From: Nitrospirota bacterium
Lineage (GTDB): Bacteria > Nitrospirota > Thermodesulfovibrionia > SZUA-242
DNA: 58,862 nt
Assembly (NCBI GenBank): GCA_027021335.1
Contig: JALUUO010000030.1
Span: 1-58,862, forward strand
Reading direction: 5' to 3'
The position numbers and the translations under genes were made by a program. Under the pieces are notes generated by a model. It was not told the origin of the DNA. It was given only the letters and a program-made list of their open reading frames with translations, and did no database searches. Of this stretch, positions 1-58,862 are shown piece after piece; within the stretch, counting starts at the first letter, position 1, and every line of letters starts with the position of its first letter.

Positions 1-1
1 T

Positions 2-820
2 GCACTCGAAAATGAGTCCGCCTCTATCAATGAACTCGGTGAGATTATTGATAAGGATTCTGCTTTAACCACTAAACTTTTGAGGCTTGCAAACTCCAGC
101 TACTACGGTTTGTCTTACAAAGTGGATACAATTAAGAGAGCTATTTCCGTCCTCGGTTTCAACACCGTAAAAAATCTTGCGGTTACGGTTTCGGTAGATA
201 AAGTATTCCGTAGAGGTATGGATGCCTCGTTCGATGTGAGGGCTCTCTGGGAGCACAGCCTGGGGTGTGCATTATCGTCAAAGCTTCTGCTAAGCTCAAA
301 GGACCCAATACTGAGAGAAGAAGCGTTTTTATGTGGTATTATTCATGATATAGGCAAGGTTGTGATTGCCAGTAATATGCCTGATGCCATGCAGGAAGTT
401 ATGAAAAAAATCAGCGGTGATAAAAAAACGAGCCAGAGCAATGCTGAAAGGGAAGTTATGGGATTCACACATGCTGATGTAGGAGCACTGGTGGCGGAAA
501 AATGGCATTTTCCGAAAAAATTTTCACTAACAATAAAATTTCATCATCATCCGGGGCAGTCTCCTTACGGACCAAACACAAAACCGCCACAGACGGAGAC
601 ACCACTAGCGGAATCCGGAGTGAAACTTCTTTACGCTGTATATACCGGCAATGTATTGGCTAAAATAGCAGGCCTTGGCAAAAGTCCGGACAATCATGTT
701 GAAAAAATAACACCTTTGGTCTGGGAAATTCTCGGCCGCTCCGAAAGCGAGCTGCCGGATATGGTCGAGACGGTCACAAAAGACTTCGAAGCTATACTAA
801 GTTCTTGGAACACCGGCTGA
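2..820 (+). CDS. HDOD domain signalling protein, 5' end outside the window
   Basis: The reading frame is open from the first complete codon at position 2, so the true start lies outside the window; a TTG at 80 is only an internal codon. The visible 272 residues are an HDOD domain. Near the start is the segment LLRLANSSYYG, typical of the family, then a long helical region, and the HD-like motif in GIIHDIGK around residue 113. HDOD proteins are usually non-catalytic relatives of HD phosphohydrolases and occur with response-regulator or GGDEF modules in motility and cell-cycle signalling. Here the HDxGK signature is kept, so metal binding cannot be excluded. YqgE follows 60 bp downstream on the same strand. 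The missing N-terminus may hold another sensory or receiver domain. I am confident of the family but not of the pathway. Confidence 0.85.
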   Translation, partial: ALENESASINELGEIIDKDSALTTKLLRLANSSYYGLSYKVDTIKRAISVLGFNTVKNLAVTVSVDKVFRRGMDASFDVRALWEHSLGCALSSKLLLSSKDPILREEAFLCGIIHDIGKVVIASNMPDAMQEVMKKISGDKKTSQSNAEREVMGFTHADVGALVAEKWHFPKKFSLTIKFHHHPGQSPYGPNTKPPQTETPLAESGVKLLYAVYTGNVLAKIAGLGKSPDNHVEKITPLVWEILGRSESELPDMVETVTKDFEAILSSWNTG

Positions 821-880
821 AAAACATTCGAAAAAATTTTAAAAAACAGCCTTAGCAATAATGTGCAAAAACAGGAAGCC

Positions 881-1441
881 ATGTTTACTCAAACATTAAA
901 GGGTTCATTTCTGATCGCAATGCCTCACATGATGGACGGAAGGTTTGCTCATAGCCTTGTCTACCTTTGCGAGCACTCTGAGGAAGGGGCGATGGGACTT
1001 ATAGTAAACAAGCCGCTTGTCGGTGTGAATTTTGGTGAAATCTGCCGCCAGGTAGATCTGCCTGTTCCGGAGGCGCCGGAGCCCCTGGTTTACTATGGCG
1101 GCCCAGTCTATCCTGAACGTGGTTTTATTCTTCACTCAACCGAATATCCTGTTGACAGCGGTACTCTTCAGGTTAGTCCAAGTATTTGCCTGTCAGCCAA
1201 CCAGGCGTTACTCAAGGATATTGTCGAGGGATACGGACCGGAAAAATTTCTTCTTGCCATGGGGTACTCAGGCTGGAGACCGGGGCAACTGGAAAATGAG
1301 ATAGGAAACGACGATTGGCTGGTTCTGCCCGCCGATGACCAAGTAATCTTCGATGTCTCGAACGAACAGAAATGGAGAACGGCTGCAAAACTACATGGCA
1401 TCGATCTTTCGATGATCTCAAACAATACAGGCACGGCGTAG
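881..1441 (+). CDS. YqgE/AlgH family protein (UPF0301)
   Basis: The 186-residue protein begins with MFTQTLKGSFLIAMPHM and carries the family's hallmark GLIVNKPL at about residue 45 and a YYGGPV segment near 75. Length and motif order fit the YqgE/AlgH family, whose biochemical role is not settled (AlgH was linked to alginate regulation in Pseudomonas). I chose the ATG at 881 because AGGAA lies just upstream and the sequence from there matches the family start; an in-frame GTG at 863 would add six residues. It follows the HDOD gene after a short gap and ends 9 bp from the convergent zinc permease gene, with no obvious terminator between them. Confidence 0.88.
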   Translation: MFTQTLKGSFLIAMPHMMDGRFAHSLVYLCEHSEEGAMGLIVNKPLVGVNFGEICRQVDLPVPEAPEPLVYYGGPVYPERGFILHSTEYPVDSGTLQVSPSICLSANQALLKDIVEGYGPEKFLLAMGYSGWRPGQLENEIGNDDWLVLPADDQVIFDVSNEQKWRTAAKLHGIDLSMISNNTGTA

Positions 1442-1450
1442 TCTTTTCCC

Positions 1451-2257
1451 TTACCACTCACGTACTCTTTTACCGGCAAATACCAGAAAGAACATGACCG
1501 TAGCTGTAAGCACGATAGTGCCGCCAGGCGGAAGATCAAACTCAAGAGATAAGACGAGTCCCAGCAGGGTGGAGAAAACTCCTGACACGCAGGAGACGGC
1601 TACCATGGAGAAAGGGTTGTTTGCCAAAAGCCGTGCCGTAGCGCCGGGAATGACCAGGAGAGCCGAGACAAGCACGATTCCAACCACGCGAATCGAGACA
1701 ACCACTGCAACTGAAAGAGCTGTCAAAAATAACATGTTCAAGACATTTACAGGCAGGCCCTGAACCTTTGCAAGTTCCTCGTTGTAGGCGGATATGAAGA
1801 GTTCCTTCATAAAAAGCAGTACAAAAGCCACAACCACAGCCATAATGATAACCGCAATCCAAACCTCGGTCTTTGAGATGGCCAGTATACTGCCAAACAG
1901 ATAGCCGAACAGGTCCGTGTTGTACCTGCGGGATATACCTATAAGAACAATGCCCAGAGCCATCGAACTTGCAAAAAACACACCTATTGCCGTATCAGCC
2001 GAAACCCTGGACCGGCGGCCTACTGTATCGATGCCGACAGCCACAGCCAGGCAATAAATCATTGCGGTTATCATAGGGTTTATTCCTGTAATAAAGCCTA
2101 TGGCCACGCCTCCAAAGGCCGCATGCGAGATTCCTGCGCCGATAAAAGACATTCCACGCAACACAACAAATACCGAGACAAGACCGCAGACGATACTTAT
2201 CACTATGCCTGATACGATGGCACGCTGCACAAAACCTTCCTGTAGCAGCTCGATCAT
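1451..2257 (-). CDS. znuB: Metal ABC transporter permease (ZnuB/MntB type)
   Basis: A 268-residue, highly hydrophobic protein with about eight predicted membrane segments. It belongs to the ABC-3 permease family that moves zinc or manganese across the inner membrane. Typical family features are visible: the early GISHAAFGGVAIG stretch (residues about 41-53) and the cytoplasmic loop ISAYNEELAKVQGL near 155-170, which contacts the ATPase. It overlaps the upstream ATPase gene by 4 bp, so translation is probably coupled. With the ATPase and the periplasmic binding protein it forms a complete importer. Zinc is favoured because the binding protein has three candidate histidine ligands; manganese is the alternative. 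Confidence 0.9.
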   Translation of the reverse strand: MIELLQEGFVQRAIVSGIVISIVCGLVSVFVVLRGMSFIGAGISHAAFGGVAIGFITGINPMITAMIYCLAVAVGIDTVGRRSRVSADTAIGVFFASSMALGIVLIGISRRYNTDLFGYLFGSILAISKTEVWIAVIIMAVVVAFVLLFMKELFISAYNEELAKVQGLPVNVLNMLFLTALSVAVVVSIRVVGIVLVSALLVIPGATARLLANNPFSMVAVSCVSGVFSTLLGLVLSLEFDLPPGGTIVLTATVMFFLVFAGKRVREW

Positions 2258-3042
2258 CTTCTAAGCCTTTCACACTTATCACATACCCCTCCTCCCGAGT
2301 GCATAAGGAGGTCCACACTCTTGCCGTAGAGCTTTGCAAGCACATCTTCATCGAAAACTCCCAGCGGGTTACCGTGAAAGTGAAGTGACTTGTTCAAACA
2401 GGCAATTTCATCAACATAGGATGTGACAGATCCGACATCATGGCTTACCATTACGACTGTAAGCCCGAGACGCTTCTGAAGGCCTTTCAGAAGATGGTAG
2501 AAATCCTCCTGTCCCACAGAATCAATACCGGTGGAAGGCTCATCAAGAACAAGAATAGCCGGACTGCCGGCAAGAGCTCTTGCGATCGAAACACGTTGCT
2601 GCTGCCCACCTGAGAGAGTTTCAAACGGCGCCTTTTCCAGGTCTGATATGCCCATCATTTCCAGGCACTTACGGGCTTCCATAAGGTCTTTTTTCCCAGG
2701 CCAACGAAAAAGCCCTATACGCCCGTAAAGTCCCATCATCACCACATCAATCGCTCTTAGGGGAAAGTTCTGTTCTCCTTCGTTTCTTTGCGGTAGATAG
2801 CCAAAGATCTTGCCGCTCCGAACAAGCTGGGAAGGAGCTGTTCCAAATATATGCACACTGCCGTAAGAAGGCCTGGCCAACCCCAGAATCACTTTTAGAA
2901 GTGAGGTCTTGCCGCCGCCGTTAGGGCCGACAATACCCAAAAAACGGCCCTTTTCAAGAAACAAAGATAAATCCCTCAGCACTTCCCGTCCGTTATAGAC
3001 GAGAGTAAGGTTGCGGATATCTATGGCATGGGTATTCGTCAT
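2254..3042 (-). CDS. znuC: Metal ABC transporter ATP-binding protein (ZnuC type)
   Basis: A 262-residue ABC ATPase that powers the adjacent metal permease. Walker A is GPNGGGKTSLL near residue 40, the signature is LSGGQQQRVSIARAL near 143, and Walker B is ILVLDEPSTGID near 165, followed by the switch histidine in MVSHD. Its C-terminus extends a little beyond the core and ends with a Cys-containing tail (GGGVCDKCERL). That tail has a CxxC pair that could bind metal, though this is only a visual observation. The start lies 1 bp from the end of the binding-protein gene, and the end overlaps the permease gene by 4 bp. This is a compact A-C-B operon on the minus strand. Confidence 0.93.
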   Translation of the reverse strand: MTNTHAIDIRNLTLVYNGREVLRDLSLFLEKGRFLGIVGPNGGGKTSLLKVILGLARPSYGSVHIFGTAPSQLVRSGKIFGYLPQRNEGEQNFPLRAIDVVMMGLYGRIGLFRWPGKKDLMEARKCLEMMGISDLEKAPFETLSGGQQQRVSIARALAGSPAILVLDEPSTGIDSVGQEDFYHLLKGLQKRLGLTVVMVSHDVGSVTSYVDEIACLNKSLHFHGNPLGVFDEDVLAKLYGKSVDLLMHSGGGVCDKCERLRR

Positions 3043-3043
3043 A

Positions 3044-3994
3044 TTATCTCATGCCTTTTTCCATTATAGAAATGTTATAGCGCATCATCTCCAGATACGA
3101 CCCTCTGCCTGGCAAGCCCCCAAGCGGATCAAGAATAAGAATCCTGGCTCCTGACTCGGCAGCCACTGCCCTGGCGATACGTTGGCTGAACTGCGGCTCG
3201 GCAAATAGAACTTTTGTCTTTAAATCTTTTATTTTCCTGATGATTTCAGCCAGTTTGCGAGGTCCGGGCTCCCGCCCGGGAGCCTCCTCTATCACGCCGG
3301 CAAGGTGAAGTCCGTAACGGCGTGCAAAGTAATTCCAGGAGTTATGAAATGTGATAAAGTCCCTGGTACTGAACTTCGAAACTCTTGCCTTTATTTCCTC
3401 ATCAAGACGCCACAACTCTTCCGCATAAGCCTTGGCCCGCTTAAAGTATTGAGGCGCCCCGGCCGGATCCATGTCGGACATGGCTTCGGCAATACGCTTT
3501 ACCATACTCACAACAATGATTGGGTCCAGCCAAACATGAGGATCGCCTCTTCCCTCCCGAAGATTAGTTATGTGATTATCACCTGAATACGGTTTATATC
3601 TCTGTTTTTCTCTGTTGTAAGGAATTAGCTTCAATCCCTCGATAAGGCTTACTGTTTTGAGACTCTTTTTACCAGCGCCTGCAACTATCCTGTCAGCCCA
3701 TAACTCAATGCCCCCGCCGATTTTAATAAAAATCCCGGCTTTGGCAAGAGCGAACTGAAGCTTGGGTGTGGGCTCAAAGGTATGCGGGTCGGCTCCCGGC
3801 GGCAGAAGCAGAGTAATTTCAACCCGCTCACCACCAACCTGCCTGATAAAGTCAGCAACAGGCGCTATGCTTGCCACAATGCTTAAAGGTTTTTTCCCGG
3901 TATTTCTTTTAGTGCCGGCCCCGGTGCTGCAAGGCAGTATTAGTGCCGCCATCAGGGCAACAAGCAGGACTCCCTTCAGCTTTGTACTTTTCAT
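3044..3994 (-). CDS. znuA: Periplasmic metal-binding protein of the ABC importer (ZnuA type)
   Basis: A 316-residue cluster A-I (SBP-9) solute-binding protein with an N-terminal signal sequence ending near LPCSTGA. A cysteine there could act as a lipobox, but proline at -1 makes this uncertain. Candidate metal ligands are in the family positions: His in GADPHTFEP (about residue 71), His in DPHVWLDP (about 153), His in TFHNSWNYFA (about 218) and Asp in LILDPLGG (about 291). Three histidines plus an acidic residue are typical of zinc rather than manganese carriers. There is no long His-rich loop of the E. coli ZnuA kind. It lies 30 bp after pth on the same strand, so it may be read from the rplY-pth promoter; no clear Zur site was seen. 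Confidence 0.9.
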   Translation of the reverse strand: MKSTKLKGVLLVALMAALILPCSTGAGTKRNTGKKPLSIVASIAPVADFIRQVGGERVEITLLLPPGADPHTFEPTPKLQFALAKAGIFIKIGGGIELWADRIVAGAGKKSLKTVSLIEGLKLIPYNREKQRYKPYSGDNHITNLREGRGDPHVWLDPIIVVSMVKRIAEAMSDMDPAGAPQYFKRAKAYAEELWRLDEEIKARVSKFSTRDFITFHNSWNYFARRYGLHLAGVIEEAPGREPGPRKLAEIIRKIKDLKTKVLFAEPQFSQRIARAVAAESGARILILDPLGGLPGRGSYLEMMRYNISIMEKGMR

Positions 3995-4024
3995 CCCACC
4001 ACTTGGCCCCTTTACCTTAAATCT

Positions 4025-4618
4025 TTATTTCTTCTGTTTCCTGTCAACTAGACTCTGTGAACGGTTACACATATTCATTGCGGCCTGCACTCCATCTGTG
4101 ATGATAAGCTCCACAGCTTCGGCGGCATTAAAGACCGACTCCTCGATTATCTTATATTCATCTTTACCGAAACGTGACAACACATATTTTTCTACAGGAA
4201 TTCTGCTATCGCGCCCTATGCCTACCTTTACCCGGATAAAATCATTATATCCCAGATGGTCAATAACACTGGCGACCCCCCGGTGCCCCCCTGCTCCTCC
4301 TCCGACACGGATGCGAAGCCTGCCAAGGGGGCTGTCCAGGTCGTCGTGAAGCACTACCAGCCGAATATCGCTGCCGAAATTACGCATGAAGCCACGCACG
4401 GCTTCCCCGCTATTATTCATATAAGTTAACGGTTTAACCAGGACCACTTCGCGGCCGGAAACAGAGCCACGTCCATACCGACTCTGAAATGATTTTTTGG
4501 TGAGGGTAATACAGAAACGAGCAGAGAAGGCTTCTACAATCATAAAGCCGATGTTATGGCGAGTAGAAGCATAGCGGGACCCGGGATTTCCAAGCCCCAC
4601 TATCAACCAGTTAGGCAT
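4025..4618 (-). CDS. pth: Peptidyl-tRNA hydrolase
   Basis: A 197-residue cytosolic enzyme that releases tRNA from prematurely dropped peptidyl-tRNAs. The start MPNWLIVGLGNPG and the substrate-binding and catalytic residues are readable: Asn in GLGNPG, catalytic His in TRHNIGF (about residue 21), Asn in TYMNNSG (about 68) and Asp in LHDDLD (about 93). The usual GGHNG element is GGHRG here, so the residue equivalent to E. coli Asn114 is Arg. Whether that is ordinary for this lineage needs an alignment. It lies 100 bp downstream of rplY, a common bacterial arrangement, and 30 bp upstream of the zinc importer genes. Confidence 0.95.
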   Translation of the reverse strand: MPNWLIVGLGNPGSRYASTRHNIGFMIVEAFSARFCITLTKKSFQSRYGRGSVSGREVVLVKPLTYMNNSGEAVRGFMRNFGSDIRLVVLHDDLDSPLGRLRIRVGGGAGGHRGVASVIDHLGYNDFIRVKVGIGRDSRIPVEKYVLSRFGKDEYKIIEESVFNAAEAVELIITDGVQAAMNMCNRSQSLVDRKQKK

Positions 4619-4719
4619 AAAAAGATAACTGAGAACCGGAGCCTAGGTACTGAGCAACTAATAATAAATAGAATCCTATGGTTCTCATCCTGGCAGAGCT
4701 TGTAAGTGGAGGCCGGGTT

Positions 4720-5355
4720 TTATTCCTCGCTTTTTTCAGGAGCTGGAGTTTCTTCAACAGCTGTTTTTTCTTCAGAGACCGCATCTGATGCACGCGGTGT
4801 GCTTATAACAAGAATAACCGCCTCGGGAGAACTTTTCAGCACTACACCTTCAGGTAGTATAAGGCTAGAGGCATGTACCGTGGAATTAGCCTTCACATTG
4901 GTGATGTCGAATTCAACTGAATCAACAATGTTTCCGGGCATACATTCAACTGTTACGTTCCGTGTCATGACCTGCATAACGCCGCCTTCCTTTACTCCCT
5001 TGGCAACACCTTTCAGGATAACCGGCACCGTAATACTGATTTTCTCATCCATCTTTATCTCTTTAAAATCTATATGAATAAGCTCGTTTGTTATCGGGTG
5101 GACCTGAAAGTCCTTTACAATCGCGGTACGTGACTTGTTGTCCGAAGAAGCATTGCTGACATTCAAAGTAAGCAGGGTATGACCGCTCTTTTGGCTGTTT
5201 ATCAGCTTCAGCATCGGTTTTTTCTCAAGTTCCAGTGGAACTGTGTTTCCTGCACTGTTTAAAACTGCGGGCAGTTTTTCCGCTATACGCAACTTGCGAG
5301 CAACTCCTTTTCCTGTTTTTTCCCTAAGAGTTACATCAAGCGTTAGTGTTTCCAT
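4720..5355 (-). CDS. rplY: 50S ribosomal protein L25 / general stress protein Ctc
   Basis: A 211-residue two-domain L25/TL5/Ctc protein that binds 5S rRNA. The N-terminal part (METLTLDVTLREKTGKG and onward) is the L25 fold. The C-terminal half, with HIDFKEIKMDEKI near the middle, is the TL5-type domain, followed by a Glu-rich tail. I placed the start at the ATG at 5355 because a strong GGAGG lies 8 bp upstream and the protein begins exactly as the family does; the longer open frame to 5481 has no ribosome-binding site. A sigma70-like promoter lies about 40 bp upstream. The downstream pth gene is a classic neighbour. Confidence 0.94.
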   Translation of the reverse strand: METLTLDVTLREKTGKGVARKLRIAEKLPAVLNSAGNTVPLELEKKPMLKLINSQKSGHTLLTLNVSNASSDNKSRTAIVKDFQVHPITNELIHIDFKEIKMDEKISITVPVILKGVAKGVKEGGVMQVMTRNVTVECMPGNIVDSVEFDITNVKANSTVHASSLILPEGVVLKSSPEAVILVISTPRASDAVSEEKTAVEETPAPEKSEE

Positions 5356-5394
5356 GGTATTTCCTCCAGTAGTCTCCTGTTTAAGTATCCATAT

Positions 5395-5424
5395 AATATA
5401 TTGCATTTGCCCCTTTAGGTTCAA
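5395..5424 (-). promoter_or_regulatory. Candidate sigma70 promoter of rplY-pth
   Basis: Read on the minus strand, TTGAAC (5419-5424) is followed after 18 bp by TATATT (5395-5400), 40 bp upstream of the rplY start codon. Both boxes are close to consensus. This is by inspection only. Confidence 0.5.
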
Positions 5425-5512
5425 GTGGTATTTTTTGCAGCCGCTGAAAATACTTGACAGTATCTTGTGTTTAGCAGACATAATACCGATATGAAATTAA
5501 GGAGGCCCTTTA

Positions 5513-6712
5513 ATGGCAACAATTACAGAACATGACTCAAACAAAACGCTATACGGACCAATACTGTTAAGTCTGCTGCTTATCTATACTTTTTTTATTG
5601 CCGTTCCTTTAAAGACCGAGGCTGCTCAGGTCAGCTTTCCTCAGGAATGGGGCGACAATATCCTATCTAAAGCAAATGGGGCATTGCCCATATCTTCATC
5701 GCAGCTTGAAGAGGGCAATTATGGCGCTGATTATCTTATTGACGGTGATGGGACAGCCGGAGCTCCTTATTGCTCTTGGATTTTTTCGTCAAAACCTGCG
5801 TTTGTTATTATTAAACTTCCAAATACGTACCGGATCGAAAGACTGGCGTTTCTTAATGATCAGATGGATGACCGTAATGTTCATGTCAAAGACATTAGTG
5901 CCTTTACCTCAAACGACGGCGAACAATGGAAAATTCTTCAGAGATTCACCCTAAGCAAAAGCCAGGATCTGCAAGCCTTTGAGATTAAAAAACCTGCAAC
6001 TGCTTCTTTTTTGAAGTTCGAGATTCATTCAAACTACGGATCAGACTATGCTGTGCTCGAGGAGATTGCGGCGTTCGGAACAAAAATCCGTAACACTACC
6101 GCGTTTAGGGGTACAGCCAAATATGATGTGATGGAATTAAAAAATGGCGATACATTGACAGGGACCATGCTTAACGACCAGATTGGAATTCAAACTTCTT
6201 ATGCACGGCTGGCTTTTAGAAAGGACCAGATCGCCTCTCTTCTTCTTGAAGGTGATATAGCTAATATCGAGAATATTATCGTTATTAACGGAGATGTTTT
6301 CAGTGGTTTTGTTCTTGAAAAAAATATCAGGTTCAAACTGTCGACCGGACCGGAGATCAAAGTTCGCCGTGAAAAAATAAAACGCCTGGGCATCAGAAAG
6401 CTTCCATACGAAAGAAAAGACTACCCCAGAAAAGACGTTGCTATTCTTAAAAACGGCGATATATTCAGCGGTTTAGTTACAACCCCGGCAGTTACAGTGC
6501 AGACATCATATGCAACCGTGCCGACTAAAACGTCGAATATCGAGGTCATAGAGTTCATTGGAGAGGGCAGAGTTGTCACAAAAATAAAGTTAAAAAATGG
6601 AAATACAATGCAAGGTCTTCTACAGGAAGAAGACATCGCAATCGATCTGGACTATGGTCCTGAGATTCTCATATACAAGGACAAAATAGATAGAATTGAA
6701 TTTCACAAGTGA
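5513..6712 (+). CDS. Exported protein with discoidin-like domain and four NGD repeats
   Basis: A 399-residue protein of unknown function. An N-terminal hydrophobic segment (about residues 15-37, ending near TEAA) suggests export. Residues about 45-190 look like an F5/8 type C (discoidin/galactose-binding) beta-sandwich. The pointers are YLIDGDG, WIFSS, VIIKLPNTYRIERLAF and TSNDGEQWKIL, the usual sugar-binding-domain layout. The rest consists of four tandem repeats of about 45 residues, each opening with a version of LKNGDxxxG (MELKNGDTLTG, IVINGDVFSG, ILKNGDIFSG, KLKNGNTMQG). Each repeat ends with a basic or polar strand and I-x-x-I/L. A good AAGGAGG precedes the ATG. It is transcribed alone, facing the glycosyltransferase group, which suggests a cell-surface or polysaccharide-binding role by inference only. 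Confidence 0.75.
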   Translation: MATITEHDSNKTLYGPILLSLLLIYTFFIAVPLKTEAAQVSFPQEWGDNILSKANGALPISSSQLEEGNYGADYLIDGDGTAGAPYCSWIFSSKPAFVIIKLPNTYRIERLAFLNDQMDDRNVHVKDISAFTSNDGEQWKILQRFTLSKSQDLQAFEIKKPATASFLKFEIHSNYGSDYAVLEEIAAFGTKIRNTTAFRGTAKYDVMELKNGDTLTGTMLNDQIGIQTSYARLAFRKDQIASLLLEGDIANIENIIVINGDVFSGFVLEKNIRFKLSTGPEIKVRREKIKRLGIRKLPYERKDYPRKDVAILKNGDIFSGLVTTPAVTVQTSYATVPTKTSNIEVIEFIGEGRVVTKIKLKNGNTMQGLLQEEDIAIDLDYGPEILIYKDKIDRIEFHK

Positions 6713-6758
6713 CCGGTTTCATAAATCAACAATTCAACTATATTTAAATATAACCCAA

Positions 6759-7859
6759 TTATTGATTCAGTAACGTTGTATATAACTTTTCGATCTTACT
6801 TGCAACCATCGACCACGAATAGTTCTCAAGAACGTGGGTCTTGGCTTTTTGTCTGACAGAAGCCACGGCATCACTGTTTTTAGCCAGATAGTCTATTTTT
6901 TTAGAAAGATCATCTATATCTTTATTCTTGAAGGTATACCCTTTATCGTCCAAGACTTCAAGATTTTCAGGAATATCACTTACAAGGCAACAGTTTCCAT
7001 AACTCATTCCCTCAAGCAAGGCGATCGGCAGTCCCTCCATCTCTGAAGGCAGGACGAACATATAACAGTTTGAAAAAAGTTCATGCAGCATCTTGTCAGT
7101 AGCAAAACCTGTAAAAATAATATTGTCATTACCTGCCGCCAACTGGTAAAGCTCTTCTTTGTAAGCCTTTTCATGCTCCACATCACCGGCAATTACAAGT
7201 TTCAGGTCTGTATTAAGCCGTTTATAAGCATCGATAAGGTAATGAGCCCCCTTTTCTCTTACAAGTCTCGCAACAAAAAGTATATAGTCGTTTCCATAAA
7301 GGCCGTGCTGTTTTATCAAGTCCGGCTCTTCTGGTTGAGGTGGGTTTACACCAGTCGGAATATAAACACAATCTACACCGTGTTTCTTCATTAAATACTC
7401 TTTCTGGACCAGCGAAACCGCTGTTACTACATGAGGAAATTTAACAGACGGAATTTCCGTTAATCTCAAAAACAATTTACCCCAGTAGCCCCACCTTGAC
7501 CGCATCCACTCAATCCCATGGCCCTGAACTACAACCTTTCTTCCTCTAACCCTCGGAATAAAACAGAACATGGCAGGGCCGAAAGCATGAAAGTGAACAA
7601 TATCTACTTCTTTCTGCCTGCATTGGGAAATGGTCGCCATAAACGCCGCTGTAATCTTTTCAAGACTCTTGCTCCTGAAAGACGGAACCGTTTTTATCGT
7701 CATGCCCTTGAAGCTGCCCTCAACAGAACCATAATGCCTTGTTGTGTAAACAATAACATCATGTCCTCTATCGGCAAGCCTTGAGCCCACTTCTTCAGTA
7801 TACTTCTCTATTCCACCGCCAATCGGCATGCCTTTAAGGACTACATAAGCTATTTTCAC
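6759..7859 (-). CDS. Glycosyltransferase family 4
   Basis: A 366-residue GT-B fold transferase. The N-terminal half begins MKIAYVVLKGMPIGGGIEKYTEEV, a typical acceptor-side Rossmann start with the glycine-rich loop. The C-terminal half has the conserved E-x7-E motif (SEMEGLPIALLEG, about residues 278-290) that binds the sugar nucleotide. It probably adds a hexose in surface polysaccharide or glycolipid synthesis. It is last in a minus-strand group with a second GT4 enzyme, a polysaccharide deacetylase and a formyltransferase, so a shared glycan pathway is likely. Donor and acceptor cannot be read from the sequence. Confidence 0.88.
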   Translation of the reverse strand: MKIAYVVLKGMPIGGGIEKYTEEVGSRLADRGHDVIVYTTRHYGSVEGSFKGMTIKTVPSFRSKSLEKITAAFMATISQCRQKEVDIVHFHAFGPAMFCFIPRVRGRKVVVQGHGIEWMRSRWGYWGKLFLRLTEIPSVKFPHVVTAVSLVQKEYLMKKHGVDCVYIPTGVNPPQPEEPDLIKQHGLYGNDYILFVARLVREKGAHYLIDAYKRLNTDLKLVIAGDVEHEKAYKEELYQLAAGNDNIIFTGFATDKMLHELFSNCYMFVLPSEMEGLPIALLEGMSYGNCCLVSDIPENLEVLDDKGYTFKNKDIDDLSKKIDYLAKNSDAVASVRQKAKTHVLENYSWSMVASKIEKLYTTLLNQ

Positions 7860-7910
7860 ACTAAATTCCTTTTTTGCAATCTTGATCTGTTCGTAAGTTA
7901 CGGAAAAACC

Positions 7911-9128
7911 TTAGGCGGAAGCCGACTCATAAACATGCAACAATTTCCGGTAATGAGTTTCTGAGTTATATTCCTCTTCTGCCCTTTTTCTTGCTTTCTT
8001 GCCCATCTGGGTGATCATTGATGGATTTACTAAAAGATATTTTATTTTCTCACGTAATTCCTGGTAATCTCCAGGTTTAAAGAGGAACCCTGTCCGCCCC
8101 TCCAACACCATCTCGGGTATTCCTCCAATATCCGCACCTATAACCGGTTTACCATAGGCAAAAGCTTCTAGTATAGTCATCGGCGCATTTTCATACCATT
8201 CAGATGGAATCACCAGAAAGGCAGCATTTCTAAAAAGAGACCTCAGATCTTCATCAGATTTATAACCTTCAAAGACCACATTACTCACTTTATGTTCCGT
8301 CGCATAAGCTTCATATTTATCTCTCATCGGACCGTCTCCGACCACTTTGAGAGTTATATCAATATCTTTTATCGCTTTAAGCAAAGTCAGAATACCTTTT
8401 TCCTGGGATAGTCTGCCGGCAAATAGAATATAGTCCTTATTTTCATAACCAGGCTCGTAATCAACCACATTTATAAAATTTGCAATATGTACAAGTTTGT
8501 TTTCCGCTATCCCGATTTCGGCATGTTTCTTAAGCGAAAAAAGACTGGGGCAGATAAAAAAACTTACATTTTTGCTGTATATATTGAGCAAACCATGAAG
8601 CTTTGATTCCAGCCAGTGAAACAGGCTGAGCGTTAATTGACCCTTTGTGCAGCGGTTTTTGATTATCCTGCTTTTACCAGCAGATAAACATTCGGTACAT
8701 ATCCTGCCGTCTCTATAAAATGTGTATATAGAACATCCGAGCTTATAGTCATGAAGGGTCATGACAATAGGAATATTCTTTTCCCTTTGCACGTCGAACA
8801 CGGATGGACAGACCCTGTGATAAATATTATGAGCATGAGCGATATCAATATCATATTCAGCCAGGAAACTCCTCATCTTATTTTTATTCTCGAATGAATA
8901 AAGCATTCTGAATGCTGTTTCAATCTTTTTAAATACACCCTGGCCTGTATCAAAACTCATAGCTCTGCCAAAATAAGCAGAATACGGAGACGGAATATTG
9001 TCCTGGTCATCTACCGAAAAATGAAGCACTTTATGACCATGATCTTCCAGGACCTTCGAAATCTCAAAATAGTATCGCTCTGCGCCACCTTTGATAAAGT
9101 GATAATTATTAAGCTGCAAGACATGCAT
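7911..9128 (-). CDS. Glycosyltransferase family 4
   Basis: A 405-residue GT-B glycosyltransferase with the start MHVLQLNNYHFIKGGAERYY and the C-terminal donor-binding motif PSEWYENAPMTILEAFAYG (about residues 315-333). A cysteine-rich segment, GCSIYTFYRDGRICTEC at about 132-148, is a recurrent insert in this subgroup and could bind a metal. It lies 3 bp downstream of the deacetylase gene and 51 bp upstream of the other GT4, so all are probably co-transcribed. It is likely to act on the cytoplasmic side of the inner membrane in building an extracellular glycan; specificity is unknown. Confidence 0.88.
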   Translation of the reverse strand: MHVLQLNNYHFIKGGAERYYFEISKVLEDHGHKVLHFSVDDQDNIPSPYSAYFGRAMSFDTGQGVFKKIETAFRMLYSFENKNKMRSFLAEYDIDIAHAHNIYHRVCPSVFDVQREKNIPIVMTLHDYKLGCSIYTFYRDGRICTECLSAGKSRIIKNRCTKGQLTLSLFHWLESKLHGLLNIYSKNVSFFICPSLFSLKKHAEIGIAENKLVHIANFINVVDYEPGYENKDYILFAGRLSQEKGILTLLKAIKDIDITLKVVGDGPMRDKYEAYATEHKVSNVVFEGYKSDEDLRSLFRNAAFLVIPSEWYENAPMTILEAFAYGKPVIGADIGGIPEMVLEGRTGFLFKPGDYQELREKIKYLLVNPSMITQMGKKARKRAEEEYNSETHYRKLLHVYESASA

Positions 9129-9131
9129 TAA

Positions 9132-9917
9132 TCAGATTTCCATATACTGCTTGATTGATACAAATTTATGTTTCTTAAGCAAATTATTCAGTTTTCTCTC
9201 TGTGCTGAAAGTAAGAGGTGACTGCAATATTTGATACTTTAAGCGGACTGTTCTTTTTGGTTGGTCTTTGTTGAACTCCCATGGGTGCACATATATCATA
9301 ACAGGTTGGTTGGCCCTGATATACTGTGAAAAACCTTTGTTTATAACGAACTCCGGCAGCCACCTGAGATATGTTCCACCTGAAAATATGGTTTTCAGTC
9401 CTAATATGTTAACAGAAGAGGGAAAAACTCGGGATACATCGTCTTTCTCTATCGTCTGGCAACCACCTCCGTCCGCCCTCTTCTTACTCGAATCATATTT
9501 ATATCCATATTTTTTCAGTAAAGCGTAAAAAGCGGTTTCATCTTCAGGAATAGAATATCCCATGGCCCTGAAACCAATTATTTTCTGCCCGGTCATCGAA
9601 GATAGTACTTCTGTTGACTTCTTTATGTCATCTTCCAACTCATCAGCAGACATAAGTTTTAGTGAAGTGTGCCAATAACTGTGCGAGGCAATTTCATGAC
9701 CATCTCTCATTATGTGATCTATAAGTTCCGGTCGTCTCTCTACAACCATGCCAGCGGCAAAGAAAGTAGCCTTTGTTTTATACTTTCTGAGCAGTGAAAG
9801 TATTCGCAACGTGTTTTCGACCACCTGCCCCTCATACTTAGGCCAATCTTCTTTATATGCCAGCTCTTCCAATATAAAATTATCTTCAATGTCAACTGTC
9901 ATTAAATGTGTCTGCAT
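9132..9917 (-). CDS. Polysaccharide deacetylase (NodB domain)
   Basis: A 261-residue NodB-homology (carbohydrate esterase 4) protein. The catalytic motifs are readable: TVDIED near the start (Asp pair), ATFFAAG at about 50, and the metal-binding H-S-x-W-H of IASHSYWH at about 76-83. Further conserved segments are GFRAMGYS at about 114 and the C-terminal MIYVHPWEF. The ending resembles the subgroup found in exosortase/PEP-CTERM exopolysaccharide loci, but no exosortase gene is in the window. It would remove N-acetyl groups from a sugar in a surface polymer. Its start overlaps the formyltransferase gene by 16 bp. Confidence 0.88.
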   Translation of the reverse strand: MQTHLMTVDIEDNFILEELAYKEDWPKYEGQVVENTLRILSLLRKYKTKATFFAAGMVVERRPELIDHIMRDGHEIASHSYWHTSLKLMSADELEDDIKKSTEVLSSMTGQKIIGFRAMGYSIPEDETAFYALLKKYGYKYDSSKKRADGGGCQTIEKDDVSRVFPSSVNILGLKTIFSGGTYLRWLPEFVINKGFSQYIRANQPVMIYVHPWEFNKDQPKRTVRLKYQILQSPLTFSTERKLNNLLKKHKFVSIKQYMEI

Positions 9918-10699
9918 AAAAATCTTTTTCCCCTTCGCCTGAATTCCTTAATATCATTTTTAGAGGGAAATCCAAAATACGTAGCCTCTTCCGGTCTGTT
10001 GGCCATTACAGGCGGCTTTCCGTCATACTCTTGAAATATAGCAAAAGTCTCAAGCAGGGCATCAACCGTTAAAAGCTTTGTTTTTTTAATAAGAGAGTCT
10101 ATAGTCTCATCTACAGAAATCGGCACTTTCTTCTGTACAACAATATCCCCTGTATCGATCTTTTTATCCATTAGGTGTACTGTAGTGGCGGTCTCTTTTT
10201 CACCGTGATAAAGCACCCAGAAACTCGGCATCAAACCCTGGTACTTAGGTAGAGGAGCGTTATGTACATTAAGTGTCGCCCATTTAGGAAGGTTGATAAC
10301 TTTTTCAGAAAATACCTGGCTTGCAGAGAGGGAAATCATTAAATCAGGTTTTTCTTGTCTGATGATATCAAGTGCTTGATCGGAGTTTATATTACGAACT
10401 TTTGACAAACCAACTTTATAAGCCTTTGCAACAGCTTCTATCGAGTAGTATCTTCCTTTGATCTTCAGATTTATACGTGATAATACTTTAAAAACCATAT
10501 ATTGAACTGTTCTGTAAATAAAATACAGAAGTCCGAATCCCATCTGCTCTTCGATAATGGTTTTCCAGGTTCTTTTCTTGGCTGTCGGGGGCAGAAGAAT
10601 AATTCTTTTTATACTGTTACTGGCGGAACTCTCCAGTAGTTTATGAAAAGTCAGGGGCAGATAAAAAGGCTCGTCACTGGTTATTATGACAATTTTCAT
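9902..10699 (-). CDS. Formyltransferase family protein (sugar formyltransferase-like)
   Basis: A 265-residue protein with the formyltransferase fold of Fmt, ArnA and sugar N-formyltransferases. The catalytic histidine sits in LNVHNAPLPKYQG (about residues 149-161) and the conserved Asp in DKKIDTGDIVV (about 182-192). It lacks the full C-terminal tRNA-binding domain of methionyl-tRNA formyltransferase. Its neighbours are polysaccharide genes, so an amino-sugar substrate with formyl-tetrahydrofolate as donor is more likely. The N-terminal 100 residues are unusually basic and hydrophobic for the family and may associate with membrane. It is first in the four-gene glycan group. Confidence 0.82.
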   Translation of the reverse strand: MKIVIITSDEPFYLPLTFHKLLESSASNSIKRIILLPPTAKKRTWKTIIEEQMGFGLLYFIYRTVQYMVFKVLSRINLKIKGRYYSIEAVAKAYKVGLSKVRNINSDQALDIIRQEKPDLMISLSASQVFSEKVINLPKWATLNVHNAPLPKYQGLMPSFWVLYHGEKETATTVHLMDKKIDTGDIVVQKKVPISVDETIDSLIKKTKLLTVDALLETFAIFQEYDGKPPVMANRPEEATYFGFPSKNDIKEFRRRGKRFLCRHI

Positions 10700-10781
10700 A
10701 AGAAGTTTTTTAACAAATAAGAGACAGACAGGACTTATAAGACCGGTTAAAGCAGCTAGACCGAAAAAACTGGTGCTTATA

Positions 10782-11294
10782 TCAGTGGGTGAAACGCCTT
10801 TTATAAACGGATGGGGGCGAATCCAGGATTGTTTTAAATATAACCGCCTTCCTTACCTCTGATGGGGAATTAAGACCTTGTTTCAGCTGTGCCAAACTAA
10901 GACCCGGACGACGTTTTTCCCGTTTAACCGAATATCTGTCTGTTTTATTTTTACCTTGTGCCGGTTCTTTGGGGGATAAGCCCTTTTTTGTTACAACCTT
11001 CAGTCGTGGTTTCGGCTTTTCTTCCTCCTCAGACTCCGGTTCGTAATAACTGGGAGGAGGCAGCGGAGAGATTTCCTCGGGGACATAAATACCCAGAGCT
11101 TTTGCTATCCTGGAAACAGTCTCAAGATTGGAAGGTGATCCATCATCCGTATGAGTTGCAGAAGCGGCAGGGGCAGGAGCCGCCTCCTGCCGCTTCATTG
11201 CTTCTTTCTGGGCCTTTTTCTTGCGATGTCCCAGGATCGAGGAGAAAACCCAATAAATAACAGCCAGTATGAAGATTATGGCATCAAGGCTCAT
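10782..11294 (-). CDS. Small membrane-anchored protein of the FloA-NfeD operon
   Basis: A 170-residue protein I cannot name. Residues 1-20 form one membrane helix ([20 protein letters not shown]), followed by a Lys-rich stretch, a low-complexity Ala/Pro/Glu linker, and a basic C-terminal tail with [20 protein letters not shown]. That last element looks conserved, because small proteins with a similar ending accompany other bacterial genes of this kind (memory, not checked). The start overlaps the end of floA by 4 bp, so the two are translationally coupled. By position it may be an accessory of the flotillin/NfeD microdomain system, tethered to the inner membrane with a cytoplasmic tail. Confidence 0.7.
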
Positions 11295-12280
11295 TTTTCT
11301 TCGTCCTTCTCCTCACCCGCACTAGCAATATTTTCACGCATGGAGGTGTCGGCATTTATATTTTTCATCTGGTAATAATCCATTACACCCAGATTACCCT
11401 TACGGAACGCTTCAGCCATGGCTAGGGGCACTTCGGCCTCTGCCTCTACCACCTTGGCCCGCATCTCGGCCACACGAGCTATCATTTCCTGCTCGGAGGC
11501 AACTGCCATGGCTCTTCTTTCTTCAGCCTTGGCCTGCGCGATCTTTTTATCCGCCTCGGCTCGATCGGTTTCGAGCTCGGCTCCTATATTCTTACCAACA
11601 TCCACATCAGCAATATCAATCGAAAGAATGTCAAATGCAGTTCCAGTATCCAACCCTTTGGACAAAACGGATTTAGATATTAAATCCGGATTTTCCAAAA
11701 CATGTTTGTGTTTTTCAGAAGAACCAATAGTAGAGACAATACCCTCGCCCACACGGGCCAAAACTGTTTCCTCTCCTGCTCCTCCCACCAGGCGGTCCAG
11801 GTTGGCTCGCACGGTAATACGGGCAATGGCTTTAAGCTGGATACCATCCATGGCCATTGCCGCTACCAGTGGAGTCTCGATCACCTTGGGGTTCACCGAC
11901 ATCTGCACGGCTTCCAGAACATTCCGGCCTGCCAGATCGATTGCGGCCGCCCTATTAAAACTCAATGCCATATTAGCCTTATCGGCGGCAATCAGGGCTT
12001 GCACCACCCGCAATACATGCCCGCCTGCCATATAGTGGGCCTCCAGGGCGGATGTATCCAGCGCCAGCCCTGCTTTAACCCCCATAATCTTTGCTTCAAC
12101 AACCTCACGTGCAGGGACCTTCCTCAACTTCATACCAATCAGAGAGAAGAAAGAGACATCGGCTTTGGAGAAAAAAGCCTGCAACCAAAGACTGAAAAAA
12201 CTGAAGATGAAAAAGGCCATAACCATGCCGAATACAACGGCAATGATAAGAAAAATAACTGCAATATTCAGGTTCATCAT
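11291..12280 (-). CDS. floA: Flotillin-like protein FloA
   Basis: A 329-residue flotillin-like scaffold protein (YqfA/UPF0365 family) that organises membrane microdomains. One N-terminal membrane segment (about residues 8-30) is followed by the family sequence including [19 protein letters not shown] and [19 protein letters not shown]. Near residues 235-290 is a coiled-coil, Ala/Glu-rich region ([20 protein letters not shown]). Length matches the family. It overlaps both neighbours by 4 bp and sits downstream of two NfeD proteins, the partners expected for this family; Bacillus yqeZ-yqfA-yqfB has the same logic. It is likely an inner-membrane scaffold with its body in the cytoplasm. Confidence 0.95.
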
Positions 12281-12771
12281 GTCAGATCCTCCGCTGTTTT
12301 TGTAAGTGATTCAACAACTATCTTGTTGCCTTCAACTGAAACCACCTGAACAGTGGTTTCTTTCTCTATAAAATCACCAAGCGTGGTGGCCTCATAAATC
12401 ACATCCCCTACCTGAATTTGGCCACCCGGACGAAGAGTGGCGACAACTTTGCCTTGTTGTCCTACAAGTGCCTTCCATTTCTCCTCTTGCTCCTGAAGCC
12501 CGGTTCCAGAGGGCAAGGAAGTATTAAGAGAAAGACTTGAAGTTTTTAACCATTTTAAAGCTATTTTAATCACCACAGGAATCATGATGATATCAGCGAT
12601 ACCAAAAACCAAAACAGCAGTTCCGGATAGATGCTGTAAAATATAATACCAAGAGTACGCAAATAAGGCCACGGCAATCAGGGTAAGTATTCCGAAAGAT
12701 GGAATTAAAATTTCCGCCACCCCTACGACAAACGCAATGGCTTGTAGAACAATGGGCAACACTAACTTCAC
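12277..12771 (-). CDS. Short NfeD family membrane protein
   Basis: A 164-residue protein with three membrane segments in the first 75 residues and a C-terminal OB-fold NfeD domain. The motif [23 protein letters not shown] starts near residue 99. NfeD1b-type proteins bind flotillin-like scaffolds through this domain. The gene overlaps the long NfeD gene upstream and floA downstream by 4 bp each, which argues for equal synthesis of the partners. No protease domain is present in this short form. Confidence 0.9.
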
Positions 12772-14276
12772 GCACCTACCTCTTTAACCGTACCTTTATT
12801 GCCTGCGACCGAAACCACTTCCACCTTTCTGCCTGCTTCAATAAAGTTGCTGACAGCCTGCACCTCGTACAACTTACCATCAAAAACAGCCTTTCCATAT
12901 GGCCGTAGCCAGGTCTTAGATACACCTTCCATTCCCGGCCTCAGTTCAGACTCAACTGTAGTGACCTTAGCGTTTTTAAGAGTGGTATCCGGAATAACGC
13001 GCATGTTTCTTGGCATATGAGGAACTATATATTTAATGCCAAGAAAAGGCACAATAAGAGCAAGCAGAGCCATACCCAGAGTAAGCGCTATATTGTTAAG
13101 CAGTGTCTGCATTTCCCATGGAAATTTTGGGTCAGGAATATTAAAACCCTGCATTGACAGAATCAGGCTTACAATTATAAAAAACACTCCTGTAACACCA
13201 AAAAATAACGTGCCCGGGAAAACGAATATCTCTATCAGAAAAAGGATACTTCCTACGACCAGCAAAAGCAGTTCCGTGTAGTCAGCCAGGCCCACCAGGT
13301 ATTTACTGCCAAACACGATGGAAAGAATTACTATTCCCACAATCCCGAAAACACCAAAACCAGGTGTTTTTAACTCCATGTACAAGCATCCAAAACCAAT
13401 AAGCATGAGTATTGGGGCGAACTTGCCCAGGGTACGCACTAAGTCTTCCGACCAGTTGGTTTCGTGTTCAGATATAACCCGCCAGCTTCGGCTTTCGATA
13501 AAATCATCAAGACTGCTGAAGGAACCCTGTGAAAAGCCGTACTCATAGGCCTCCTTATCCGTCATAGTAAGTAGTTCTCCTTTTTCCACAACTATTTTAT
13601 GGCTACTGTATATGGATTTTTCCTCTTTGCTCAGGCCTTCCCACTGCCTTGCCGTATAGTAATCAGCCTTATTTGTTGCACCACTTTTGGGATAAGCAGC
13701 GATCACTTCCATCTCCATGGTGACCATGGCTTGTGAAAGCAAGCTGGGATAGCCGTTCTTTTCTGCCAGAGCCCTAAATTTGGCTCGTAAAGGGGATTGT
13801 ATTTTTTCGCCCACCACCTTAATACCCTCTTGAGTTTGGGTTATAGGAGCGCAATCTCCGATGGTGGTGCCGTTCTCCATCACAATATTGTTACTGGCCA
13901 GAGAAATAAGAGCGCCTGCTGATATGGCTTTCTGGTGAACATAGGCATATGTGGTTGCCTGTGATATGGATAAAATGAGTTCAACAATTTCGAAAGCCGA
14001 GTGAAGTTCACCACCAAATGTGTTCACTTTAAAGATAATCACATCCGGTTTCTCTTCAAGAGCCTCTTCGACTGCTCGCTTAAGAAAATAATACAATCCT
14101 GCGTCCACCTGTTCATCAATATTGATAATACTGACAGACTTGGTTTTCTTCGTCTGCACATCTCCGGCTGGAGAAGGGGGACCTGTGGATGACTCCAAAG
14201 AAGACAACGCCTCTGTCTGAGAAAAAAGAAGTGCAAATAATAATAAAACGACTAAATAAAATTTATCTGCTTGCAT
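12768..14276 (-). CDS. Long NfeD: membrane-bound ClpP-class serine protease with NfeD domain
   Basis: A 502-residue protein. It has an N-terminal signal segment, then a ClpP/crotonase-like protease domain (about residues 45-270) with the nucleophile region KAISAGALISLASN and the following TTIGDCAPI, as in NfeD1a proteases. Four to five membrane helices (about 270-400) and a C-terminal OB-fold NfeD domain (about 425-500, with GMEGVSKTWLRPYGKAVFDG) follow. The protease faces the periplasm and is thought to cut membrane or envelope proteins. It is the first gene of a four-gene overlapping operon with short NfeD, FloA and a small membrane protein. Confidence 0.92.
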   Translation of the reverse strand: MQADKFYLVVLLLFALLFSQTEALSSLESSTGPPSPAGDVQTKKTKSVSIINIDEQVDAGLYYFLKRAVEEALEEKPDVIIFKVNTFGGELHSAFEIVELILSISQATTYAYVHQKAISAGALISLASNNIVMENGTTIGDCAPITQTQEGIKVVGEKIQSPLRAKFRALAEKNGYPSLLSQAMVTMEMEVIAAYPKSGATNKADYYTARQWEGLSKEEKSIYSSHKIVVEKGELLTMTDKEAYEYGFSQGSFSSLDDFIESRSWRVISEHETNWSEDLVRTLGKFAPILMLIGFGCLYMELKTPGFGVFGIVGIVILSIVFGSKYLVGLADYTELLLLVVGSILFLIEIFVFPGTLFFGVTGVFFIIVSLILSMQGFNIPDPKFPWEMQTLLNNIALTLGMALLALIVPFLGIKYIVPHMPRNMRVIPDTTLKNAKVTTVESELRPGMEGVSKTWLRPYGKAVFDGKLYEVQAVSNFIEAGRKVEVVSVAGNKGTVKEVGA

Positions 14277-14373
14277 ATTATTGTAAAGAGAGGGTTACTT
14301 CTTAATATGATACCTTAAATATGTTTCAATATAACACCGGGTATCAGCCGAATCAATACCACCGGTTTGCAAG

Positions 14374-14570
14374 TGTCAAACCAAAATAGAAATATCCTAA
14401 CTTGTAGGTGCTATATTGCCTGATTTTAGTAAGGAGGCGATATGGCAAGAAAGGACATTATCATTAACTTCGGTAAGCGGATCATCAAGGCGCACAAGGT
14501 CTATTTTTATTATATCGGTCTGGTGAATTAGTCGTCCCTGGAAAAAACGTCTATGCAGGGACGACCAATT
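14374..14570 (+). mobile_element. Left-end relic of an insertion sequence (ISNCY-like)
   Basis: This is most of the gene-free stretch 14277-14785. Bases 14374-14398 match, with two differences in 25, the outer ends of the relics at 19470 (inverted) and 52060. A good AAGGAGG at 14431-14437 leads to an ATG at 14442 with a 29-codon frame starting MARKDIIINFGKR. From memory, that resembles the first residues of ISNCY/IS1202-type transposases (MARKDII...); the rest has decayed. I infer the transposase-start end of an element whose body has been lost. Assignment to ISNCY is tentative; the shared terminal repeat is directly visible. The remainder of the gap (14571-14785) shows nothing I recognise. 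Confidence 0.6.
14531..14565. repeat. Perfect 10-bp inverted repeat (hairpin)
   Basis: GTCGTCCCTG (14531-14540) and CAGGGACGAC (14556-14565) are perfect reverse complements separated by 15 bp. AATT on either side extends the pairing beyond one mismatch. It begins exactly at the stop codon of the 29-codon relic frame. There is no T-run, so it is not a typical terminator; it may be a separate small palindromic insertion. Confidence 0.7.
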
Positions 14571-14785
14571 AAGATCGCCACGCCTTTGGCATGGTTTCAC
14601 TGTCGGAAAACTTTACACTTTCTATTTTTTGAAAATTGGCTATTTCTAAAAATCATATAAAATCAAGTGGTTACGTTAGTAGCATAAAACTTGCTTAACA
14701 ATAAGGGGTATTTGTGCCTTCGGCCTTCAGTCTACCCACCTGTAGTTAAAATTCGTTATTCAAGGTTACTCAAGAAAGAGTTGAG

Positions 14786-15520
14786 ATGAAAAAAACATGG
14801 TTTAATTTTTTTATGGGTTTATTCGCTCTTCTTTTTGCCGGCGGTGTTGCAGAGGCGCGTTCCAAGGGGATGAAGGAAAGGGAACATCATAGGCATCATC
14901 CTTCCGTCGCTTCTTACAACGTTGGCGGTATAGTAAACGAACTTGCCGATGGTGAAACGATTGTTCTTTTAAACAACGGCAGGGATGATTTTGAGATTAC
15001 GGCAAACGGAGTCTTTACCTTTTCCACACCGGTTTCCGACTTGACAACCTACGATGTTACGGTTTTAACCCAGCCGGATAACCAAATTTGCCGAGTCAAT
15101 AACGGCAGCGGAACAATAAACGGTGCGGATGTAACCAATATAACCATTAGATGCTCCATCTTCTCCGTCGCCATCGCGGCCGGAGGCGATCATGCAGTTG
15201 CGCTTAAAAGTGACGGAACAGTATGGACTTGGGGAGGTAACAACTACGGTCAGCTGGGAGACGGAACAACGACAAGAAGCTCCACGCCGGTTCAGGTAAT
15301 CGGGCTTACGGACGTTGATGCAATTGCAGCTGGATGGGGACACGGTATCGCACTTAAATCCGACGGCACGATCTGGACGTGGGGAACGAACAAATACGGC
15401 CGGCTGGGTCTGGGACTGTCAACGACTACGACTACCAGCTGTTCCGACTTAGATATTGGAGATGATGTTTATTACTATCAGTGCTCTACTACACCCGTAC
15501 CGGTGTTAGTGGAACCGTAA
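14786..15520 (+). CDS. Exported RCC1-repeat protein, probably truncated
   Basis: A 244-residue protein with a signal peptide ([20 protein letters not shown], cut near EARS), a His/Arg-rich linker, a short beta domain with [15 protein letters not shown], and then RCC1-type repeats. Repeat one has [20 protein letters not shown] and repeat two [20 protein letters not shown]. The RCC1 beta-propeller normally needs about seven blades, whereas only two and a fraction are present before the stop at 15518. It is therefore probably a 3'-truncated gene that may not fold as a propeller. A perfect hairpin follows 12 bp after the stop. It lies inside the patch bounded by insertion-sequence ends, which fits rearrangement. 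Confidence 0.75.
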
Positions 15521-15532
15521 CACCTACCGCCG

Positions 15533-15579
15533 CTTTTGCGCCCTCTGTTGTTTTCTTTTTACTGCAGAGGGCGCAAAAG
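15533..15579. terminator. 15-bp perfect hairpin after the RCC1 fragment
   Basis: CTTTTGCGCCCTCTG (15533-15547) and its exact reverse complement (15565-15579) enclose a T-rich 17-nt loop. It sits between the convergent RCC1 and FG-GAP genes and could stop transcription from both sides, but the T-run lies in the loop and stem, not after it. A palindromic repeat element is the alternative. Confidence 0.55.
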
Positions 15580-15651
15580 GTGGGCTAGACCTTAGTGAGA
15601 AAAGCACATACTTGCCAAGATTGTTCTTCAAGTTGGCCCTACGATGTATTT

Positions 15652-18048
15652 TCATTCGTTTATAAAAATCTTTATTTCAGCATCATTGCTCGCGCCGCCT
15701 GGGGAGCCGTATGCCACTACATCGACATCTCCATCACGATCGATATCTGTAGTCAGTATCTTGTCAAAGTAAGACACTGTGAAAACAGGTCCGGAAGTAA
15801 AACTACCATCCCCTGCGCTCCACCAGATAGTTGCAGTTTGCCCCCCCTTTTCTACAATCAGGTCAGGGATAGCATCACCATTCAAATCACCTGTCGCAAA
15901 CTCCCAACTTTCACCGATACTTGTCGCCACTGACGATACGGGAAAGTACCCGTTGCCATCATTGATGAAAACTCTGATATCACGCGGTGAACCAGGTACA
16001 TCATCGTAAATGATGTCAGGGAAGCCATCTCCACTGATATCGGCGATCAGGTAGTTACAGCGAAAATAATTGCACGAGAAAACGGGAAGTGTGTTGGACA
16101 ACGAATAAGAACCATATCCCTGGCCCAGAAATATGCTGAGATTGTTGTCGGCCCAGAAAATAACATCTGTTTTCCCGTCACGATTAAAATCTGAAGTACG
16201 AACATTTGAAACCATATTCCAATCAGCAGAAGTTATACCCGTTGCAATTTTTCCTTTGTCATTGAACGTTCCGTCACCGATGCCACGATATATAAACGTT
16301 TCAAATTGATTTGCCGAACTGTCACCCACCAGCTTAATACCGAGCAAATCTAGTATCCCGTCGCCATCCATATCTCCAAAAGTATCATAATAAATATTGT
16401 ATTCACTCCACGCTTGAGAAATCTGAGTCCATAGCTCAGTTGGCATATCCCACAATAAAACCTTTGGCCCATCGTTAATACCGCCTCTTGAAGAAAGTAT
16501 TTCAGGACGACTATCGTTATTGATATCAACCAAGAAGGGAGAGGTTACAAATGGTTCCCCTGGCGGGAACGTTGTCATGGAAAACGTGATAGTTTCAGAA
16601 ACCGGCCCCAATGAAGTCAATATATATCTATATCCAGACCATGCTTCAGAAAAAGCAAGCAGATCGCGGTTGCCATCATTATCTACATCCACGACAGATA
16701 GATTCTGAATTGTGCCAACGTCAGCGGGCCAGGAAAGCTGATACTGAGTGTTGAAGACGCCTATGCCGCCTGGGGGAATGGTGAAAAATAATGGACTTGA
16801 AATCGAGATGTTTCCAGCATTGTCAACGGCAAGAACAAGATAGGTTATCTGTTCTCCGGGATTCACAGAAGAATCTCTCCAGCTTGTTCCGGACGTTGCA
16901 CCGATGGGGATTGAATTGCTCACGATTCGGTATTCTGCAATTCCGCTGGCATCCGAGGATGAAGACCACGAAAGGCTAACGTAACCACTGGACAGCAATG
17001 CCGTGGCAGCAACAGAGGTAGGTGGAACGCTGTCCTGAGTGACAGAAACAATCGTGTTCTTTTGATTCTTGACGAAATCAGCTGATGTAACGCTTATCTC
17101 GTTCACTTTGTTTGGCTCTAGAGGTACGTCTATTAAATAGTTGCCATTGATATCTGCTGTTGTAGAAACGGAAGCAACATCAGTCGTGGCGGTAACTGTT
17201 GCTCCACTCTCAGTTACTCCAGAAACTTGGGTATATAATTGGTTCGTAAGTTGTGTCGCATTGGCAGTGATCTCGGGAGGTGTCCAATCACCCCCTTCTA
17301 TTCCATTTATAACGTATTTAAGGAGCTCATCTGTGTCTGTGTATGAAATCGAATATCCGGTACTGGTAACGGTAACCTCCGATGTGGACTTGACCAAACC
17401 AATATAAGAAGCACGCCACTCAGTAGTAATACTTTGTATCGAGACATCAATACCTGAGGAGGTTTTTATCAGGCTGTTGATGGAAGTCTTTATCTTTGCG
17501 CAATCAGGGAAAGTCATGCTTTCTACTGTTGTTGTCTCTCTGGGTAAAAGGGTCTGGGTTACTGTCCATGTAGTTATAGTTTCCTGTATCCCATCATCAT
17601 CCATATCTTCAAAAGGTAGGTTTGATTTAGTGCCAATGGTCTTGGTTTCGTTTTCGTTTATTGATAGATCATATAAGATTTGAGGGACTGATCCTTTTGG
17701 AACTGAGCTATCTGTGGAGGATACAACTGTAATTATATTGTTTTCCACTCTAATCTCTTCCTCATAGGTACCATCGGAGTCTTGATAGCTAATCAAAAAA
17801 TCTGAGTTTGTTACAGAGATAGTGTCGACCTCAGTGAGATAGATAGAAGAATCTGAACCATCAACAGAGCGATATTTATAAGCATCGCCGACATAAAACG
17901 GGAAGTAGTTCAATGTGAGATAGCCGGGAGAAACATTATTTTCAGGCCCGCCACCTCCGCCACCTCCGCACCCCGATAAAATAATCATGCACAACAATAG
18001 GGTGGTGTTGATATGTTTGAGGGATGAAAATAGCCTATTGCTCTTCAT
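15652..18048 (-). CDS. Large VCBS/FG-GAP repeat lipoprotein with Ig-like and FN3 domains
   Basis: A 798-residue surface protein. The ATG at 18048 has AGGA 8 bp upstream; an upstream TTG at 18090 lacks a site. A signal peptide ends in lipobox LSGC followed by seven glycines, so it is a lipoprotein. Around residues 260-345 lies a bacterial Ig-like segment (VTESGATVTATTDVASVSTT), and around 345-425 a fibronectin III-like domain with AEYRIVSNS and YLVLAVDNAGN. From about 435 to the end are seven FG-GAP/VCBS repeats with calcium-binding DxDxDG loops (DVDNDGNRD, DMDGDGILD, DISGDGFPD, DIDRDGDVD and others). These form a beta-propeller typical of adhesion. Its start overlaps the preceding YgiT-type gene by 14 bp. 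Confidence 0.85.
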   Translation of the reverse strand: MKSNRLFSSLKHINTTLLLCMIILSGCGGGGGGGPENNVSPGYLTLNYFPFYVGDAYKYRSVDGSDSSIYLTEVDTISVTNSDFLISYQDSDGTYEEEIRVENNIITVVSSTDSSVPKGSVPQILYDLSINENETKTIGTKSNLPFEDMDDDGIQETITTWTVTQTLLPRETTTVESMTFPDCAKIKTSINSLIKTSSGIDVSIQSITTEWRASYIGLVKSTSEVTVTSTGYSISYTDTDELLKYVINGIEGGDWTPPEITANATQLTNQLYTQVSGVTESGATVTATTDVASVSTTADINGNYLIDVPLEPNKVNEISVTSADFVKNQKNTIVSVTQDSVPPTSVAATALLSSGYVSLSWSSSSDASGIAEYRIVSNSIPIGATSGTSWRDSSVNPGEQITYLVLAVDNAGNISISSPLFFTIPPGGIGVFNTQYQLSWPADVGTIQNLSVVDVDNDGNRDLLAFSEAWSGYRYILTSLGPVSETITFSMTTFPPGEPFVTSPFLVDINNDSRPEILSSRGGINDGPKVLLWDMPTELWTQISQAWSEYNIYYDTFGDMDGDGILDLLGIKLVGDSSANQFETFIYRGIGDGTFNDKGKIATGITSADWNMVSNVRTSDFNRDGKTDVIFWADNNLSIFLGQGYGSYSLSNTLPVFSCNYFRCNYLIADISGDGFPDIIYDDVPGSPRDIRVFINDGNGYFPVSSVATSIGESWEFATGDLNGDAIPDLIVEKGGQTATIWWSAGDGSFTSGPVFTVSYFDKILTTDIDRDGDVDVVAYGSPGGASNDAEIKIFINE

Positions 18049-18250
18049 GGCTGAATTCCTGGTTTCGTAGTTTGCCTCGAATTTCTTCAAATGATTTGAC
18101 TACATCTTCAGAGTATAACCGTTCTCCACAATGAAGACATACCTCGGCGATAACTTTCATATAAATCGTATTCCCTTCGCCTCTAAGCAGTTTTTCTACT
18201 TGTTTATTGTCTAATTGCAAATCATAAGATGTTCCCTGCAAAAAGGTCAC
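18035..18250 (-). pseudogene. YgiT/MqsA-type zinc-finger protein, probably degraded at its N-terminus
   Basis: The readable frame gives 71 residues from a GTG at 18250 and ends EIRGKLRNQEFSHEEQ. The second zinc knuckle is intact (VCLHCGERLYSEDVV, about residues 38-52) and matches YgiT-type/MqsA N-domain proteins, antitoxins that partner MqsR-like or HigB-like toxins. The expected first CxxC knuckle is missing. Upstream in the same frame are FECKPAVTF and then a TAA stop, so only one cysteine of the first pair remains and no good start codon precedes it. I read this as a decaying orphan antitoxin. No toxin gene touches it, though a Phd/ParE pair lies 110 bp upstream. Confidence 0.5.
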
Positions 18251-18364
18251 CGCTGGTTTGCATTCGAATGCATCCGTTTGTTATCTTTTCATCTTATCCG
18301 TTTGAATTGAAATAGAGGCACTATCTAAAACCAACCTGTGTCCCGCATGTGTTTAAAGAATATC

Positions 18365-18688
18365 TTATTTCCTCTTTGTCTCTTTCCCTCGTTCTTCCAG
18401 CAAGTACTTTCTGAGTTGCCTCTCACCACGCATCACATACAATATATATATGTTTTTTTTGTCTATTCTGTAGAATATTCGACATGGAGCAACTATAACT
18501 TCTCTGTATGAAGTCTTTTTGATCTCTGGTGGTTTTCGCCCTGACTGAGGATGCCGCTCTAACCGCTCAAGCTTTTGAAAGACCTTTTGAACCAGCTTCT
18601 TTGCTGCATCTGGATTATCAAGGGCAATGTATTCAGCTATTTCATCAAGGTCTGAGAGTGCTGGTTCTGTCCAAATTAGTCGAGCCAC
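18365..18688 (-). CDS. ParE/RelE family toxin
   Basis: A 107-residue toxin of the ParE branch. It begins MARLIWTEPALSDLDEIAEYI, the standard family helix, with NPDAAKKLVQKVF and LERHPQSGRKPPE in the middle and the C-terminal core YREVIVAPCRIFYRIDKKNIYIL. ParE toxins poison DNA gyrase, whereas RelE relatives cut ribosome-bound mRNA. The sequence fits ParE better, but the target is inference. It overlaps the end of the upstream antitoxin gene by 13 bp, the usual coupled layout. Length is normal, so it could be active. Confidence 0.9.
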   Translation of the reverse strand: MARLIWTEPALSDLDEIAEYIALDNPDAAKKLVQKVFQKLERLERHPQSGRKPPEIKKTSYREVIVAPCRIFYRIDKKNIYILYVMRGERQLRKYLLEERGKETKRK

Positions 18689-18933
18689 TTTTTCATTTTT
18701 TTCTTTGCTTCAGAGTGCTTCACAACACGGTTTTCCAGTATAGCTCGCTCACCCCTTGCTATACCTTCCAGAATCTTCATCCTATTTTCCATCATCTCAT
18801 ATGCTTCGGCGTCTAATAGATAAGCAGATGGCTTTCCGTGTTCTGTGATCAGAACCGTTTCCTTGGTGGCATGCAACTCAGCAAGAATTTTTGTAGCCTG
18901 TCTTTTTAGTGTTGTAACTAATTCTGTTTTCAC
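18676..18933 (-). CDS. Phd/YefM family antitoxin
   Basis: An 85-residue antitoxin with the Phd/YefM fold. The segment ATKILAELHATKETVLITEHGKPSAYLL covers the DNA-binding part (residues about 12-42), and the charged C-terminal helix ILEGIARGERAILENRVVKHSEAKKKM should wrap the toxin. The start is GTG at 18933. A perfect 12-bp palindrome lies 7 bp upstream and is the likely operator for autorepression. It pairs with the ParE-like toxin immediately downstream. The module lies within the region bounded by insertion-sequence ends. Confidence 0.9.
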   Translation of the reverse strand: MKTELVTTLKRQATKILAELHATKETVLITEHGKPSAYLLDAEAYEMMENRMKILEGIARGERAILENRVVKHSEAKKKMKKWLD

Positions 18934-18940
18934 AATAGTA

Positions 18941-18952
18941 ATACTATAGTAT
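18941..18952. promoter_or_regulatory. Candidate operator of the Phd/ParE module
   Basis: ATACTATAGTAT is a perfect 12-bp palindrome 7 bp upstream of the antitoxin start. Phd-family antitoxins bind such short palindromes to repress their own operon. This is inference from position and symmetry. Confidence 0.5.
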
Positions 18953-19053
18953 CACTTTATTTATGTCAAGCAATTAGTACTCTAACGCAGAAATCACCGG
19001 ACTTTACCGGAGCGAGGAACGAGCGCAGGTAAAGTTCCTGTGCATTGATTTGT

Positions 19054-19257
19054 GTGTGCCCGGCATGGGCATGATCTTATGGGGTGTAAGTCCCCTGTAC
19101 ATTTTCCAGGAAGTTGACAAGTTGTCAACTTTAAAAAGTACTAGCCAAAGGCAAGGGTGGAAGGGTGACCGAACATCCGAAGGCAGCCTGAGTGCAAACC
19201 TGCGAGCTGACGGACAGGAACCGCATATAAGGCCGAACTCCTGGCTAAAGTGAGCAT
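19054..19257 (+). mobile_element. 5' end of a group II intron (domain I fragment)
   Basis: The sequence opens GTGTGCCCGGC, matching the GUGYG 5' end of bacterial group II introns. It continues with segments typical of domain I: GGGGTGTAAGTCCCC, a perfect hairpin AAGTTGACAA/TTGTCAACTT, CAAGGGTG, CATCCGAAGG, and CAGGAACCGCATATAAGG. It stops abruptly near 19257, where sequence resembling an ISNCY transposase begins. No reverse transcriptase follows, so it is a dead fragment. The open frame that crosses it is not a gene. A hairpin (GGACTTTACC 18999-19008 with GGTAAAGTTCC 19028-19038) lies just before the intron start. The rest of the gene-free stretch 18953-19053 shows nothing else. Confidence 0.72.
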
Positions 19258-19470
19258 AATATCACGATCTGAAATGGAAGGGATAGATATAAGTGATGAG
19301 ACATTACGTCTATGGCTGATAGAGACAGGTGAGGTCACATCGTCGTTGGAGGGAGCGGAAGCATTATTTTGGCGAGATGATCCAGGTAGGAGGAATTATA
19401 AGTCAGCTATTAAAAATAAAGAGATGAGGATTCAAACATAAAAACAGGACATTTCTATTTTGGCTTGACA
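19258..19470 (+). mobile_element. Insertion-sequence relic with intact right end (ISNCY-like)
   Basis: The frame reads GIDISDETLRLWLIETG, resembling a central part of ISNCY-type transposases. It then passes after an internal deletion to DDPGRRNYKSAIKNKEMRIQT and a stop at 19439-19441. Bases 19391-19470 match the inverted sequence starting at 52060 with only four differences in about 80. The last 25 bases match the relic at 14374 in reverse. Two copies therefore share both the transposase C-terminal codons and the terminal repeat. The relic ends directly at the stop codon of the ABC ATPase gene (19472). Family name by recall; the repeat match is directly seen. Confidence 0.7.
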
Positions 19471-19471
19471 G

Positions 19472-20575
19472 TCATCCGCCTGCGCTCTCCAAAGAGAAAA
19501 CGTGTGCCTTATCCATATCCGGATGTATCCTTACGACATCTTCCTCACGCAGTGTTGTGTCGGTTGATAACATGGAGATACTCTCGCTGCCGACTCTTAG
19601 ATGCACAAGCGTTTCCCTGCCCAGGGGTTCAATGGAATCTATTTTCGCCTTCAGTCCCGGGCCTGCGTCCGGCTTTAATGAGACGTGCTCCGGCCGGATG
19701 CCTAGGACTATATCACGGTCTTTAAAATTCCCGAGAGGCTGGCAGAGTGAATCCGGCACTTGAATAGTTTCACCACCTATTTTCACCTGTGCTGCCGTGC
19801 CGTCAAATGTAAGCCTGGTTTCATAAATGTTCATAGGAGGAGAACCGATAAACCCGGCCACAAACGGGTTTGCAGGCTTGTCATAGAGTTCCATGGGCGT
19901 GCCTACCTGTTGAAGCCTGCCGCTTTTTATTACAGCTATTTTATCGCCAAGTGTCATTGCTTCAACCTGGTCGTGGGTTACATAAACGGTTGTAACGCCA
20001 AGGCTGCGCTGAAGGATTTTCAACTCCGTGCGCGTGGCCAGCCTTAGCCGGGCGTCGAGGTTTGAGAGCGGTTCGTCCAGAAGAAACAGGTTGGGTTGGC
20101 GCACAATGGCCCGTGCGATCGCCACACGCTGGCGTTCTCCGCCGCTTAACTCCTTGGGCCTGACAGCAAGCAGATGTGAAATCCCCATTTTATCGGCCGC
20201 ACCCCTAACAGAGTCATCGAGCTGCCTTTTATCAAGCCGCGTAACTCTTAAAGGAAAGGCTATATTTTCGAAAACATTAAGGTGGGGGTACAGTGCGTAG
20301 CTCTGAAACACCATCGCAACATTTCGCTTCCGCGGGCTTACGAAAATACCCTGTTTGTGCGAGGCTACCGGTTTGTCGTCAAACCATACTTCACCCTCGG
20401 TAGGTTTTTCGAGCCCGGCGATAATATTAAGCAGCGTGGACTTTCCGCATCCGCTTGGCCCTACGATAACGAAAAATTCTCCGTCTTTCACCTCAAAGCT
20501 TAATCCATCCAGGGCAGCGCCGCGCGCGCGAAACGAAAGGAATTTTTTTGTTATCCCGACAAGCCGCAGTCTCAT
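19472..20575 (-). CDS. ABC transporter ATP-binding protein (MalK/UgpC type)
   Basis: A 367-residue ATPase of a carbohydrate-type importer. Walker A is GPSGCGKSTLLN (about residue 38), the signature LSGGERQRVAIARAI (about 140), Walker B LFLLDEPLSNLD, and the switch motif VTHDQVEAMTL. The C-terminal third is a TOBE/regulatory domain (GIRPEHVSL). It overlaps the permease gene upstream by 4 bp. MalK-like ATPases often serve several importers, but this one belongs to the complete set next to it. Its stop codon abuts an insertion-sequence end, so the operon boundary may have been reshaped there. Confidence 0.93.
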   Translation of the reverse strand: MRLRLVGITKKFLSFRARGAALDGLSFEVKDGEFFVIVGPSGCGKSTLLNIIAGLEKPTEGEVWFDDKPVASHKQGIFVSPRKRNVAMVFQSYALYPHLNVFENIAFPLRVTRLDKRQLDDSVRGAADKMGISHLLAVRPKELSGGERQRVAIARAIVRQPNLFLLDEPLSNLDARLRLATRTELKILQRSLGVTTVYVTHDQVEAMTLGDKIAVIKSGRLQQVGTPMELYDKPANPFVAGFIGSPPMNIYETRLTFDGTAAQVKIGGETIQVPDSLCQPLGNFKDRDIVLGIRPEHVSLKPDAGPGLKAKIDSIEPLGRETLVHLRVGSESISMLSTDTTLREEDVVRIHPDMDKAHVFSLESAGG

Positions 20576-21402
20576 CCCTTCACAGCTCCGCGGGTCAGGC
20601 CCTGAATTATACGGCGTTGAAATACCATGGTCAGAATAAGCAGCGGGATTGTCGCTGTTGTTGATGCCGCCATTATAGTACCCCAGGGGAGTTCGCCGTG
20701 AAGACCCTGGAAGGATGCGATTCCGACCGGTATTGTACGGGCGCCGTGATCGGTTGTAAGCATTAAGGCAAAGAGAAATTCGTTAAAGGCAAATATAAAT
20801 GCAAGAAGCAGTGTAGAGAAAATACCTGGCGCAGCAACCGGAAAGATCACTTTGATCAGAATCTGCCATCGCGAGCATCCATCTATCAGGGCGGCCTTGT
20901 CAAGTTCGCCTGGAATCTGGGAGAAGTAACTGACGAGTATCCAGAGCGAAAGCGGTAGTATCCATGCGACATACGGCAGGGTGAGGGCACGGTAGGTATT
21001 TATCCATCCCAGGTTTGTCATCAGTTTAAACAGGTACCCTACCAGGCTTATCTGTGGAAACATCGAGACAGCAAGGACAAAAAGCAGAATAAAAACTTTT
21101 CCCGGCACTGGAAGCCTGGTTATGGCATAAGCGGCAAGGGAGGCTGTCAGAACACAGATGAGTGCGCTCATGCCGGATACAATAAGGCTGTTAAGCATAT
21201 AATCCGGAAAATGCAGTGTAGAGTTTGTAAGGATTAAAATATAGTTGTCAAGATTCGGCTCAAAAGAAACCTTTGTAGAGAGAAAATCCGGGTTGCCGCT
21301 TAAGCTTATAATCACCATATATAAAAAAGGAGTAAGACAGAAAAGCAGCATTGCCGAGCTTCCCGAAAGAAACAAAATCATCCTCATTCTGTCTTCACTC
21401 AT
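20572..21402 (-). CDS. Carbohydrate ABC transporter permease (MalG type)
   Basis: A 276-residue inner-membrane permease with six predicted helices. The EAA loop, which contacts the ATPase, is readable as ELDKAALIDGCSRWQILIKVIFPVAAPG in the middle of the C-terminal half (quoted only in part: DKAALIDGCSRWQ). It overlaps both neighbours by 4 bp. With the MalF-type partner it should form the translocation pore. The substrate cannot be told; polyols, disaccharides and glycerol-3-phosphate are all possible. Confidence 0.92.
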   Translation of the reverse strand: MSEDRMRMILFLSGSSAMLLFCLTPFLYMVIISLSGNPDFLSTKVSFEPNLDNYILILTNSTLHFPDYMLNSLIVSGMSALICVLTASLAAYAITRLPVPGKVFILLFVLAVSMFPQISLVGYLFKLMTNLGWINTYRALTLPYVAWILPLSLWILVSYFSQIPGELDKAALIDGCSRWQILIKVIFPVAAPGIFSTLLLAFIFAFNEFLFALMLTTDHGARTIPVGIASFQGLHGELPWGTIMAASTTATIPLLILTMVFQRRIIQGLTRGAVKG

Positions 21403-22295
21403 GGTAGCTCCTTTCTGAATTCCTTTCTGAATGCGCCAAGATTGATATAAATTAGTGACAGACCGAGTGCTGTTAGAAAGAGTATAAAGGAGACGGCAGA
21501 GCCGTAGCCGAAGTCGCCTGCCAGGAAATATTTATAGGCATAAAGCGAAAGCGAACTGGTCGAGCCGCCGGGCCCTCCATGGGTGATTACATAGACGATA
21601 TCGAATATACGAATAGCGTCGATTGTTCTAAATACCAGGGCAACTACCATCACCGGTTTCAGTATCGGCAAGGTGACTCGAATAAATCTTTTTAAAAAAC
21701 CTGCCCCGTCAATTTCCGCCTGCTGATATAGTTCGGTTGGGATTGCCTGAAGACCGGCCAGCAGTATTATCGCCATAAAAGGGGTTGTCTTCCATGCATC
21801 CGCTGCTACAAGCGAAAAAAACGCGCTCATATCGTTGCCCAGCCAGTTTACGGGTTCCGATCTAATTCCAAGAGCGCTAAGCAGGTAGTTGGCAAGTCCG
21901 AAGTTGTAGTTGTAAATGAGTTCCCATATGCGCCCGGAGATTGCGGCAGGAATGGCCCATGGGATCAAAACAGATACGCGCAGCGCTGTTCGAAAGCGTA
22001 CCGGCGGCTGATTCACCAGAAGGGCAAACACGGTTCCAAGGGCCAGTTCGAGCGGAACAGAAACTGCAACAAAGAGGAGGGTGAAGCGAAAAGACTGCCG
22101 GAAAGCAGCATCGGCAAAAAGTGTCCGGTAGTTATCCAGGAAAATGAATTCTTTTTTAAGAAACGTTGTATCCCGGAACATGCCGCCTATAATTGTTCCA
22201 GCAACAGGAGTTAGCACAAAAACGCCAAGAAACAGGGCAAGTGGAAGAATGAAAAGTAAGGCCTCTTTGCGCTGTCCGAAAGTATGCTGCCGCAC
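21399..22295 (-). CDS. Carbohydrate ABC transporter permease (MalF type)
   Basis: A 298-residue permease with six membrane helices and the EAA motif YQQAEIDGAGFLKRFIRVTLP (about residues 203-222). It lacks the large extra periplasmic domain of E. coli MalF, as is usual for this family outside the enterics. The overlap of 4 bp with the second permease gene, and a start immediately after the binding-protein gene, show one transcription unit for the whole importer. Confidence 0.92.
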   Translation of the reverse strand: MRQHTFGQRKEALLFILPLALFLGVFVLTPVAGTIIGGMFRDTTFLKKEFIFLDNYRTLFADAAFRQSFRFTLLFVAVSVPLELALGTVFALLVNQPPVRFRTALRVSVLIPWAIPAAISGRIWELIYNYNFGLANYLLSALGIRSEPVNWLGNDMSAFFSLVAADAWKTTPFMAIILLAGLQAIPTELYQQAEIDGAGFLKRFIRVTLPILKPVMVVALVFRTIDAIRIFDIVYVITHGGPGGSTSSLSLYAYKYFLAGDFGYGSAVSFILFLTALGLSLIYINLGAFRKEFRKELP

Positions 22296-23621
22296 TTATT
22301 TAACCCGGTACCTGCCGGCAATCGCCCGCAGTTCGTCTTCGGCTTTGGCAAGGGCCTCGGCAGCGGATACTTTACCGCTTATCGCCATGTTTGCGTATCG
22401 TTGTATTACTTCGGAGAGTTGGGTGTAGTATGGAAGAGCAGGCCGCGCAACAGCGTTGTCGAATGCAACTGCCAGAGCGGCGTAGTGGGGCAGGGCGCTT
22501 AGGATGTCTGGATCTTTATATATATCTTTTCGTCCGGAGCTCCAGCCGAGTTCCAGTGCGAGTTTCTTCTGGGTCTCCCGTGAAACAATGAACTTTACAA
22601 ATTTCCAGCTGTCTGATTTTGCATCGGAATATTTAGAAATACCTATGTGCCATCCGCCAAGGGTTGATGCGCTTGTTCCTCCAGGAAAGTGCGGCAACGG
22701 GGCGATTCCGACCCTGCCTTTCACCGCGGAATCTGCCGACTGGTGAAGCTTCCATGCGTAGGGCCAGTTGCGCTCGAACAGGGCGTTGCCTGATTGAAAA
22801 TAATTTCTTACCTCTTCCTCCTTCATCTCGGTGTAGGTATTGGGTGGAGAAATTTTTTGTTCCTGAATGAGTCCTCTCATGAAATCCAGGGCTTCAATGT
22901 TCTGCTTGGTATTCAGGGAAAGAATTCCTTTATCAGTGAAAAACCCTCCATTGTTCGATGCTGCAAACTCCAGGAAGTTACAGATCAGCCCCTCGTACTG
23001 GGCGCCCTGCCAGACAAAGCCGAAGAAGTCAGGGTTGGTCTTCCGAAGCTCATTTTGTATCTCGTGCGAATATTCGGCCATCTTCGCCCATGTTTCAGGA
23101 GGTTTTTTATATCCAAATTTATCAAGAAGATCTTTTCTGTAATAAAGCAGCCCGCCGTCCACGTATACAGGAAGGGCGACCAACTGTTCATCATACGTGT
23201 CTGCCTGAGTTATGATTTTTTCGAAAAAAACGCTGAGGTCCGGATTTTTCCCTTTGCCCGTATGGATATCAAGCGGTTTCAGCCAGCCCGAGGCGGCGAA
23301 CTGACCGAGCCAGGCCACATCCATAAGAAAAACATCCGGGTCAGCCTGCCCGGACTTAAGAGGGATCACAAGTCCCTGCCGTCTTAGATCAGTATCGGTC
23401 GGCTGGCGCTGGATTGTCACCTTAATGCCGGATTTCTGTTCGAAATTCCTGACCAGTTCTTCCCAGAATGCCGACTCGTCCGGAGTTCCGCCCACGGCGA
23501 AGTTGACTATGCGTTCGCCTGTTTTATTTTCAACTTTTGAACATCCGCTGAAAAAGAAAAAAGTAAACGAGAAAACAATAGATAATAGAATATTTATAAT
23601 ATTTTTCATAATATTTTTCAT
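22296..23621 (-). CDS. Sugar-type ABC transporter solute-binding lipoprotein
   Basis: A 441-residue extracellular binding protein (SBP family 1). The signal sequence MKNIMKNIINILLSIVFSF ends in the lipobox FFSGC, so it is a lipoprotein. The mature part has the usual layout, including FWEELVRNFEQKSGIKVTIQ, ADPDVFLMDVAWLGQFA and GGWHIGISKYSD. I prefer the ATG at 23621, which begins a clean signal peptide; an upstream ATG at 23648 adds nine residues, and neither has a strong ribosome-binding site. It is the first gene of the four-gene importer on the minus strand. No regulator is adjacent. Confidence 0.9.
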   Translation of the reverse strand: MKNIMKNIINILLSIVFSFTFFFFSGCSKVENKTGERIVNFAVGGTPDESAFWEELVRNFEQKSGIKVTIQRQPTDTDLRRQGLVIPLKSGQADPDVFLMDVAWLGQFAASGWLKPLDIHTGKGKNPDLSVFFEKIITQADTYDEQLVALPVYVDGGLLYYRKDLLDKFGYKKPPETWAKMAEYSHEIQNELRKTNPDFFGFVWQGAQYEGLICNFLEFAASNNGGFFTDKGILSLNTKQNIEALDFMRGLIQEQKISPPNTYTEMKEEEVRNYFQSGNALFERNWPYAWKLHQSADSAVKGRVGIAPLPHFPGGTSASTLGGWHIGISKYSDAKSDSWKFVKFIVSRETQKKLALELGWSSGRKDIYKDPDILSALPHYAALAVAFDNAVARPALPYYTQLSEVIQRYANMAISGKVSAAEALAKAEDELRAIAGRYRVK

Positions 23622-23648
23622 GACACCGGATTCATTGGCAGCAAGCAT

Positions 23649-24051
23649 AAAATTATTAATATGGGTACTGGCTGTTACAACAAAGTACTATATTTCATAA
23701 TTTCATAATGAAATATTCACTTAATGGGTGATGTGTTAATGCCTTTTGGTGAGCGTATTTTAACACGTATTAATTGCCTTTATGTGAGGGGTTTAAAATG
23801 TTTTTAACCGAAATAAAATCAGTTTCCTCATCCTGTATCCTTCATCCGGTAGCCATTAAGATATGGTTTTTTCAGCTTCTTCTGATGCATTGGCGTAAGA
23901 CTTTTCAGCTCTTGACAGAGTAAAAACAAACAGGATAAAAACTTAAGAAAACAGATGAAATGACCGATAAATATATAAAGAATGTCTCTAAGTAAAGCAG
24001 GGTTCGGCGCCTTAATTTACAGAAATAAACAAAGTGAAAGGAGAGTGCAAA
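23649..24051. other. Intergenic region between divergent units
   Basis: About 400 bp without a gene. It separates the minus-strand sugar importer from the plus-strand two-CW gene. It contains a plausible plus-strand promoter (listed separately) and AT-rich sequence near the importer start. I see no repeat, RNA or small gene here. Confidence 0.6.
23912..23939 (+). promoter_or_regulatory. Candidate sigma70 promoter of the two-CW gene
   Basis: TTGACA (23912-23917) is followed after 16 bp by GATAAA (23934-23939), about 110 bp upstream of the start at 24052. The -35 is perfect and the -10 moderate. Confidence 0.4.
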
Positions 24052-24357
24052 ATGCTGAAACAGAATTGTTGGGAGGTTAAAAAATGTGGTAGAGAGCCGG
24101 GTGGTGTCAATGTGGCCTTGCTTGGTAAATGTCCTGCAGCGACAGATGTTGCAAGTGATAAATTAAATGGTGGTAAAAATGGTGGCAGAATCTGCTGGGC
24201 GGTTACAGGAACAATGTGCGGAGGAAAGGTTCAGGGAACTTTTGCAGAGAAAAAACTGACGTGTTTGAGTTGTGAATTTTTCAGGCAGGTGAAGACGGAA
24301 GAAGATACAAAATTTCAACAACTTAGACCAGGACAGGCTTATAAATCGCATAAATAG
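24052..24357 (+). CDS. Two-CW domain protein
   Basis: A 101-residue cysteine-rich protein. The defining CW pairs are NCWEVKKCGREPGG near the start and ICWAVTGTMCGG in the middle, and there is a further LTCLSCEFFRQV near the C-terminus. Cysteines come in pairs suited to binding a metal or FeS cluster. Members of this small family are found in anaerobes; their function is not known to me. I chose the ATG at 24052, which has AAAGGAG 8 bp upstream, over an in-frame GTG at 24034 that overlaps that site. It stands alone ahead of the DUF1538 cluster with its own candidate promoter. Confidence 0.8.
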   Translation: MLKQNCWEVKKCGREPGGVNVALLGKCPAATDVASDKLNGGKNGGRICWAVTGTMCGGKVQGTFAEKKLTCLSCEFFRQVKTEEDTKFQQLRPGQAYKSHK

Positions 24358-24406
24358 GCTTTAGTTAAAAAATAAATTTAAGTTTTTTGTGTAAGTTCTG
24401 ATCTTG

Positions 24407-24443
24407 CCGTAGAGTTGCTTTCTCAACGCCTGTTCGGCTACGG
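24407..24443 (+). other. Possible structured leader upstream of the DUF1538 genes
   Basis: CCGTAG (24407-24412) pairs with CTACGG (24438-24443). Inside, GTTG (24414-24417) pairs with CAAC (24424-24427), and a small CC/GG hairpin around TGTTC follows. The element lies 40 bp upstream of the first DUF1538 start, where no clear ribosome-binding site is seen. It could be a cis-regulatory RNA or chance pairing. Confidence 0.3.
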
Positions 24444-24482
24444 TAGATTAGACATCTGAGTTTAGAGTTTTCAGATGATTAC

Positions 24483-25175
24483 ATGAAAAATTTCTTTTAT
24501 CTTTTCTATAAATCCTTTTTGGATGTAGCTCCGCTGGTTATAGTTATTCTATTTTTTCAGCTTGCTGTCATCCAAGAGCCGTTCATCAACCCATATAAAC
24601 TGGCGCTGGGTATGTTTTTGTTGATCTTTGGGCTTTTTCTGTTTATGCTGGGCTTGGATACAGGGCTTTTCCCTCTGGGCGAATCAATGGCATTTTCTTT
24701 TGCCGCAAAAGGAAATATCTGGTTGTTGTTAATCTTCGCTGCCGCTATTGGTTACTCCACCACCATAGCCGAACCGGTGCTGATTGCAATTGCTCAAAAA
24801 GCCGAGACAATGACGGAAAGCAGAATAACAGCGTTCGCTCTTCGAAACACCGTAGCCATAGGTGTGGCGCTCGGCATTGTTATAGGTGTTATGCGGATAC
24901 TTTTAAACCATCCCATACATTACTATTTTATCGGCGGTTATATTGCTGTGATGACCATCACCATATTTGCTCCAAGGGAGATCATAGGGATTGCCTATGA
25001 CGCCGGCGGAATTACAACTTCTACGGTAACGGTGCCGTTGGTGACAGCATTGGGAATCGGTCTTGCGAGTTCAATCGGCGGAAGAAACCCGTTAATTGAT
25101 GGGTTCGGTCTCATAGCTTTTGCTTCACTTCTTCCCATTATCACGGTTATGGGATATGGCCTCATAATTATGTGA
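24483..25175 (+). CDS. DUF1538 membrane protein, first of two
   Basis: A 230-residue integral membrane protein with about six to seven helices. It carries the DUF1538 hallmarks IGYSTTIAEPVLIAIAQKAE (about residues 94-113) and the glycine- and threonine-rich YDAGGITTSTVTVPLVTALG (about 176-195), then GRNPLIDGFGLIAFAS. DUF1538 proteins are predicted transporters; substrate and mechanism are not established as far as I know. In many genomes two DUF1538 units are fused in one protein, whereas here they are separate adjacent genes. The PII-like gene downstream suggests nucleotide or metabolite control of transport. The start ATG has no strong ribosome-binding site. Confidence 0.88.
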   Translation: MKNFFYLFYKSFLDVAPLVIVILFFQLAVIQEPFINPYKLALGMFLLIFGLFLFMLGLDTGLFPLGESMAFSFAAKGNIWLLLIFAAAIGYSTTIAEPVLIAIAQKAETMTESRITAFALRNTVAIGVALGIVIGVMRILLNHPIHYYFIGGYIAVMTITIFAPREIIGIAYDAGGITTSTVTVPLVTALGIGLASSIGGRNPLIDGFGLIAFASLLPIITVMGYGLIIM

Positions 25176-25194
25176 AAACCGATTACTTTCATTT

Positions 25195-25929
25195 GTGTTG
25201 AATTTTTTACATGATAGGGTTCTAGATTTAGTCTCGGTTATCCGTGATGTGATTCCGGTAGCGGTTGTCGTCATTTTTTTTCAGCTTGGGATTCTGCGCC
25301 GGCCAATTCCGAACACTAAGGCAATTGTTGTAGGTTTTCTAGCGGTTATAGCCGGACTCTACTTCTTTCTGATTGGCCTGGAGACGGCGGTATTTCCTAT
25401 AGGTGAAAGCATGGCTCATAGGTTTTCATTACCCGGTAACAAGATATGGGCTTTGCTGTTTGCATTTTTAATGGGTTATACGACAACCATTGCAGAGCCG
25501 GCCCTCCTTGCTGTCGCCAGAAAAGCTGAAGAACTCACCGCCGGTGGACTTAAAAATTTTGCGCTTCGAAATGCTGTAGCCACCGGAGTGGCAATAGGTT
25601 TGACAATGGGTGTGTGGCGTATATTTTCCGGCAGACCTCTATGGCTGTATATTCTTGCAGGTTACGTTATAACATTGATTCTTACCTATTTCGCTCCCAG
25701 GCAGATAATCCCCTTGGCTTATGATTCGGGTGGGGTGACTACCTCCACCATCATGGTTCCTTTAGTTACAGCGTTGGGATTGGGGTTGGCCACGAACATA
25801 CCGGGCAGAAACCCGTTGATCGACGGATTTGGCTTGATCGCATTTGCATCTGTTTTTCCTATAATATCGGTACTAAGCTACTCGATCATAATCGAGATTA
25901 AAAAGAAAAACTTAAGGCTCAGGAGGTGA
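25195..25929 (+). CDS. DUF1538 membrane protein, second of two
   Basis: A 244-residue paralogue of the preceding protein with the same signature blocks: MGYTTTIAEPALLAVARKAE (about residues 100-119), YDSGGVTTSTIMVPLVTALG (about 181-200) and GRNPLIDGFGLIAFAS. The start is GTG at 25195. The two proteins probably assemble as a heterodimeric or pseudo-symmetric transporter. The repeated TTIAEP and GGxTTST elements look like candidate re-entrant or substrate-site loops, which is inference. A GGAGGTG beside its stop codon serves as the ribosome-binding site of the PII-like gene 7 bp downstream. Confidence 0.88.
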   Translation: MLNFLHDRVLDLVSVIRDVIPVAVVVIFFQLGILRRPIPNTKAIVVGFLAVIAGLYFFLIGLETAVFPIGESMAHRFSLPGNKIWALLFAFLMGYTTTIAEPALLAVARKAEELTAGGLKNFALRNAVATGVAIGLTMGVWRIFSGRPLWLYILAGYVITLILTYFAPRQIIPLAYDSGGVTTSTIMVPLVTALGLGLATNIPGRNPLIDGFGLIAFASVFPIISVLSYSIIIEIKKKNLRLRR

Positions 25930-25936
25930 AACAATC

Positions 25937-26281
25937 ATGCGCTTCAACCTGCTTATTACTATTTGTCCGACAGATAAACATAAGGAGATCGTGGACGCCG
26001 CCAAGGCTGCCGGTGCCACAGGAGCGACGCTTCTTTCTGCAAGGGGTACAGGTATTCATGAGGCAAGCACATTTTTTGGGCTAACCCTGGATAAACCGCA
26101 GGAAGCCGTGATAATGCTGGTGGAACACCACCAGTGTCCAAAGATAATGCAGGCTATCTATGATGCCGGAGACATGATAAAACCTGGTAAAGGCATATGC
26201 TTTTCGCTTCCGGTGGAGTCGGTTATGGGACTCGAAAGCCAGCTTTCAGTCCTGAAAAAAGAGGCGGAGGAGTATATCTGA
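25937..26281 (+). CDS. PII-like signalling protein
   Basis: A 114-residue protein of the PII superfamily (ferredoxin-like trimer). It starts MRFNLLITICPTDKHKEIVDAAKAAGATGAT, with the glycine-rich loop LSARGTGIHEAS in the place of the nucleotide site and the second half KIMQAIYDAGDMIKPGKGICFSLP. It lacks the GlnB/GlnK T-loop uridylylation tyrosine context, so it belongs to the broader PII-like group that regulates membrane transporters. Its place 7 bp behind the DUF1538 pair suggests that it binds or gates that pair. Ligand unknown; adenine nucleotides are typical. Confidence 0.8.
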   Translation: MRFNLLITICPTDKHKEIVDAAKAAGATGATLLSARGTGIHEASTFFGLTLDKPQEAVIMLVEHHQCPKIMQAIYDAGDMIKPGKGICFSLPVESVMGLESQLSVLKKEAEEYI

Positions 26282-26327
26282 TGCTTCCCGGTCTGCTACA
26301 ATCAAAAACTTAGAAGGAGAAAGATCA

Positions 26328-26723
26328 ATGGTTATCAAGGTTAAGGACGTGATGGCTACAGACGTGGTGACCATCGACGGGGGTGCGCCGCTTCTGGATG
26401 CGTTGAAACTGATGATGGAGAGAGGTGTTAAATCACTGGTTATACCGCCCAGAAGCGATAGCGATGCGTTTGGCATTCTCACGTTTACCGATATCGCCAA
26501 AAAAGTGCTGCCGGGTGATGAAAGACTCGAAATGTTAAATGTCTATGACATTATGACAAAACCATGTCTCTGTGTTTTTGGTGAATGGAATATTCGGTAT
26601 GCTGCTAAGATGCTGACGGACATGAGTATATCAAGGGCCATTGTGAGTGACGGTAAAACACTGCAAGGCATTGTATCGCTTTTCGACATAGTCAAGTCGT
26701 TATCAGAAAAAATATCCAGATGA
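26328..26723 (+). CDS. Two-CBS-domain protein
   Basis: A 131-residue protein made of a CBS pair (Bateman module). The first starts VKDVMATDVVTIDGGAPLLDALKLM and the second begins YDIMTKPCLCVFGEWNIRYAAKML, each closing with the usual GILTFTDI and GIVSLFDIVK strands. CBS pairs sense AMP, ATP or related nucleotides. It lies 46 bp after the PII-like gene, behind an AGGAGAAAG ribosome-binding site, so the transport cluster holds two separate nucleotide-sensor proteins. There is no enzymatic domain attached. Confidence 0.9.
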   Translation: MVIKVKDVMATDVVTIDGGAPLLDALKLMMERGVKSLVIPPRSDSDAFGILTFTDIAKKVLPGDERLEMLNVYDIMTKPCLCVFGEWNIRYAAKMLTDMSISRAIVSDGKTLQGIVSLFDIVKSLSEKISR

Positions 26724-26820
26724 ATTCAGCCGTTTATACAGGGTGCAGGGTACAACTTTACAGTGGCAGAAAGAATACTTCAGTTTGTGAACGGGGTGCC
26801 TGATTGATGAAACCACCTAG

Positions 26821-27783
26821 ATGCTGACCTACTGCCTAGCCATAGTTGTGGGTTTTTCCCTGCTGGTCTGGGGCGCTGATCGCTTTGTGCTCGGTGCTGC
26901 GGCAACCGCCCGTAACTTTGGCGTTCCACCCCTTATCATAGGTCTTACCATTGTCGGTTTTGGTACGTCCGCACCCGAGGTTCTTGTATCCGGAGTTGCC
27001 GCCTGGAACGGCAATCCAGGACTCTCCATAGGTAATGCCTTGGGTTCAAATATCACTAACATCGCTCTTGTGCTGGGCGTAACAGCCATAATCACGCCAC
27101 TGAATGTGCACTCCGATACGTTACGACGTGAATTTCCGATTCTACTGGCCATCATGCTTTTCGCCCTGCTTATCATGTTGGACGGTGAGCTTAGCCGTTT
27201 AGACGGAGTTCTTCTGCTTGGTGGACTTTGCGCTATGATTTACTGGCTTGTGAGGCTTGGACTTCAAAAAGCCCGTTCTGATCCTATGGAGTTGGAGTTC
27301 GACAAGGAAATTCCAGGCGCCATGTCCACAAAAGTTGGTATTGCCTGGCTTGTTGCAGGTCTAGTCTTGTTATTGTTGAGTTCACAGGTGCTGGTATGGG
27401 GGGCTGTTAACATTGCGCATATTCTGGGTGTCAGCGATCTTGTTATAGGCCTGACAGTTGTTGCCATAGGCACAAGTCTGCCGGAGTTGGCCGCTTCGGT
27501 GCTGAGTGCTGTTAAGAAAGAGCATGAGATTGCGATCGGCAATGTGCTCGGGTCAAACATGTACAACTTGCTTGCAGTAATGGGTCTGCCTGGCGTTATA
27601 GGTGCTGGAGTTTTTGACAGGGCCGTACTGGTGCGGGATTTTCCTTTCATGATCGGACTGACTCTGGCGCTTTTTGTCACGGCTTATGGATTTAATGGGG
27701 AAGGACGTATTAACCGCATAGAAGGCGTCGCTCTTCTTCTGGCTTTTGTGGCTTACCAAGTTTTTCTCTATTACACGGCCTAA
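26821..27783 (+). CDS. Calcium/cation antiporter (CaCA family, YrbG type)
   Basis: A 320-residue inner-membrane exchanger with about ten helices. It has the two inverted alpha-repeat signatures: GFGTSAPEVLVSG with ALGSNITNIALVLG in the first half, and AIGTSLPELAASV with VLGSNMYNLLAVMG in the second. These acidic residues coordinate the cation. K+-independent Na+/Ca2+ or H+/Ca2+ exchange is expected. The start ATG at 26821 lacks a clear ribosome-binding site. It lies 97 bp after the CBS gene and could belong to the same unit, giving a cluster of ion-handling proteins. Confidence 0.92.
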   Translation: MLTYCLAIVVGFSLLVWGADRFVLGAAATARNFGVPPLIIGLTIVGFGTSAPEVLVSGVAAWNGNPGLSIGNALGSNITNIALVLGVTAIITPLNVHSDTLRREFPILLAIMLFALLIMLDGELSRLDGVLLLGGLCAMIYWLVRLGLQKARSDPMELEFDKEIPGAMSTKVGIAWLVAGLVLLLLSSQVLVWGAVNIAHILGVSDLVIGLTVVAIGTSLPELAASVLSAVKKEHEIAIGNVLGSNMYNLLAVMGLPGVIGAGVFDRAVLVRDFPFMIGLTLALFVTAYGFNGEGRINRIEGVALLLAFVAYQVFLYYTA

Positions 27784-27841
27784 AACAGCCTGCACGAAAG
27801 ATTATGGAGCAAGTTTACCGTGGCATTATAAACACTTGCTC

Positions 27842-27894
27842 TTGACAAATAACAACATGCCTATTAATATCTTCAGGCTATAACCCAATTGGGT
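27842..27894 (+). promoter_or_regulatory. Promoter and palindromic operator of the gcvH-lpd unit
   Basis: TTGACA (27842-27847), a 17-bp spacer and TAATAT (27865-27870) form a near-consensus sigma70 promoter 53 bp ahead of gcvH. Thirteen bases downstream of the -10 is the perfect 12-bp palindrome ACCCAATTGGGT (27883-27894), at about +6 to +17. That is a position suited to a repressor. Confidence 0.65.
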
Positions 27895-27922
27895 ATAAAT
27901 ACATGTCTTTAAGGAGGGCTGT

Positions 27923-28309
27923 ATGAATCCGGAAGATCTGAAGTACCATAAAGAGCATACCTGGGCGCGCATTTCAGGCAACAAGGCAACAGTGGGAATC
28001 TCTGACTATGCACAAGAATCCCTTGGCGAGATTGTGTATATCGAAATCCCTGAAACAGGCACTTCCGTGCAGGCCGGCGAAGACCTTGGCGAGATAGAAT
28101 CCACAAAGGCGACCTCGTCAATAGTCAGCCCGGTAAGCGGCACGGTTGTTGAGGTTAACGAGGAGCTTAACGACGCCCCTGAAATTGTAAATGAAGATCC
28201 GTATTCCAAGGGGTGGGTGGCTGTTATAGAACTTAGCGACAGCAGTTCCGGCAGCGATCTTATGAGCTCCGTGGAGTACGAAAAATTTATTGAAAAAGAA
28301 TCTAAGTGA
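27923..28309 (+). CDS. gcvH: Lipoyl carrier protein, GcvH family
   Basis: A 128-residue lipoyl-domain protein. The lipoylated lysine is in EIESTKATSSIVSP (about residues 56-69), and the start NPEDLKYHKEHTWAR and the C-terminal helix MSSVEYEKFIEKE are standard for GcvH. GcvH normally carries aminomethyl groups in the glycine cleavage system, but no gcvT or gcvP is nearby. It is followed 14 bp later by dihydrolipoyl dehydrogenase and then by DsrE/TusA sulfur-relay genes. A role as a lipoate-bound sulfur carrier, as known for LbpA proteins in sHdr-type sulfur oxidation, is therefore worth testing. A strong AAGGAGG precedes the ATG. Confidence 0.9.
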   Translation: MNPEDLKYHKEHTWARISGNKATVGISDYAQESLGEIVYIEIPETGTSVQAGEDLGEIESTKATSSIVSPVSGTVVEVNEELNDAPEIVNEDPYSKGWVAVIELSDSSSGSDLMSSVEYEKFIEKESK

Positions 28310-28323
28310 AGGGTTAGCTGGTT

Positions 28324-29709
28324 ATGAAAATTGTTGTTATAGGAGCAGGGCCGGGCGGTTATGTGGCTGCTATACGGGCAGCCCAGATGGGTGCGGATGT
28401 TACAGTTATAGAAGCCGATGAGGTAGGCGGAACCTGCCTAAACCGAGGTTGTATTCCGACCAAGGCCCTGCTTGCCTCCACCGAAGCGCTTAGTAAAATA
28501 AAAAAGGCAGCTGATTACGGGCTGGAGATCTCAGGAGATGTTACGGCCCGGCTGGATAAGATTATGGCCCGAAAGGATAAGGTGGTGGCTACGCAGGTTA
28601 AAGGCATTCGCGGTCTTTTCAAGAGCTGGGGGGTCACACTTATCGAGGGACGTGGACGTTTGATGCCCGGCAAAAAAATTGAGGTTACTTTAAAAAACGG
28701 GGATACTCAGGAGCTGGGGGCAGACGCGATTATCGTAGCAACCGGGTCCAGGCCGGCTCAGATACCCGTTTTCCCATTTGATGGAGAAAAAATAATTTCG
28801 AGCGATGAAGCCCTGAGCCTTGAGAGTCTGCCTGAAAGTCTTTTGATAGTAGGAGCTGGTGTTATAGGTTGTGAGTTTGCATTCATCTATAAGGAGCTAG
28901 GGGTGGATGTGACAATGGTAGAGATGATGCCCAGAGCTGTTTTTACCGAGGATCCGGAGATCTCCGAGATTCTTGAAAGGGAGTTGAAGAAAAAGAAGAT
29001 CAAGCTGATTAAGAACATAAAGACTGAAAAAGTCGATATAACGGATGGTGGTGTCAAGGCATTCCTCTCGGATGGAAAAACGATTGAGGGGCAAAAGATG
29101 CTTGTATCAATCGGCAGGGCGGTTAACAGCGAGGACCTGGGCCTGGCAGATGTTGGAGTGGAACTCGGCGGGCGTGGTGAAATACCGGTGGATGAGAGGA
29201 TGAAAACAAATGTGGACGGCATATATGCCATTGGAGATGTAACAGGCGGTATCATGCTTGCCCACGTGGCATCAAAACAGGGTCTTGTGGCTGTTGACAA
29301 TATCATGGGACATGATGCGAAGATGAGCTATGACGTGGTGCCTGCGGCCATATTTACCCATCCGGAAATTGGTTCCGTGGGCCTTCGTGAACACCAGTGC
29401 CAGGAGAAGGAAATCGATGTGAAGATAGGCCGGTTCCAGTTCAGGGCGTTGGGCAAAGCACATGCCATGGGTGAGATTGCGGGCATGATTAAGGTTATAG
29501 CAGAGGCTGAAACAGATAAGGTTCTTGGGGTTCATATGATAGGGCCTCACGCTTCCGACCTTGTGCACGAAGCAGCTTTGGCTATGGAAATTGGAGCGAC
29601 ATCAAAACAGGTAGCTGAGATGATTCATGCTCATCCTACACTTGCCGAAGGCGTCATGGAGGCATGTGAAGACGTTCATGGGATGGCTGTACATATGCCT
29701 AAAAAGTAG
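28324..29709 (+). CDS. lpdA: Dihydrolipoyl dehydrogenase
   Basis: A 461-residue FAD disulfide oxidoreductase that reoxidises dihydrolipoamide with NAD+. It begins with the FAD-binding GAGPGGYVAAIRAAQMG, then the redox-active disulfide GGTCLNRGCIPTK (about residues 37-49). The NAD site is VGAGVIGCEFAFIYKELG (about 178-195), the second FAD motif YAIGDV, and the C-terminal His-Glu pair HAHPTLAE (about 439-446) completes the active site. It is directly downstream of the GcvH-like carrier, so that carrier is its likely substrate. No E1 or E2 components of a 2-oxoacid dehydrogenase are present in the window. Confidence 0.96.
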   Translation: MKIVVIGAGPGGYVAAIRAAQMGADVTVIEADEVGGTCLNRGCIPTKALLASTEALSKIKKAADYGLEISGDVTARLDKIMARKDKVVATQVKGIRGLFKSWGVTLIEGRGRLMPGKKIEVTLKNGDTQELGADAIIVATGSRPAQIPVFPFDGEKIISSDEALSLESLPESLLIVGAGVIGCEFAFIYKELGVDVTMVEMMPRAVFTEDPEISEILERELKKKKIKLIKNIKTEKVDITDGGVKAFLSDGKTIEGQKMLVSIGRAVNSEDLGLADVGVELGGRGEIPVDERMKTNVDGIYAIGDVTGGIMLAHVASKQGLVAVDNIMGHDAKMSYDVVPAAIFTHPEIGSVGLREHQCQEKEIDVKIGRFQFRALGKAHAMGEIAGMIKVIAEAETDKVLGVHMIGPHASDLVHEAALAMEIGATSKQVAEMIHAHPTLAEGVMEACEDVHGMAVHMPKK

Positions 29710-29760
29710 ATACGTGTTGTAAGTTACCTGCTGGTCGTTCCACGGCAGTGCTTCGTTTTC

Positions 29761-29788
29761 TTGACAAAGTCTAGATAATTCTTATAAA
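29761..29788 (+). promoter_or_regulatory. Candidate promoter of the DsrH/E-TusA genes
   Basis: TTGACA (29761-29766), a 16-bp spacer and TATAAA (29783-29788) lie about 50 bp ahead of the first sulfur-relay gene. This gives the downstream genes their own transcription start in addition to read-through from lpdA. Confidence 0.55.
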
Positions 29789-29836
29789 ATTTGCCATTAT
29801 TTGTCGTTGGTGAAATAAAAATATTTCGGAGGTGGG

Positions 29837-30139
29837 ATGATGAAACTAGGTGTAATCCTCACTGAATCGAAGAGGACCGAGGATACCTTTGAGCGGCTTC
29901 AGGCGGATAAACTGAGCGTGGTTCTCGCAGGTAACGGAATCTATCATGCAGTGATCAAAGAAAACGGTAATACTTCTAAGGTGCTTGACAAGGCAGCGGA
30001 TTTTTATGTTCTTACAGAGGACTTGGAGTCACGCGGATTCACATCGGCTGATCTGGTTGACGCTAAAATTAAGCAGGTTAATTACGACGGTCTTGTTGAT
30101 CTGATCATGGACGAGCATGACAAATTTGTTTGGTTATAG
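29837..30139 (+). CDS. DsrH/TusB-like protein lacking cysteine
   Basis: A 100-residue protein with the small alpha/beta fold pattern of DsrH/TusB. The pattern comprises ADKLSVVLAGNGIYHAVI, a central DFYVLTEDLESRGF and a C-terminal YDGLVDLIMDEHDKFVWL, the usual DsrH ending. It has no cysteine at all, so it cannot carry a persulfide itself and would act structurally or in docking. It starts after a GGAGGTGGG site; either of the first two ATGs may be used. It is first of four small genes with two DsrE-like proteins and TusA. Confidence 0.72.
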   Translation: MMKLGVILTESKRTEDTFERLQADKLSVVLAGNGIYHAVIKENGNTSKVLDKAADFYVLTEDLESRGFTSADLVDAKIKQVNYDGLVDLIMDEHDKFVWL

Positions 30140-30151
30140 GAGGGGGTAATT

Positions 30152-30511
30152 ATGGCAACACTTACAATAGGTGTTTTTTCATCATTAGTAGGTTCCATGA
30201 GTCTTGACTTTGCCGTTAAACTTGCAGAGGCGGCTAGAAAAAAGGGTCATGATGTTAATGTTTGGGTTTCTGGTAATGCAACTATGCTTTCCAAGAAAGG
30301 CCAGAGATCTTTCAAGGATTATTCAAGCCTGAATAAAACTGTTGAGAGCTTGCTTGCAGAAGGTGCTGAGTTTTGTGCTTGTGAGGCATGTGCTGAAGCG
30401 CGCGGTTACAAAAAGGATGATACTATGGAAAACTGGCAGAGGCATAGCATGGATTGGTATCTTGCCAAGTGCGCAAAAAGTGACAAGATTTTGCATATAG
30501 GAGGTGAGTAG
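30152..30511 (+). CDS. DsrE/TusD-like sulfur-relay protein
   Basis: A 119-residue DsrE-family protein. The start MATLTIGVFSSLVGSMSLDFAVKLAEAARKKG is the usual beta-alpha opening. The catalytic cysteine region is EFCACEACAEARGY (about residues 73-86), matching the CxxCxxARG pattern of DsrE/TusD. Three cysteines lie close together there. Such proteins accept a persulfide from a rhodanese or TusA and pass it on. The downstream gene starts 1 bp after its stop, after an internal GGAGGTGAGTAGG site. The expected complex partners are its two neighbours. Confidence 0.78.
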   Translation: MATLTIGVFSSLVGSMSLDFAVKLAEAARKKGHDVNVWVSGNATMLSKKGQRSFKDYSSLNKTVESLLAEGAEFCACEACAEARGYKKDDTMENWQRHSMDWYLAKCAKSDKILHIGGE

Positions 30512-30512
30512 G

Positions 30513-30932
30513 ATGGCGGAAGCAAAAGAATTAAAACAGTTGTTTGTGGTACAGAGGCCTCCTTACAAGAGCGAAAATCCGAAACTGGCCCTTACTCATG
30601 CATTGGCCAGCCAGACGGCGGAAATCTACCTTGACGACGGGGAAACAGTACTGCCTACTATAGCTTTTGTGGGTGATGGGGTTTTAAATGCCTTAAACAA
30701 TCAGAAATCAATGGATCATTATGGAATTTCGAGTAACGAAAATCATGTTCAGATGACTTTGCTGATAGACTTGAGGGTTTTGGTATGCAAAGAAGATCTG
30801 GAAGCCCGTGGTATAGATGCCGGACGCCTGGCCGACGGTAGCGCTTTGGGTGCTGATATGTCGATTGAGGTGGTGCCTTTCAGCGAAATACAGAAAGAGA
30901 TGGAGGCTGCTGACCAGCTTTTGTTCTTCTAG
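30513..30932 (+). CDS. DsrE/DsrF-like sulfur-relay protein
   Basis: A 139-residue protein with the DsrE/F fold. The core is KLALTHALASQTAEIYLDDG, then IAFVGDGVLNALNN, and the single cysteine in LRVLVCKEDLEARGI, which is in the position of the active-site cysteine of the family. I start it at the ATG at 30513 because a strong GGAGGTGAG precedes it. A longer frame from 30504 adds three residues inside the previous gene. With the cysteine-free DsrH-like and the DsrE-like neighbours it could build a hexamer like DsrEFH/TusBCD. Confidence 0.75.
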   Translation: MAEAKELKQLFVVQRPPYKSENPKLALTHALASQTAEIYLDDGETVLPTIAFVGDGVLNALNNQKSMDHYGISSNENHVQMTLLIDLRVLVCKEDLEARGIDAGRLADGSALGADMSIEVVPFSEIQKEMEAADQLLFF

Positions 30933-30986
30933 TATTGTATTGATGGTAAGATATAGAGCAAAATCAAAAGATTAAGGAGGAAGGAA

Positions 30987-31238
30987 ATGGCGGATCTTAA
31001 ATCTATAGAACCAACCGAGGTACTCGATGTTATGGGAAGAGTCTGTCCCTACCCGCTGCTTCTTACAAAAAAGAAGCTCGAAAAAATGGCACCAGGTAAT
31101 TTGTTAAAGGTGCTATGTGATGCTCCTGCTTCAGCAGAGGACTCCATACCTAAGTATTCCGAGAAGCAAGGCTATGCCTTCGAAGCTGTAAAAGATGATG
31201 CGAAAGGCACTTGGGAGCTTTATATTCAGAAGAGCTGA
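30987..31238 (+). CDS. tusA: TusA family sulfur carrier
   Basis: An 83-residue TusA-like protein with the CPxP active site, read as GRVCPYPLLLTKKKLEKM (about residues 15-32). The second half, GNLLKVLCDAPASAEDSIPKY, is also family-typical. TusA binds persulfide sulfur on the first cysteine and donates it to DsrE-type proteins. It is the last gene of the unit: AAGGAGGAAGG precedes the ATG, and a strong terminator follows 24 bp after the stop. The role could be thiolation chemistry, Mo-cofactor supply or sulfur energy metabolism; context with the lipoyl carrier favours the last, by inference. Confidence 0.88.
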   Translation: MADLKSIEPTEVLDVMGRVCPYPLLLTKKKLEKMAPGNLLKVLCDAPASAEDSIPKYSEKQGYAFEAVKDDAKGTWELYIQKS

Positions 31239-31262
31239 GATTTTTTTCGAAGAACACCATGT

Positions 31263-31294
31263 AAAAGGCTTTAGGTTTTCACCTAAAGCCTTTT
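31263..31294. terminator. Bidirectional terminator between tusA and serC
   Basis: A perfect 14-bp stem, AAAAGGCTTTAGGT (31263-31276) with ACCTAAAGCCTTTT (31281-31294), closes a TTTC loop. The ends are A4 and T4, so it can act on transcripts from either side, the convergent tusA and serC units. Confidence 0.88.
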
Positions 31295-31309
31295 GCTTTA
31301 AACTGTTTT

Positions 31310-32392
31310 CTACCCATATTTCCGTTCAAACTCCTCCATGAAGTTGATGAGCGCGTCCACTCCTTCCTCAGGCATGGCATTATATATGGACGCGCGCATA
31401 CCGCCTACGGAACGGTGCCCCTTCAAGGTGACCAAGCCGGCCGCTTTTGCCTCTTCAAGGAATTTTTCGTCCAGCCCCGAGTCTGAAAGGGTAAACGGCA
31501 CATTCATGCGGGAACGGCTCTCCGGCTCGGTTGGACAACTGTAGAAACCGCTCTTGTCAATGCATGAGTAAAGCTTATCGGCCTTTCTGATATTGATCTT
31601 TTCGATCTCAACAAGCCCTCCCTTTTTCCTTAGCCATTCAAATACCAGGCCGGCAATATAGATTGAATAAGTCGGTGGGGTATTGAACATGGAGTTACCT
31701 TTAACATGAGTTTCGTAGTTGAACATGGTAGGAGTAAAATCAACAGCGCTACCCACCAGGTCTTCACGAATAATTACTATTGCAAGTCCGCTGGGGCCGA
31801 TATTCTTTTGTGCTCCGGCGTAAATAAGGCCAAATCGCGATACATCAACCGGCCGAGATAAAATATTAGATGAGGCGTCGGTCACCAGAGGAACATCTCC
31901 TGTATCAGGGATATAGTGGAACTCTGTGCCGAATATTGTGTTATTAAAAGTCATATGACAATAGGCGGCGTTGGTATCCAGGTGAAGTTCATCTGCCCTG
32001 GGAACGCGATTGAAGTTTACATCCTCTGAAGAAAAGACAGTATTAACCGCACAATACCTTTTTGCTTCTGCTATTGCTTTTTTCGACCACATTCCGGTGT
32101 GAATATAATCGGCTCCGGTTTTGCCTCTTAACAGGTTCAAGGGAACCATTGCAAACTGGCTTGATGCTCCTCCTTGCAGAAATAAGACCTTGTAATTATC
32201 AGGTATCTGCATTAAGTCTCTTAGTCCGGTCTCAGCATGATCGAAAATAGCCAAGAACTCCTTGCCTCTATGACTCATCTCCATTACAGACATGCCGGAA
32301 TCATTATGATTGACCATCTCTTCCCTGGCCCTCTCAAGCACTTCAAGGGGCAGAGCGGCAGGCCCGGCGCTAAAATTATAAACCCTTGGCAT
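31310..32392 (-). CDS. serC: Phosphoserine aminotransferase
   Basis: A 360-residue PLP enzyme of serine (and pyridoxine) synthesis, converting 3-phosphohydroxypyruvate with glutamate to phosphoserine. It starts RVYNFSAGPAALPLEVL, the standard SerC opening. It has FLQGGASSQFAMVPLNLL (phosphate and substrate binding) and the PLP lysine in YAGAQKNIGPSGL (about residues 190-202), then the C-terminal GHRSVGGMRASIYNA. Length is normal. It is the last gene of a minus-strand set (site-2 protease, trpS, TPR lipoprotein, serC) with a 4-bp gap to the TPR gene. Confidence 0.96.
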   Translation of the reverse strand: MPRVYNFSAGPAALPLEVLERAREEMVNHNDSGMSVMEMSHRGKEFLAIFDHAETGLRDLMQIPDNYKVLFLQGGASSQFAMVPLNLLRGKTGADYIHTGMWSKKAIAEAKRYCAVNTVFSSEDVNFNRVPRADELHLDTNAAYCHMTFNNTIFGTEFHYIPDTGDVPLVTDASSNILSRPVDVSRFGLIYAGAQKNIGPSGLAIVIIREDLVGSAVDFTPTMFNYETHVKGNSMFNTPPTYSIYIAGLVFEWLRKKGGLVEIEKINIRKADKLYSCIDKSGFYSCPTEPESRSRMNVPFTLSDSGLDEKFLEEAKAAGLVTLKGHRSVGGMRASIYNAMPEEGVDALINFMEEFERKYG

Positions 32393-32396
32393 TTTA

Positions 32397-33212
32397 TTAT
32401 CTCCTTAATTTTTGAAGTTCTTCTTCGGCCCTGCCGCTTAGCTCGGAATCAGGATCCGCGTTTATTGCTTCAGTAAAATGTTTTTTGGCTTTTTCTGGTT
32501 CCCCTAATTTTTTGTACAACATTGCAAGCTCAAAGTGCGCATCCACGTATTTGGGCGCAATTCCAACCAGCATTTCCAGCACCCTTACGGCTTTAGGCTC
32601 TTTGCCCAAGCGAATGTAAGTGAGAGCTAGGTTATAACTTGCCTGCGGCAGCTTTCTGCGCATAAGAGCGTTTTTAAGTGTTTTAATGGCAGTCTCATAG
32701 TCGCCTTTCATCAAGTACGCATATCCCATGTTGTTAAGCGCGAACTCCGGGGTGGTGTATAGTGGATTCTCCAACGCCTTTTTACATGATGCTATAGACT
32801 CGTCCCATTTTTTCAACGAATTATACGCCAATGCCATATTGTTGTAGGCTTCAGAAAAATTAGGATCTATCAGAACCGCTTTCTCGAAATTTTCCAGGGC
32901 CTCGTCATATTGTCCAAGCATAAAATAGACATACCCGAGCATGTTAAATGCATCCTTGTTTTCAGGGTTTTCGACTATGGATTTCTGAAATGCCAGAAAG
33001 GCATCCTGGAGCCTGTTTTGTGTAATAAAGGTTGTTCCTAGCATATAATGAGCATTCGATCTTTTGACAGCCTTGGCAGATACCGCGCCACCAGCGCACC
33101 CATAAAGAAGCGCAATCATTAAAAGAAGAACAACCGGCAGATAATTGTTAAACATCTGACAAAATCCTGTTTTATCCCGGTCTGGTGACTTGTTACGGCC
33201 TTTATTTTTCAT
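32397..33212 (-). CDS. TPR lipoprotein (PilF/PilW-like)
   Basis: A 271-residue lipoprotein with an N-terminal hydrophobic segment and lipobox LLYGC near residue 39. It then has about five tetratricopeptide repeats, for example AFNMLGYVYFMLGQYDEALENF, with DPNFSEAYNNMALAYNSLKKW next (both shortened in quotation). TPR lipoproteins of this size resemble PilF/PilW, which help assemble the type IV pilus secretin. A prepilin peptidase gene lies 4 kb away. It overlaps trpS by 4 bp. The function is inferred; it could also be a general scaffold. Confidence 0.82.
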   Translation of the reverse strand: MKNKGRNKSPDRDKTGFCQMFNNYLPVVLLLMIALLYGCAGGAVSAKAVKRSNAHYMLGTTFITQNRLQDAFLAFQKSIVENPENKDAFNMLGYVYFMLGQYDEALENFEKAVLIDPNFSEAYNNMALAYNSLKKWDESIASCKKALENPLYTTPEFALNNMGYAYLMKGDYETAIKTLKNALMRRKLPQASYNLALTYIRLGKEPKAVRVLEMLVGIAPKYVDAHFELAMLYKKLGEPEKAKKHFTEAINADPDSELSGRAEEELQKLRR

Positions 33213-34207
33213 ATCTGCATTGCCTTCCGCACAACTTCCATTGTTTGCGATGCAACAGTGATTGCTTTTTGACTGCCCTTTCTGACTACCGATTCCAGGT
33301 CTTCGGGATGTTTGATTAACTCTTGTCGCTTTATATAGATAGGTTCGAGTATATCAAGAACGTGTGGAATCAAGACTTTCTTGCAGTCTATACATCCTAT
33401 TTCCGCTGTTCTGCACCCCTCTGCACAACTGTCAAGCTCTTTGTCCGCCGAAAAGATCTTATGCAGGTCAAACACAGGACAGACATGCGGGTCGCCAGGA
33501 TCAGTACGTCTGGCTCTGGCCGGGTCTGTTATCATTGTTTTTATTTTCTTATCCACAACTTCCGGCGGATCACAGAGGTATATGCAGTTATCATAAGATT
33601 TTGACATTTTTCGTCCATCCACTCCCGGCACCTTTGGGTACTTCGTCAACAGTCCTTCCGGTTCTGACAGCACGTCCCCATAGAAGTGGTTGAAGCGGCG
33701 TGCTATTTCCCTTGTGATCTCAAGATGCGGGAGCTGATCGACGCCGACAGGAACATGCTCCGGTCTGTATATAAGTATATCAGCGGATTGTAAAAGCGGA
33801 TATCCTAGAAACCCGTATGTTCCCAGGTCTTTGCCACGAACATTTTCCTGCTTCTCCTTGTAGGTAGGAACACGTTCCAGCCAGCTCAAGGGCGTGATCA
33901 TGCTCAGCAGAACATGCAGTTCCGCATGTTCTTTAACCATAGATTGCACAAAGATGGTGGAGCGCTCCGGATCAAGCCCGGCTGCAAGCCAGTCCGCCAG
34001 AACGTTATATATGTTGTTTTTAAGTGCCGACGTATCGGCATAGCCTGATGTAAGTGCATGCCAGTCGGCTACGAAGAAAAAACAATCATAGTTGTCCTGA
34101 AGGCGAACCCAGTTCTGAAGTGCGCCAACCAGGTTTCCTAGGTGCAGCAGGCCGCTAGGCTGCATTCCGGAAAGAACCCGTTTAGTTATATCAGTCTGCC
34201 TATCCAT
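33209..34207 (-). CDS. trpS: Tryptophanyl-tRNA synthetase with a four-cysteine (FeS-type) signature
   Basis: A 332-residue class I synthetase. The HIGH-like motif is GLLHLGN (about residue 18) and the KMSKS loop GRKMSKSYDN (about 196). I start it at the ATG at 34207, where the family sequence begins after GGAATT; the open frame extends 70 codons further upstream inside the protease gene. Between about residues 234 and 266 the cysteines read C-x21-C-x6-C-x2-C (HVCPVF ... EGCRTAEIGCIDC). This is close to the C-x22-C-x6-C-x2-C motif that binds a 4Fe-4S cluster in Thermotoga TrpRS. It overlaps the genes on both sides, 22 bp with the protease. Confidence 0.95.
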   Translation of the reverse strand: MDRQTDITKRVLSGMQPSGLLHLGNLVGALQNWVRLQDNYDCFFFVADWHALTSGYADTSALKNNIYNVLADWLAAGLDPERSTIFVQSMVKEHAELHVLLSMITPLSWLERVPTYKEKQENVRGKDLGTYGFLGYPLLQSADILIYRPEHVPVGVDQLPHLEITREIARRFNHFYGDVLSEPEGLLTKYPKVPGVDGRKMSKSYDNCIYLCDPPEVVDKKIKTMITDPARARRTDPGDPHVCPVFDLHKIFSADKELDSCAEGCRTAEIGCIDCKKVLIPHVLDILEPIYIKRQELIKHPEDLESVVRKGSQKAITVASQTMEVVRKAMQI

Positions 34208-34860
34208 TCTATAATTCCAAACATTAAACTTGCCGGACAACCTACGATATAACGTGTAAGTCCGGTAAATATAAGCGCAATCAGTATAAAAAAGCCATAG
34301 GGCTCTATTCTTGAAAACGAATACGCTTGCTTGGGCGGGAGAAATCCCATAAGCACCCTGCCACCATCCAGAGGCAGAAGCGGTATCATGTTGAATACCG
34401 CCAGGTAAACGTTCCAAATAATGGCTGTGTTGAGCATAAGCTTGATCGGAACAAGAAGAGCCATAATTGCAGCGCCGGGCTGTACACCAAAAGCGTACTG
34501 TACGAATCTTAAAAGTATGACACTGATTACTGCAAGCAAAATATTGGAGACAGGGCCTGCAGCTGCTGATATAGCCATATCACGCCTTGGGTTTTTGAAA
34601 TTGGCTGTTGTTATTGGTACGGGTTTGGCATACCCGAATAGCACCGGACTTCCTGTAACCAGAAGTACAAGAGGAATCAAGACTGTTCCTACAGGATCAA
34701 TATGCGGCAAGGGATTAAGTGTGAGCCTGCCCAACATACGTGCCGTGGGATCTCCAAGCTTATCAGCCACGTATCCGTGAGAAATCTCGTGCAGAATAAT
34801 GGAAAATAAAAGAGGAAGCGCGTTTATGGCTATCTTTTGAATTATGATTGTAGTATCCAA
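34186..34860 (-). CDS. Site-2 protease family metalloprotease (M50)
   Basis: A 224-residue membrane zinc protease of the short M50 type. The zinc motif is LHEISHGYVADKLGDPTA (HExxH, about residues 23-27 as HEISH), and the third ligand is in IPLLPLDGGRVL (about 163-174, NxxPxxxLDG type). It has about five to six helices and no PDZ domain, like YwhC-type proteases rather than RseP. These enzymes cut within membrane proteins; targets are unknown here. It is first of the minus-strand set with trpS, the TPR lipoprotein and serC. Confidence 0.93.
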   Translation of the reverse strand: MDTTIIIQKIAINALPLLFSIILHEISHGYVADKLGDPTARMLGRLTLNPLPHIDPVGTVLIPLVLLVTGSPVLFGYAKPVPITTANFKNPRRDMAISAAAGPVSNILLAVISVILLRFVQYAFGVQPGAAIMALLVPIKLMLNTAIIWNVYLAVFNMIPLLPLDGGRVLMGFLPPKQAYSFSRIEPYGFFILIALIFTGLTRYIVGCPASLMFGIIEWIGRLI

Positions 34861-35089
34861 AGTATGTCTGTCCTGCCTGGCGGGAAATGAGCGGTAAGTC
34901 AGTATAAAATATAAATTTTCAGCCGTACGGATGTCAAGGTTCGGTCAGTGGTGGGGTGCGAAAACATATTTTCGCCCTTTTTCGCCCTTGTTACATTAAC
35001 CATTAGGTGAAATTAGTTCTACGGTTTTCTTCCCAGAACTGACTTTTTGTTTGCTTTTGAATGCTGAATATGGTATTTTTGTATGTAAT

Positions 35090-35118
35090 AGAGTGGGTGC
35101 GTCCCACTCTTTTATTTT
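35090..35118 (+). promoter_or_regulatory. Intrinsic terminator or attenuator in the rimP-nusA leader
   Basis: AGAGTGGG (35090-35097) pairs perfectly with CCCACTCT (35103-35110) around a TGCGT loop, followed by TTTATTTT. It is a textbook terminator pointing into rimP, only 20 bp before its start. NusA operons are known to be controlled by NusA-dependent termination in the leader, so this is a likely feedback attenuator. Confidence 0.7.
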
Positions 35119-35137
35119 GTGAGGACCAATAGCGCAA

Positions 35138-35593
35138 TTGTCGTTAAAAGACAGATTAACAGGGCTTATCGAACCTATCATTAGGTTTAGAGGGCTGGAA
35201 TTAGTAGATCTGACATTTTCCAAAGGCTCGGGCAGGGCTGTGCTCAAGGTTATTATTGATCAGGATCTTGGAGTTAGTATAGATGACTGTACAGCCGTAA
35301 GTCGTGAAATTTCCGCTCTGCTTGACGTGGAGGATATAGTGCCTGGAAGTTATGCGCTGGAAGTTTCTTCACCGGGGCTTGATCGTCCGCTTAAGAGTCT
35401 GGAGGACTTTATGCGTTTCTCCGGACGGCTGGCCAAAGTGACTATGGTTGAACCGGTAGATGGCAAAAAGTTTATTGTGGGACGAGTTCTAAAAGTGGCC
35501 GGTGGAGATGTTGTACTGGAATGTGATGGAGATGTAACCGTTGCTGTTCCTTTCAATAATATTAAAAAGGCTAGGTTGGAAGTCGAGTTTTAA
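35138..35593 (+). CDS. rimP: Ribosome maturation factor RimP
   Basis: A 151-residue protein that helps assemble the 30S subunit. It begins MSLKDRLTGLIEPIIRFRGLELVDL and has the family core IDDCTAVSREISALLD (about residues 48-63) and YALEVSSPGLDRPL (about 74-87). The start is TTG at 35138; an in-frame stop at 35120-35122 leaves no earlier choice, and the GAGGA site lies rather far (about 13 bp) upstream. It precedes nusA as in most bacteria. The attenuator-like hairpin just upstream probably controls both genes. Confidence 0.95.
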   Translation: MSLKDRLTGLIEPIIRFRGLELVDLTFSKGSGRAVLKVIIDQDLGVSIDDCTAVSREISALLDVEDIVPGSYALEVSSPGLDRPLKSLEDFMRFSGRLAKVTMVEPVDGKKFIVGRVLKVAGGDVVLECDGDVTVAVPFNNIKKARLEVEF

Positions 35594-35620
35594 AAACAGG
35601 GTGCTCCAGCCATAGCAAAA

Positions 35621-35641
35621 GGTGAGCTTGCCAAGCTCACC
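35621..35641 (+). promoter_or_regulatory. Palindromic hairpin beside the nusA ribosome-binding site
   Basis: GGTGAGCTTG and CAAGCTCACC form a perfect 10-bp inverted repeat around a single base; in practice this is an 8-bp stem with a 5-nt loop. It ends 3 bp before the GGAGG of nusA. It could affect nusA translation or mRNA processing between the two genes. Confidence 0.5.
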
Positions 35642-35654
35642 ATAGGAGGCGTAT

Positions 35655-36929
35655 ATGAGCCGTGAGTTGATACAGTTTATTGAACAGATAAGCAGGGAGA
35701 GGGGTGTCTCCCGCGATATCCTCCTTGGAAACCTTGAAGCTGCTCTTGAGTCTGCCGCGCGCCGTAAGCATCAGTCAAGGAGCGATATCAGTGTTAAAAT
35801 AGATCCTGCAACAGGTGAAATAACAGCGCATTCCATTTTGACGGTGGTCGAGAAGGTGGAGGACCCTAAGAGCGAGATAAGTTACGAGGATGCCTGCGCA
35901 GTAGCCCAAGATATTGAGCTTGGGGACACCCTGGAAGAGGAGTTGAAGCTTGAGGATTTTGGGCGTATCGCCGCCCAGACAGCTAAACAGGTTCTTTTTC
36001 AGAAGGTCAGGAACTCCGAACGTGATGTGATCTACTCTGAATATAAGGACCGAGTGGGTGAGATTGTAAGCGGAACAGTAACACGCCGCGAAAAAGGGCT
36101 TATTTTCATTAATATAGGTAAAACAGAGGGAGTGCTGCCCATAAGGGCTTCTATACCCGGTGAAAGCCTCAGGCGCGGCGATATGGCAAGAGCGTTTATT
36201 GAAGATGTAAAACTCACGCCCAGGGGACCCAATATCCAGCTTTCGAGAACCAGGCCTGAATTTGTTTCAGAACTTTTCAGAATGGAGGTTCCTGAAATAT
36301 CAGAAGGTATAGTCGAGATTATAAACATAGTGCGTGAGCCTGGCGACCGCACCAAGATGGCAGTCACATCAAAAGACCGTATGATTGATCCGGTCGGAAC
36401 ATGCGTTGGCATGAAAGGGACACGTGTGCAGTCTATTGTGAGGGAGCTCAGAGGTGAAAAAATAGATATTATTCCCTGGACGGGCGATCTGAAGCTCTTT
36501 ATTTCCAAGTCTCTTTCTCCGGCTACCATAGACAGGATAGCCGTCAACGAGGAGGAAAAATCCGCCATGGCGATAGTAGAGGAAGGTCAGCTTCCCCTGG
36601 CTATTGGCAGAAGAGGCGGTAATGTCCGCCTTGCGATAAAGCTTACAGGCTGGCAGATAGATATCATTAGTGACAAAGAGTACGAGCAGATACGAAACGA
36701 TCAGATAGAAGAGTCTCTAAGGAAAGAAACAGAGGCCAGCGAATCCTCTTTGACAACTCCTGAATATCCTGCTGATAACAATACCAAGGTTGAGCAGGGT
36801 GAAGAAGGGGTAAAGAGACATGAAGACACTTCGTATGAAGGAGCTTTAGACGATCTAACCGCTGAGAATATCCAGGAACAGGAAGAACGCAATGAGGTTA
36901 TGGAGACAGGAGAAACGGCTGAAGCCTGA
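35655..36929 (+). CDS. nusA: Transcription termination/antitermination factor NusA
   Basis: A 424-residue NusA. The N-terminal RNA-polymerase-binding domain starts SRELIQFIEQISRERGVSRD. An S1 domain (about residues 135-200) is followed by two KH domains, with GTCVGMKGTRVQSIVREL (about 250-267) and LAIGRRGGNVRLAIKLTGW (about 314-332). The last 80 residues form an acidic, Glu-rich tail in place of the AR1/AR2 domains of E. coli. A strong GGAGG precedes the ATG. Unusually, infB and ylxR do not follow; the next gene is a small unknown protein. Confidence 0.96.
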   Translation: MSRELIQFIEQISRERGVSRDILLGNLEAALESAARRKHQSRSDISVKIDPATGEITAHSILTVVEKVEDPKSEISYEDACAVAQDIELGDTLEEELKLEDFGRIAAQTAKQVLFQKVRNSERDVIYSEYKDRVGEIVSGTVTRREKGLIFINIGKTEGVLPIRASIPGESLRRGDMARAFIEDVKLTPRGPNIQLSRTRPEFVSELFRMEVPEISEGIVEIINIVREPGDRTKMAVTSKDRMIDPVGTCVGMKGTRVQSIVRELRGEKIDIIPWTGDLKLFISKSLSPATIDRIAVNEEEKSAMAIVEEGQLPLAIGRRGGNVRLAIKLTGWQIDIISDKEYEQIRNDQIEESLRKETEASESSLTTPEYPADNNTKVEQGEEGVKRHEDTSYEGALDDLTAENIQEQEERNEVMETGETAEA

Positions 36930-37074
36930 AAAACATTCGCAAGTGCCGGAAAAAGGAAAAGCGATTAGCTTGATAAACCCGATGCAAGGAATTATTTGAT
37001 CGCCTGCCGGCTTCATAGTTTTTGCGCCATGCACCCTGATAACTGCACCATATTTGTAACAGGAGGTCTATATT

Positions 37075-37422
37075 ATGTTGGATCGTATCAGGCGGGATCT
37101 TGAAGAGGGCCTCAAGACATTTAAATGGGCGGGCAGGTTTCTGGCTAAACGCGTTAAAGTGGAAACCTCGCTTGCCAAGGTTGTTTACGACAGCCGGAAG
37201 ATAAATAAAGAGATTGACGAAAAGTATCTGGAACTGGGGAAGAATATTTTTGAGCTCCGTGATGACAGGGGAGCTATTCAAAACACTCTGGTGAGTGATA
37301 TAATTTCGGAAATAGAATCCCTGAAGAAAGAGCTTGATCTCCATATGGCCAGGGCAAAGGACTTGGGAGATGATCCACTGGAGAATCTAGAACAAGGCGA
37401 CGATCTGCCACCCCACCTGTAA
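37075..37422 (+). CDS. Hypothetical coiled-coil protein
   Basis: A 115-residue soluble protein I do not recognise. It is strongly helical and charged: residues 1-40 are basic (LKTFKWAGRFLAKRVKVE) and about 48-95 look like a coiled coil (DSRKINKEIDEKYLELGKNI, then ISEIESLKKELDLHMARAK). The end is acidic. An AGGAGG lies upstream of the ATG. It lies between nusA (145 bp before) and pilD (19 bp after), so it is probably in the pilD transcript. Similar small proteins could be cytoplasmic accessories, but nothing in the sequence shows a function. Confidence 0.7.
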   Translation: MLDRIRRDLEEGLKTFKWAGRFLAKRVKVETSLAKVVYDSRKINKEIDEKYLELGKNIFELRDDRGAIQNTLVSDIISEIESLKKELDLHMARAKDLGDDPLENLEQGDDLPPHL

Positions 37423-37441
37423 AGCTGACGTCATAAGGCCG

Positions 37442-38236
37442 ATGATGATTAACGAGGCTGTTCCTATTTATGCTGTGACATTCCTTTTCGGTGCTGTGGT
37501 CGGTTCGTTTCTGAACGTCTGTATTCATCGGATCCCAAGCGGGATTTCTATAGTAACTCCGCCCTCTTCATGCCCAAATTGCGGCAAAAAGATTCGCTTT
37601 TACGACAATATTCCTATCCTGAGCTACATTATACTGGGTGGCCGTTGCCGCTTATGCAAAACTTCCATTTCGCTTCGTTACCCTATTGTAGAGACTTTAA
37701 ACGGAGTTTTATGGGTGGCTGTTATGTGGCGTTTTGGTCTGGGGTGGCCCATGGTTTCTTATGCTGTTTTGGTATCATCTCTTCTGGTGATAACTTTTAT
37801 AGACCTTGATTGCCAAATTATTCCTGATAGAATTTCTATTCCGGGTATTCCTATAGGAATATTTCTTGGCTCATTGATTTTGATAGATCCATTTTTAAGA
37901 ACCTCGATGCTTGGATGGAAAAACAGCTTGATAGGGGCTGCCCTGGGATTCGGACTTTTTTACGCAATTGCAGTATTAAGCAGGGGAGGCATGGGCGGTG
38001 GTGATATCAAGTTGATGGGTATGCTGGGAGGGTTCATCGGTTGGAAAGGTGTATTGCTCACAACTTTTGCCGGGAGTCTTATGGGCTCTATTGTCGGTCT
38101 GTTTATGGTTGTTTTTAAAGGCGGAGGCCGGAAAAGCAAGATACCTTTTGGCCCCTTTCTTGCCGGAGGAGCTTTGCTGTCGCTATTTTTCGGGCAGGAA
38201 ATTCTCGATTGGTACATCTACCATGGCCGGCGATAG
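37442..38236 (+). CDS. pilD: Prepilin peptidase (type IV leader peptidase)
   Basis: A 264-residue bifunctional membrane enzyme that cuts and N-methylates type IV prepilins and pseudopilins. The N-terminal domain has two CxxC pairs (SCPNCGKKI and GRCRLCKTS). The catalytic aspartates are in FIDLDCQIIPDRIS (about residues 119-132) and GGGDIKLMGMLGG (about 183-195, the GxGD motif). About seven helices are predicted. It overlaps the histidine-kinase gene by 14 bp. No pilin genes are in the window, though a PilF-like TPR lipoprotein lies nearby on the other strand. Confidence 0.95.
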   Translation: MMINEAVPIYAVTFLFGAVVGSFLNVCIHRIPSGISIVTPPSSCPNCGKKIRFYDNIPILSYIILGGRCRLCKTSISLRYPIVETLNGVLWVAVMWRFGLGWPMVSYAVLVSSLLVITFIDLDCQIIPDRISIPGIPIGIFLGSLILIDPFLRTSMLGWKNSLIGAALGFGLFYAIAVLSRGGMGGGDIKLMGMLGGFIGWKGVLLTTFAGSLMGSIVGLFMVVFKGGGRKSKIPFGPFLAGGALLSLFFGQEILDWYIYHGRR

Positions 38237-39512
38237 TATTCCACATAATTTTCTTCTCTTATTATATTTTCTTCTGTTTTTAGCCTTAATTATTTTTTAC
38301 TTAGGGATTAGGTTTTACGCTTCTTCACGGCGTAAATCAATAATTGGTGAACAAAAACCCGATGGGCGTAAACCTGTTGAGTTTGTAGTTGATACATTTC
38401 AAGACCTGGTAACAAGGTTGAAGGAGAAGGAGCGTGAGCTGGAAGAACTCCGTTCACGGGCTGAACAGAGGGCTGATACATACGAATCCTACAGCCGGAA
38501 CATACTCGAAAGTGTTCCAAGCGGAGTGATAACTTTTGATGTCAATGGCAGGATCGTTACGGTCAACAGGGCGGCAGTCGAAATTCTTCGTATACCGGCA
38601 GCCGAATTAATTGGTAATTCTGCTACAACGCTGGGACCTACTATTGCCGATGTTTTGAAAAGTCCCGAATCCGCGCCAAGTGAGAGAAAAGAGGCCACGT
38701 TTGAGACCCGGGACGGGCGAAGGCTGTGGCTTGGTTTTTTTACCTCGATATTAAAAGAAAGAGACGGACGGCACCTGGGGATAATTCTTGGATTTACCGA
38801 TATTACAGAAATAAAACTTTTAAGGGAGAAGGTCGAGCTTCGCGAACGACTTACCCACCTGGGCGAGGTCTCTGCAGGCATAGCTCATGAGCTTCGAAAC
38901 CCAATGGCGGTAATTGCGGGATACGTGCAGATGCTGGATTCAAAAACTCCTGATGATGCCCCTGGTAAAGGGGCTATGCAGGCAATAAAAAAAGAGATAA
39001 GCGGTATGAACAGGGTGATTACTGATTTTCTCCAGTTTGCACGGCCTACCGAGTTAAACTCCACGGCTTTAAACTTAAACGAAATTATTTCGGAGTTGTT
39101 GGAGACTATCATTACGGAACAAAGAGGTATCAAGGTTGAGTTGCAGCTTGCAGCAGATGTCCCTGTCAAAGGAGATGAGATTCTGTTGCGCCAGGCGCTT
39201 ACCAACCTTATCCGTAATTCTGTCGAGGCCATGCCGGAAGGTGGAATTCTTTCGATTATCTCCAGCTTGAAAGGAGACGGTATTCTGGAACTTAAGATTA
39301 CTGATACCGGAACAGGTATCCCGGAGCAAATACTTGATAAAATATTTATTCCTTTTGTAACGGAAAAATCCGGAGGTACCGGGCTGGGTCTGGCTATTGT
39401 TCATAAAATTATCGTTCTGCACGAGGGAACCATTGACGTAAAATCATCTGACAAAGCAACAACGTTTACAGTAACGCTTCCAGTGGCGGACAAAATCCAC
39501 CCTTATTCCTGA
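38223..39512 (+). CDS. PAS-domain sensor histidine kinase (NtrB/AtoS-like)
   Basis: A 429-residue membrane-anchored kinase. The start at ATG 38223 is chosen because the upstream frame lies inside pilD. One N-terminal helix (about residues 10-30) is followed by a coiled linker (KEKERELEELRSRAEQRAD) and a PAS domain (about 85-200, with SVPSGVITFDVNGRIVTVN). The HisKA helix has the phospho-acceptor in SAGIAHELRNPMAVIAGY. The HATPase domain carries NLIRNSVEAM, DTGTGIP and GGTGLGLAIVHK. Without a periplasmic sensor it probably reads a cytoplasmic or membrane signal. No response regulator is adjacent, but such kinases usually partner sigma54-type regulators; a link to pili is possible. Confidence 0.93.
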   Translation: MAGDSIPHNFLLLLYFLLFLALIIFYLGIRFYASSRRKSIIGEQKPDGRKPVEFVVDTFQDLVTRLKEKERELEELRSRAEQRADTYESYSRNILESVPSGVITFDVNGRIVTVNRAAVEILRIPAAELIGNSATTLGPTIADVLKSPESAPSERKEATFETRDGRRLWLGFFTSILKERDGRHLGIILGFTDITEIKLLREKVELRERLTHLGEVSAGIAHELRNPMAVIAGYVQMLDSKTPDDAPGKGAMQAIKKEISGMNRVITDFLQFARPTELNSTALNLNEIISELLETIITEQRGIKVELQLAADVPVKGDEILLRQALTNLIRNSVEAMPEGGILSIISSLKGDGILELKITDTGTGIPEQILDKIFIPFVTEKSGGTGLGLAIVHKIIVLHEGTIDVKSSDKATTFTVTLPVADKIHPYS

Positions 39513-39537
39513 TCTTTGTTTTCTGTAAACTTACTAT

Positions 39538-40071
39538 TCACCACCTGCCCCTGATAGCGATTCCGTATGAACTGCCGGATGAGAATAAAGATAAAGAGAT
39601 ATGATCAAAAGGGGTAGTGAAATAGTACGAACTCATAATTCCTATAGCAGCTCCGGCCAGTACATCCTCCAGATAGTGCCGATTGGCGTCAATTCTGCTC
39701 CATCCCACAAAAGATGCAGCCAGGTAAGCCGGAGTTCCGTATTTCCATCCATATCTTTTTTGGATAAAAGACGCACCGGAAAACGCAGCAGAAGTATGGC
39801 CTGATGGAAATGACTGGGCGCCTTTGCCATTCGGCCGTTCTTTATCAATAGTGAACTTAAGAGCATATGTTACACCTGTAACAGTGATAAATGATTTGTA
39901 AAACTGTAACCGGCCTTCTTCGTCGTCATAACCATAAGTCATGGCATATCCTGTTAGTGGAACAGCCACCTGAAGAAGATCTCCGGTTCTTTCAATATAG
40001 TGATCAGCCGCTTCAACCTGTATGGGGGTTGTAAGCAGACATACAATCATATAAATACAAACTCGTTTCAA
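39538..40071 (-). CDS. PAP2-family phosphatase
   Basis: A 177-residue exported or membrane PAP2 protein. A signal sequence (ending near QVEAADH) is followed by the three catalytic motifs: KERPNGKG (about residues 77-84), SFPSGHTSAAFSG (about 87-99) and SRIDANRHYLEDVLAG (about 124-139). These enzymes dephosphorylate lipid phosphates such as undecaprenyl pyrophosphate or phosphatidate on the periplasmic side. The start is TTG at 40071 with GGAG 5 bp away. Remarkably, the ribosome-binding site plus start segment is tandemly duplicated upstream. It is transcribed alone. Confidence 0.92.
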   Translation of the reverse strand: MKRVCIYMIVCLLTTPIQVEAADHYIERTGDLLQVAVPLTGYAMTYGYDDEEGRLQFYKSFITVTGVTYALKFTIDKERPNGKGAQSFPSGHTSAAFSGASFIQKRYGWKYGTPAYLAASFVGWSRIDANRHYLEDVLAGAAIGIMSSYYFTTPFDHISLSLFSSGSSYGIAIRGRW

Positions 40072-40099
40072 TGTTTCTCCAATGTTTCTCCAATGTTTT
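40069..40099. repeat. Tandem 11-bp repeat over the PAP2 translation start
   Basis: On the plus strand CAATGTTTCTC occurs twice (40069-40079 and 40080-40090), with a partial third copy from 40091. On the minus strand each unit carries GGAG spaced from TTG, so two potential ribosome-binding/start units are stacked out of frame. Slippage could change expression. Confidence 0.6.
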
Positions 40100-40291
40100 T
40101 TAAATGACTTTTTCCGGTGCGGAAAGTTACAGCAGCAGGTAAGTTATACGGCATATCGGCATAAAATACAAGAACAACAGCGATCACTGGTTGAATCTTG
40201 ACAAAGAATGGTATGAATGCTAAATTTTAATTTTATCGCTTCTATGCTCCTCTATTAAAAGGATAATCTCAATGACGGCGCTCACAGTCTA

Positions 40292-40768
40292 GTGAATTCT
40301 ATATTTATTCGTTTTGGATTCAGACTTGCCCGGATATACTGGCGATGTACCAGGCCGTTGAGCATGGGGGTTGCCGCCCTGGTTTTCAATAGTTCAGGCC
40401 AGGTGCTTCTGGTTAAAAATTCATACCGCAGAGGCTGGTATCTTCCAGGTGGAGGAGTAAATAAAGGAGAAACTGTCCTCGAGGCGATAAAGCGTGAGCT
40501 TGCAGAGGAAGTAAATATCATCTGTCTTAAAGAACCGAGGCTTTACAGCGGACCTTACTTGAGCGGAATAGACCATAAAAGCAATCATACCCTCGTTTTC
40601 CTGGTCGACGAATGGGAGCAGACGGACCCCTTGCCTAAAAGTCCTGAGATCGAGGAGATGAGGTTTTTCGATTATGACCATCTTCCGGAAAATACCACCC
40701 CCGGCACAAAGCGAAGAATAGAAGAATCCTTAAAAATAAAAAAAATAGATGGAAATTTCAGGTGGTGA
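40292..40768 (+). CDS. Nudix hydrolase
   Basis: A 158-residue hydrolase acting on nucleoside diphosphate-linked compounds. The Nudix box is GGGVNKGETVLEAIKRELAE followed by EVNI (about residues 51-74); the usual EExG ending reads EEVN. The start is GTG at 40292, just before SIFIRFGFRLARIYWRCTRP, an unusual basic N-terminal helix that may touch membranes. Substrate cannot be predicted. It stands alone between the PAP2 gene (divergent) and the GGDEF gene. Confidence 0.9.
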   Translation: MNSIFIRFGFRLARIYWRCTRPLSMGVAALVFNSSGQVLLVKNSYRRGWYLPGGGVNKGETVLEAIKRELAEEVNIICLKEPRLYSGPYLSGIDHKSNHTLVFLVDEWEQTDPLPKSPEIEEMRFFDYDHLPENTTPGTKRRIEESLKIKKIDGNFRW

Positions 40769-40939
40769 ACCGGAAAACAGGTTTGTGTTGTTAATGAAAA
40801 ATTGACAAAATTTTAACAGCAAAAAATGCATCTATTATTGTGTTAATGTGTAAAAAAAGATCGAGATGAGTTAGAATTAAAGCAAATAAGAGTTTACAGT
40901 TTAATCGCAGCTTTGAACTTGATACGAAATTAACAGGCT

Positions 40940-42118
40940 ATGGCAAAAAACCAGGAAATGCAGATTCAATCAGAAATCAACAAGCTTCTTATTTGGGAGG
41001 CCAAAGAAAGAGATGGGTTTGTAGATAAGGTAGATTCCCTTGCCAAACGTTTTGGTGACGATTTCTATCCGCACCTGCTTTATACAATGGCTCACTTGGA
41101 GCTCGAAAAAAGAGCAGCTAAGAAGCACTGGCAGGAGATTGTTCGTCATTGGGAACGAATGCGTTGTGATGTAAGACGCGACATTAATTTTAGGGTGGCT
41201 TTGCTTGACTACTTTGTCGATATCTACAGGAAAATAAAAAATCCTAAGATTATTGAAATAAAAATCTTTCAGAAAACACAGCAAGAGACTTTGGTGGATG
41301 AACTGACTCAGCTTTACAACTACCGCTATCTCATTAAGGCACTGGACCGCGAGATCTCCAGGGCAAACCGTTACAACGCACCACTGACCTATGTTTTTAT
41401 GGATGTTGATGACTTCAAGTGTTACAACGATACAAACGGTCATTTTACTGGCAACAAAGCCTTGAGGTCGCTTGCCAAAATCATTAAAAAAACCGTGAGG
41501 GAAGTTGATATTGTAGCCCGGTACGGCGGAGAAGAGTTCGCGCTGATTCTTCCTGAAACCAACAAGGAGGGAGGAGCCGTAATCTCTGAGAGAATACGTA
41601 AAAAGATAGAGCGAAGCAAGTTTGTAAACGAGGCAAAACAACCTCTTAAGAAATTCAGCATCAGTGTTGGTATAGCCTCATTAAACGTAGATGCATCTAC
41701 CAGGGTGGAGCTTATTAAAAAAGCCGATCAGGCCCTTTATCGCGCAAAAAGCCGTGGAAAAAACCAAATATGTCTTTACGAGGATGAAAGACGAGATAGC
41801 CAACGGATCGATGCATCGCTTGTAAAGAACCTGAGCCTGGTTTCAAGCTCAGGAGACAACTTCAGCTTTAAAAACATCAGCAAAAATGGGTTGCTATTTA
41901 CCTTCAACAAAGTTATTCCCATGGGAAGCATATTGCAGCTTTTCCTGTCCTTGCCAAACCGTAAAACCAAGATTTCATGTAAAGTAAAAGTTAAACGAGT
42001 AGAGGAAATTCAGAAAAACAAAGAGTACGAAATCGGCGTCAGAATAATTCAGATCCGGGAAACCGAAAAAAAGGCACTTGGACGTTTAATAGACTCTTTT
42101 ACAAATACAAAGAAGTAA
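40940..42118 (+). CDS. Diguanylate cyclase with C-terminal PilZ domain
   Basis: A 392-residue cytoplasmic protein. Residues 1-115 are a helical region of unknown role. The GGDEF domain (about 118-285) has the active site RYGGEEFALILPE and an inhibitory RxxD site, REVD, five residues before it, so product feedback is likely. The C-terminal PilZ domain (about 290-385) has RRDSQR and the second binding element NISKNG, with VGVRI-like strand EIGVRIIQI. It can therefore make c-di-GMP and also bind it. No membrane segment is present. It lies 66 bp upstream of the PspA/aminopropyltransferase cluster on the same strand. Confidence 0.93.
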   Translation: MAKNQEMQIQSEINKLLIWEAKERDGFVDKVDSLAKRFGDDFYPHLLYTMAHLELEKRAAKKHWQEIVRHWERMRCDVRRDINFRVALLDYFVDIYRKIKNPKIIEIKIFQKTQQETLVDELTQLYNYRYLIKALDREISRANRYNAPLTYVFMDVDDFKCYNDTNGHFTGNKALRSLAKIIKKTVREVDIVARYGGEEFALILPETNKEGGAVISERIRKKIERSKFVNEAKQPLKKFSISVGIASLNVDASTRVELIKKADQALYRAKSRGKNQICLYEDERRDSQRIDASLVKNLSLVSSSGDNFSFKNISKNGLLFTFNKVIPMGSILQLFLSLPNRKTKISCKVKVKRVEEIQKNKEYEIGVRIIQIRETEKKALGRLIDSFTNTKK

Positions 42119-42183
42119 AGTATAGCCCACAATACTTTATATTTTCTGATACTTGGCTTTTATGACCTGTTACACTTCCTGTG

Positions 42184-43881
42184 ATGTTTAGTAAGAAACT
42201 CCTGTTTTGGCATGACGCCGGTATTTTTCTGATAATGGCGGTTCTGGCCGGCTGTGGCCTGGTCTACGAATATCTTTTATCTCACCAGGCCGGGCGTGTA
42301 CTGGGCGCTATAGAAACAGCCATCTACGGCATAATCGGCATTATGATAGTCTCTATGGGTATCGGCTCTTTTCTGGCGCGTAAAGTCAAATGCCCCTTTA
42401 CAGGTTTTGCCTGGCTGGAAGTTCTGGTAGCTCTTCTTGGCTCCTCGGCTGTGTTGATCATAACCGCTGTTTTTGCCCTCGCAAACCTTCTGCCCAGGTT
42501 GCTCGGCAATACCTTCGGACTTCCGCCGGACCTGTTGCCAAGCGGAGGTATGATCGAGTGGGCGGAAAAGGCTGCCAAAGCCGGACCCTATGTCATAGGT
42601 GCGGTGCTTGGAATATTAATCGGGATGGAGATCCCCCTTATAGCCAGGGTGCGTGAAGCCGTTTATGGAGAGCACCTTGTGCATAATGCCGGATCTATCT
42701 ATGGTATCGATTATATAGGCGCAGGCATTGGTGCGGCCTTATGGGTGCTTTTCATGCTTACACTCGAGACATCTTTATCAGCGGCCTTGACGGCAGGTGC
42801 CAATATTATTATGGGTCTGCTGTTTTTAATCATGTTCAGACAACGTATTGGCAGGCGTCTGCTTTTGGTCGGCGGGCATCTTCTTGCTGCCGCTCTTGCA
42901 TTGTTCATCGCGGTAAAAGGCGCTGATTTGGAAGCATCTATGGAGGATATGCTATACCAGGATAAAGTCATCTACAGCACAAACACAAAGTATCAACACC
43001 TTACCATAACAGAAAGATTTACAGATCCGGCTAAAGCTCCCGTGCTGACTTTTTTTATAAACGGACGCACGCAGTTTGCCAGTAACGACGAACATATCTA
43101 TCATTCCATGCTGGTCTATCCTCCACTGGCTGCCTCTGCACGGCAGGAAAAAATTCTGGTGATCGGAGGTGGTGATGGACTTGCGGTGCGCGATATACTG
43201 CGTTGGAACCCAAAGCATGTACTGGTGCTTGATCTTGACAGGGATGTTGTGAACCTTTTTACTCATCCGGTCGAGGTTAACGGACGTATTATCAATGAAA
43301 GACTGTTAGACCTGAACCACCGGTCATTTACTGATCCGCGTGTGGAGGTGAGAAACGGGGACGCCTTCCTTACCGTGGATGACCTGCTGCGCTCAGGAGA
43401 ATATTTTGATGCAATTATTGTCGACCTGCCGGATCCCGGTCATCCGGATCTAAACAAGCTTTACTCCTCGCGTTTTTATGTTAAACTTAAAGCACTGCTG
43501 GCTGGAGACGGGGCAATGGCCGTACAGTCGACTTCACCGTATCATGCCAAACATGCATTTTTGAGTATTGGCAAAACAGTGAAGCATGCTGGTTTTCTGC
43601 ATGTTCAGCAGTACCACCAGAACGTTCCCTCGTTCGGTGAGTGGGGTTGGACGATCGCAACAAAAAACGGAAGCTCTCCCAGGGTTCGTATTGAAGCCCT
43701 TAAAGAGTTGCCTATAGATGACGGGTGGATGACAAAGGGTGTGATGTTGGCGGCTTTTGAGTTCAGCCGGGGATATTTTGATGAGCTGGACAGCATAAAG
43801 GTAAACCGGCTGGGTTCACTGGTGGCTTACCAGTATCACCAGACCGACTGGGAAAAAGAACAGGGTATATACCGTCCGTGA
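42184..43881 (+). CDS. Membrane-bound spermidine synthase-like aminopropyltransferase
   Basis: A 565-residue fusion. The N-terminal part (about residues 1-240) has seven or more membrane helices, including GIIGIMIVSMGIGSFLARK. The C-terminal part (about 250-530) is a spermine/spermidine synthase domain with the methyl-donor binding loop VIGGGDGLAVRDIL, acidic LDLDRD and the catalytic-region DLPDPGHPDLNKLYS. It would transfer aminopropyl from decarboxylated AdoMet to a polyamine or another amine at the membrane. Such membrane forms are found next to pspA-yjfLK gene sets, as here. I start at ATG 42184; the GTG just before is an alternative. Confidence 0.9.
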   Translation: MFSKKLLFWHDAGIFLIMAVLAGCGLVYEYLLSHQAGRVLGAIETAIYGIIGIMIVSMGIGSFLARKVKCPFTGFAWLEVLVALLGSSAVLIITAVFALANLLPRLLGNTFGLPPDLLPSGGMIEWAEKAAKAGPYVIGAVLGILIGMEIPLIARVREAVYGEHLVHNAGSIYGIDYIGAGIGAALWVLFMLTLETSLSAALTAGANIIMGLLFLIMFRQRIGRRLLLVGGHLLAAALALFIAVKGADLEASMEDMLYQDKVIYSTNTKYQHLTITERFTDPAKAPVLTFFINGRTQFASNDEHIYHSMLVYPPLAASARQEKILVIGGGDGLAVRDILRWNPKHVLVLDLDRDVVNLFTHPVEVNGRIINERLLDLNHRSFTDPRVEVRNGDAFLTVDDLLRSGEYFDAIIVDLPDPGHPDLNKLYSSRFYVKLKALLAGDGAMAVQSTSPYHAKHAFLSIGKTVKHAGFLHVQQYHQNVPSFGEWGWTIATKNGSSPRVRIEALKELPIDDGWMTKGVMLAAFEFSRGYFDELDSIKVNRLGSLVAYQYHQTDWEKEQGIYRP

Positions 43882-43912
43882 GGAAGAGTAAAAGGAGTCG
43901 AAAGGAGAAAAT

Positions 43913-44329
43913 ATGTCAAACATGCAGCTAGAAGCCCTGGCAGAGGGCCTCACCATCATGACATCCGACGAGGGGATAACCATGTCGGCCGAGGTGGTGA
44001 CAGGTGATGTGAATATGGTGAAGGTGGAAATTGAGGACCGTGAGGAATTCCCTGTATTTATTACTGTTAACCACGACCAGATTCTTTGTACCACTTACCT
44101 GTGGCATGAGAACGAAGTCAGAGCAGACAAACGTAGCGAACTTCTCGAGGCCATGCTTACAATGAATCTGCCTATGCCGCTATCGTCTTTCGGTAAAGTC
44201 GGCGACCAGTACCTGATCTTTGGAGCGATGGCTATCAACACCGGTATAAAGGATATACATCAAGAAATTTGTACTTTAAGCGACAACACACTTAACGCCA
44301 TTGAGGCTATGCAGGATTATCTGAAATAA
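43913..44329 (+). CDS. DUF2170 protein (YjfI-like)
   Basis: A 138-residue acidic protein beginning MSNMQLEALAEGLTIMTSDEG, with DREEFPVFITVNHDQILC in the middle and LPLSSFGKVGDQYLIFGAM-like sequence near residue 95. It matches the DUF2170/YjfI family, whose gene precedes the PspA-like yjfJ in E. coli too. Function is unknown to me. An AAGGAG site precedes the ATG; it lies 31 bp after the aminopropyltransferase and 12 bp before pspA. It is probably cytosolic and may work with the PspA paralogue. Confidence 0.82.
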   Translation: MSNMQLEALAEGLTIMTSDEGITMSAEVVTGDVNMVKVEIEDREEFPVFITVNHDQILCTTYLWHENEVRADKRSELLEAMLTMNLPMPLSSFGKVGDQYLIFGAMAINTGIKDIHQEICTLSDNTLNAIEAMQDYLK

Positions 44330-44341
44330 TGGAGGAAACTT

Positions 44342-45034
44342 ATGAGTATATGGAAAAAGTTGTTTACAGCTGTTCGCGGTTCCGTCAACGAAGCCGGCGA
44401 GGCTATTGCCGACAATCAGGCTCTTCGCATCCTGGATCAGGAAATGCGTGACGCAAACGCAAACTTAAGCAAAGCAAAGGAGAGCATGACAGGAGTCATG
44501 GCCGAGCAGATGGGGGTTGAGCGCAAGGTCAGCGAGTTAAAGGGCAAAATAGAGGAGTACGAGGGCTATGTTGCACAGGCTTTGGATAAGGGTGACGAAA
44601 CGCTTGCTCTTGAGGTGGCGGATAAGATCGCTGAGCTCAGCAATGAACTCGAAGCCCAGGAAAAGCTGCTTGCCGGCTATAAAGTCAACGTCGCTCAACT
44701 AAAGCGGACCATTGCTGAAACTGAGCGGAACATAAAGGCAATGGAGCGTGAGGTCTCTATTGTAAAAACCACTGAAGCGGTGCAGAAAGCCAATGCCGCC
44801 GCGGCAGCTAAGTTTTCAGGCAGTAACTCAGCAGTGAGATCGGCCACGGACTCACTGGAACGCATCAAGGCAAAACAACAGAAGCGCGGCGATCAGATGA
44901 AAGCCGCAATGGAGTTGCAAAAAGAGTCGGAAGGCGGTGATCTGCAAGCTAAGCTGAAGTCGGCTGGCATTGTAAGCGGTAATGCATCTGCCAATGCAAT
45001 TCTCGAGAAAATAAAGGCAAAGAAAGCTGCCTAG
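44342..45034 (+). CDS. PspA/IM30 family protein (YjfJ-like)
   Basis: A 230-residue, almost entirely helical protein of the PspA/IM30/Vipp1 (ESCRT-III-like) family. It starts MSIWKKLFTAVRGSVNEAG, and long coiled-coil helices follow (ADNQALRILDQEMRDANANL; VERKVSELKGKIEEYEG). The last 50 residues are the charged tail AMELQKESEGGDLQAKLKSAG. PspA proteins polymerise on damaged inner membranes and limit proton leak. Order and neighbours (DUF2170 before, YjfK-like after) match the yjf operon rather than the pspABC operon. A GGAGG precedes the ATG. Confidence 0.92.
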   Translation: MSIWKKLFTAVRGSVNEAGEAIADNQALRILDQEMRDANANLSKAKESMTGVMAEQMGVERKVSELKGKIEEYEGYVAQALDKGDETLALEVADKIAELSNELEAQEKLLAGYKVNVAQLKRTIAETERNIKAMEREVSIVKTTEAVQKANAAAAAKFSGSNSAVRSATDSLERIKAKQQKRGDQMKAAMELQKESEGGDLQAKLKSAGIVSGNASANAILEKIKAKKAA

Positions 45035-45046
45035 GCTTGATTGCTG

Positions 45047-45703
45047 ATGAGTCTTTTAAAAGGTGTTTTTAATAGGTGGAGCGGATCTGACAAAGAAGTA
45101 CCATCCAGGGTTCTTGAGAGCCCCAAAGACCTGCAAGTCGGTGATATTATCAAGTTTGGATTCGCTGCGCAGGAAGGTATTGGGAATAAAACGTTTACCG
45201 TTGAAGCCATTAATACTTCCGATTTAGGCGGCGAGGATAAAAAAAAGACGTTTTTTACCATAGAAAGCACCGGAGAACGTTTTAGGCTGGCTGTTGTCGG
45301 AAATGGCACGGATGAACTCCTGGAGATTGCGCGGCAGGTTCTACCGGATGATGTACGGCAGGTTTTTGATGTTGATGCATTTATAAATCTCCTGGATCCG
45401 GATACAGGTGTGAATCATATTCTTGAGCGCATTGCTGAGCCCGCTTTTCTGAACGGCTGGACAGCTCCGGTTTATCGCCAGGAGGCGGGCCATAACGCTT
45501 ATTCATATAGCGGCGACTACCGTGACCGCCGGCTGCCGGATGACGCGGACGAGGGTGAGGCGTTTAGTTACTATTTTCTGGTGAGCGATGACCGGCGCTT
45601 TGCTCTTGAGGTGCAGGTTTATGACGGTGGACGCACCAATGTATATCTGATCACATATCTGCCGGTATCTAAAATAGAAGAGTTATGGCCGGCAAAAGGC
45701 TGA
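45047..45703 (+). CDS. YjfK-like protein (DUF2491/DUF4178 type)
   Basis: A 218-residue soluble protein starting MSLLKGVFNRWSG. The N-terminal half reads like a small beta-barrel (DLQVGDIIKFGFAAQEGIGN; FTVEAINTSDLGG). The middle contains an acidic DDVRQVFDVDAFINLLD, and the C-terminal part is aromatic (GEAFSYYFLVSDDRRFALEV). The position right behind the PspA gene and the overall pattern suggest E. coli YjfK; the exact family name is my best guess. The start at ATG 45047 is preferred over TTG 45041; no strong ribosome-binding site is seen, so it may be coupled to pspA 12 bp upstream. Confidence 0.7.
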   Translation: MSLLKGVFNRWSGSDKEVPSRVLESPKDLQVGDIIKFGFAAQEGIGNKTFTVEAINTSDLGGEDKKKTFFTIESTGERFRLAVVGNGTDELLEIARQVLPDDVRQVFDVDAFINLLDPDTGVNHILERIAEPAFLNGWTAPVYRQEAGHNAYSYSGDYRDRRLPDDADEGEAFSYYFLVSDDRRFALEVQVYDGGRTNVYLITYLPVSKIEELWPAKG

Positions 45704-45771
45704 GGGGAAAGAGAGAAATGGTTTGAAGTTTCACCTATAGCCGTTGGCCTTTTGTTCTTAGTCTTTAGAAT

Positions 45772-46878
45772 ATGTTTACCTGGTTTTTTACTTTGCTTCG
45801 CAGACGCCACGGCAAGATGCTGGCTGTGGCGCAGCGACAGATGCGGGTGTCACTTGCAAAGACAGTTGCATATCTCAGTGTAATTTTTACCGCCCATATC
45901 TTGGCGATGTATGTTTTTGAGGGTATTAATCTGCCTGATGCCCTTTGGCTTACCTTGACCACGGTAACAACAGTAGGCTATGGTGACCTGGCTGCCGCAT
46001 CCCTGCCGGGCCGGGCTGCTACAGTGATACTGCTATACATGGGCGGTATATTCGTGCTTGCGAAAGTAGCAGGCGATTATTTTGACTACCGCACAGATAT
46101 ACGGTTACGCAAGATTCGAGGCGAGTGGGACTGGAAGATGCGTGGACATATTCTTATAATCAACACACCTGGTCATGACGGCGAGCAGTACTTCTCGAGA
46201 CTGATCCGGCAGTTTCGTGAGAGCGAGCAATACAGGAATCACTGCATACAGATATTGACGACAGGTTTTCCAGATGGTTTGCCTGACAGGCTTACACGGT
46301 TGGCGGATGTGGTTCACTACCATGGTCGCTCGGATGACCCTGAAAGCCTGGAAGCTGTTAATGCTGATCAGGCCGATGTCATTGTAGTGCTGGCCAAAGA
46401 CGAATACGACCGGGGGTCCGACTCCAAGACATTTGACATAATGCATCGCCTTTCAGAAAAAGGTGTCCAGGGAACGGTTCTTGCTGAATGTGTGGATGAC
46501 CGTAACAGGCAGCGTATAATAAAGGCCGGGGCTGATATAGTGACTCGTCCAATGCGGGCCTATCCCGAGATGATCGTGCGTGGTTTTGTAGCACCGGGCT
46601 CTGAACAGATTATAGAGAATATGTTCACATCGGCCAGCGATGAGTACGTTCGGTTTGATCTGGAGATCTCCAACATGAGTTGGAAAGAAGTCGTATGCTG
46701 CATGATCAACAACGACCTGGGCACAGCTGTGGCATATGTTGATGCTGATGATTCTTTGCACTGTAATCCGCCTGCAAACGACCTTGTAAATGCCTCGGCC
46801 TTAATTCTTATGGTGAGAGAAAATAACAAGCCGGACCAGGCAAAGGTTGCGCGTGCTTTGCAGGGAGGAGATACTTGA
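45772..46878 (+). CDS. Potassium channel with RCK/TrkA-N domain
   Basis: A 368-residue ion channel. Two membrane helices (about residues 27-50 and 80-98) flank the selectivity filter TTVTTVGYGDLAA (about 62-74). A cytoplasmic RCK domain follows, beginning MRGHILIINTPGHDGEQYFS. Its nucleotide-binding Rossmann segments end with ADQADVIVVLAKDEYDRG and a C-terminal RCK subdomain. This makes a ligand-gated K+ channel of the Kch/MthK kind. It lies between the YjfK-like gene and a lipoprotein gene with which it overlaps or nearly touches. Its presence in a PspA cluster suggests control of membrane potential together with membrane repair. Confidence 0.93.
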   Translation: MFTWFFTLLRRRHGKMLAVAQRQMRVSLAKTVAYLSVIFTAHILAMYVFEGINLPDALWLTLTTVTTVGYGDLAAASLPGRAATVILLYMGGIFVLAKVAGDYFDYRTDIRLRKIRGEWDWKMRGHILIINTPGHDGEQYFSRLIRQFRESEQYRNHCIQILTTGFPDGLPDRLTRLADVVHYHGRSDDPESLEAVNADQADVIVVLAKDEYDRGSDSKTFDIMHRLSEKGVQGTVLAECVDDRNRQRIIKAGADIVTRPMRAYPEMIVRGFVAPGSEQIIENMFTSASDEYVRFDLEISNMSWKEVVCCMINNDLGTAVAYVDADDSLHCNPPANDLVNASALILMVRENNKPDQAKVARALQGGDT

Positions 46879-46886
46879 GGCTGATA

Positions 46887-47873
46887 ATGAGAAAAAGTGG
46901 AGGGTCCATTCTTAGTAAAGGTTTTCTGCTTCCAGTTTTTATAGTAGCGTTGCTGCTGTCACAGGGCTGCTCAAACCGGTACGCAGAAGATATCAATGAT
47001 CGATATGGGGCGGTTAAAAGACGGCTCGTGGATCTTGAAAGAGATATTAATTCCGGCCGTGTCTCCAATGCCTTGCTCATAAAGACGTATGCGCGGCAAC
47101 TCATGGATAAAAAGCCGGAGCTCAAGGATGTTGCCGAGGCTTTGAGCAAGGATGCCACTACAGAGGGACCGATATATCAGAGTCTGCTCGACCGTCTGAA
47201 TCAGGTAAACCTGAAGCCTTCGAATAAACAGCAATACACTCAGTCTTTTACGGAACTGGAGTCACTATGGGCCGCAGGTGACCCGGTGATTTATAACGAT
47301 TCGTTAATTGATGTTGTAAACACACTGGCCGACCTTTCCGGGGGTGAGTTATCCCGCGTAAATATTCCTAAAGAGGCCGGAACATCTGCCGCAGGGTCTG
47401 TTCCAGGCAGTTACCTGGTAGGCAACCCGAATTATGGAAGCTGGCAGAGGGATTCTTCAGGCAATTCTTTTTGGGCCTGGTATGGAAAATACGCATTATT
47501 TTCCTCTCTGATTAGAGGTTTTGGCGGACCTATATATTACGATTCATGGTACAGCCGTCCGCACTACAGCTATTACAACGATTACGGCAGAAGCACGTAC
47601 GGATCCTACTCGGACCGCAGGAGTTGGAATGAAGGCAGTAAGAGATTGGCAAGCAAGGGGATAAAAACCCCAAAGCCGAAGCATTACGGCAGTGTAGCCG
47701 GCCAAAAGCGTGTCAGCACCTATGCCTCAATGCGTTCGAAAAGCGCCGCGGGTCTTGGTATTAAAAGTTCAGGATTGGGGAGCGGCAGATCCACAGCCAC
47801 TTCTAAACGCGCTTCTTCGTTTTTCGGCAGCAGCAGCCGTGGAACTGCTTCGCGCTCATACGGAGGCAAGTAA
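46887..47873 (+). CDS. Ser/Gly/Arg-rich lipoprotein of the PspA cluster
   Basis: A 328-residue lipoprotein I cannot place in a family. The signal peptide ends in lipobox LLSQGC (about residue 28). Residues about 30-170 are helical and charged. From about 180 the chain becomes rich in Tyr, Ser and Gly (GNSFWAWYGKYALFSSLIRG, then YSRPHYSYYNDYGRSTYGSY). The last 80 residues are basic Ser/Gly/Arg repeats ending SSRGTASRSYGGK. E. coli YjfM, in the same operon context, is a lipoprotein with a similar aromatic then Gly/Ser-rich tail, so this may be its functional counterpart. I start at ATG 46887 after GAGG; TTG at 46875 overlaps the channel stop. Confidence 0.75.
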   Translation: MRKSGGSILSKGFLLPVFIVALLLSQGCSNRYAEDINDRYGAVKRRLVDLERDINSGRVSNALLIKTYARQLMDKKPELKDVAEALSKDATTEGPIYQSLLDRLNQVNLKPSNKQQYTQSFTELESLWAAGDPVIYNDSLIDVVNTLADLSGGELSRVNIPKEAGTSAAGSVPGSYLVGNPNYGSWQRDSSGNSFWAWYGKYALFSSLIRGFGGPIYYDSWYSRPHYSYYNDYGRSTYGSYSDRRSWNEGSKRLASKGIKTPKPKHYGSVAGQKRVSTYASMRSKSAAGLGIKSSGLGSGRSTATSKRASSFFGSSSRGTASRSYGGK

Positions 47874-47996
47874 AAAATCGGGTGGCAGTTGTCAGGGGGC
47901 AAAATAATGAGTTTAATGAGTTTTATGAAAAGTTATCACAAACCTGGTTACTGCGCCCTGGAACCTGAAAACTAATTTTATCAGGAGATATCAATT

Positions 47997-48887
47997 ATGA
48001 ATTATGTGATACTTCACGACGCTTCGATAATCTACTACACCATCGATTTTATTATAGTTCTGGCGGTACTTGCCGGGCTGCGTATTTTCTCTGGTGCTGT
48101 AGCCAATGTCTCTCTTAATGATATATTGTCTAAGCAAGACAATTTCGCCATGGGCATTTCGCTTGCCGGCGCTGTGCTGGGTGTATCGATAATGCTGATG
48201 GGAGCCGTCTCTGGTGATGCGGGCGCCAGCCCAGGACAAGAGGCACTGTTGATGTTCAGCTATGGATTCGCGGGTATTTTGCTCATGTGGATCACGAGAA
48301 AGGTATTTGACAAGCTGTCGTTACCGCAGATTTCAGTACATGAACAGATTCAAGCAGGCAACGTGGCGGCAGGAATCGTGGATGCGGGGAATCTGGTTGC
48401 CACTGCAATTATCGTCCGGGCTGTTATGACTTGGGTGGATGGAGCCGCCTTACGGGGTTTGGCCGCAGTAATTGGAGGCTATGTGACTTCCCAGCTTATC
48501 ATGTTGCTGGCCACATGGTACCGTTCAACTGTTTTTGCAAAGCGGCATCCAGAAAAATCGCTTCATAATGAGATCAAAACCGGTAACGTGGCGCTGGCAG
48601 TTCGTTTTTCCGGACATCGTATGGGTGTTGCTCTGGCGGTAACCGCTGCCTCCGGCCTTGTGGTCTATTACCCGGAGAATATACCTAAATCACTTTTGGT
48701 ATGGAGTTGCATTGCTCTGCTGATGTTCTTTGCCCAGACTTTGATCTCGATCGCAGCCCGTCACATATTGCTCCCAGGTGTTAATGTGGCTGAAGAGGTA
48801 GGCAGGCAGAAAAACGTGGCTATTGGCACGCTTGAGGCATCCGTATATATCGCGGTTGGTCTGATTTTCGTTGGACTGCTAGGCTAA
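47997..48887 (+). CDS. Double DUF350 (YjfL-like) membrane protein
   Basis: A 296-residue membrane protein with about eight helices, twice the length of single-domain YjfL (about 130 residues). Four internal copies of one motif are visible: KQDNFAMGISLAGAVLGV, QAGNVAAGIVDAGNLVATA, KTGNVALAVRFSGHRMGVA and RQKNVAIGTLEASVYIAVG. A DUF350 domain contains two such motifs, so this is a tandem fusion of two domains. Function is unknown; in other genomes DUF350 genes sit beside PspA and ATP-grasp genes. An AGGAGATATC site precedes the ATG. It closes the cluster that starts at the aminopropyltransferase. Confidence 0.88.
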   Translation: MNYVILHDASIIYYTIDFIIVLAVLAGLRIFSGAVANVSLNDILSKQDNFAMGISLAGAVLGVSIMLMGAVSGDAGASPGQEALLMFSYGFAGILLMWITRKVFDKLSLPQISVHEQIQAGNVAAGIVDAGNLVATAIIVRAVMTWVDGAALRGLAAVIGGYVTSQLIMLLATWYRSTVFAKRHPEKSLHNEIKTGNVALAVRFSGHRMGVALAVTAASGLVVYYPENIPKSLLVWSCIALLMFFAQTLISIAARHILLPGVNVAEEVGRQKNVAIGTLEASVYIAVGLIFVGLLG

Positions 48888-48923
48888 CATTTCGTTTAAA
48901 AAACAGGTTGTCTCTTGCTCTGC

Positions 48924-49652
48924 ATGTCAGGATTTTTTTTGTTTTTGAGGTCTATACCTTCTTGCTGTTGTATTATCTTCATTCTCCTTCCGGCATGCCT
49001 GTTTGTTATCCCCTCAGAGGCGGCAACAGCAGTAGCAGTATTCGAAAAGTACGAATATGATGTGGGTGTTCTCGAGGAAGGGGTGTCAGCATCGTTTGAT
49101 CTGCCGATAAAAAACATATCTACCCAAACATTGAAAATAATTTCTGTCGAATCGTCATGCGGATGTACTGAAGCTGTAGCCATTCCGAAGATTTTGCCAT
49201 CCGGTAAGCAAGGAGTTATCAGGGTTACGATCAATACAACCGCCAAGATAGGCAAGGTGGTCAAAACTCTGGATCTCTTTACAGACTTGCGGGAAAAGCC
49301 CTTTATTTTTACATTTAGAGCTAATATTGCTCATACCTCTGGAAAAACCCTTAATGCCGCGGTTATTTTTCAAGGAAATTGCAGGAAGTGTCATGTAGGT
49401 AATAAAATAGCTTCTAAGAAAGGCGAAATACTTTTTAACGCTGTATGCTTTATCTGTCATCCGAATTATTCCGGCTTGGGCATGCTAAGCAAGGCCGAGC
49501 TGAAGAAAACAATTCTTGAAGGTGTATCCGGCACCTCTATGCCGGGGTTTGCCGAAACAAGCGGCGGTCCGCTCACTCCGGCGCAGATAGATTCTCTTGT
49601 GGAATTTTTGAAGGTAAGCTCAGAAGGAGAGACTAAATCTGAGCAACAGTAA
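48924..49652 (+). CDS. DUF1573 - cytochrome c fusion, exported
   Basis: A 242-residue exported protein. After a signal peptide (LPACLFVIPSEAATA) comes a DUF1573 immunoglobulin-like domain (about residues 40-130) with the typical LKIISVESSCGCTEA. This is followed by a cytochrome c region with two haem-binding motifs, NCRKCH and VCFICH (about 152-178), and a late methionine in TSMPGF that could be an axial ligand. DUF1573 domains occur in periplasmic proteins of anaerobes; the join to haem motifs suggests an electron-transfer role. The start at ATG 48924 is preferred to TTG 48915; neither has a strong ribosome-binding site. It lies 36 bp after the DUF350 gene. Confidence 0.82.
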   Translation: MSGFFLFLRSIPSCCCIIFILLPACLFVIPSEAATAVAVFEKYEYDVGVLEEGVSASFDLPIKNISTQTLKIISVESSCGCTEAVAIPKILPSGKQGVIRVTINTTAKIGKVVKTLDLFTDLREKPFIFTFRANIAHTSGKTLNAAVIFQGNCRKCHVGNKIASKKGEILFNAVCFICHPNYSGLGMLSKAELKKTILEGVSGTSMPGFAETSGGPLTPAQIDSLVEFLKVSSEGETKSEQQ

Positions 49653-49835
49653 TCAGTAAAACCGGAAAAGCCTACTCCATTGCCTCCAGCACCACCTTTT
49701 GTCCCAATAATTTTTCTATCTGTATCAGGAGTTGCTCACAATGGATCAGTATGAATTAATAAGGACCGCACACCAGCAACCATCATTAACATTAACCTAA
49801 ACTCAGGGTGGTCAATTTTCGGCTGTCATTGGGAA

Positions 49836-50129
49836 TTAGCAAAGACGCTGCCATATGTTTAGGTCTATCGCGCAAAAGCTACTGGCGGCTTTCAAAAACA
49901 CTTGCCACTAACAGTGGATTTAACAATGCACACTTCAAAAAGATCGGACTCATTTCCATGCGTGAGCTATGGTGCAAGATTCATCATCCGGCTACGGCCC
50001 GATAGACACTTGATATGGATTCGATTTGCCCGATGAAATATCTCTGCAAACAGCAGGCCAGGCGCCGTATACGGACCCGTAAGTACGGTGCTGTGGGAGG
50101 GGGCCGCTAGAGCGGCTCCCTATCCCGAT
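49836..50129 (+). mobile_element. 3' end of a group II intron with reverse-transcriptase remnant
   Basis: The plus frame, open to the stop at 50003-50005, reads SRKSYWRLSKTLATNSG, then KKIGLISMRELWCKIHHPATAR, the very C-terminus of group II intron reverse transcriptases. After the stop come a domain V-like hairpin, 50063-50096 (GCGCCGTATACGG ... GTAAGTACGGTGC), and a domain VI-like hairpin, 50097-50129 (GGGAGGGCCGC TAGA GCGGCTCCC), ending CCTATCCCGAT. The rest of the intron is absent. The intron 3' end falls 6 bp from the stop codon of the OLD-type gene. Bases 49653-49835 show no gene; GGGTGGTCAATTTT at 49806-49819 resembles an IS21-type end, but this is weak. Confidence 0.78.
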
Positions 50130-50135
50130 TGGGCA

Positions 50136-51875
50136 TTATTCGTGTTTCTCGACTTCCCACGCCTCCACTGGATTTGGACTCTTCTCATCACGCCACGCCT
50201 TGATACGTGCCACAAGATCATCGTATTCAGAGTAGGATGCAGGGTGCTTTCCATTCAGCACCCTGTCGGCGAAGCTCATGAGCAGCTCATACTGTTCCGT
50301 CTTCTGGAATTCCTCCGAATTGAGCATCTTGATTGCATGATAGGGCTTGTCGTCTGCGAGCTTCTCATGGAAGTAGAACCCCTCGAAGTCAGGGATATGT
50401 GCGACTAGCCCACAGGCGGGCAGCTCGCCATCCCTTTCCGCAAGGACATTGGATATATTCTTATTTACAGTCCACATCCCATTCTTGACCCATTCCGTCT
50501 TTCGTAGACTCATTGGTGCGTCCGCGTCATGCACGATAGTGTACGATGTGCCAAAGTGGTTCAAAATACGGGCAAAGAGCGATAAGTTGGCTTTTCCCAT
50601 GCAGTTGACCACTTGACACCAAACGCCACCAGCGGGTGGTCTTACGGCGAGAGCGTAATTGAATACAGCCTGCTCGGTCTCTCCCTCGACAAGAAATACG
50701 TGATCCGCAAAGAAGAACTCGCTGACTGTCGGGTGACATGACCGGATCATACGCAGTTGAGTACGATCATCATCAGTAAAACCTACATCTTCCGTGCTAA
50801 AAACATTCGGCTCCCCCGTCGTTTTCTTCTCGACTCGCATGATTGTCGTATGAGGTTTTGATACATCGATAAAGATCGGGGAGTGGGTACACGTCAGCAC
50901 TTGCCACTCGGCGATCTCCGCAAGATCGTACAGTGCGTCTCGGGCAGACCGGATCATTGGAGGGTGTAGGAAAGCCTCTGGTTCCTCGATGAGGAGCATT
51001 CGCTGACGTTCCGCATTGATCTTTTTGCTGCCATGCTTCATACGGCCCATTTCCGCGAGAGTACCGAGAGCTGACCAAAGAAATGTCCTCCGCATTCCTG
51101 CTCCCTGATGACTCAGAGGCACTGGAGCCTTTCCCGGTTCCTCAATTCGAACATGGCTTCCCGAAGCAATGATTTTGTCTGGATCGATCTTGCCGACAGA
51201 TTGTTGCAAGGAGACTTTGTGTCCGGGGAAAATGTCGTCCAGTTTGGCTGAAATTCGAACGCAAGCGTCATCTAGTTCCTTTTGCGCATCCTTAGCGAAT
51301 TCATCCGCAAGTGTCTGTAATTCTTTAAGAACGCTTTCTGCCTTTTTCGCATCCTTCTTGAGCGCAGCCTTTGCAGCCGCAGTCAGGATTTGGACTATCT
51401 GCTTCTCGGTTTCCTCGGGATCGTCCGTTGGCCTCACACGCAGTGGAACGGGGATGCGACTGGTAATCAGAGTATCCCAGCCTCCCATTCCACCAGAGAT
51501 CCATTTTTCTTCCGCATCATCCCAAGAGTACTTCTGTGCCTTCTGATCTGGGGCTGTCCACTCCCACTTCACGCTCACAGCTTTGCCATACTTCGGATGG
51601 TCGTATTCCCATTTGGCCCCAAGAGTTTGCCTGTCTTCATCCGTCAGATCGGTGAATACACCGCCAATGCTGATTGTCTTGCTTGTGTCCTCGTCGCGGA
51701 AAGAGTGCAGAGGCAAAACTGAGCCGGTGCTTGCGAATGCTTCATATGCATTGATCACTGAAGATTTTCCGCTATTGTTTGGTCCAATGAGTACAACGAT
51801 ATCGTCAATCGGTATTGTTAAACCCGGCTCGCCAATGCTGGCATAGTTTGATATCGTCAATGCGCGTAGTTTCAT
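50136..51875 (-). CDS. OLD-family ATPase/TOPRIM nuclease
   Basis: A 579-residue protein with an SMC/RecF-like AAA ATPase and a C-terminal TOPRIM nuclease. It starts MKLRALTISNYASIGEPGL. Walker A is LIGPNNSGKSSVINAYEA (about residues 29-46), the ABC-like signature area is LSHQGAGMRRTFLWSALG, and Walker B is MLLIEEPEAFLHPP (about 300-313). TOPRIM begins HVFLVEGETEQAVFNYA (about 388-404), with the DxD acid pair in IVHDADAPM. OLD-type proteins are anti-phage nucleases in P2 Old and in Gabija (GajA), but no GajB helicase is adjacent. It lies between a group II intron end and an insertion-sequence end, so it looks like imported cargo. Confidence 0.88.
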   Translation of the reverse strand: MKLRALTISNYASIGEPGLTIPIDDIVVLIGPNNSGKSSVINAYEAFASTGSVLPLHSFRDEDTSKTISIGGVFTDLTDEDRQTLGAKWEYDHPKYGKAVSVKWEWTAPDQKAQKYSWDDAEEKWISGGMGGWDTLITSRIPVPLRVRPTDDPEETEKQIVQILTAAAKAALKKDAKKAESVLKELQTLADEFAKDAQKELDDACVRISAKLDDIFPGHKVSLQQSVGKIDPDKIIASGSHVRIEEPGKAPVPLSHQGAGMRRTFLWSALGTLAEMGRMKHGSKKINAERQRMLLIEEPEAFLHPPMIRSARDALYDLAEIAEWQVLTCTHSPIFIDVSKPHTTIMRVEKKTTGEPNVFSTEDVGFTDDDRTQLRMIRSCHPTVSEFFFADHVFLVEGETEQAVFNYALAVRPPAGGVWCQVVNCMGKANLSLFARILNHFGTSYTIVHDADAPMSLRKTEWVKNGMWTVNKNISNVLAERDGELPACGLVAHIPDFEGFYFHEKLADDKPYHAIKMLNSEEFQKTEQYELLMSFADRVLNGKHPASYSEYDDLVARIKAWRDEKSPNPVEAWEVEKHE

Positions 51876-52059
51876 CTGTTTCTCTTATGCCTAACCATAT
51901 TATTCACAGATCTATTTGCTCTGATAACTAGGATATTTTGATGTTATCAGGTATAATTGCCCTGTTTTATGTTCTGTGAATTATCTCAAATTAAACAGTT
52001 AAATCTTGCCACAATGTTAATTAAGTTATTATAAAGTGTCAACAGGAAAAAAGAAAAAA
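51876..52059. promoter_or_regulatory. AT-rich upstream region of the OLD gene with an inverted repeat
   Basis: CTGATAAC (51920-51927) and GTTATCAG (51942-51949) are perfect 8-bp inverted repeats 14 bp apart, 45-75 bp ahead of the OLD start. They are candidates for a repressor site. The rest is AT-rich and holds no gene. Confidence 0.4.
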
Positions 52060-52195
52060 TGTCAAGCCAAAATAGAAATGTCCTGTTTTTATGTTTAAAC
52101 CCTCAACTCTTTATTTTTAATAGCTGACTTATAATTCTTCCAGGGATGATCTGGGGGAGGGATAGGTATGTACTTTAATGGTGAGGGAGATATGC
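52060..52195 (-). mobile_element. Insertion-sequence right end with transposase C-terminus (ISNCY-like)
   Basis: Read on the minus strand, the codons give KYIPIPPPDHPWKNYKSAI, then KNKELRV and a stop. A non-coding tail follows that ends in TGTCAAGCC at 52060. The PPPDHPW segment is typical of the C-terminus of ISNCY-type transposases as I remember them. Over about 80 bp it matches the relic at 19391-19470 in the opposite orientation with four differences. The rest of the transposase is missing; a palindrome abuts its broken edge at 52196. Confidence 0.7.
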
Positions 52196-52221
52196 ATTCC
52201 CACGCAGAGGAGCGTGGGAAT
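52196..52221. repeat. REP-like palindrome
   Basis: ATTCCCACGC and GCGTGGGAAT are perfect 10-bp arms around AGAGGA. This form of palindrome (TCCCACGC ... GCGTGGGA) is a familiar REP-type repeat handled by REP-associated transposases. It lies at the broken edge of the insertion-sequence relic. Only one copy was noticed in the window. Confidence 0.6.
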
Positions 52222-52255
52222 TAGGATAAAAACCGGAGCATTCGGTCATTTATGA

Positions 52256-52417
52256 TTATGAGTTACGTATTACGTAATCACAGCTCCGGCAAGTGGTTTC
52301 GTCTTCATCGCTCCAGATTTCTATGTCTGCACCGCACTTGGGGCATACATCCTCTGTAGGAAATGCCGTATTCTTATCTGCACAAGCTGGTGTTTCCTTG
52401 AATTCATTAGTTGACAT
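52256..52417 (-). CDS. Small zinc-ribbon protein, 53 residues
   Basis: A 53-codon gene starting at the ATG 52415-52417 with a strong GGAGG 9 bp upstream. The protein has two CxxC pairs, VCPKCGADIEIW and TTCRSCDYVI, typical of a single zinc ribbon or rubredoxin-like knuckle. It ends IRNS. Its start overlaps the end of the upstream 147-residue gene by 11 bp, so the two are translationally coupled. Function unknown; a regulator or electron carrier linked to the redox genes upstream is possible. Confidence 0.7.
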   Translation of the reverse strand: MSTNEFKETPACADKNTAFPTEDVCPKCGADIEIWSDEDETTCRSCDYVIRNS

Positions 52418-52850
52418 TTGCTTTCCTCCAACCTTCTTCTTTCATGCGGGCCATTCTTTCGACGGTCCATGTTTTCATTTTTTTAAGATATTCCTTAGGG
52501 TTATCTTTTGCAAGCTTTACAACCTCTTCCCGTTCCTTAATGCTGTCGATATGGTCGCCGGGATAGAATCCTCGCCATGTTGCATAGCCCTCGTCAAAGA
52601 GCATTGCAGGAGAGATCTCCGCCTGTTGCGACCTGGGAAGTTTCTGAGCCGAAAACAGGGCGATATCCATGTCATACTCAATAAGCCAACCGTTATCGGC
52701 TATCATGGTTTCCGGCTTGAAAGAAGCATTAGATGAGCAGGCGGGACAATAAAGCTTGTTTATAACCTCCGGAGCCATAATGTCGTTCTGGAAATGAAAA
52801 CTAGCCTCATTGGTTTCGCATTCACACTTCAGTGAAAATTCCATACACAT
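52407..52850 (-). CDS. Hypothetical protein with N-terminal cysteine pairs
   Basis: A 147-residue protein I do not recognise. The N-terminal 45 residues hold a CxC (LKCECETNE) and a CxxC (YCPACSSN), which would form a zinc site. The middle has DIALFSAQKLPRSQQAEISP, and the C-terminal 45 residues are a charged helix (KEREEVVKLAKDNPKEYLKK). GGAGG precedes the ATG. It is followed by a coupled small zinc-ribbon gene and preceded, after 130 bp with a hairpin, by the rubrerythrin gene on the same strand. Probably cytosolic; a role in redox or metal stress is suggested only by place. Confidence 0.7.
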   Translation of the reverse strand: MCMEFSLKCECETNEASFHFQNDIMAPEVINKLYCPACSSNASFKPETMIADNGWLIEYDMDIALFSAQKLPRSQQAEISPAMLFDEGYATWRGFYPGDHIDSIKEREEVVKLAKDNPKEYLKKMKTWTVERMARMKEEGWRKANVN

Positions 52851-52933
52851 GTTACTAGTACCTCCATGAAAAGTTTTACAAAATTGTTAAAGAAATGTTA
52901 TTCCATCTTTCCATTCTCCAACCTTTTTCATAC

Positions 52934-52968
52934 ATCCCTCCCGCCTTTACCGGCAGGAGGGATTTTTT
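52934..52968 (+). terminator. Hairpin with plus-strand T-run
   Basis: ATCCCTCC-C-GCC (52934-52945) pairs with GGC-A-GGAGGGAT (52952-52963), followed by TTTTTT on the plus strand. Genes on both sides run on the minus strand, so either it ends an antisense transcript or it works as a palindrome downstream of rubrerythrin. Confidence 0.55.
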
Positions 52969-52981
52969 GAGAGCGTTTTTG

Positions 52982-53401
52982 CTAGTTAAAAAATCTTTTT
53001 AGCAGTCCGTCCAGCATCTGTGCGTGTCTTGCCTCATCCCTTGAAGATTCATCAAAGAAGTCATGAGCTGGGTCACAGTCACAGGCTTTAGCCTTAGTCG
53101 CGCTTTCTTTTTTACCCTTGTTTGCTCCTATTTCTCCGTTTCTCATTATTTCCAAGTTTTCTTTTGTGCTGGTCGAGATAAGGCCGTTCATTTCTGCAAA
53201 GTGAGCTGCATGTTCAGCCTCTTCCCAAGCGATTGTTTTTAGTGTCTCTGCAATTTCCGGAAACCCTTCTCTTTGAGCCTGTCTTGCCATTGCAAGGTAA
53301 ACACCCACTTCATGAGTCTCTCCTTTGAAGTTTGCCATTACAGCAGACTCAACCTCAGAACCTTTTGTAACTCCTATTTTATGCTCGTTGATAATATCCA
53401 T
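52982..53401 (-). CDS. Rubrerythrin-type ferritin-like diiron protein
   Basis: A 139-residue four-helix diiron protein. Iron ligands are visible in [17 protein letters not shown] (helix 1), [14 protein letters not shown] (helix 2, ExxH) and [14 protein letters not shown] (helix 4, ExxH). It lacks the C-terminal rubredoxin domain of classical rubrerythrin. A Cys-containing loop, [13 protein letters not shown], precedes the last helix. It probably reduces hydrogen peroxide, taking electrons from a separate rubredoxin. The 35-residue rubredoxin-like protein encoded just upstream is the natural candidate. The gene is third in the PerR-led operon. Confidence 0.9.
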
Positions 53402-53449
53402 TATTATTTTACTCTCCTGTTGCTTATTTATAAAGTTTGTCTTAAAAAA

Positions 53450-53557
53450 TTAAGACGTTTTTACCATTGTTCCTGCAGCACTGCACTTAGGGCATTTTTT
53501 GGGTTTACATCTGCCGTCCTTTTCAGCACCACATTTTTCACACTTAAAAGTAGCCAT
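53450..53557 (-). CDS. RCKP-type rubredoxin-like small protein, 35 residues
   Basis: A 35-codon gene starting at 53557 with GGAGG 7 bp upstream. The sequence holds FKCEKCGAEKDGRCKPKKCP and then KCSAAGT, giving two CxxC pairs and the RCKP signature of a known family of tiny rubredoxin-like iron proteins. It likely carries one iron atom bound to four cysteines and passes electrons to the rubrerythrin encoded 48 bp downstream. perR ends 26 bp upstream. Because it is so short, it is easily missed in annotation. Confidence 0.85.
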   Translation of the reverse strand: MATFKCEKCGAEKDGRCKPKKCPKCSAAGTMVKTS

Positions 53558-53583
53558 CTTATCCACCTCCTTTCTACTGTTTT

Positions 53584-53973
53584 TTAATTACACTCAAGGC
53601 AAATACCATAAAACTCTACGTGATTGCCTATCACTTGGAAACCTTTTTTCTGCTCTTCCGGAACACTTGTTTTAAAATCAGCATGAACATCAACAATCTT
53701 TTTGCAATTCAGACAAATTAAGTGGTGGTGATGTTCGGTATTTGGATCATAGCGTTTTCTGCCTGGGTCGATTGTCAGTTCAAGTAGTCCTCCCCTGCTT
53801 CTTAATGCTTCAAGCGTATTGTAAACGGTCGCAAAAGACATTGTCGGAAACTTCTTTTTTACTTCCTGGTAAACATCTTCCGCGGATGGATGGCTTGTAT
53901 TGCCATCAAGAAAATCTAGAATTGCCAGCCTCTGCGGCGTGAGCTTAAGTCCGGTCTCTCTGTATTTTTCCAT
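53584..53973 (-). CDS. perR: Fur-family regulator, PerR type
   Basis: A 129-residue metal-dependent repressor. The helix-turn-helix region is LKLTPQRLAILDFLDGN with SFATVYNTLEALRSRGG. The metal-binding region has NTEHHHHLICLNCKKIVDVH (about residues 85-104) and the C-terminal GICLECN supplies the second CxxC of the structural zinc site. The PerR assignment rests on operon content (rubrerythrin and rubredoxin-like genes) and on its operator type. Two PerR-box-like sites lie upstream, one 11 bp from the start codon and one overlapping the promoter, so it represses itself and the operon. Confidence 0.92.
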   Translation of the reverse strand: MEKYRETGLKLTPQRLAILDFLDGNTSHPSAEDVYQEVKKKFPTMSFATVYNTLEALRSRGGLLELTIDPGRKRYDPNTEHHHHLICLNCKKIVDVHADFKTSVPEEQKKGFQVIGNHVEFYGICLECN

Positions 53974-53983
53974 ACATTCGCTC

Positions 53984-53998
53984 CTAGAATTATTCTAA
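53984..53998. promoter_or_regulatory. PerR box 1
   Basis: TTAGAATAATTCTAG on the minus strand is a 7-1-7 inverted repeat with one mismatch to perfect symmetry, close to the PerR/Fur-family form. It is 11 bp upstream of the perR start codon. Confidence 0.7.
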
Positions 53999-54017
53999 TT
54001 AAATAAATAATATTAAA

Positions 54018-54032
54018 TTAGAATGATTATAG
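54018..54032. promoter_or_regulatory. PerR box 2 overlapping the perR promoter
   Basis: TTAGAATGATTATAG is a second 7-1-7 site. A minus-strand promoter fits around it: TTGACT (54031-54036), a 16-bp spacer and AATATT (54009-54014). Binding would block RNA polymerase. Confidence 0.65.
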
Positions 54033-54264
54033 TCAAGTTTAAAAAAATAATAGGCCCATAAAAAATACCTATGGCTTGATGGGATTGATGTTTTCCAACC
54101 TGTCCTAGCCTAGCTGATATATAATCTTGTATAGTAAAGTCAGTTAAGCAGAATAGAGATTGAGGCTGCTTGAATTTAAAAAGAGCCTTTTCGGGCTTGA
54201 TGGCAAACCCAAACGTTAGCTTTTAGTCATTTTTAAAAATTTTTAAGATTATTGAGGTGATGCA
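54033..54264. other. Upstream region of the semialdehyde dehydrogenase gene
   Basis: No gene is seen between the perR promoter and 54265. A weak hairpin (AAGAGCC TTTTC GGGCTT, 54180-54197) is present, but it matches no riboswitch I know. Otherwise the sequence is AT-rich. Confidence 0.4.
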
Positions 54265-55629
54265 ATGGCGCTTGTTTCTATGAACCCGGCTACAGGAGAA
54301 CTAATCAAGGAGTTCAGGTCATGGTCGGAAGGCGAGACTTATGAAACTGTAGAAAAGGTTTACAAGGCAGGACATAGTTGGCGTCAGACCTCTTTTACAG
54401 AAAGAATCCGGCTTGCCTTAGCTATGGCTGCCGTACTACGGCGGCAGAAAGAAGACCTGGCAAGCATGATTACCCTGGAGATGGGAAAGCCTATCAGCGA
54501 AGCCAGGGCCGAAGTGGAAAAGTGCGCACTGCTCTGCGATTATTATGCAGAACATGCAAAGGCTTTTTTAAGCAATGAGGATATAGAAAGTGGTGCAGGA
54601 AAAAGTTATGTCAGGTTCGATCCACTTGGAACTATTTTGGCTGTTATGCCCTGGAACTTTCCTCTTTGGCAGGTGTTTAGGTTTTCGATTCCAGCTTTGA
54701 TGGCCGGCAATACTGTGTTATTAAAGCATGCTTCTAATACAACATGGTGCGCACTATCAATAGAAGGCCTTTTTGCAAGTGCCGGATTTCCTGAAAACAT
54801 ATTCAGGTCTCTGATGATAGGCTCCGGTGACGTAGCAGGAGTGATTCGTGACAGAAGAATTGCGGGTGTAACGCTTACCGGCAGTTCCAAAGCAGGACAG
54901 GCGGTTGCGCAAACAGCTGGAGCATCACTTAAAAAAACTGTTTTGGAGCTTGGAGGCTCCGACCCGTTTATAGTGCTACCCGATGCTGATATAGGCCAAG
55001 CGGTTGAGGCGGCTGTCACATCACGCATGATAAATGCAGGTCAGAGCTGTGTGGCTGCTAAGCGCTTCATAGTTGAAAAGACGGTAATGGATAAATTCCT
55101 GGAAGGGTTTAAAAGCAAGATGGAGGCGCTGGTGATAGGTGATCCGATTTATGACTCCACACAGGTAGGGCCTATGGCACGTATGGACCTGAGAGATTCC
55201 CTTCATCAGCAGGTACAGAAATCGATCGAACTGGGAGCCAAAGCGCTTACAGGCGGTGGGCCGATTGATGGTCCCGGCGCATTTTATCAACCTACGATTT
55301 TAGTTGATGTAAAGCCGGGCATGCCGGCATATGATGAAGAGATGTTCGGTCCTGTTGCATCCGTAATTGTTGCTGGTAACACTGACGAGGCTATTGAGAC
55401 AGCTAATGACACGGACTACGGGCTCGGTGCCAGCATCTGGACAGCTGATTCAGAGTTGGCTGAAGCCCTTGCAGCCCGGATAGAGGCGGGAGCCGTTTTT
55501 ATAAACGGTTTTGTAAAAAGCGACCCACGGCTTCCGTTTGGCGGTATAAAGGATTCAGGCTACGGTCGTGAGCTTTCCATATATGGGATAAGGGAATTCG
55601 TGAATATTAAAACCGTTTGGATGAGGTGA
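54265..55629 (+). CDS. Succinate-semialdehyde dehydrogenase
   Basis: A 454-residue NAD(P)-dependent aldehyde dehydrogenase of the GabD/Sad type. The start [17 protein letters not shown] is typical of this subgroup. The cofactor site [14 protein letters not shown] (about residues 209-222), catalytic Glu in [10 protein letters not shown] (about 230-239) and catalytic Cys in [13 protein letters not shown] (about 258-270) are all present. [15 protein letters not shown] marks the C-terminus. It would oxidise succinate semialdehyde to succinate. The next gene, overlapping or nearly so, encodes a TPP enzyme likely to make that semialdehyde from 2-oxoglutarate, as in the cyanobacterial bypass. GAGGTG precedes the ATG. 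Confidence 0.9.
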
Positions 55630-55637
55630 CAAGGGCT

Positions 55638-57260
55638 TTGAAAGTTGCTGAGTTACTAGTTAAATGTCTTGAAAACGAGAGTGTGAGTGTTGTGTTTGGG
55701 TTGCCCGGCGAAGAAAACCTGGATGTGATGGATGCTATTGAGGAATCTACAAGCATACGATTTGTGCAGACTCGTCATGAGCAGGGCGCGGCGTTTATGG
55801 CGGATGTTTATGGGCGCTTGACCGGTGAGGCGGGTGTATGTCTCTCAACCCTTGGCCCTGGCGCTACAAATCTGCTCACCGGCGTGGCGGACGCTCACCT
55901 TGATCACTCACCGATGGTGGTGCTTACGGGGCAAGTTGACCTTGAGAGCCTGCATAAGGAGAGCCATCAGCATATAGACTTGGTCGAGATGTTTCGTCCG
56001 GTTACAAAATGGAACACGCAAATTGTTCATTCCTCCACAGTGAGCGAGAGCGTCCGTAAGGCGTTTAAGGTGGCTCAGACAGAAAAAACCGGACCGACCC
56101 ATCTGGACCTTCCGGAAGATGTGGCCGGGCGCTGGACCGACGATTTACCGCTTCCGGTGAATCGTCCCAGGGCTACCGTTCCTGCTGAAAGAGATATAGA
56201 GCGGGCGCTTAAAGTGATAAGTAAGGCCCGCTATCCTCTGATTATAGCGGGCAATGGAGTTGTGCGCGGCCGGGCCAGCGGGATGTTGACCCGCTTTGCT
56301 GAGGCATTCCAGATTCCTGTTGCTCATACTTTTATGGGCAAGGGCGCTGTTTCATATAGGAATCCTCTGTCTCTTTCATCTATAGGAACGCAGGCCTGGG
56401 ACAGTGTTTCATGCGGAGTTGACCGTGCAGACGTTGTTATAGCTGTGGGATATGACCTGGTGGAATTTGCCCCCAAGTATTGGAATCCGGACAGGGCAAA
56501 AGAAATAATACATATTGATACCGAACCTGCCGAGGTCGACGCTTATTACAACGTGAAGGTCGGCCTTACCGGAGGAATTCTGGAGTCTCTGGACAGGCTG
56601 ACTAAAAACGCGTTTCACAGAACTCCTCCCCGTATTGCCGGAATACGCGGTATGATTCTGGATGAGCTTGACTCCTACCGCGAAAACAAGGAATTTCCGC
56701 TTAAGCCGCAAAAAATTATATCTGATATTCGTACGGTAATGGGGGACGATGATATAGTGATTTCGGATGTAGGTGCTCATAAAATGTGGATTGCAAGAAT
56801 GTATCCCTGTGTAAAACCCAATACGTGTATTATTTCGAATGGTTTTGCCGCAATGGGCATAGCCCTGCCGGGTGCTTTGGCTGCAAAACTATTATTTCCC
56901 GAGAAAAAGATACTGGCTGTTGTCGGCGATGGAGGATTTATGATGAACTCCCAGGAACTCGAGACAGCCATACGGGTCGGCACACCATTTGTCACCCTGA
57001 TATTCAGGGACGATCATTACGGCCTTATCCGGTTAAAACAGCTCGATCGGTTCAAACGTACAAGCCATGTGGATTTTCTGAACCCGGATTTTGTGCGATA
57101 TGCTGAGAGTTTCGGGGCAAAGGGATACAGGGTAGAGGCTGCGGACGAACTTACTGCAATCCTGGAAGACGCCTTCAGGCAAAATGTTCCAAGTGTGATT
57201 GATTGTCCTGTAGACTACTCGCCCTCTAAAAACCCGGAACGTATTTTTTGCCCGATCTAG
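55638..57260 (+). CDS. TPP-dependent enzyme, acetolactate synthase-like; probable 2-oxoglutarate decarboxylase
   Basis: A 540-residue TPP enzyme. It reads KVAELLVKCLENESVSVVFG with GLPGEENLDVMDAI, the catalytic Glu in TRHEQGAAFMADVYGR (about residue 48), and the TPP-binding motif VVGDGGFMMNSQELETAIRV (about 438-457). RDDHYGLI replaces the usual N-N residues. Annotation pipelines would call it acetolactate synthase. The pairing with succinate-semialdehyde dehydrogenase, and segments such as VISDVGAHKMWIAR, match the cyanobacterial 2-oxoglutarate decarboxylase pair that closes the TCA cycle. No small IlvH subunit is present. I start at TTG 55638, where the family begins; an open frame from TTG 55617 overlaps the previous gene. 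Confidence 0.85.
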   Translation: MKVAELLVKCLENESVSVVFGLPGEENLDVMDAIEESTSIRFVQTRHEQGAAFMADVYGRLTGEAGVCLSTLGPGATNLLTGVADAHLDHSPMVVLTGQVDLESLHKESHQHIDLVEMFRPVTKWNTQIVHSSTVSESVRKAFKVAQTEKTGPTHLDLPEDVAGRWTDDLPLPVNRPRATVPAERDIERALKVISKARYPLIIAGNGVVRGRASGMLTRFAEAFQIPVAHTFMGKGAVSYRNPLSLSSIGTQAWDSVSCGVDRADVVIAVGYDLVEFAPKYWNPDRAKEIIHIDTEPAEVDAYYNVKVGLTGGILESLDRLTKNAFHRTPPRIAGIRGMILDELDSYRENKEFPLKPQKIISDIRTVMGDDDIVISDVGAHKMWIARMYPCVKPNTCIISNGFAAMGIALPGALAAKLLFPEKKILAVVGDGGFMMNSQELETAIRVGTPFVTLIFRDDHYGLIRLKQLDRFKRTSHVDFLNPDFVRYAESFGAKGYRVEAADELTAILEDAFRQNVPSVIDCPVDYSPSKNPERIFCPI

Positions 57261-57303
57261 CAGGTGTAAAGATCTGATTATTGATGAGAACAAGGAGGAA
57301 ACC

Positions 57304-58077
57304 ATGTCGGCTTTTACAGTTGCACTAGCAGGAAAAGGCGGCACCGGCAAGACAAGCATAGCCGGATTGACCGTCAGGTATATTGTAGAAAAGAGAAAAG
57401 CACCGGCACTTGCTGTGGATGCTGATCCAAATAACTGTTTTAATGAGGCACTAGGCGTGGATGTACACGCTACTATCGGAGGTCTCAGGGAGGAGGCTCT
57501 GGCCACTATCCGGGACGGCTCTGAACGTCCCGGCGGAATGAGTATGGAGCAGATCTTTGATTACCAGGTTCAGCAGTCTATTATCGAGGCAAAGGGCTTT
57601 GACCTTATGGTGATGGGCCGCCCTGAGGGACCAGGGTGTTATTGCGCTGCAAACAATATTATAAGGAAATATTCGGATAAACTTTCGGACCAGTACAAAT
57701 ATGTTGTCATAGATAACGAAGCGGGAATGGAGCACCTTTCCCGCCGTACCACTCATGGCGTGGATCTTATGCTGATCATCAGCGATCCCACGGTAAGGGG
57801 AATCAAGACAGCGGAACGCATCAACATACTGGTGGACGAACTCGACCTGGATGTAAAGGAGCGGGTTCTCATCATAAACCGTATATCAGGAGAGGAAGGA
57901 GAAAAACTAAGCAGTATAGCTGAAGGCCTGGGGCTAAAGGTGGCCGGCCTTGTTCCGCAGGATGAAGTGATCTTCAGAAACGATCTGGAGGGTAAACCGA
58001 TCTATTCGCTGCCTGAGGAAGAATCGATTGCCGTTGGCAGAGTTTTTAAAATCCTGGATGATCTAAAAATTCCATAG
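57304..58077 (+). CDS. cooC: CooC-type nickel-insertion ATPase
   Basis: A 257-residue MinD/ParA-type P-loop ATPase. It opens FTVALAGKGGTGKTSIAGL (deviant Walker A with the extra lysine). The CooC-specific metal motif is GRPEGPGCYCAANNIIRK (CxC, about residues 109-111). Later come YVVIDNEAGMEHLSRR (Walker B region) and ISDPTVRGIKTAERI. CooC and AcsF proteins load nickel into carbon monoxide dehydrogenase or acetyl-CoA synthase. No CODH gene is in this window, so the client lies elsewhere. An AAGGAGG precedes the ATG 44 bp after the TPP enzyme gene. Its presence suggests that the organism has Wood-Ljungdahl or CO metabolism. Confidence 0.9.
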   Translation: MSAFTVALAGKGGTGKTSIAGLTVRYIVEKRKAPALAVDADPNNCFNEALGVDVHATIGGLREEALATIRDGSERPGGMSMEQIFDYQVQQSIIEAKGFDLMVMGRPEGPGCYCAANNIIRKYSDKLSDQYKYVVIDNEAGMEHLSRRTTHGVDLMLIISDPTVRGIKTAERINILVDELDLDVKERVLIINRISGEEGEKLSSIAEGLGLKVAGLVPQDEVIFRNDLEGKPIYSLPEEESIAVGRVFKILDDLKIP

Positions 58078-58099
58078 AAGCAAAGGCTTGCTCCCAAGC

Positions 58100-58861
58100 T
58101 CAGGCTTTCTCCGCTTTTGCTTCGTTCCATAGTTTATCCATTTCGGCAAGTGTCATATCAGATAGTTTTTTCCCGGACTCGGCAGCCGCCATCTCGATAT
58201 GTCTGAAACGGTGAATAAACTTACTGATGGTACGGCGTAGAGCGTCTTCAGGGTTTACCCCGACAAACCTGGATATGTTTACCATCGTAAAGAAGATATC
58301 TCCCAGCTCGTCTTCCATAGCGCTTTCGTCTTTTTTTCTTAGAACTTCTTTGAACTCTGCCACCTCATCATCAAGTTGTCTAACAACATCGTCCATATCT
58401 TCGGGAGATTCCCAATCAAACCCGACTCTGGCGGCACGTTCCTGGAGACGGTGGGCTCTCAAAAGGCCGGGTAGAGTTCGCGGCACGCCGTCCAAAACCG
58501 ACTCGCGCTGCTTCCCTTCGAGTTTCTTTTTCTCTTCCCACTGAACCAGCACCTCGGCAGAATTTTTAAAGCTGGCATTGCCAAAGACGTGTGGGTGACG
58601 GCTGATCATCTTGTCGCGAATCCGGTTAATAACGTCTTCAATATTAAACTCACCCGCCTCATCGGCAATCTGTGCATGAAAAACTATCTGAAAAAGAAGA
58701 TCGCCTAGCTCTTCACGTATATCTGCGGGATCACCCTTTTCTATCGCTTCAAGCACCTCGTAGGTTTCCTCGACAAGAAAGGGAGAAAGGCTTTCCCGGC
58801 TTTGTTCACGGTCCCAGGGACACCCGCAGTCAGGATCACGGAGCTTGCGCATTATTTGAAC
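58100..58861 (-). CDS. mazG: MazG nucleoside triphosphate pyrophosphohydrolase, start outside window
   Basis: The visible 254 codons run off the window edge: the frame is open through VQIMRKL, so the true start lies beyond position 58862. Two MazG domains are present. The first contains CPWDREQSRESL and VEETYEVLEAIEKGDPADIR with ELGDLLFQIVFHAQI. The second contains DDEVAEFKEVLRKKDE and ELGDIFFTMVNISRF. Each has the EExxE...D-type metal-binding acidic set. MazG hydrolyses NTPs to NMPs, cleansing the pool and influencing the stringent response. The gene converges on cooC with only 22 bp between the stops. Confidence 0.93.
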   Translation of the reverse strand, partial: VQIMRKLRDPDCGCPWDREQSRESLSPFLVEETYEVLEAIEKGDPADIREELGDLLFQIVFHAQIADEAGEFNIEDVINRIRDKMISRHPHVFGNASFKNSAEVLVQWEEKKKLEGKQRESVLDGVPRTLPGLLRAHRLQERAARVGFDWESPEDMDDVVRQLDDEVAEFKEVLRKKDESAMEDELGDIFFTMVNISRFVGVNPEDALRRTISKFIHRFRHIEMAAAESGKKLSDMTLAEMDKLWNEAKAEKA

Positions 58862-58862
58862 A

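Follow-up and report, generated by a model that had tools for sequence, protein, structure and literature searches.

Two probable neighbouring operons, an orphan lipoyl carrier pair and a DsrEFH/TusA-type sulfur-transfer cassette, in a Thermodesulfovibrionia genome

Here we describe a block of six genes, gcvH-lpd-dsrH-dsrE-dsrF-tusA, which occupies positions 27,923-31,238 on the plus strand of a 58,862-nucleotide contig (the window, meaning the whole stretch of DNA analysed) from a Thermodesulfovibrionia (Nitrospirota) genome, and which is probably best explained as two neighbouring operons, a sulfur-transfer cassette and an orphan lipoyl carrier. The gcvH-lpd pair is the unusual part of the locus, and dsrHEF-tusA is a cassette of an already published type. 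All six genes of the original prediction were confirmed on this strand and in this place. The identical gene set and order recurs in two further genera of the family, three in all, and the block is therefore not a product of chance; the arrangement is absent from all others among 80 named dsrF-carrying loci. The host assembly (G000) is a 96% complete draft, which caps the weight of gene absences for this genome.

Each unit appears to have its own promoter. A sigma70-type element, TTGACA-17-TAATAT (27,842-27,870, plus strand), begins exactly at the start position named in the original prediction and would serve gcvH-lpd; the corresponding element in two sister genera reads TTGACA-17-TARTAT. A second sigma70-type element, TTGACA-16-TATAAA (29,761-29,788, plus strand), would serve dsrHEF-tusA; this element recurs at the same place in genomes G001 and G002, and most class members have a strong promoter upstream of dsrH. 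Separate promoters for the two units are found at the same position in all three family genomes. A single six-gene operon was rejected because each unit has its own conserved promoter, and the sequences point to gcvH-lpd and dsrHEF-tusA as two transcription units rather than one system.

The first unit comprises gcvH (27,923-28,309), whose product is an lpd-linked H-protein carrying its lipoyl lysine, K62, within an ESTK motif, and lpd (28,324-29,709), encoding a dihydrolipoyl dehydrogenase with the redox motif GGTCLNRGC. GcvH matches PF01597 (E=6e-43) and scores 153.7 bits against the NCBIfam gcvH cut-off of 115.9, Lpd scores 556 bits against the TIGR01350 cut-off of 409, and the nearest relatives of GcvH with a solved structure are H-proteins of the glycine cleavage system (GCS). 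In the GcvH tree, the lpd-linked ESTK clade stands apart from the ESVK proteins of gcv operons (support 98/96). The protein is thus GcvH-type, as judged from its sequence, and not demonstrably LbpA. The host genome holds a single GcvH-type protein, a single Lpd and a single LipA above their cut-offs, and one lipoyl ligase/octanoyltransferase-type (LipM/LplA) gene on a different contig from gcvH. With respect to glycine cleavage it has a lipoyl-lysine GcvH and the L-protein, and lacks GcvP and GcvT: neither GDC-P, GCV_T nor a 2-oxoacid-dehydrogenase E2 was found in the whole 96%-complete genome, beyond the window as well as within it. An H-protein of a gcv operon placed elsewhere in the genome was rejected, since there is no GDC-P and no GCV_T. 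The earlier observation of a lipoyl carrier and Lpd unaccompanied by gcvT/gcvP or E2 consequently holds genome-wide, and it extends to most of the class.

Across Thermodesulfovibrionia, lpd follows gcvH in 73 of 77 gcvH loci, with a gap of at most 233 bp, and the class gcvH-lpd pair is linked to housekeeping genes. LipA is present in 76 of 81 genomes and a LipM/LplA-type enzyme in 77; GcvP together with GcvT occurs in one, the remaining 80 having no GDC-P or GCV_T above cut-off, and E2 occurs in 22. All of GcvH, Lpd, LipA and Lpl are present in 70 genomes, 49 of which have neither GCS nor E2, so that 49 of the 81 genomes, the host included, retain a lipoyl carrier for which no client was recognised. 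In a sample of the phylum, GDC-P above cut-off was rare in Thermodesulfovibrionia and common in other Nitrospirota classes, indicating that the loss of GcvP is class-specific. In family f13, Lpd, LipA and Lpl have disappeared as a set, and the GcvH of one member has lost the lipoyl lysine, as expected for a working module decaying as a whole. A literature search for an orphan GcvH-Lpd system in Thermodesulfovibrionia gave nothing relevant.

These distributions bear on two other explanations for the pair. One is cryptic glycine cleavage or synthesis, in which non-homologous P and T proteins, or lipoyl-GcvH alone, interconvert glycine and C1 units. In its favour, both the family model and the tree class the protein as GcvH-type, and in several genomes of other Nitrospirota classes the lpd-linked GcvH is the sole full-length GcvH while a full GcvP lies elsewhere; nevertheless, we regard this explanation as distinctly unlikely in the face of 80 class genomes with no GDC-P or GCV_T above cut-off, and of the two class members seen with GCS (G001 and G250), which hold a second, ESVK-type GcvH inside the gcv operon and retain the lpd-linked copy beside it. 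The other explanation makes GcvH merely a hub of lipoyl relay, octanoylated and passing lipoate on to 2-oxoacid dehydrogenases. The presence of LipA and the LipM/LplA-type enzyme, and of E2 in 22 genomes, would suit such a role, but it would need no adjacent Lpd and 49 genomes have the whole module with no E2, which makes it very improbable; for the host, which has no E2 (PF00198) protein, it was rejected.

The second unit agrees with the DsrEFH type II/TusA sulfur-transfer cassette already in the literature, to judge from profile, fold and residue conservation, and the original prediction is supported on this point. It comprises dsrH (29,837-30,139; PF04077), dsrE (30,152-30,511; PF02635), dsrF (30,504-30,932; PF02635, with a weak TusC match) and tusA (30,987-31,238; PF01206), the dsrE and dsrF reading frames sharing 8 bases. 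DsrH scores barely over the TIGR03011 cut-off, and its predicted structure matches the fold of DsrH 2hy5_C (TM 0.78). A sequence search of DsrE against solved structures was uninformative, and profile and fold searches were needed; its predicted structure matches DsrE 2hy5_A and TusD 2d1p_A (TM 0.81). The three syntenic DsrE-fold subunits therefore include two, DsrE and DsrH, whose folds match A. vinosum DsrEFH, with DsrF assigned by Pfam only. The description of these proteins as cysteine-free stands for DsrH and fails for DsrE (C75, C77, C80, C107), DsrF (C95) and TusA (C20, C44). Both C77 and C80 of DsrE are invariant (19/19 sequences), each a candidate for the conserved active cysteine of DsrEFH type II, as are C95 of DsrF (18/18) and C20 of TusA, in its CPYP motif (21/21). 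The tusA gene is syntenic with dsrHEF in the window and in 72 of the 80 named loci, and class DsrEFH-TusA is linked to dsrC/dsrMKJOP/dsrAB, with dsrK in 36 of the 80 loci, dsrM in 34, dsrC in 33 and dsrA in 12. The host genome has a dsrA above cut-off and an adjoining dsrB-like gene, beside which lie a 71-aa DsrD-like gene and a cobB-like (dsrN-type) gene; these two neighbours suggest that the host dsrAB is of the reductive type, the DsrD-like gene having no Pfam or NCBIfam match. No yeeE/yedE was recognised near the cassette within the window.

The original prediction joined the two units in an Hdr-independent lipoate sulfur relay, in which TusA and DsrE would load lipoyl-GcvH and Lpd would re-oxidise it; this would yield NADH. 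Both its components, the lipoyl carrier with Lpd and the sulfur cassette, are supported. The six genes stay together in three genera although their flanking genes differ, and G001 has sulfur genes on both sides of the pair: iscR-iscS-iscU-tusA precede it, and a gene for a rhodanese-like protein follows. There is also a precedent in Metallosphaera, where lpd and a gene for a lipoamide-binding protein lie near dsrE3A-tusA and an electron-to-NAD model has been put forward (PMC4175335, PMC6067878). Against this, class-wide adjacency of the units was rejected: gcvH-lpd lies beside dsrHEF in just 2 of the 80 named loci, both from the host's family. Moreover, 13 genomes have the lipoyl module with no detectable DsrF, three f13 genomes keep DsrF and DsrA and lack Lpd, LipA and Lpl (LipM), and TusA-DsrEFH type II-DsrC transfer in vitro needed no lipoyl protein (PMC13293266). 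As a general mechanism the relay is not supported, because the units have separate conserved promoters and different class linkages and each is found alone, and we consider it quite unlikely. A family-specific link is possible given that the six genes remain together while their flanks differ, and this constant order hints at a shared role within the family. What the original prediction named as refuting it was observed only in part: family model and tree make the protein GcvH-type, but the genome has no gcvT/gcvP, and the six-gene adjacency extends across the family instead of being unique to one strain.

Under the two-operon explanation, homology and synteny suggest that TusA would take up sulfane sulfur and hand it to the active cysteine of DsrE, from which it would pass to DsrC for the DsrAB/DsrMKJOP system. 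GcvH would be lipoylated by the LipM/LplA-type enzyme plus LipA, and the adjacent Lpd would cycle lipoyl-GcvH between dithiol and disulfide with NAD(H). This unit would have been retained by Thermodesulfovibrionia after the loss of GcvP and GcvT, and we tentatively suggest that lipoyl-GcvH may now carry electrons, by an NAD(H)-linked dithiol/disulfide cycle, for some redox or persulfide partner. A more specific role would be that of a redox or sulfur carrier within the dissimilatory sulfur metabolism of Dsr organisms, as a counterpart of LbpA that works independently of Hdr; it would exchange NADH-level electrons with sulfane sulfur in either direction, and in the host's family it would have come to lie beside the DsrEFH type II operon. 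This more specific role seems unlikely. The junction of the units would be a trait of one family, needed by neither in order to work.

The uses known for protein-bound lipoate are covered by five characterised lipoylated enzyme complexes (as counted in PMC6067878) and LbpA. In this class of Dsr bacteria, most members retain a complete lipoylation pathway, the lipoyl lysine and an Lpd dedicated to it, and 49 of the 81 genomes contain no such client; a family that lost the pathway lost every part of it. This pattern opens further roles of lipoate to direct test. With dsrHEF-tusA, the published prediction of reversible Dsr metabolism gains one more genome.

Among known systems, the GcvH and Lpd of glycine cleavage resemble the host pair in that the latter exceeds the gcvH and lipoamide_DH equivalog cut-offs and keeps the lipoyl lysine, but the host has no P- or T-protein and its GcvH falls in the lpd-linked ESTK clade. 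LbpA of sHdr sulfur oxidation, from which electron flow to Lpd has been proposed (PMC6067878), is likewise a GcvH-like protein with a single lipoyl domain, and the host protein is encoded near dsrE/tusA; however, the maturation genes recognised in the host are a canonical LipA and one LipM/LplA-type gene, where LbpA has a linked set of sLpl, LipS1 and LipS2, the host has no second GcvH-like protein, and the genes called on the 58.9 kb contig include none recognised as Hdr-like or sHdr, leaving the pair unlinked to an shdr cluster there. In a plasmid search for LbpA references, the most divergent GcvH-like proteins among the matches listed were not sHdr but came from an Acidithiobacillus thioredoxin/hemerythrin cluster and, as an orphan copy, from Pseudomonas. 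The Metallosphaera DsrE3A-TusA-lpd cluster (PMC4175335) also brings together lpd, DsrE-like and TusA genes; it sits with an Hdr-like complex, unlike the host locus, which has three DsrE-fold subunits, and its DsrE3A carries Cys-X7-Cys where the host DsrE has C77-X2-C80. In cable-bacterial proteins, sulfur transfer from TusA to the active cysteine of DsrE (Cys67) and on to DsrC has been shown, and DsrEFH type II subtype 1 was placed mostly in Nitrospirota (Plum-Jensen et al. 2026, PMC13293266). The host cassette differs from DsrEFH type II in its order, dsrH-dsrE-dsrF-tusA, in having gcvH-lpd just upstream and in having no recognised yeeE/yedE beside it, but shares with it three DsrE-fold genes syntenic with tusA, a conserved DsrE cysteine and a genome with dsrA and a dsrB-like gene adjoined by DsrD-like and cobB-like (dsrN-type) genes.

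All six predicted genes of the block at 27,923-31,238 (+), gcvH, lpd, dsrH, dsrE, dsrF and tusA, are real and pass their family models; the window is one entire contig of a 2.70 Mb draft genome (96%-complete). The host is taken to belong to the class Thermodesulfovibrionia, almost every named relative being from Nitrospirota. GcvH is a 128 aa protein with its lipoyl lysine, K62, within EIESTKATS, and Lpd scores far over the lipoamide-dehydrogenase cut-off. The original prediction described the sulfur-relay proteins as cysteine-free, which holds for DsrH, whose 19-member set lacks a conserved cysteine, but not for DsrE (C77, C80), DsrF (C95) or TusA (C20), all of whose cysteines are invariant in the compared relatives. 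The DsrH profile matches A. vinosum DsrH (2e-8) and also E. coli TusB, and AlphaFold models of DsrE (pLDDT 90) and DsrH (pLDDT 93) match the folds of the DsrE/DsrH chains of 2HY5 and of TusBCD.

Judged by which genes are present, their order, their promoter-like sites and how they are conserved or lost, the block is probably two units, gcvH-lpd and dsrHEF-tusA, the first encoding an orphan lipoyl carrier. Each unit has a forward-strand promoter-like site, TTGACA-17-TAATAT at 27842 for gcvH and TTGACA-16-TATAAA at 29761 for dsrH. Both sister genera of the family carry TTGACA-17-TARTAT upstream of gcvH and the dsrH element in the same place, the latter with zero mismatches where chance predicts 0.01 and 0.04 matches per stretch with one mismatch allowed. 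The best promoter upstream of dsrH scored 11/12 in 48 of 78 loci (base-shuffled control, 1/78). Promoter-like sites were no commoner overall than in shuffles in a general scan, so the weight rests on their position and conservation.

The lipoyl module (GcvH, Lpd, LipA and an LplA/LipM-type gene) occurs with no DsrF detected in 13 genomes, including seven of family f10 and both f18 members, although four of the 13 are f4 drafts with possible assembly gaps and a very divergent DsrF could escape the single-sequence search used. Conversely, family f13 (three genomes) has DsrF and DsrA but no Lpl, no Lpd and no LipA over cut-off; its GcvH motif reads ESAR in place of ESTK in G028, the lysine being retained in G036. 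In general, therefore, neither unit requires the other.

Full-length GcvH is present in 76 of the 81 class genomes, with Lpd 3' on the same strand at 73 of 77 gcvH loci (gap 6-233 bp); LipA exceeds its cut-off in 76/81 and an LplA/LipM-type gene is found in 77/81. In other families gcvH-lpd borders genes such as eno, an ftsB-like gene and mutS rather than sulfur genes. The lack of gcvT and gcvP noted beside the block extends to the window's whole genome, though not to every relative: GDC-P and GCV_T exceed cut-off in one class genome, the sister genome G001. E2 does so in 22/81, and 49 of the 70 class genomes with the whole module have no recognised client. Of 246 genomes sampled across the phylum, 134 have GDC-P above its cut-off, G250 being the sole class member among the matches listed. 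The class has so lost P and T while keeping H, L and the lipoylation pathway. In six genomes (L067, L071, L073, L078, L080, L085), gcvH-lpd is followed downstream by a conserved ~460-aa protein of no Pfam family (cluster c14).

A tree of 79 GcvH proteins (128 columns; LbpA absent from the set) sets lpd-linked ESTK proteins, which come from this class and from others, apart from gcv-operon ESVK proteins and those of E. coli, pea and 2ka7 (support 98/96), and G001 and G250 hold both types. Among the Nitrospirota sequences looked at, T precedes the lipoyl lysine in lpd-linked GcvH and V in gcv-operon GcvH, G028 being the exception. At L115:2229-2990 (-), beside nuoE/nuoF-like genes, a response-regulator receiver domain is fused to a degenerate GcvH-like domain; most class genomes have one similar match, and a GCV_H search found no such fusion in the window's genome. 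On Acidithiobacillus ferrooxidans plasmid p1 (L123:9632-15677), a divergent GcvH-like gene lies amid globin, oxidoreductase, thioredoxin, hemerythrin and heterodisulfide-reductase-like genes.

Across 80 loci collected with a DsrF profile, DsrF is accompanied by DsrH in 79, DsrE in 80 and TusA in 72, and further relatives share the arrangement. Nearby are dsrK (36/80), dsrM (34/80), dsrC (33/80) and dsrA (12/80), the dsrC, dsrK, dsrM and dsrP queries passing their own models; gcvH-lpd is near in two loci, both of the window's family. DsrA exceeds cut-off in 74/81 class genomes, including the window's, where dsrA adjoins dsrB-like, 71-aa DsrD-like and cobB-like (dsrN-type) genes. These partners agree with the published DsrEFH type II cassette, which dsrHEF-tusA thus fits; most members of its subtype 1 come from Nitrospirota (PMC13293266).

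The six genes are common to three genera of the family, and so are not peculiar to one strain, whereas their flanks share nothing except distant ABC-transporter matches. Retention of the six-gene set amid changing neighbours points to an advantage of some kind, perhaps a shared sulfane sulfur supply or removal, and within this family the two units may be linked. In G001 (L086:5628-13129) the region is a sulfur-trafficking island, with iscR-iscS-iscU-tusA directly upstream, together with a GNAT-like gene, and rhodanese-like and rubrerythrin-like frames downstream. In the window the block is directly preceded (24483-27783) by a pair of UmpA/UmpB-like antiporter subunit genes and by genes for a PII-like protein, a CBS-domain protein and a Ca/cation exchanger.

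GcvH would be lipoylated by the LipM/LplA-type enzyme and LipA, redox-cycled with Lpd, and may carry electrons for some partner; that it serves dissimilatory sulfur metabolism in a sulfur or redox capacity seems to us unlikely. Cable-bacterial type II proteins pass sulfur in vitro from TusA to the DsrE cysteine and on to DsrC, a route that the proteins described here may follow; the main text of that study makes no mention of lipoate, GcvH or Lpd (PMC13293266). Archaea too have clusters of lpd, DsrE3A and TusA genes, there accompanied by an Hdr-like complex, and a lipoamide-binding protein has been proposed to pass electrons on to NAD (PMC4175335, PMC6067878).
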